Below, one piece after another: positions 1 through 64,000 of a stretch of DNA of 64,000 bases. The stretch's first letter is position 1, and each line of letters starts with the position of its first letter. A program made the position numbers and the translations under genes. This DNA comes from Cucumis sativus. Lineage: Eukaryota; Streptophyta; Magnoliopsida; Cucurbitales; Cucurbitaceae. Under the pieces are notes generated by a model. The model ran no database searches, was not told the DNA's origin, and was given only the letters and a program-made list of their open reading frames with translations. The stretch covers positions 28,833,498 through 28,897,497 of the forward strand of contig NC_026660.2 of assembly GCF_000004075.3 (NCBI RefSeq). The letters are read 5' to 3'.

Positions 1-32795: not shown

Positions 32796-34582
32796 GGTTT
32801 TTTTAAGTTTTCAGGTTGCTCAAAATGAATAAAATGAGGATGATGAGTTGAGAGAGATGTGATTATATATTGAAATGAAGGTATTTTGTTGAATAAGTTT
32901 GAATGAAGTGAATCTGGAGCCCAAAATATTTTGGCTTATTCAAATTAAACCAACTAACCTGTCCATATGTTTTTCCATTTGACAGTTTCAGAATTACTAT
33001 TTGCAGTGAAAGAAACTTATCACTACTTTTCAATACAAATAATCCTCACGTGTGTCAAGAAGAAAACTTTGGAACCAAACCTTCCTTTTTGGACCTAATA
33101 CTCGTTAAGAAAACTTTGGAACCAAACCTTCCTTTTTGGACCTAATACTCGTTGGACTTCTTCTGAGAATGCTGATATAGATTTTTCTTTTAAATGACAA
33201 TCATAAAGTAATGGCATTCAGATTTCTTCAAGGCAACAAAATTCATAATTAACCAAAAGGTTCTTGTGGGAAGTGGTTGTGGGTGGGGGCGCCAATATTT
33301 GAAAAATGATGTTTGTAAGATTTTAAACACAGAAGAAAAACATTTTCCATTGACCCTTTTCTCGATTGGTATACGACTTTTCTCTGAAAAATAATAACGA
33401 CAAAATTGAAAAGTTTTCAACCAATTTTCTTCTTCCTTCCCATCAACATCAACGACTATCTTTTTTATGAAAGTTTGAATTAAGATAGCACATAATTTCG
33501 GTCTATATGATTTACCTTAAATTTAATATAATAATGGGACTCCAATCATGTAGACCTTTCATATTATGGTAATGATACTAAGTATAGTTGATTGTGGATG
33601 ATTGAGTAGCCAAATCTATCTATTTAGTTATCATATTTTGATTTGAATTTTAAAAACATTCCTAAAAAAATGATAAGGATACACTGAATTTCTTGGTTGA
33701 TTATACGGAGAAAGAAAAAATGACGACCTAGCTTTACAAATGAATGAATCCGTTTCATGATATTCGATGTTACTAACTCAACTCACTGAAACCCAAGTTT
33801 CATGGTCTTCTTGCTTTTGCCCAAAAATCTGTGAAATTCCTAAAGAACAGATCTGGAGGAAGATTGATTGAATTTGCATCTGTCTGAGATGAATCGTAGT
33901 TTGGTTTTGGGTAGAGATTCTATGTTTTATCAGAACCGAAGACATTTTATTCAATGGAATTGACCGGACTGAGCTCTGACTTTTACTTTTTCTTATTTCC
34001 AGGAATGCTTCCAGAAATTAGACTAATTCCTATTGTATGGTTCGTTTTTAAATTTCAGCAATACAATTTGTAGCAAAAGAGACTCCTCATCTTTCCAATT
34101 AGGTCAGTCGTAATGGTTGAAAAGCTTGACAATGAAGATTCTATAGCCAATATTTCACGTATTCTTGCATTCCTGATTCTGCTCATTGACTATGTTTAGA
34201 TATAAAATAAATGCGAAATTCTTCTCTCCATGAACGCACTTTCCATAATAAGTATGAATATTTACATGGATTAAATAACCCTATTGTTCAATTGTATGTT
34301 CAGTTTTTAACTTTAGTTTAAGAAAGACGAAACTTGGTGAGTTTTGGAATTCATAATAATGTAATGTAGAGAATCAAACTTTTTATAAAATAAAAGGCAA
34401 TAAACAAAGCAACGGATCAGTAGTTTAAGCCAAAATTTGTATCTTGTTGGTCAAACAAAAACTAATCTTTATGATCATTCCAAGTCCTAACAGATTTAAA
34501 TATTTGATAGATTGAACTTAAAAGCCAAAATCTTGTAATGATGTTTCTGCAGCTCTTTCGTACTCATTGCCAATAGTAGTAC
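32796..34582. other. intergenic DNA between divergent CRK loci 8 and 9
   Basis: Shared upstream region of minus-strand locus 8 and plus-strand locus 9, about 1.8 kb. No gene supported. Contains the perfect 47-base tandem repeat listed separately. Confidence 0.4.
33060..33153. repeat. perfect 47-base tandem duplication
   Basis: Two identical copies, 33060-33106 and 33107-33153, each starting AAGAAAACTTTGG and ending ATACTCGTT. No difference between copies was seen, so the duplication is very recent. Confidence 0.9.
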
Positions 34583-37267
34583 ATGGCATTCTTTCTTCCT
34601 CTTGTTTTGTTTTTCATTGCCAGAGTTTGTGCCAGTCCACCTGTCTTCGTCGGCCATTACTGTTTGTATGATAGTGGAAACTTCACCAGCATCAGTACGT
34701 ATAAGACCAACCTCGATCATGTCCTTTCCTCCATTGCCACTGCCAAAGATACTGGCAATGGCTTTTACAGTTTTTCCTACGGGCAAAACTTAGACAAAGC
34801 AAATGCTATTGGCCTCTGCCGAGGCGATGTTAAGTTTGATGTATGTCAAAGCTGCCTCATTGACTCTATACATCGTCTGAAAAAGCTATGTCCTCAGCAG
34901 AAAGAAGCAATTGGGTGGTTTGACAACTGCATGCTTCGCTATTCAAACCATTCCTTATTTGGTGTAATGGATACTCGACCCAATATCTTCATGTGGTCGA
35001 CAATCAATGTAACAGAGAAACCTCTGTTCAGCCAGAAGTTAAAATTATTACTGGATAGCTTGAAAAAGAATACCTCTACAGGTGGTTCTCTAAAGAAGTA
35101 TGCAAGTGGAGACATAGGTGCACACAGTCTCTGGACAATATATGGGCTTATGCAATGCACACCTGACTTGTCTCAGCTACAATGTGACGAGTGCTTAGAG
35201 TCAGCGTTACAAGCAATCCCACCATGCTGTAGTGAAGGAATGGAAGTTTTTTTACCCAGCTGTCATGCCAGATATGAACCGTACATCTTCTTTGAGCTTT
35301 CTCCTAAGTTGCAACCACCACTGCTACCGCCACCACCACTATTAGTATTTACTCCTTCAACTAGTACCATGTCTACGGAGGGTATGGTTAATGCCTATGT
35401 CACTTTTGCCCTTTTCAATACTATATTTTGTTTTCTCTCAAGCTTCCAAGAATCAAGCAATGTATTTACAAAAATTGAATAATACATCCTCAAGATAAAA
35501 AGATTTTAACAAGTAGTTCAAGAATTTAGCTTCCAGAGATGCCTTTTTTTCCAGGAAAGAAGTTCAAAATACAAAGTGCCATTGTGATAGTTCTTCCACT
35601 TGTGGCGCTTTTGGTATTCTTGACCACCGGGATCTTTATCTTTTGGAGATCCAGAAGGTTGAGGGGAAGACAGGAGAGTAAGATTATTTTATTATTGTCA
35701 CAGACTAATGCTTTCCCCCCTCCCCCCTTTTTTATGGGTATAATTATCTTCTTGAAAGTATGATTTTCTGTTAAATCTCTTGTCACTACACTACTTGTGA
35801 AGCTAGTGATGGTGATATTAACTCTGTGGACTTCTTGCAATACGACTTTAAGACGATCAAAGATGCAACCGATGACTTTTCAACTGCCAATAAACTTGGA
35901 CAAGGTGGATTTGGTATCGTTTATAAGGTAATGAATTGAAAAGAAATAGAACACAACTGTAGCATTTTGTCCCATCAGGATAGATGAATTCTAATATATT
36001 TGGTTTTGCTTTTTATCTTTCAGGGTAAACTTCTCAATGGACAAGAAGTGGCTGTAAAAAGGCTAGCTCGAGGATCTCAACAGGGAGACCTTGAATTTAA
36101 GAATGAAGTTTTATTGGTTGCTAAGTTGCAGCACCGGAATCTGGTTCGACTTCTAGGCTTTTGTTTCGAGAGAAGTGAAAGGCTTCTAATCTACGAGTTT
36201 TTACCTAATTCAAGCCTAGATCGTCTGATATTCGGTACTTTTCTGCACTCTGTTCTATGTTCTTGAGCATCATTTTGTGAACTTTTTTGGTAAAAAGAAA
36301 ATCCACATTATCGTTGCTTGTAGTAGCTAAACAAGCCATATTCCTGTTAAATGAAAATGTAGATCCAATGCAGCGCCAATATTTGGACTGGCCAAGACGT
36401 TACAAAATTATAGTAGGCATCAGTCGTGGCCTCATGTATCTCCATGAAGATTCTCGATTCAAAGTCATCCATCATGATCTTAAAGCCAGTAATATACTAT
36501 TGGATGCAGAACTAAATCCAAAAATTAATGATTTTGGAATGGCAAGATTGTGTTCGTACAATCAATCCAATGGTGATACAAGTAAAATTAAAGGAACATA
36601 GTAAGTCCTTTTGCTCCCTTTTTTAAAAAGTCAAGTAATTGAATTCTCTTAAAAAATTAGCTTCTCTTATGAGACAAACAATTATTGAACTTAAAAGTAT
36701 TTATTTATTTCAAGTGGATACATGGCCCCAGAGTATGCATTATATGGGCATTTCTCAGTAAAATCAGACGTGTTTAGTTTTGGTGTGCTTCTTCTAGAGA
36801 TAGTGAGTGGCCAAAAGAACGGTAGCGTTCAAGATGGTGAAAATATAGAGCATCTTTTGAGCTATGTAAGTACTAATATTATTAATGGACATCATTCTTT
36901 CTTTTCCTACAAATGTAACACAATCTTGCCAATGCAGACATGGGAAAACTGGACGAAAGGAACAATTACAAATATTATAGACCCAATATTGAGTAGAACC
37001 TGCACTGATGGAATCATAAGATCCATTCATCTAGGGTTATTATGCGTTCAAGAAGATGCAGATAGCCGACCAACCATGGCTTTTGTTGTTCTTATGCTGA
37101 ATAGCAGTTCCTTCACTCTTCCTACACCATCACGGCCTGGATTTTTGCTGCATAGTAAATCATCAAACATTGCACAGCCATTTAATTGCTCAGAAGGTTC
37201 TCAATTTAGCCCATCTGCGAGCATTTCTATTGAAGAAGAATCATCAAACCAGTTTAACCCATATTAG
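34583..37267 (+). CDS. CRK locus 9: CRK with HHD in place of the HRD catalytic motif
   Basis: Exons 34583-35381, 35555-35677, 35803-35927, 36024-36234, 36363-36600, 36715-36865 and 36938-37267 join to about 658 residues. Signal peptide ends near VCAS. DUF26-1 shows [13 protein letters not shown] and DUF26-2 [13 protein letters not shown]. The kinase has [16 protein letters not shown] with the ATP-anchoring lysine, DFGMA and MAPEY. The catalytic loop reads [10 protein letters not shown]: the arginine of HRD, which normally contacts the phosphorylated activation loop, is histidine, while the catalytic aspartate is kept. The activation segment also reads KIKGT where neighbours have IVGT. The kinase may therefore be active without activation-loop control, or weakened. 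Founder of the loci 9-11 group. Confidence 0.9.
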
Positions 37268-37804
37268 AGACTTGGAATGAAGAAACAACCTCAACTTATC
37301 ATTTATTTAAATAGGCAATGCTGACCTTTTCATGTGCATAGCTCTTTAGTCCATGTCTTTATAGTACAGAGTAAAAAAAAACTGTCAATGTATATTAGTT
37401 TTTTTCTTTTAATCTTTCATTTTTAGTTTGAATAACCTGAACTTCATGATTGTTTTAATTTAGAACTGTTAACGTGGTCTATCGTCTATCCAACTTCCCT
37501 CCATTAGCTGAACTTGTGATTTTCTGTCAAGAAATAAGAATAACTCTAAGGTATTTCTAATCAAGGCTTTTAAATGTTGATATTGAGAAAAAATGTCCCG
37601 TCTCAATTTTAAGGTGATGTGGATAGAATGTTGATATATATTTCTAAAAAAGTTATAGATGAAAAAATTTAAGTTAACAAATAAGTACATCACATCATTT
37701 GTCATTTAACTTTTTAATTAGTTGGAAAAAAGGTTAAATTACAAGTCTAGTGTAAGAGAGTCTAATAAGTTCGCACTTTTAATGCATTTTTTTTGTTTCG
37801 TGGT
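37268..37804. other. intergenic DNA between CRK loci 9 and 10
   Basis: AT-rich, no gene supported. The signal peptide and first part of the locus 10 ectodomain would be expected here but are absent. Confidence 0.45.
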
Positions 37805-39877
37805 AAGGGAAAATTCCTATGGTCACTGCCGAAGATACTGGCAATGACTTTTACAAAATTTCCTATGGTCAAAGCTCAGAATCAGCAAACGTTATTGGCC
37901 TCTGCCAAGGAGAGACGGAGCCGGATGTTTGTCAAAGCTGCCTTAATATATAGTTTCTCACACATCCATGTCCTAAGCAGAAAGAAGCAATTGTGTGGTA
38001 TGGCAACAGTATGCCACGCTTTTCAAGTCGTCCTATATTTGGTGCAATGGAACTTGAACCCCAATACATATCATGGATAACAAACCACCAAATAATACAC
38101 AAACATCTGTTCAAGCAGAACCTGATCACATTACTGGATAGCTAGAAAGATAATGCTTATTCAGAAGGTTCTATATGGAAATGTTGAAAGTAGAGCCTAC
38201 TAATAAAAAATTAGGACAAAGTAAATCTTCACTATTCTTAGGCTTTCAACATGACCTAAGTCCACTATTTCTAACAGAAAGTATGCATGGATCACATTGT
38301 AGTTTAGGCACACCTTATTTGCATAAACTACAATGGACGCTAGGATTCAACGAGAAAACAAAAAAAAAAGGAATATTAATTAGAACCTTATTGTTTAAAA
38401 AAATTAGTTCAAGAATTTAACAGAGAGATGTCAATTGTTTTCAGCAAAGAAGAATACCATAATCACTACCATTGTAATAGTTCTCCCATTTGTGGCTGTT
38501 TTGGTTTTAGCCGTTGGTATGTTCTTCAAAGCTTAATGTTTCTTTGTCATAATTATCATATTTGGAAGAGTAAAGTTCTGCTAAGTTTCTAATCTCGTGT
38601 CACATACTACTTGTGACTTGTGAAGATAGTGATGATGACATTATCCTCACTTTCTTGCATTGTGATTTTAAGACAATTAGAGAAGCAACAGACCACTTTT
38701 CTATTTCAAATAAACTTGGACAAGGAGAATTTGTTGTTGTTTATAAGGCAACGAGTGAAATTGAAGTATCTTAAAATGTCAAAGCATAGAATTTTGTTCC
38801 AACAGGGTAGAAGACTTCTAAGATTCTACTATTGTTTATGTATCTTCTGGGTAAGCTTTTCAATGGACAAGAAATGGCTGTGAAAAGGCTAGCTCAAAGT
38901 TCGCAACAGGTTCACTTCGAATTTAAGAATGAAGTTTTACTGGTTGCTAAGTTGCAGCACCGGAATCTGGTTCGGCTTCTTGGCTTTTGCTTTGAGAAGA
39001 ACGAAAGGCTCCTCATCTATGAGTTTTTGAGAAGAACGAAGATTATCGATTCAAAGTTATCCATCATGATCGTAAAGCTAGTAATATCTTATTAGATGCA
39101 GAGCTAAATCTAAAGATCACTGATTTTGGAATAGGTTATGTTCGATCCATCAGTCTGATGGTGATATGAGCAAGATTAAGGGAACATAGTAAGTTCTAAA
39201 AACTGTCGAACTCTGTTACGTTCAATTCCCATATTTTCTTCAAAATTAGGCTGTTTTACAAGGTTGAGACAAATATTGAACTTAATATTTCTTATTTCAA
39301 GAGGATATATGGCCCCCGAATACACGCTGTTACGGGCATTTTTTTTTTTTTTTGTGAAAACAGATGTTTTCAGTTTTGGTGTTATTCTCTTTGGAGATCG
39401 TAAGTTGCCAAAAGAACAGTTGCTTCCAAGATGGGGAAAATACAGAACACCTTCTAAGCTATGTAAGTATGAATATTTTTAAAAGATATGTTCTGTCCTT
39501 ACAAAGTTGAACAAAATTTGCCGAAGCAGACATGGAAAAACTAGATGGAAGGGAAAGCCACGGCCATCATAGACCCAATACTGGCTAGAACTTGCATTGA
39601 TGAAATCATGAGATGCATCCATCTAGAATTACTGTGTGTTCAAGAAAATGTAGATATCCGACCAACCATGGATTCAGTTGTTTTCATGCTCAATTGCAAC
39701 TCCGTCACTCTACTTGTACCGTTGCAGCCTGGATTTTTGCTGCAGAGCAATACCTCAAACTTGCCACAGCATCTTGATGATCACACAGAAGGACCACACC
39801 ATAGTCTATCTGAGAGCTTTTATGTTGAAGAAGAATCGGGAAATCAGTATTCAGCTATTGATATTCAAGCTTACTAG
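37805..39877 (+). pseudogene. CRK locus 10: decayed copy of locus 9
   Basis: Begins inside DUF26-1 at sequence matching locus 9 near 34740, so the start and signal peptide are gone. DUF26-1 is readable as GLCQGETEPDVCQSC, then a TAG follows near 37951; DUF26-2 is badly eroded. A membrane-exon remnant lies at about 38446-38515, kinase exon 3 at about 38628-38745 with the glycine loop changed to GQGEF, and exon 4 from about 38850. Exon 4 is fused directly to the middle of exon 5 near 39040 by a deletion that removes intron 4. Exon 6 (39300-39460) contains a run of 17 T near 39340-39356 that breaks the frame. Exon 7 (about 39531-39877) is largely intact. The catalytic loop is HHD, as in locus 9, so that change predates the duplication. 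Confidence 0.88.
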
Positions 39878-40174
39878 TGTCCTGGGATTGAGGTAACAAC
39901 CTCAAATTAACATTGGTGTAAACAGGTCTTGTAATCTTCATAAAGTTTAACGTGCTTGTAACATATGTATTCTTTTTCTATTTCAACTTGAACATTTTCA
40001 CCTTCATAATTGTTTTAATTTATATGTGTTGCGTACATTTTTTTCCAATTCTCCCATCATGATTTAAATTTATAGTTTGCTGTCAAGAATAATTGAACAT
40101 GGTTATTTGACAATTATTAATTTCCATTAATTATATATATACATAGTCAAATAGAAAACTCAAAATGGGTCTGA
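39878..40174. other. intergenic DNA upstream of CRK-derived locus 11
   Basis: AT-rich. A W-box core AGTCAA (reverse) lies at 40145-40150. No gene. Confidence 0.4.
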
Positions 40175-40184
40175 TATATAAAAG
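40175..40184 (+). promoter_or_regulatory. TATA box of locus 11
   Basis: TATATAAAAG lies 36 bases before the ATG at 40220, with a GC-richer leader after it. This is a good TATA match, but the very short implied 5' leader is a reason for some doubt. Confidence 0.45.
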
Positions 40185-40219
40185 GGAATGGCTGAGAAGA
40201 AGCTCAAAGCCAAGCAGCC

Positions 40220-41204
40220 ATGGCATTGTATCTTCTCCCTTCTCTTCTGCTATTAATGGCCAAAGCTAGTGCTCAGCCAAACTTCATCTCTCACCTCTGC
40301 TTATACAAAACTGGTAACTTCACACCCAAGAGTACCTTCAAGGCCAACCTTGACCATGTCCTCTCCTCCGTCACCACCAACGGAATACTCGACAATAGCT
40401 TTTACAGATTCTCTTATGGACAAAACTCGGACATAGCTAATGCTGTTGGCCTTTGTCGACCTGACATTAAGCTCGACACTTGTCAAAGCTGCCTCAATGA
40501 CTCTGTTCGCCTCCTCACAAAGCGCTGTCCTAACCAAAAAGAAGCAATTGGATGGTATGAAAATTGCTCCTTGCACTACTCAAGTTCATCCCTGTCCAAT
40601 AAAATGCATATTAGTCCAATGTTCAGGACTCGGTCGACAAAAAACGCAACAAACACAGATCAGTTCATTCGAAAGCTAAGAATCTTGTTGAATAGTCTAA
40701 AAAGCAAAGCTTCTTTAGGTGATCATGGTTCTCTACACAAATATGCAGCTGGAAATATGTCGAGTTCAGAGCTGGAAACAACATACGCCCTTGTTCAATG
40801 CCTGCCTGATTTAACTCCACAACAATGTGATGATTGCTTATCTTCCATTTTCAAGAAACTCCCAAGTTGTTGTAGCCAATCTGCTGGGATTTTTACCCCC
40901 AGCTGTTTGGTGATTTATAAACCAACCCGCTTCTTTGATTCTGTAACTGATGATGGGCCAACTTCCTCATCAACCGTTCACGAATCTCGTGCAGCAGGTA
41001 TGTATGTTTCCTGTTGTTTATCTTCACAGAGCAATGTGAATTCTGGGCCTAACTCGGGTTTTTGCAGGGAAAAAGAATGGGAAGAACAAAGTTCATATTG
41101 TGATCATAATGGTTTTGTCAGTAGCTTCTTGCTGGATTTTGATAATCTGCATCTACGTGTTTCTGCAATCCAGGAAGATTGAGGAGAGAGCGGATAGTAA
41201 TTAA
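40220..41204 (+). CDS. Locus 11: kinase-less DUF26-DUF26-TM protein (PDLP-like layout) derived from a CRK
   Basis: Exon 1 (40220-40997) encodes a signal peptide ending near ASAQ, DUF26-1 (CRPDIKLDTCQSC) and DUF26-2 (CLPDLTPQQCDDC). Exon 2 (41068-41204) adds a transmembrane helix (about VHIVIIMVLSVASCWILI) and a short basic tail QSRKIEERADSN, then TAA at 41202-41204. Total about 304 residues. The GT at 41197, where the paralogues splice to the kinase exons, is still present, but no kinase exon exists before the next gene at 42181. Signal peptide, two DUF26 domains, one membrane helix and a tiny cytosolic tail is the layout of plasmodesmata-located proteins, which regulate callose and cell-to-cell movement. 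Sequence points to descent from the locus 9-10 CRK group, so this is convergent layout, or a truncated relic. The 70-base intron is open in frame, so retention would give a 320-residue form without the helix. Confidence 0.75.
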
Positions 41205-41991
41205 TCTCTTTTTGTTGTTATATTCAATTCATTATATTATATTACTTAAAAAAAGAAATAAAAGGTTGACTTGGATTCCAGCGATCAATCAATCTCTTTC
41301 CCTTTTTGTATGAAACTTTGACTTGCGCTTCTAATAATGGTGGTTAACGTGGGGTTCATTTGGAACAAAGCTTCTAAAAAAATACAATCAGATTTTTGTA
41401 TATAGTAAAAGTAATTTGAATCCCCAAAGAACAAAGTATAACATGCAATTCTACGAAAATGTTAAAGGTGCTTGAAATGATTAATATCTTAGATTTTGAT
41501 TGGAACCATGCCATGCGATAACAGTTGGCATTGTTCAAGAAGCTCATAAATGTCCTAACCATTGTTACATTATTGTGTTTTGTAGAAAACCATATAAACA
41601 CTTATTTTTCCCAAAAGAAGAAAAGAATCTTGAAGGTTGATGGGAACTACAAAGTTTCCAATTTATAATTCTTACCATATATATACGGTTTCAACCTTTT
41701 ATTTTCTTTTATTTATGCATATTATCAATTATTCAACTACTTTAAGTATTTATGTAATTATTAAAAGCTAAATAAAATAGTTACAAATATAGTAATTATA
41801 TTCAAACTATTAATATATACATATAACATCCTTAAAATGTGGTAGATATAACAAAATATAAAATATAACAAAAGTGTATCACTGATAAGTAAATATTTTT
41901 CAAAAGTTTTTGAATGGCAAATTTAATTATAGAAATGAGTTAAAAATCTCACGCGTTCGTCATTACCCCCAACGGAGGAAGATTCCTTTAG
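41205..41991. other. intergenic DNA after locus 11
   Basis: Searched for CRK kinase exons: none. The part at about 41740-41900 has 'TACAAATATAGTAA' and 'TATCACTGATAA' segments that resemble the hairpin repeat at 6876-7160, in a degenerate form. Confidence 0.45.
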
Positions 41992-42065
41992 TCTGACGGT
42001 TACAAATTGTGCACCCTCAGATATCCTCTAATCTGACGGTCACGAATTGTGCACCCTCAGATATC
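41992..42065. repeat. 34-base direct repeat, period 40, upstream of the GeBP gene
   Basis: Copies at 41992-42025 and 42032-42065 differ at two positions. Each runs from TCTGACGGT through GTGCACCCTCAGATATC. Being 115-190 bases before the ATG, it may duplicate a promoter element. Confidence 0.8.
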
Positions 42066-42090
42066 GCGCCCAATTCTCGTCCTATGACCA

Positions 42091-42140
42091 AGCCCACTGA
42101 ACTTTTGATGCGCAGTCTCTTGGATCTGATCAAACCCTAG
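42091..42140. promoter_or_regulatory. site II element and telo-box before the GeBP gene
   Basis: AGCCCA (reverse of TGGGCT, site II) at 42091-42096 and AAACCCTAG (telo-box) at 42132-42140. This pair, with site II upstream and telo-box near the start, is known from promoters of growth, ribosome and cell-cycle genes. The ATG follows at 42181. Confidence 0.5.
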
Positions 42141-42180
42141 CACTTCCAAGCCAAACAAACCCCGATCTCCGTCTCCGACT

Positions 42181-43425
42181 ATGGCTCCCAAACGCCCCTC
42201 GCCTTTGGATGAGCCTCCGGCAGCGTCTTCCTCCGAAGAAGAAGAAACCTCATCGGGCGAGGAAGAGGAAGGAGTTTCCAGAGACGGATCTTCCTCTGAA
42301 GAAGAAGAAGAGGATGAAGAAGAAACTCAAACTCAGACTCAGAAACCAAAGAAACCTTCTGCTCTTCCTTCTACTTCTGTTGTCGAGAAAAAACCTGCAC
42401 CTAAGAAATCTGAACCTTCTACTAACTCTCAGGCTCAGTTTTCTTCCTCAGAGAGCGGCTCCGGATCCGACACCGATTCGGATACTGAGTCCGGACGAAA
42501 CGTCAAGCCGATTGCTTCTAAGCCGATGGATGAGACTCCGAAGGTGAAAAAGCCCAGATCCAAGCCTTCTGCCTCAGTTACGCCTGCGAGACCGTCTTTG
42601 AAGAAGCCTGGTGAGACGACAAGAGATGCAAAAAGGCCAAAGAAGAGTTCTGAGGCTGACGCTGATGATGGGGTTGTGGCGGAAGACGATTCCAAGAAAT
42701 CTGTTGACGAGTCCAAGAAGCTGTTTCAGAGACTATGGAGTGAGGATGACGAGATTGCTATATTGAACGGTATGATCGATTATTCAGCCAAGAAGGGTTC
42801 TGACCCATCTTTGGATATGAATGCATTTCATGACTTCATCAAGAAATCTCTCCATGTCGACGTAACGAAGGCCCAATTAATGGATAAGATACGTCGACTG
42901 AAGAAGAAATATAGAAACAATGCAGATAGAGGAAAGAAGGGTGCAGATCCAACGTTTTCAAAAGCCCACGATCAGAAAGGATTTGAACTGTCGAAGAGAA
43001 TATGGGGCGGCGAAGGATTTCTTCGAACTCCGGCTGTGGATCAGCTCAAGCCAAATGCTAATGGAACTCCAAAGAAGAATCAAAGAGGTAGCACCAGTAA
43101 GGCACTGGCTTCACTTAAAGCTGAGTTGCTTCCTTCTCCAGATGCCCCGAAGGAGGATGATAAGATGAAAGTCGATGATTGCGAGGTTCCTTCAGGTTGC
43201 ATGGATGGCTTTGTTGCGTTTGAAAGGTCTTTGGGTGCTGTTGGTTTGCCGGAAAGTTTTTTGAAGCCAGGATTAGAGTTAATAGGGCAGTCCAAGAGAA
43301 CAGAGCTGGAGGAAGAGTGGAAAAAATTGCATCTTGCAGAACTCGAGCTTTTTCTGAAGAGGACGGAGTTGATTAGGGATCAGACAAAGTTGATACTGGA
43401 CGCGTACAAGTCATCTAGCAGGTAA
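42181..43425 (+). CDS. GeBP/STKL (storekeeper-like, DUF573) transcription factor
   Basis: Intronless frame of 414 residues, as usual in this family. The first about 175 residues are low-complexity: acidic EEE/SSE runs, then lysine/proline/serine-rich tracts including nuclear-localisation-like KRPKKSS. The DUF573 DNA-binding domain spans about residues 180-280, opening FQRLWSEDDEIAILNGMIDY, then a long K/R-rich helix DKIRRLKKKYRNN and the conserved HDQKGFELSKRIWG. The C-terminal about 70 residues hold LEEEWKKLHLAELELFLKR, matching the leucine-zipper-like dimer region of the family. These proteins bind promoters such as GL1 and affect trichome, cytokinin and defence responses in Arabidopsis. 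It is expressed from a housekeeping-type promoter by its motifs. Confident as to family; target genes here are unknown. Confidence 0.92.
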   Translation: MAPKRPSPLDEPPAASSSEEEETSSGEEEEGVSRDGSSSEEEEEDEEETQTQTQKPKKPSALPSTSVVEKKPAPKKSEPSTNSQAQFSSSESGSGSDTDSDTESGRNVKPIASKPMDETPKVKKPRSKPSASVTPARPSLKKPGETTRDAKRPKKSSEADADDGVVAEDDSKKSVDESKKLFQRLWSEDDEIAILNGMIDYSAKKGSDPSLDMNAFHDFIKKSLHVDVTKAQLMDKIRRLKKKYRNNADRGKKGADPTFSKAHDQKGFELSKRIWGGEGFLRTPAVDQLKPNANGTPKKNQRGSTSKALASLKAELLPSPDAPKEDDKMKVDDCEVPSGCMDGFVAFERSLGAVGLPESFLKPGLELIGQSKRTELEEEWKKLHLAELELFLKRTELIRDQTKLILDAYKSSSR

Positions 43426-44456
43426 GGAATTGAAGTTTGGGCAAGGGTATAACTCATCAGCTTCCAGGTTGATAATTGTTGAGAGCTCAATTTTATTCAT
43501 GTTGTTCGTTGTTTCTGTCTAGGATTTACTGATTGTTATACTTGTAGTTTGTCTAATTCTACGAATATTCTCGAGACGCTAGGGTGAGTTACCACAGACT
43601 ATGTTTAAAAATCTACTTTTGTTGCTTAATCTCTGCTATATATATTTGGTGTTCATGTCAATTTCTTCTAGTGATGTTTGGATTTTCTTTTCCACCTAAG
43701 AACAACTGCTTTATATGTTCTTCGTCGTTGTTAAACAGGTATCCTGTTGTTTTGTTCCTTTGGTATGGATAGTTATAATATCATTCAAGAAATTTGTAGG
43801 ACGTTCATTTCAATTGCTGTGTTTGGAATTGAAGATCATGAACATATAATGAGATTCTATATGATTTAATAATCCCATGGAGGTGTAAATTACGGTTCTC
43901 TCTTGTTGTGGATGAATTGGTTGGTTAGATTCCGACTGGGGTATGCATGTTTTGGAATAGTTTCATAGAATTGTTTTTTTTAATGTCTGCAGATCATGAT
44001 CTTACGCACATTTCACAGCTTTGCCTTTTCATTTTTTATGTGAATGTAGTTATATTCATACAAAACTCTTGTGAAATGGTCAACAAACAGGTTCTTCTAA
44101 AGTTAACTTGAAAAAAGTTGTCCAAACAACCTTTTTAAAAAATTCCTATATTTTGTTCAAACAATCCATTATTGTTTGTCCTTTCCAAATTTTATGTTAC
44201 TAAGTAGTTCTTATAAAATAAAATTTCTTCCTTTTGTCAGAGTTTTCGAACCAAGATAATGCATATTTGACCAACTTCGAACACGAGGGATATCATTTTA
44301 TATTTTGCAAGGAGACAACAATTTCCTGAATTTAGTATCTAGCTACGAGTTGAAGTAAATGCAGAATTTGAAAGCAGTCCATTTCACAAAATCTTACGGC
44401 TGAAAAATTGAAGTGAAGTTCATTGATTGCATTTTTAGAACATGAAGATCAAAGGG
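43426..44456. other. 3' flank of the GeBP gene and of the DUF1218 gene (convergent)
   Basis: No gene supported. Both neighbours end into this stretch. Confidence 0.4.
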
Positions 44457-45233
44457 CTAAACATGGCCTGTAGCTCCGGCAGGATTTCCCTGTGGTGGTG
44501 GCTTTGTATCCTCCCTTTGTCCAGCTGTGACGGAAACATAATAAGCAACCGCAAACAGGCCATGCACAAAGCACACAATTCCCCCTATGGACAGAAGTTG
44601 ATTGTGTGCAAGTCCGCATGACTTTCTCGACCTTGTGTTGTACATCGCCCCTGAGATGAGCAAGGAGAATCCAACAACTAGTGCAATCCTGATGTAATCA
44701 TCATTCAAAAAACATTAGATTCAACAAGGTTTGGATAACGTCCAAGTCTATTAGAACTTTTGGAGATCTCCGAAATTGCATACTAAGGATCAAACTTGGA
44801 AAGAGGGAAAGTAAGGCTGTTACCATGCAAATATGAGTGAACCCACAGCAAGTTGCTTGTTAGCGGATAACCCTTTGTAGTCTTGGGCAGATCGAACCAA
44901 AATGCACCCACCAACCAGGTTGGCAATGGCGTGAGCAAGAGCAAGCAGTATGGCTGCAGCCAAACCTAGCTTGAAAGCATTATAGCTTGGGTCTTTACAC
45001 TCGAATATCCACATTTTGAAATGGTTCACCTGTCAAAAAGTACATAATACAATTGGAAAGAAAAAAAAATCATATCCATGACGAAAATAATATATATATA
45101 TCAGTACATAATTTTCATTCCAGTTTGGGTATACCTTATTTTGAGCTATTTCAGCTTGAATTCCAAGAATTCCTGCTGTAACATCCAAAATAATAATCAA
45201 GATGCAGACAACAATACCGTAAGTTTTCTTCAT
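44457..45233 (-). CDS. DUF1218 membrane protein (MODIFYING WALL LIGNIN / DEAL-type family)
   Basis: Three exons in transcript order: 45233-45135, 45029-44824 and 44688-44457, giving 178 residues, typical for the family. Four hydrophobic helices are visible: YGIVVCILIIILDVTAGILG (an N-terminal helix containing LDVTAGILGIQAEIAQNK, the DUF1218 hallmark), then LAAAILLALAHAIANL, IALVVGFSLLISGAMY and GGIVCFVHGLFAVAYY. Conserved cysteines occur in ECKD, GGCIL, SCGL and IVCF. Relatives act at the ER or plasma membrane and influence lignin content or leaf symmetry. An in-frame ATG at 45299 would add 22 residues; I prefer 45233 because it has A at -3 and starts directly before the signal-anchor helix as in the family. 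An ATG-less frame extends further up and is ignored. Confidence 0.88.
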
Positions 45234-46615
45234 TTTGGCAGAAACAAATGGAAGAAGCTCAATTGAATTACGTGAAGAAGGGGGTTGAGGAGAAATCATA
45301 GGCAAGAACTGTAGGCTTTGTCAAGAAAGCTTTATAAGTGGTCTAGATTACGAGGAGGGAATACGAATAAAGGGAAAGCCAGCTTGTAGGCTAATAAACT
45401 TATATGTGTGATGCCTTAGATTTAGCTGTGGCAACATTGTAAAAGCTTCTTTTCTCCTCTAAAAATTTGCCCTGCGTCTTCCTTTTATCTTTAGATGCTG
45501 ATTCTTGTCACTGGGTGCAAGGAAAGTTGGGCATCTCCAGCAAGGCAGGGAGAGTAACCTTCTCTGACTGGCCTCCCTAATCTTTATCTCACCTTCTTCA
45601 AGCTTTTTAATCCATCAAAAAGCTCTTTGGAATATAACACAGTTAAAAGAACAGGGTTTCTTTTCTTTTTTATCCGACTGTTTGTGTTGTAATCGTCATC
45701 AATAGAACTTATGAGACTTCTGACTTGGGTCAAGTTGGAGAGTGGTTTGATTTCATGTCATTATCTGAGAGATACCTTCAATAGTCTTAGAATGGTGCAA
45801 TGACCTGTGATTCAAAGGCTAGGCATTATACAGACTACAAGTACGTAGGAAAACATTTGATTCAAAGGCTTCCCATTCATCCACATTGCTTAAAGGGCCA
45901 AACTTCATATGCTTATTCGTTAAGTTCTGTACTTTATCCGCAGACTGAAGTTGGAGAATAGCACGAGCCAAGCAGAGGAGGAAGGGATCATCTGCTGCAG
46001 TTTAGCAATCACTACAGAAATTGATCAGCCGAGAATTGGTTTTGATTTCTTTGCTCGAGACTGTTTAAGGCCATTGATTATTCTTGCTTGAATTGTAATC
46101 TGCTGTCCCATTATGAAAAATGTCTCTGCAACTTGTTTGGACTGTGTTTGGTCGTTTAAGGATAGTGGTAGCAGTGTATGTAGTTGACTACGTTCCTCCA
46201 TTGTTCTCATCTTGTTTCTTGTGTTTGGAAAATGGCGGCGGTAGTTCACTCCAGAAAAATCATTATATTTTTCGGATAGGTAGAGAAAATGACATTGCAA
46301 AGTAGGAAAGTTGAAAACGATGCAGTATCAAAATAAAGCAAATTACTTTTTGTGGAGAAAACTGCTTCCAACCCCATTAATTCCTTTACATAATTCGTTT
46401 TGTGGGTGTTTCAAGATAGGAAAGAAGTTGGAGAAGATTAGGGAAAAGGGTACCAGAAACAGAAGGATCTTGATGAGAAAAATTGGTTTTAATTTCCTTT
46501 CTAAACTGTAGTGGTAGACAAATTAAAGGGATTCTCAGAAGATTGAAACCATTAGAGACTAGAAGAACAAAAGAAAAAAAAAAGAGGAGTTTCAGTGAAA
46601 GATTAACACTGTAGA
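45234..46615. other. intergenic DNA between divergent DUF1218 and C2H2 genes
   Basis: Holds the upstream regions of both genes. Several short frames in both directions have no recognisable content. No gene supported. Confidence 0.4.
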
Positions 46616-47761
46616 ATGCCAGAAGTTTGGTGTACTCTGAAGAGATCATTATCCTGCACCAAATCATTCCTTTGTGATGATGTTCATGAACCAGAACCGA
46701 TTAGAGATTCAAACTCCAAGGAAAGAACAGAACGAGATTCATCTGGATGTTTAAGCTCCAAATCTAACCTTAGAGACATCATTTGTGGAAGCAAAAGACA
46801 CTCACAGAAGCCATCACCACGATCGAGTTCGAGATCATTGGCGATGACTGAGGTTCTCCACACCATGATCCATGAAATTGAATCCCAAATTAAAAGAGAT
46901 AACTTCTTTGTTCCTCATGAAGAGAAACCCCGTCTTAAACTCCACAAAATTTCTGTTACAAGAAATAACCATGCCTATTCTGCAACTTCTCATACCCAAT
47001 TCAATGATGACCACGAATTGATTTGCCAAGAATGTGGTGGGGTTTTTAAGAACTCGGATGCACTGGAATCGCATCATCTTTCCAAGCATGCTGGTAATGA
47101 AAGATTAAACTGTTTCCTCTGTTTCTCAAACTCTTCAAATTGTAGATTATAATGGATTAGTTTTGATGTTGCAGTGAGAGAATTACTACAGGGTGATTCA
47201 TCAAGGAAAGTGATAGAACTAATCTGCAAAAGAAATTGGCACATGTCAAAATCTCATCACATTGAGAAGGTTTTCAAAGTCCACAATTCCCCAAGAACTC
47301 AGTCTCTGTTTGAAGAATACAGAGAAATGGTGAAAACCAAAGCGAGAGAACTGGAGAATGAAAACACACGTTGCTTAGTCGATGGAAACGAGCTCTTGAG
47401 GTTCCATGGCGCAACCATTGCTTGCTCATTATCGGCCGCCAATAGTTCTCAGATTCTATGCAATTTAGTGAACTGTGGAGTTTGCCAAATTTTAAGACAT
47501 GGGTTTAATGGCGCGTTTACTTGTGCAACAAGTGGAAAAGCCTTTGAAGGTATTGCTATAAATGAAGAAGATGTGAGGTTAAGAAGAGCTTTAGTGGTGT
47601 GCAGAGTGATTGCAGGGAGGATTGAGGAAGATGAAGAGAACGAGAATTCCGGGTTGGATTTGTCGGGTGGGAAAAGGGGTCGGAGTTCGAACCGGGAAGA
47701 GCTTTATGTCTTCGATTCTAAAGCCGTACTTCCTTGCTTCGTCGTAACTTTCAACCGCTAA
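46616..47761 (+). CDS. C2H2 zinc-finger protein with a conserved C-terminal domain
   Basis: Two exons, 46616-47093 and 47175-47761, give 354 residues. The N-terminal half is serine- and basic-rich (CTLKRSLSC, RSSSRSLAMTEVLHTMIHEI). One classic finger, CQECGGVFKNSDALESHHLSKH (C-X2-C-X12-H-X4-H split here as CQEC, then HHLSKH), lies at about residues 138-159, ending right at the intron. The second exon encodes the domain found with this finger in a small plant family: VIELICKRNW, FEEYREMVKTKA, a LLRFHGATIACSL strand, CGVCQILRHGF, and VVCRVIAGRI. I recall that region being described as PARP-like in fold, with no evidence of catalysis. Probably nuclear; function not known. The N-terminus is also conserved in style (CWS/TLKRSLSCK). 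Confidence 0.82.
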
Positions 47762-48507
47762 TTAGCAAATCTTATTAGATGCGATTTGAAATACATTTTA
47801 TGGTTTTTCTTAAGTTTACAATACCATTTTGGTCGTTTTTGTTGGTTCCACAATTTTGGTCTATGTAATCAATTTTATACTAAAATATAATGTTTACAAA
47901 GTTTATAGTAAAAATGCATTACAAATAATAAAAGAAAAACGAACAATAACGCTCAATCAAAATTATACTTTAATCAAATGCAAAACTACCAACTATAGCA
48001 TGATTCTCTAAAAAAGCATGGATAATTTTGTAGAGAAAAGAAGTAAAATGTAATAAAATGAATCTCAAGGAAAGGTTTGTTGAATTTAAGAAGATTAGAA
48101 ATAAAACAAGGAAGGAACAAGTACTTTGGAAGAAATATGATCTAAAAAAGGATGGAAAAATAGAGTTAAAAGGTTGGAAAGTGATGGATGAAGGGAGAAT
48201 AAAATGGTCGTCTTTGAAGGTCCATACTCATGGCTGCACCTACTGGAATGTCCAGCCCCTTTCCACACCCATGGCTGCTATGCTTTTTCTTCTTTTTTTC
48301 TTTGGCATTTTCTTTCCTAGAGTAGTGACTCGTGAGTGAGTGACATGGTAGGAACTGGAGATAAACGAATGATCTCTCAACTTTTTCTTTTAATATTTCT
48401 GAGGTTCACGCTATATTGATTCTATGTTAAGTTTGAGTTTATCACTGTGTTCCTTCAATTTGGTTTAGGGGAAACGTTACAAATTAGTAAGATATGGCTT
48501 TACGACT
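47762..48507. other. intergenic DNA before the FYVE gene
   Basis: AT-rich. A 93-codon frame at 48058-48339 is lysine-rich at first and then hydrophobic, with no family match; not supported as a gene. Confidence 0.4.
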
Positions 48508-48595
48508 TGGGCCATTTGCAAAGGTAGAGGCCCATATTCGAGGCCCACATAAGCCGTCAAGGAAACGGACGCACAACATTCTATACGGCGTCGTT
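48508..48595. promoter_or_regulatory. core promoter motifs of the FYVE gene: three site II elements and ACGGCGTCGTT
   Basis: TGGGCC at 48508-48513 and its reverse GGCCCA at 48529-48534 and 48542-48547 are site II elements, bound by TCP factors in growth-related promoters. ACGGCGTCGTT at 48585-48595 has the same core, in reverse, as the element upstream of the PPR genes at 57407 and 59455. The open frame that overlaps this region (48494-48754) is therefore better read as promoter and leader. Confidence 0.5.
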
Positions 48596-48845
48596 GCGAG
48601 TCCTTCACCTTTCCGAACAATTACTTCGTCCATGGCTCCAAAGTCGTTGTTTCGGTCGCTCGGTTGTACAACTTCCTCTTTCCGATACCCACTTTTTCGT
48701 CCTTCTAGTTCTAAACTCTTAACTCAATCAATTTCTAGTCTGAGAAAACTGTGAAGGAGAATTGAAGATCTTCGAAGTGGTAGCTTTAATCAGATCTTTC
48801 ATTTATTTGGTATCGTTCGGATTTTAATTACCTCAGGTAGCCGAG

Positions 48846-51800
48846 ATGTTGGAGAAGATCGGATTGCCGGCTAGGCCATCTCTTCGAGGGAACAACTGGG
48901 TGGTGGATGCTTCTCATTGTCAAGGATGTTCGTCTCAGTTCACCTTTATCAATCGCAAGGTTCGTCTTTGGTTTTTTTCATACTCCATCTTTAAATTCTT
49001 CTTTTTTCTTTTGAAGCACGGTGTGTGTAGGTCATCGTGATAGTATCCTCTGACGTCTTACTTAATTCTATTTTGCTCTGCTGTGTGGATGGTTCTTTTT
49101 TCTTTCTTTTATCTCTCCAAGTGGACGGTTTCTTTGCATAGGAAATGTAAGGGATTGTCTTGGTTTTAATTAGACAACAGCACTAGGGCTAAAATCAAGA
49201 TGACTGATGAATCATGATAGGGGTTCTCTAATGAACAAGGCTGGATTCTTAATAAGGAATTCAAATTTTTTTATTAAAATTTGAACGCTGTATCTTATTG
49301 AAGATATCTGATTCCACTTGTTAATTATTTTGGAACGTATGCATTCTGGGTTTTCAGCATCATTGTCGGAGGTGCGGGGGAATATTTTGCAATAGTTGCA
49401 CGCAGCATAGAATGGTTTTGCGTGGACAAGGTGATTCTCCTGTGCGCATATGCGAACCTTGCAAGAAGCTAGAAGAAGCTGCAAGGTTTGAGCTTCGGCA
49501 TGGACACAAAAGCAGAACTGGAAGAGGTATGAGTATATCATGAAGCCAATTGTTCTACGAGTTTTTTTTTAATCATTGTACTTCCGTAATTAAATTTGTA
49601 GAAGCATGAAATTTGAATTAAGACCTTCCTAAGGTGAAAAGTTTATTTCATCTGATGGGTTTCCTACTCCTTTGTAAGTCGAAAAGTTTGTTCAATTGAG
49701 CAAAAAAGATGAATCTGGTGTTTGTTCATTTGTAAGTCGAGAAGTTTGTTCCTTTTCACAAAAAATAAAAAATAAAACTTGTGTTTGTTCGTCTCTACTT
49801 TCAATAATTAATAAAAAGTATTGTTTCCTTTTCACAAAAAATAAATAATAAATAAATAACTATAATTTGAATTTGGACGTGTTTAGGCTATGTATAATTC
49901 ATTGACAAGAACTACTCTCTTTCTTTTGTGTATGTTAGGTGCAGAATGCACACTTACCATGCCCACGTATAACATCTTCTGTCATTATTGATTCTCTCAC
50001 TTTATGTTTGTCTTTTTGAAAGGGTTTTATTGTCTCCATTTATCGTGTAGGTAGCTTGAAATCAACAAAGCCTGAGGATGACGTTTTGGCTGAGATTCTC
50101 GGTAGTGATAGAAAGGAATCATCATCTTCAGTGCAAGAATTAAATGGCAACAGTTCTACAAGTGGAAGGACTGTTGCTGGTGAAGAGTTCGTAGACCATG
50201 GGGAAGGAGAGGCATCCAGTAGTTTAACAGATCATCAAGAAAATAAAATGGAATCTAGCAGTCCGGAGCAATTGCGCCAGCAAGCTTTAGATGAAAAAAA
50301 GAAATATAAGGTTCTTAAAGGTGAAGGTAAATCTGAGGAAGCATTAAAAGCTTTTAAGAGAGGAAAAGAACTCGAGAGGAAAGCTGATGCTTTGGAAATT
50401 TCTATAAGAAGAAGCCGTAGAAAAGCTATAGCATCCAGTAATGCATATGAAGACCACGATGTTGGTGGTTTTAAAGAATCTGGTAGAAAAATGAAGCCTA
50501 GTCCACAAAGTAGTAATGAAAAGCACGATCTTAATGCTGAACTCAAAGAACTTGGATGGTCTGAAATGGATCTTCATGCCGAGGATAAAAAATCAGCTAC
50601 AATGAGTTTAGAGGGTGAGCTATCTTCTCTTCTTAGGGGTGTCACACAAAAGACCGACAAAGCTAAGGGTGTTCATAGCATTGACAATACCCAGGTTGTT
50701 GCTCACAAAAGAAAAGCTCTAATGTTGAAACGTGAAGGCAAGCTAATAGAAGCCAAGGAAGAACTTAAGAAAGCTAAAGTTTTAGAAAAGCAGCTTGAAG
50801 AACAAGAGCTCTTGGCTGGAGCTGAGGATGACTCAGATGATGAGCTATCTGCATTGGTGCGTAGTTTGGATGATAATAAGCACGAAGATATTTCATTTCA
50901 GCACAAGGAGAATCTCGAATTTGATCTTGATAACCTTCTAGGGGTTGCTAATACTATCATTTCTGACATCAACTTTGAAGTGACAGATGAGGACATGGAA
51001 GATCCTGAAATTTCTGCTGCTTTAGAAACATTAGGTTGGACTGAAGATTCCAATAACGCTGAAAGCATTCAGCCCCAACCTTCTTCTATTTCCAGGGATT
51101 CGATAAAAAGTGAAATAATTTCCTTGAAAAGAGAGGCTCTTAATCAAAAGCGTGCAGGTAATATTGCAGTGGCTATGGAACACCTTAAGAAAGCCAAGAT
51201 ACTTGAGAGAGACCTTGAGAATTTCGGATCTCAAGAAGATAGGCATGTTTCAGGCGGTGGCAGTACTGAAACAGCAGAAGTCATGATTCCTAAACTTCCT
51301 TCCAAAAGTAAATTAGCCATCCAGAAAGAGCTTCTTGCTATAAAGAAGAAAGCCCTGTCCTTGAGAAGGGAAGGAAGGTTGGACGAGGCAGAAAAAGAAT
51401 TGAACAAATGCAAGGCCCTGGAGGACCAACTTGAACAAGCGGCTGAAGCTTCAAGGGGGAATGGCAGAGAGGTGGGTGTTGGAAGTAATGATCCACATTT
51501 GCTCTCTGCGGATCTCAATAAAAATTTGCTAGATGTGGAAGTGGTTGAAGATGTAACAGATCAAGAAATGCATGACCCCGAGTATCTTTCCGTTCTTAAA
51601 AATTTAGGTTGGAATGACAAAGATGATGATTTGGTCCCTTCAAATCCCTCTAAACAAGATGATTTGCTAGATGTGGAACCAAGTGAGTCATCTGCAAATC
51701 ATGCTCCTAAATACGCAGTTAGGCCACTAAGAAAAAAGGTTGAAGTCCAGAGAGAACTTTTGGGATTGAAAAGAAAGGCTCTCTCTCTTAGACGCCAAGG

Positions 51801-53658
51801 GGAGACTGAGGCAGCAGACGAAGTGCTGCTAAAGACCAAAGCTTTAGAGGCCGAGATGGAGGAGATAGAAAGTAGGGATAGAGTTAGAACTGCTGCCTAT
51901 AGTGGGAACCAAGAGGACAATCGCAAAGCCTCTTCTGGAAGGTTGGTCAATCAAGGTGACGATTGTGATGTCACAGAGGAAGATATGAGTGATCCGTCAT
52001 TACTCTCTGTTCTACAGAATTTGGGATGGAATGGTGATGATGTTGCACCAGTAATTAAGCAGATCAATCCGGTTAACGAGGATGCAAAACCATCTAGTAA
52101 CCAATCTTCTACAACCAATGTCACTGCACCACAAAGTAGAAGTGAAATTCAAAGAGAGGTTCTAAATTTGAAAAGAAATGCACTTTCCCTTAGAAGAAAA
52201 GGCGACATTGACGAAGCTGAGGAAGTCTTGAGAAGAGCAAAGGTGCTGGAGATCCAAATGGATGAACTGGATACTCCAAAACCAAAAGGTGTGGTTGATA
52301 TCACTGAGGATAACAAGTCTGAAGTTCTCAGAGCATTGGAAGGAGATGAGTTGCGAAACCGTGTGAAGGGTGTGGAGGTACATAATGTATCAGCACAAGT
52401 TGCAGACGGTCTGAAAGCGAATGACAAAGTACCAGTTCTGTCCATGGATTTAAAGTCTTCCAGAGGCAATTCAGTTCATTCCCGTTTGCAAAATTTTGAC
52501 CAATCTGACCGTTTAGATTCTAATGAGCTCAGAGCCTCATTCAGAGAAAGTACTTCAGGTAGAAATAGTTCTCTGGAAGGTACGATAACTAGTGAAGCTT
52601 TTAGTTCCAATTATCAACCTGCTGAGAATGTGAATACATATTTAACCTTAAATAATTGATATTTCAATGTAGGTAATGGACGGCGAGATGACCAATCAAT
52701 CTCTCACTCTGATGTGTTGACTAATGTTGGCCTTTTCACAGAGTCTGGATCCCAGGCAATTTCTGCTGTTACAAATAAAGATCATTTCAGCATTGTAAAC
52801 CAAGACCCTGTCGTTTATCATGAAGGGAAACAACATTACCAAGCGGACAGCTCCTCTCAGGACTCTAATTCTCAGAGCAGCAAAAATTCCTTACACCAAG
52901 AAGTTTTGGCTCGCAAGAAGAAGGCAGTTGCATTAAAGAGAGAGGGAAAACTGTCAGAAGCTCGTGAAGAACTTCGACAGGCAAAGTTAATGGAGAAATC
53001 CCTTGAGGAAAGCAATGGTCAGGTTCAACATGCTTCAAAAAGTTCATCAATTTCCTCAAACAATGTACCATCACCTAACCGTAAGGAATCTAGCACATCA
53101 AACGTAGAACAGAAACCATCACCTGACCAGAAGCAGTCTAGCCCATCAACTAGGGAACAGAAACCAATGTCTGCTCGTGACCGCTTCAAGTTGCAGCAGG
53201 AGTCACTCAAGCACAAACGACAGGCTTTAAAATTTCGTAGAGAAGGTCGAACACAAGAAGCTGATGCAGAGTTTGAAAAGGCCAAGGCCATTGAAACTCA
53301 ATTAGAGCAGTTAACCGACTCTACAAATTCATCTGCAAGTGGAGAAGAGCATGCAGGAGATGTAAGTGTTGAGGATTTTCTTGATCCTCAATTGCTCTCT
53401 GCTTTGAGAGCTATTGGATTGGAAGATCCGACACCGAGCATTCCTAGAGGTCAAGAAACGTCAAAGCCGCCACCAAAGGTTGGCACTGATAAGTTGGAAA
53501 ATCCAGACTTAGAAAGAAGTCAATTGGAGGAACGTATCAAAGCAGAAAAGGTGAAGGCAGTGAACTTGAAACGTTCGGGAAAGCAAGCAGAGGCCTTAGA
53601 TGCCTTGCGGCGAGCCAAACTCTATGAAAAAAAGTTGAATGCCTTATTACCGAATTAA
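48846..53658 (+). CDS. FYVE-domain phosphoinositide-binding protein with helical-hairpin repeats
   Basis: Exons 48846-48959, 49358-49526, 50051-52579 and 52673-53658 join in frame to about 1265 residues. The N-terminal FYVE domain (residues about 18-76) shows WVVD, CQGC, RKHHCRRCG and RICEPC, the WxxD, R(K)HHCRxCG and RVC signatures that bind PI3P on endosomes. The rest is charged and helical. A hairpin of about 35 residues (AL-LRR-G-EAEE-L-AK-LE-QLE) occurs nine times, near nucleotides 50265, 50695, 51100, 51310, 51740, 52145, 52885, 53180 and 53520. Between them, a five-times repeated acidic module (such as DVTEEDMSDPSLLSVLQNLGW split by variation) ends in LGW. I placed the last intron at 52580-52672 because its GTACGA donor restores frame; without it the frame stops at 52659. 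From memory it resembles Arabidopsis At1g61690. Likely an endosomal adaptor; partners unknown. Confidence 0.88.
49671..49860. repeat. imperfect direct repeats within intron 2 of the FYVE gene
   Basis: TTTGTAAGTCGA followed by AAGTTTGTTC occurs at 49671-49693 and 49729-49751 (period 58, one mismatch). A further TTCCTTTTCACAAAAAATAAA occurs twice downstream, near 49750 and 49826. Local slippage or unequal exchange is the likely cause. Confidence 0.6.
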
Positions 53659-53980
53659 GAGCAAGTTGTGTGAGATATTGAATGCCTCTTTCAATTAATT
53701 CTTCATATTGGTCCATCGTCATTTGAAAATGTACCATCATTGATCTCAATTCATTCCCATGCTACAATTGTGTCATAATTCTGTTAAGCCAGAATAATGA
53801 AATTATTCTTCCATTAGATTCATTCTCACTCTGGTGCCAAGCATAAAAATGTGCAAGAGAAATACATTCAGATCTCTCTTTAATCAAATTTTCTACTGAA
53901 AAGAAAGAAAGAAAAGGATGGTCAATTTAACAAACAGGATAAAATTGTAGCCGAAGTCACACATGAGTAAAACCATCTTT
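53659..53980. other. shared 3' flank of the FYVE gene and PPR gene 1
   Basis: The two genes converge, with 322 bases between their stops, so their 3' UTRs may overlap. Copies of this spacer occur in units 2 and 3 at 55807-56129 and about 57858-58153. Confidence 0.6.
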
Positions 53981-55219
53981 TCAAGTGCTCTGAGGAATTT
54001 TCAATTTGAAAATTGAATGAGAATTGTAGAGCGCCACAAGGTCCTTAGCTTCTTCAATCTTGGAAACTTCAATCAATCCATCAACTACACGCTGCACCTC
54101 CTCTGCAAGAAAAACTAATCCATTATCAAAGGACTCCTTGCACAGTCGAAGTCCAGAATCAAAATCACCCTTCTCGCAATACAAGGGGAGAAGCGTCCTG
54201 TAGATCGATGCATTTGGATTAACTTCGTTGTCCTTCAATTTGTAATACCATTGTTTGGCTTGCTCCAAATCTCCATCTTCACAAAAGCCTTCAATCAGAA
54301 TATAGTAACTGTCCACATTTGGCTTGATTGCCTTCTCCTCCATTTCAGCTAGCAACTGAATCCCATCTTGAATTCTCTTCTCTAGAACCATTCTTTGCAA
54401 CCTCGCATTGTAACTTATTAGATCAGGAGCAATGTTCTTGTTCTCCATCCTAGCCCACATGCTTTCCCCGTCTAAAAACTGGCCCTTACTGTAGAGTGCA
54501 GTTAAAAGCGTATTGAATGTAACCAAATTTGGCTCCGTTCCATTCTTCTCCATGTCATTGAAGAACAAGATGGCTTTATCCAAAGCGCCCATTTTGCAGT
54601 ACGCATTGATAACAATGTTATACGATACCACATCTGCTTCTATCGAAACTTCCTGTGGTACCTCCCTAAAAATCGTTTCAAGTTGATCGAATTCCTTGGA
54701 ATTAGCACAAGGTACCTCCCTAAACATCGTTTCAAGTTGCTCGAATTCCTTGGAATTAGCACAAGAAGTCAAAAGGGCATTAAAAGACTTAACAGTCCGC
54801 TCGCAATTAAGTTCAGGCAATTCATCGAACAACTTGCGTGCATGAGAGAACATGCCCGCTTTCCCATACAGCTTAATGAGGCGGATCGCGAAACCTTCTT
54901 CTTTAATTTCCTCATACTTCTTCTGGGCTTCTATAATATCTTCAATCATGGAAAATTTTTTATGGATAGCAAGAAGGCGAACTGTAGAAAAATAGGTATC
55001 GTTCTTGCGGCGGAATTTTTCGGATTCGGAGTTCTTTATGAACCTTTTAACGAGCTTTTGAAGACCTTGTTCGGAGGTGAGAGGAGTTGCGGCCGTGGAT
55101 TTGTTGCATTTTTTGGTAGCTGAAGGAGGCGAGGGGTTGGGTTTGTTGACTCTGGGTGTGGGGGAACGAGAATAGTTGAAGATGCCATGGAGACGACGGG
55201 AGAGGGAAGAGGAAAACAT
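53981..55219 (-). CDS. PPR gene 1: P-class pentatricopeptide repeat protein, probably mitochondrial
   Basis: Intronless, 412 residues from the ATG at 55219. The N-terminus MFSSSLSRRLHGIFNYSRSP is basic and serine-rich with no acidic residue, as in mitochondrial presequences. About seven 35-residue PPR motifs follow from about residue 110, for example VSYNIVINAYCKMGALDKA and VTFNTLLTALYSKGQFLDG. No E, DYW or SMR domain. The architecture and length match the PPR336/rPPR1 family, which in Arabidopsis associates with the mitochondrial ribosome; that assignment is from memory. A 54-base in-frame tandem duplication at 54657-54764 repeats 18 residues (CANSKEFxQLETxFREVP) absent from genes 2 and 3, adding half a PPR motif. 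Its upstream ACGACGGCGTT element is cut off by the duplication junction near 55314. Confidence 0.88.
   Translation of the reverse strand: MFSSSLSRRLHGIFNYSRSPTPRVNKPNPSPPSATKKCNKSTAATPLTSEQGLQKLVKRFIKNSESEKFRRKNDTYFSTVRLLAIHKKFSMIEDIIEAQKKYEEIKEEGFAIRLIKLYGKAGMFSHARKLFDELPELNCERTVKSFNALLTSCANSKEFEQLETMFREVPCANSKEFDQLETIFREVPQEVSIEADVVSYNIVINAYCKMGALDKAILFFNDMEKNGTEPNLVTFNTLLTALYSKGQFLDGESMWARMENKNIAPDLISYNARLQRMVLEKRIQDGIQLLAEMEEKAIKPNVDSYYILIEGFCEDGDLEQAKQWYYKLKDNEVNPNASIYRTLLPLYCEKGDFDSGLRLCKESFDNGLVFLAEEVQRVVDGLIEVSKIEEAKDLVALYNSHSIFKLKIPQST
54657..54764 (-). repeat. 54-base in-frame tandem repeat inside PPR gene 1
   Basis: Copies 54657-54710 and 54711-54764 differ at two positions. Each encodes 18 residues ending FREVP. 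PPR genes 2 and 3 have a single copy here. Confidence 0.95.
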
Positions 55220-55313
55220 TTTTCTCAACAGAAGAGAAACAGGGGATTTAGAGTTTAGAGTTTAGAGGTTAAAGGTGTGTAATAAGGGACGGGCTTTACC
55301 ATTAAACTAAAAC

Positions 55314-55806
55314 GAGCCTGGAGCCTCATTCAGAGAAAGTACTTCAGGTAGAAATAGATCTTTGGAAGATAAGATAGCTACTGAAGCTTTCAGTTCGTAG
55401 AGAAGGTCGAACACAAGAAGCTGAAACTCAGTTAGAGCAGTTAACCGACTCTACAAAATCATTTGCAAGTGGAGAAGAGCATGCATGAGATGTAACTGTT
55501 GAGCATATTCTTGATCCTCAACTGCATATTGCTTTGAGAGCTATTGGTTTGGAAGATTCAACTCCGAACATATCTAGAAGTCAAGAAACGTTAAAGCCAC
55601 CGCCAAAAGTTAGCACTGATAAGATGGAAACAAAGTTGGAAAGAAGTCAACTGAAGGAACGTATCAAAGCAGAGAATGTGAAGGCAGTGAACTTGAAACG
55701 TTTGGGAAAGCAAGCTGAGGCCTTAGATCCTTGCGGAGAGCCAAACTCTGAAAAAAAGTTTGAATGTCTTAGTATCGAATTAAGAACAAGTTGTGTGCCA
55801 TTTTGA
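55314..55806 (+). pseudogene. truncated copy of the FYVE gene 3' part (unit 2)
   Basis: 55314 to about 55398 matches FYVE exon 3 from 52524 to about 52609 (GAGCCTCATTCAGAGAAAG). It then jumps directly to exon 4 sequence at about 53237 (GTAGAGAAGGTCGAACAC), with TTC shared at the join. The rest matches the last exon to its end, with a TGA near 55488, a changed QAEALDPCGEP end and frameshifts. The FYVE domain, the promoter and most repeats are missing, so it is a dead fragment. A 90-codon frame at 55534-55806 is a leftover. Confidence 0.85.
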
Positions 55807-56129
55807 ATTCTTCTTCCAATTAATTCTTAATATTGGTACACTGTCATTTGAAAATGTACCATCATTGATCTCAATTCATTCTCATGCTACAGTTATGTCA
55901 TAATTCTGTTGAGTCATAACAATGAAATTATTCTACCATTAGTTTCATTCTCATCCTGGTATCAAGAGTTCTAAAAAAATGACTTTTTTCTTAATTCACG
56001 ATCCATAATCAAGAAAAATACATTCAGATCCCTCTTCAATCAAATTTCCCACTGAAGAAGAAAAAGATGGTCAATTTAACAAACAGTATAAAATTGAAGC
56101 CGAAGTCACATAGAAGTAAAACCATCTTT
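55807..56129. other. duplicated 3' spacer, unit 2
   Basis: Copy of 53659-53980 between the FYVE remnant and PPR gene 2. No gene. Confidence 0.7.
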
Positions 56130-57326
56130 TCAAGTGCTGTTCTGAGGCAATTTCAATTTGAATTTTAAATTATTCTTAGAATTGTAGAGCTCCACAAGGT
56201 CCTTTGCTTCTTCAATCTTGGAAACTTCAGCCAATCCATTAACCACACGCTGCACCTCCGCTGTATGAAAAACGAATCCTTTATCAATGGCCTCCTTGCA
56301 CAGCTGAAGTCCAGAATCAAAATCACCTTGCTCGCAAAGCAAGGGGAGAAGTATCCTGTAAGTCGTTGCAATTGGATCAACTTCACTCTCCTTCAATTTG
56401 TAATACCATTTTTTGGCTTCCTCCAAATCCCCATCTTGACAAAAGCCCTTAATCAAAATATTGTAACTGTACACATCTGGCTTAATTTCCTTCTCCTCCA
56501 TTTTAGCTAGCAACTCAATCCCATCTTGAATTCTCTTCTCCAGAACCATTCCTCGCAGCCTCGCATTGTAACTTACTAGATCAGGAGCAATGTTCTTGTT
56601 TTCCATCGTAGCCCACACCCTTTCTCCATCAAAGAACTGACCCTTTCTATAGAGTGCAGTTAAAAGCGTATTGAATGTAACCAAATTTGGCTCCATTCCA
56701 TTCTTCTCCATGTCATGGAAGAACAAGATGGCTTTATCCAAAGCGTCCATCTCGCAGAAAGCATTGATAACAATATTATACGATATCACATCTGCTTTTA
56801 TCGAAACTTCCTGCGGTACCTCCCTAAAAATCTTTTCAACTTGATCTAACTCCTTGGACTTAACACAAGAAGCCAAAAGGGAATTAAAAGACTTAACAGT
56901 CCGCTCGCAATTTAGTTCGGGCAATTCATCGAACAACTTGCGCGCATGAGAGAACATGCCCGCTTTCCCATACAGCTTAATGAGGCGGGTCGCAAAACCT
57001 TCTACTTTAATATCCTCATACTTCTTCTGGGCTTCTATAATATCTTCAATCAGGGAAAATTTTTTACGGACAGCAAGAAGGCGAACTGTGGAATCATAAG
57101 TGCCTTTCTGGTGGCGGAATCGTTGGGACTCGGTGTTCTTAATGAACTTGTCAACGATGTTTTGAAGATGTTCTTCGGCGGTGAGAGGAGTTGCGGCGGT
57201 GGATTTGTTGCATTTTTGGGTAGCTGAAGAAGGAAGCGAGGGGTTAGATTTGTTGAATCTGGATGTGGGGGAACGAGAATGGTTGAAGATGCCATGGAGA
57301 CGGCGGGAGAGGGAAGAGGAAAACAT
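56130..57326 (-). CDS. PPR gene 2: P-class PPR protein, probably mitochondrial
   Basis: Intronless, 398 residues from the ATG at 57326. Presequence-like start MFSSSLSRRLHGIFNHSRSP. About seven P-class PPR motifs: FATRLIKLYGKAGMFSHARK, VKSFNSLLASCVKSKELDQ, ISYNIVINAFCEMDALDKA, VTFNTLLTALYRKGQFFDG, VSYNARLRGMVLEKRIQDG, YSYNILIKGFCQDGDLEEA and TTYRILLPLLCEQGDFDSG. It lacks the 18-residue insertion of gene 1. The C-terminus KFKLKLPQNST is shared with gene 3. Upstream it has an intact AAAACGACGGCGTT element and a site II motif, so it is probably expressed. Family role: organelle RNA binding; the PPR336/rPPR1 link is from memory. Confidence 0.88.
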   Translation of the reverse strand: MFSSSLSRRLHGIFNHSRSPTSRFNKSNPSLPSSATQKCNKSTAATPLTAEEHLQNIVDKFIKNTESQRFRHQKGTYDSTVRLLAVRKKFSLIEDIIEAQKKYEDIKVEGFATRLIKLYGKAGMFSHARKLFDELPELNCERTVKSFNSLLASCVKSKELDQVEKIFREVPQEVSIKADVISYNIVINAFCEMDALDKAILFFHDMEKNGMEPNLVTFNTLLTALYRKGQFFDGERVWATMENKNIAPDLVSYNARLRGMVLEKRIQDGIELLAKMEEKEIKPDVYSYNILIKGFCQDGDLEEAKKWYYKLKESEVDPIATTYRILLPLLCEQGDFDSGLQLCKEAIDKGFVFHTAEVQRVVNGLAEVSKIEEAKDLVELYNSKNNLKFKLKLPQNST

Positions 57327-57406
57327 CTTTTTCAACTAAGAGAAACAGAGGGTTTAGAGTTTAGAGGTAAAAGGTGTGTAATAAGGGACGTGCTTTACCA
57401 GAAACA

Positions 57407-57439
57407 AAAACGACGGCGTTCTGGTTGTTTAATGGCCCA
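57407..57439 (-). promoter_or_regulatory. AAAACGACGGCGTT element and site II motif before PPR gene 2
   Basis: AAAACGACGGCGTT at 57407-57420 and GGCCCA (reverse of TGGGCC) at 57434-57439 lie 80-115 bases upstream of the ATG at 57326. The same GACG-GCGTT core occurs in the FYVE promoter and before PPR gene 3. Site II elements are common in promoters of nuclear genes for mitochondrial proteins, which fits the predicted PPR location. Confidence 0.5.
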
Positions 57440-57641
57440 TTTTTGTATAATACTTGGCCTCCCATAACTCCAAACAACTTTTTAAGCAAAATCAGTTTTA
57501 AGTTTCATTTAGATATATGGCAAATAGGGATATTCTTTTGATTTATTACACTAAATTAGTTCGAATCTAGATAAACTACAATTTATTGTCTCAAATTAAT
57601 TAGCTTTAATTGTTTAAAATTTAGACTTTGGAGTCAATTTA

Positions 57642-57860
57642 AGAAGGAAGGCACTGCCCTTAGAAGAAAAGGGGGCATTGATGAAGCTGAGGAAGTTTTG
57701 AGAAGAGCAAAGGTGCTGGAGATCCAAATGGATGAACTGGATACTCCAAAACCAAAAGGTGTGTGGTTGATGTCACTGAGGATGACAAGTCTGAAGTTCT
57801 TAGAGCATTGGAAGGAGATGATTTGCGAGACCCTGTGGAGGATGTGGAGATACGTAATGT
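57642..57860 (+). pseudogene. truncated copy of the FYVE gene 3' part (unit 3)
   Basis: About 220 bases matching FYVE exon 3 from about 52171 (CTTAGAAGAAAAGG, GAGATCCAAATGGATGAACT). An extra base after AAAGGTGTG shifts the frame. At about 57858 it passes directly into the FYVE 3' UTR equivalent of about 53728, with AATGTA-CATCA-like sequence shared at the join, so all of exon 4 is deleted. A dead fragment. Confidence 0.82.
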
Positions 57861-58153
57861 ACCATCACTCATCTCAATTCGTTCTCATTCCACAATTGTG
57901 TCGTAGTTCTGTAAAGTCAGAATAATGAAATTATTCTTTCATTAGTTTCATTCTCATCCAGGTGCCAAAAGTTACAAAAAAACTTTCTTCCTAATTGACG
58001 ATCCATAATAAGCATTAAAAAAAAAAAACTCAAGAAAAATACATTCAGATCCCTCTTCAATCAAATTTCCCATTGAAGAAGATGAAAAGGATGGTCAATT
58101 TAACAAACAGTTTAAAATTGAAGCCGAAGTCACACAGAAGTAAAACCATCTTT
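57861..58153. other. duplicated 3' spacer, unit 3
   Basis: Copy of the FYVE-PPR spacer with an added poly-A near 58017-58028. No gene. Confidence 0.65.
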
Positions 58154-59350
58154 TCAAGTGCTGTTCTGAGGCAATTTCAATTTGAATTTTAAATTATTCT
58201 TAGAATTGTAGAGCTCCACAAGGTCCTTTGCTTCTTCAGTCTTGGAAACTTCGGCCAATCCATCAACCACACGCTGCACCTCCGCTGTATGAAAAACGAA
58301 TCTTTTATTAATGGCTTCCTTGCACAGCTGAAGTCCAGAATCAAAATCACCCTTCTCGCAAAGCAAGGGGAGAAGTGTTCTGTAAGTCGTTGCATTTGGA
58401 TCAACTTCACTCTCCTTCAATTTGTAATACCATTTTTTGGCTTCCTCCAAATCCCCGTCTTTACAAAAGCTTGTAATCAGAGTATTGTAAATGTGCACAT
58501 CTGGCTTGATTTCCTTCTCCTCCATTTTAGCTAGCAACTCAATCCCATCTTGAATTCTCTTGTCTAGAACCATTCCTCGCAACCTCGCATTGTAACTTAC
58601 TAGATCAGGAGCAATGTTCTTGTTTTCCATCCTAGCCCACATGCTTTCTCCATCTAAGAACTGACCCTTTCTATAGAGTGCAGTTAAAAGCGTATTGAAT
58701 GTAACCAAATCTGGCTCCATTCCATTCTTCTCCATGTGATTGAAGAACAAGATGGCTTTATCAAAATCGTCCATCTCGCAGTAAGCATTGATAACAATAT
58801 TATACGATGACACATCTGCTTCTATCGAAAGTTCCTGTGGCACCTCCCTAAAAATCTTTTCAACTTGATCAAATTCCTTGGATTTAACACAAGAAACCAA
58901 AAGGGCATTAAAAGACCTTACAGTCCGCTCGCACTTCAGTTCAGGCAATTCATCGAACAACTTGCGCGCCTGAGAGAACATGCCTGCTTTCCCATAGAGC
59001 CTAATGAGGCGGATCACAAAACCTTCTTCTTTAATTTCGTCATACTTCTTCTGGGCTTCTATAATTTCTTCAATCATGGAAAATTTTTTACGAACAGCAA
59101 GAAAGCGAACTGTAGAATCATAGGTGTCGTTCTTGCGGCGGAATTGTTTGGACTCGGAGTTGATAATGAACCTTTGAACGAGCTTTTGAAGACGATTTTC
59201 GTCGGTGAGAGGAGTGGCGGTGGGGGATTTTTTGGATTTTTTGGTAGCTAAGGAAGAAAGCGACAGGTTGGGTTTGTTGAATGCGGGTGCGGGGGAACGA
59301 GAATGGTTGAAGAGGCAATGGAGACGACGGAAGGGGGAAGAGGAAGACAT
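58154..59350 (-). CDS. PPR gene 3: P-class PPR protein, probably mitochondrial
   Basis: Intronless, 398 residues from the ATG at 59350. N-terminus MSSSSPFRRLHCLFNHSRSP is basic and serine-rich. About seven PPR motifs in the same order as gene 2, including VSSYNIVINAYCEMDDFDKA and HIYNTLITSFCKDGDLEEA. No 18-residue insertion. The C-terminus matches gene 2. All frames intact. A telo-box and an ACGACGACGTT element lie upstream. Differences among the three PPR genes fall within motifs, including residues near the positions that contact RNA, so they could recognise slightly different targets; that is inference. Confidence 0.88.
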   Translation of the reverse strand: MSSSSPFRRLHCLFNHSRSPAPAFNKPNLSLSSLATKKSKKSPTATPLTDENRLQKLVQRFIINSESKQFRRKNDTYDSTVRFLAVRKKFSMIEEIIEAQKKYDEIKEEGFVIRLIRLYGKAGMFSQARKLFDELPELKCERTVRSFNALLVSCVKSKEFDQVEKIFREVPQELSIEADVSSYNIVINAYCEMDDFDKAILFFNHMEKNGMEPDLVTFNTLLTALYRKGQFLDGESMWARMENKNIAPDLVSYNARLRGMVLDKRIQDGIELLAKMEEKEIKPDVHIYNTLITSFCKDGDLEEAKKWYYKLKESEVDPNATTYRTLLPLLCEKGDFDSGLQLCKEAINKRFVFHTAEVQRVVDGLAEVSKTEEAKDLVELYNSKNNLKFKLKLPQNST

Positions 59351-59384
59351 ATTTTCAACTGAAGGAAAACGGGGGACTAGGTTT

Positions 59385-59465
59385 TAGGGTTTAGTGATTT
59401 TAGAGGTAAAAGGAGTGTCGTAAGAAAAGGAAAGGGCTTTACCAAAAACTCAATACGACGACGTT
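59385..59465 (-). promoter_or_regulatory. telo-box and ACGACGACGTT element before PPR gene 3
   Basis: TAGGGTTT at 59385-59392 is a telo-box (AAACCCTA) on the gene's strand, 35 bases before the ATG. ACGACGACGTT at 59455-59465 matches the position of the ACGACGGCGTT element of PPR gene 2, with one change. PPR gene 2 has only a degenerate telo-box. Confidence 0.45.
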
Positions 59466-59920
59466 ATAGGTCCATTTTTATATATAATACTTTAAGGCTC
59501 CCCATAAATCCAAAGTGGAATTTTTATGCATAGCTTTAAAATTTCCCAATTATATAGGTTCTTAGTTTATATGTTCATTTATATCCTCTATAGATGTTGC
59601 TACTCTTCAAATTATACTTTCATATATGCCCTCAATCTATTTGCTGCCACAATACTGTTCTTCCATTTTAATTACTTTTAATTATTGATAATTTAATATT
59701 ATATTTTGAAGGGTTAATTTTTTATTTTGCCTAATTAAAAAATATTCCTTTCTGGGGTGCTTCTTTTGTGTTTTTTTATTTTTCCCTTGTTTCATTTTTT
59801 CTTTTGTGCTTTGGCTTTCTCATATTGTTTTTTTTTTGTAATATTATTTTTTCTTTTGTGCTTTGCCTTGTTTCAATTTCATTTTCCAAAGTCTATTGAA
59901 CGGGTGTCACCTAAATAATA
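59466..59920. other. intergenic DNA right of PPR gene 3
   Basis: AT-rich with long pyrimidine stretches (59740-59880). No gene supported. Confidence 0.4.
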
Positions 59921-60057
59921 TGGGCTGGGAAGCAAAGGTGGAAGCCCAATGAAAAACCTACAATGTTGTATCCAAATTAAACATGGGCCTGAATATTAGA
60001 CAGCCCAAAACATTTAAACTCTCAACCACGGATTTGTCACAAACTCAAAAGTGGGCT
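59921..60057. promoter_or_regulatory. cluster of five site II motifs without an evident gene
   Basis: TGGGCT at 59921-59926, AGCCCA at 59943-59948, TGGGCC at 59984-59989, AGCCCA at 60002-60007 and TGGGCT at 60052-60057. Five in 137 bases is far above chance in such AT-rich DNA. They lie about 570-710 bases upstream of PPR gene 3, further than usual, and no plus-strand gene follows. May be a distal element, an unseen noncoding transcript's promoter, or a promoter relic. Confidence 0.35.
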
Positions 60058-63000
60058 TAAGATTGTTCGATCCAGATTATTGGATGTTTAAAAGCAAATT
60101 CAATTTGGCAAGGTACGATGATTTTTCTACTTTCTACGTATTCTTTAAAAAAAAATTAAATAAAATACAAAGTCGTCCATTAATCATTATTCATTTCCCA
60201 TTAACATATAAAAACTACATGAATAATGCAATACTTTTTCAAATATGTGTAGAGAAAATAGTTGTGAATATTGAATAAGATTATTTTTGTTAGTAAAAAA
60301 CGGGTAGAACATCAAAGTCACACATATTTGTATGTAAATTAAGTTAGGTTCGTTATAACTTTGATAATAAACCTACTATGAAATTTTTCCGTTTCTACAT
60401 TTTCCATTTGTAAAATAACCAAATCTGAAAGTCGTTTCAAATATAATTAAAGTAGGAAAGATATGAATTATTATAATTAACTGAAAAAGAAGGAATGTCT
60501 TGTAAATTATAGAATAATTACATGAGCAACTTCTGATTTTAGAATATTGTATTAGTGGTTGAACAAATCCTCATTTTTTAAGAGTAATTTGCAGATAAGA
60601 CGGAATAAGAAGCACTACAAAAAGCCAATATGTATAATACAATTAATCTTTTAGAAGAACACAAAAGGAGAGAGGGTTTGATTATTGAGCACATATGTAT
60701 ATAGTTAATTATAAGTTAAATCTCCAACAAGGATTTCTTTTTTAAAAAAAGAAATTGGGTTATTAATTAATTGATGTGGAGACTTTTGTTGTTTTACCTA
60801 ACTAATACAAAATTTCTCTCCCCTAATCATTTCTTTAATGCCTGGTTTTGGAATTATGTTTTTGGGAAGGAGCAATGGGTTGACTGTAAGCAAGATTAAA
60901 AAGTATATAATAGGCCAAGAAATTAAATTGACTTAATTGAAACGGGTCAATTAAGATTGGTAACGTCAGAAAAGAAGACTATTTGTATGAGTCAATTATG
61001 ATAATATATGATCTAGACTTTGGTGTTACCTATAAATGTATAGATATATATAATAAAATTACAAAGCAAGTAACTTAAACCTTCTAACCTATACACTATA
61101 TGAAATGATTGAAACCCTAAAGAAAAAGAAAAGCTAGCTAAAATGAATGGAATGGTTACTACTATACATATATTTATTTATTTTTCTCTCTACTCAATTT
61201 CTTATCTTCCCCTTTCATCTAATACTTTATCATTATTTTTTATATTATAAAACTAAAGTAAAACTTGAGAGCAAAGTGATATATGAGAGAGAGAAATAGA
61301 GGGTGTTCTTAGTTTCTTGCTTTTAATGATGATGATAAAAATTAATAGAGGAAAAAACTGGAGGAGTAGGTCCAACCCATCTTTCAACTCCATTTTATCC
61401 ATGGAGTTTTATTGAAATATGCAAATACTTAAAAATGACCTAAACATTTTGTTATTATTTAGGGTTTCGAAATGCCATTTTGTGATCATTTTTCATGAAA
61501 AGAGAAGTTAAAAAAATCTTGCTTTGAAGAATACGTTTCCATGGATGCTTGAAAAATATGCATCAAGCTATAGGAAAACCCCATTATTGTGATAGAGATG
61601 AAGATCATATAAATGTATGTATATATATAATTAAATATTGTGAAGAATAATATTGAAAAAAGTGACAACACATAGGGTTGTTAAAAAAGGCAACAGACAA
61701 GAATGACCCATCTTTTCTAATCAATGTCTTCAAAACCAAGAATTTTTTTCTTCTTTTAAAAAATGGAATTATATATATAGATAAACTGGAGGAGGTCCTA
61801 ATAAATTAAACCAATTAATTAAATTAGGTACTAAAGAGAAGAAGTCATCTTTAATTAATTGTGTTTAGTTTAGTGAATGAAACCCCACTTTATCAGGGTT
61901 TAAAAGAGTTGATCAGTTGAATTAAATAAGGAATTGGAGTATACACTTATGTACTTGACTACGTAAAGAAATTAGGTTAAAGGTTCACAAGAAATCAAAT
62001 ATTTAATTAACTTTTCTTTATAGTTTTTTTCTTTTATATATCCACGTGCTAGCTTACCCAACTCTAAAACATTTTGATGTCAAGATAATTAATTTATATA
62101 TAAGTAATCACTATGAATCCAACATATAACCTCTTAATATTTTTATGTATAGATTGAGAATTTAAATGAATCAATTCTGATATAGGCTGATGCAAATTTA
62201 CATTATTAAAAAAGAAATTTAAATTTAATGTTACACAAACGTCTACAGCTTTCTATTGTTTATATTTTGATTGCACTTTTGAATTATTGATAATTAAGTT
62301 TGTTCGTTAGAGAGAGAGAGTTGCCGACAAGGATTAGATGAACCCATCGACTCACAGAATTCCATATGTTTTTACCTCTCTAATGCTTCTTCATTTTTAT
62401 TTTTTTTTCTTTCTTTTTTCAATAGAACAAAAACAAATCAAGAATGGTAACCTTTTAATAAGTTCCTTTTACATATTTTATTTCATTAAATTCCACTCCA
62501 AATTCAGATAGATAATTCTTTTCATTTTAACGATGATTGCAAGTTCGTCATCTAATAAATTATTACTTGAATGATAGTACAACAATCGTACACATAAAAA
62601 TTATTGTCGAACTTCTAACTTCTAGAATGATAGGTTATGTCGTTGTAGTCAAGTTCACTTTAAATTTAAGAAAATTGTTGTATGCATTTAATAAATTATA
62701 AAAGTTGTGTAGTATGAGCTGGTTAGAAAAGAATGTATTATGTGTTTTTGAGAAAGGGAATCGGATCTTCATTATTATTGAAATCTAGAATTTTTTTTGT
62801 TAGTAAAATTTGTCCATATTTTGTTAGTAAGATTTTTTTCCTTTTATTTGCAATTAATGAGTGTTTCTCTTAACATTGTTTCTTTTTTTTTTCTTTCAAT
62901 TTGTGGAAATTTAATTGAAGGTAAAAATTACAACAAATTTATTTAAGTTTAAAATCCAATTTGATAAAATTGATGATCTAGAAGTAGAATATAGTTTTAG

Positions 63001-64000
63001 TGGAAATGTCACCTCTTTCAACTTTTTTTAATAATTACTGTATTTTATTCGATAAAAAAATAGAAAATTTGTTATGAATAAAAAAATAATGAAACTATTT
63101 ATCCTATATAGTAAAAAAATCTCTAGAAAGTTGGATAATTTGGTGTTATATTTTATAAATAGTATAAATAGTTTCAATAATTTGTTATTTTTGAAAAAGA
63201 TGGTAAAAAATTATTATTAATATTTAACCAATATTAATTTTAAAAAACAAGGAGGAAATTTAACCTTAAGAACTAAATTTGATTTTCTGATGTACCTAGA
63301 TTGAAATCAAATAATATAAATAGGAAACTAGTATTTTAACATTTTCTTATTTTGTTTGATTTGATTGTTCTTTCTTTCTTCCTTTTTTTTTTTCCGAGAA
63401 GTTAGTTTGATTTTATTTATATATTTAATCGTCTTTTCTTATTTGATCTGTTGATTGACGACAGACTGCAATTTAAAAAGCATTTAGAAGCCTTCCATTT
63501 TAGACAAATGCCTTCGTCTAACCTTTTTTACTTTCAAGGAATGAAATTTCATTACGAATCCTTATATTATCAAATTATTCATATTGTGTTAAAGCAATTG
63601 GTATTAAGTAAGAGGGAGCATATGTTTCTTCGATGTCAAAATAGTAGTAATTGTTATAATTACAACAAGTATACTTGTTAAGATTAAATAAAATAACAAT
63701 CTTCAAACTTACGTGGTGGAAGAGATTTGACAGTTCTATATATTATAAACTCCGTTAAAATAAATAAATACATTAACTTCTTTGGCTGAGGAAACTCTCC
63801 TATGAAACCAACATTTTCGTCTTTATCCATTTAGGTTAAGCATATTTTTATTTTGTTTGTCAAAATGTTTCTTTCTCATTCTCATTTTGTTTCATTCTCT
63901 AAGCTGCATCCTCTACATTATTACTTATTACTTCCCCCTATCACTAAAAACATACCATAAATGACATTGCTAAATATGAGACGTAGAAACAATACATCCA
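60058..64000. other. 3.9 kb AT-rich gene desert at the right edge
   Basis: All six frames hold only short, low-complexity frames. GAGAGA runs occur at 61288-61296 and 62310-62320, and long A or T tracts are frequent. The frames at 60051-60278 and 63451-63681 do not resemble proteins I know. I see no tRNA, repeat array or transposon ends, though old AT-rich elements would be hard to see by eye. Confidence 0.5.

Follow-up and report, generated by a model that had tools for sequence, protein, structure and literature searches.

Locus 11 of the window (the whole 64,000-nucleotide stretch of DNA analysed here) is a further case of a known route: it encodes a kinase-less protein that is anchored in the membrane, derives from a CRK and carries features of the variable clade. 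The explanation that we favour, with moderate confidence, is that locus 11, a CRK copy in a tandem array, has been stripped of everything 3' of the transmembrane exon, and that its product would be a variable-type derivative that is held in the membrane and acts through its ectodomain. The case is built on the structure of the gene, its place among the CRKs of the window, the loss of the kinase exons and the selective constraint on the part that is left.

Gene structure and product

The features discussed here are collected in Table 1. Splicing of the two exons gives a protein of 304 residues in an uninterrupted frame, and the position of intron 1 is identical to that of intron 1 in the CRK copies. 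The predicted signal peptide covers residues 1 to about 18, DUF26-A about 27-122 and DUF26-B about 140-239; a Pfam search finds PF01657 (Stress-antifung, DUF26) in two stretches of the protein (E=1.9e-35). The start and the splice sites are conserved, all of the ectodomain cysteines are kept (12/12), and two C-X8-C-X2-C motifs are present. The single strong hydrophobic helix lies at about residues 266-292, with the best 19-residue windows beginning at 266-277, and is followed by a tail of 12 residues, QSRKIEERADSN. These results confirm, in coordinates and in structure, the clean 304-residue frame with signal peptide, two DUF26 domains, one helix and 12-residue tail that the initial annotation had described. 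Its claim that the frame reads past the old donor for two codons is likewise correct, since the GT is found at 41197-41198 and the frame there runs AGT AAT TAA.

An AlphaFold model of the protein gives Foldseek matches to PDLP5/PDLP8 and to ginkbilobin-2 folds. Note that this model, built from nine sequences, is of mediocre quality (pLDDT 61.7) and was used for the fold only.

Table 1. Positions of locus 11, its candidate signals and its closest CRK neighbours in the window
Feature	Position	Strand	Remarks
Locus 9	34583..37267	+	Intact full-length CRK, closest to locus 11
Locus 10	37814..39877	+	CRK pseudogene, sister of locus 9; neutral yardstick
TATA-like element TATATAAAA	40175..40183	+	45 bases 5' of the locus 11 ATG; candidate by motif only
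Locus 11 exon 1	40220..40997	+	ATG at 40220; signal peptide, DUF26-A and DUF26-B
Locus 11 intron 1	40998..41067	+	70 bp, GTATGT...GCAG, phase 1
Locus 11 exon 2	41068..41204	+	Transmembrane helix and 12-residue cytoplasmic tail; TAA at 41202-41204
Locus 11 exon-2 donor relic	41197..41202	+	ATA, then GTAATT; ancestral exon 2 end at 41196
AATAAA, possible polyadenylation signal	41257..41262	+	53 bases past the locus 11 stop; lone hexamer in AT-rich DNA, weak

Two further observations concern the transcript. An out-of-frame ATG at 40188 opens a short frame (40188-40256), which overlaps with the first codons of locus 11; it matters only if the transcript begins 5' of 40188, and a start near 40207 would bypass it. 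In addition, intron 1 (40998-41067) contains no in-frame stop, and its retention would give a frame of 320 residues that ends at 41182, has no helix and would encode a secreted, CRRSP-like protein.

Relationship to the CRKs of the window

The window holds a plant CRK tandem cluster, in which eleven places match DUF26 ectodomains and nine match kinase exons. Locus 11 has its closest relative in the CRK of locus 9, with 54% identity across the aligned positions of the ectodomain. When the ectodomains of PDLP5 and PDLP8 are included in a tree (two PDLPs only, with sequences taken from the PDB matches), locus 11 joins locus 9 (97/98), and PDLP5 and PDLP8 stand apart together (100/99). Forcing locus 11 into a clade with the PDLPs costs 8.2 lnL units; with so few sequences the AU test gives p=0.10, and this placement is disfavoured without being formally rejected. 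No relatives of locus 11 were found in plasmids and viral contigs.

In the codon model described below, locus 10 is the sister of locus 9, at about 10 log units above either alternative, so that locus 11 split off before loci 9 and 10 parted. The initial annotation had derived locus 11 from the CRK group to which loci 9 and 10 belong. A CRK ancestry within the cluster is supported, but locus 11 is sister to loci 9 and 10 jointly and derives from neither of them.

Locus 9 represents the variable-clade (beta-group) CRKs in this comparison. It shares with locus 11 the position and phase of the intron, the start of the protein (MA..) and a pair of adjacent cysteines (CC) in DUF26-B. In contrast to locus 9, locus 11 has no kinase exons, its exon 2 runs on to a stop, and its donor lacks the G at position +5. 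In terms of the features that define a CRK, locus 11 has the two-DUF26 ectodomain and the intron 1 position and lacks the intracellular kinase domain. In the kinase of locus 9 itself, at 36383-36598, the catalytic loop reads HHD instead of HRD, and the catalytic Asp and the DFG are retained.

A second kinase-less copy of a CRK ectodomain is present at locus 2 (4878-5719), which is 82% identical in DNA sequence to locus 1 (682-1506) and has neither transmembrane nor kinase exons. It contains an in-frame TAG, its omega of 0.32 is still CRK-like, and the homology has abrupt limits, beginning about 22 bp 5' of the start codon and ceasing roughly where exon 1 ends. Outside the CRK loci, two 40-bp copies that are 90% identical lie head-to-tail at 41984-42063, just 5' of a GeBP-like frame that starts near 42184, and three tandem PPR-like frames occupy 53981-59383 on the minus strand. 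Among the latter are plus-strand partial copies (55489-55806 and 57575-57925) that resemble parts of the gene at 50020-53658.

Loss of the kinase exons

To look for a kinase relic, we used the kinase of locus 9 as query in a translated search. No credible match was obtained at 41197-42200, and none from there on to 64000; as a positive control, the decayed kinase of locus 10 was recovered at 7.6e-55. The absence of a kinase exon, as originally annotated, is borne out by this search. The sequence 3' of 41197 also shows no homology to intron 2, the kinase or the 3' UTR of locus 9, a comparison in which non-coding sequence is probably unalignable at such divergence. At the old donor, the +5 G is missing from locus 11 alone among the copies compared (1/9); this is expected if the donor is out of use, and it is weak evidence.

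The short tail is uninformative. A transmembrane exon is recognisable in eight further copies, and each of these would also acquire a short tail, of 7.7 to 38.7 extra codons, if it were read past its own donor. Accordingly, we rejected the short tail as a sign of adaptation, because any paralogue in the cluster gives one.

The simplest account of the loss is that a full copy, last in the array, would have been formed first and its 3' half, with the kinase, deleted afterwards. We prefer deletion because a simple direct tandem duplication with its right end in the gene places the shortened copy 5' and the complete copy 3', and locus 11 lies 3' of loci 9 and 10. An origin by simple partial tandem duplication was set aside on this ground.

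Selection on the ectodomain

Selection was measured with a codon model of eight ectodomains over 218 codons, in which locus 10 is represented by its 114 readable codons. Omega on the locus 11 branch is 0.29 against 0.32 for the CRK background (p=0.79 for the difference), with an approximate 95% interval of 0.16-0.58 from the profile likelihood, and omega=1 on this branch is rejected (2dlnL 9.6, p=0.002). Locus 10, in which frameshifts and stops bear out the lesions that had been claimed for it, gives 1.66 (about 1.4-1.7), a value above the background (p=0.0006) that does not differ significantly from 1 (p=0.40). When the analysis is restricted to five sequences and locus 10 is left out, the evidence of constraint on locus 11 becomes weaker and its direction is unchanged (omega 0.37, p=0.033). 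By domain, DUF26-A of locus 11 is clearly constrained (omega 0.16), and for DUF26-B neutrality is not rejected (omega 0.47, p=0.14). The ectodomain of locus 11 has been constrained over most of its branch, as a branch-wide average, and it is in this form that the claim of a preserved frame beside a decayed neighbour stands.

How long an open frame could last by chance was estimated by neutral simulation. Of the 304-codon frames, 5% are still free of stops after 0.08 substitutions per site and none in 2000 runs after 0.2, and adding indels leaves fewer surviving frames; dS on the locus 11 branch is 0.65. The constraint cannot be assigned to the time after the kinase was lost, however, because the loss is undated and most of the branch may predate it. 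Neutral drift over roughly the final tenth of the branch is compatible with the data.

Such drift is what would be expected if locus 11 were a young, decaying remnant, in which the kinase was deleted recently, the rest is drifting, and the constraint on the branch dates from the time when the gene was still a full-length CRK. We regard this as possible and rather unlikely. It agrees with the weak constraint on DUF26-B, and locus 2, kinase-less and in the same window, offers a parallel in that its omega is CRK-like and yet an in-frame stop has already arisen in it. The order of the copies in the array would also make a later deletion likelier than an origin as a kinase-less copy. The simulations, in contrast, leave little room for a neutral period, which would have to be short (less than about 0.08 substitutions per site, compared with the 0.65 on the branch). 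That no recognisable relic of the kinase, 3' UTR or intron remains speaks against a young remnant as well, although a clean deletion would leave none either.

Comparison with PDLPs and ddCRRSPs

PDLPs are characterized by a signal peptide, two DUF26 domains, one helix, a short cytoplasmic extension and no kinase, and locus 11 has this layout in common with PDLP1-8 (alpha group). It lies outside the PDLP clade, however, and its identity to PDLP5/8 is 23-25%, as opposed to the 54% to locus 9. In PDLPs, a linker cysteine is bridged to DUF26-B (C148-C215 in PDLP5), whereas variable CRKs have no such bridge and carry two adjacent cysteines instead (PMC12040379). Locus 11 follows the variable CRKs in this respect, without the linker cysteine and with a CC pair at residues 217-218. 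Judged from the sequence, it is PDLP-like in layout only and by descent is no true PDLP; of the original description as PDLP-like, the layout is retained and the identity is not. Note that the layout is automatic, because any CRK of the cluster would encode a protein of this type if it ended after exon 2.

A protein with this layout could nevertheless have come to work as PDLPs do. If so, the locus 11 protein would reside at plasmodesmata and regulate callose and cell-to-cell flux, a convergent PDLP, which we consider improbable. The identical layout is in its favour, as is the fact that the closest solved structures are the ectodomains of PDLP5/8. The signals that direct PDLPs to plasmodesmata are variable in sequence, and it is their position beside the membrane that matters (PMC11289629); the localisation of the locus 11 protein is therefore not predictable from sequence, and a plasmodesmal signal may be present. 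None of the features tested points to plasmodesmata, however, and the position outside the PDLP clade, the cysteine pattern and the automatic origin of the layout all weigh against such a function. The stronger statement, that a PDLP-type plasmodesmal protein arose recently, independently and convergently from a variable-clade CRK inside its parental tandem array, is in our estimate very improbable.

Beta-group ddCRRSPs were born from partial duplications of vCRKs (Vaattovaara et al. 2019, PMC6368629). Like locus 11, they descend from CRKs and lost the 3' part within tandem arrays. They are secreted, whereas locus 11 retains its transmembrane helix, provided that intron 1 is spliced, and is thus not a ddCRRSP. 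A longer transcript, in which splicing from the weak donor at 41197 leads to another exon or the stop-free intron 1 is retained to give the secreted, CRRSP-like protein of 320 residues, has the surviving GT on its side and is hardly credible, given that no kinase coding sequence follows down to 64000, that the donor lacks its +5 G and that the unrelated GeBP-like frame (about 42184-43425) begins within 1 kb 3' of locus 11.

Discussion

Interpreted as a kinase-less CRK derivative, locus 11 is probably functional and probably acts through its ectodomain. The gene would be transcribed, with the transcript ending soon after 41204, and the protein would be located in the plasma membrane. There, its ectodomain may bind the same ligand as the parental CRKs, or the partners with which their ectodomains associate; dimers of CRK ectodomains have been proposed (PMC12040379). 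Without a kinase for output, the protein would serve as a decoy or a co-receptor.

Kinase loss has occurred repeatedly in the CRK family (PMC6368629), and the origin of PDLPs and ddCRRSPs from CRKs by this route was published in 2019 (Vaattovaara et al., PMC6368629). The initial annotation had presented locus 11 as an observable route by which PDLP-type proteins arise; CRK descent and kinase loss are upheld, and the route itself is not new. Since the general route is already known for the family, what is gained from locus 11 is an added case. The same work contains a case of PDLP layout outside the PDLP clade, where it is read as an intermediate in a two-step loss, and we liken it to locus 11 by layout, not by sequence. 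Surveys that rely on domain layout may count genes such as locus 11 as PDLPs; a survey of wild rice, for example, lists 24 PDLPs (PMC9406443).

Locus 11 would be a surprise only if a plasmodesmal function were proven. Its value is rather that of a clean example of a receptor kinase without its kinase, in which the membrane-anchored outer half is intact and a neutral sibling pseudogene serves as an internal control. As such, it would help to explain how receptor-like proteins and decoys originate in tandem arrays.
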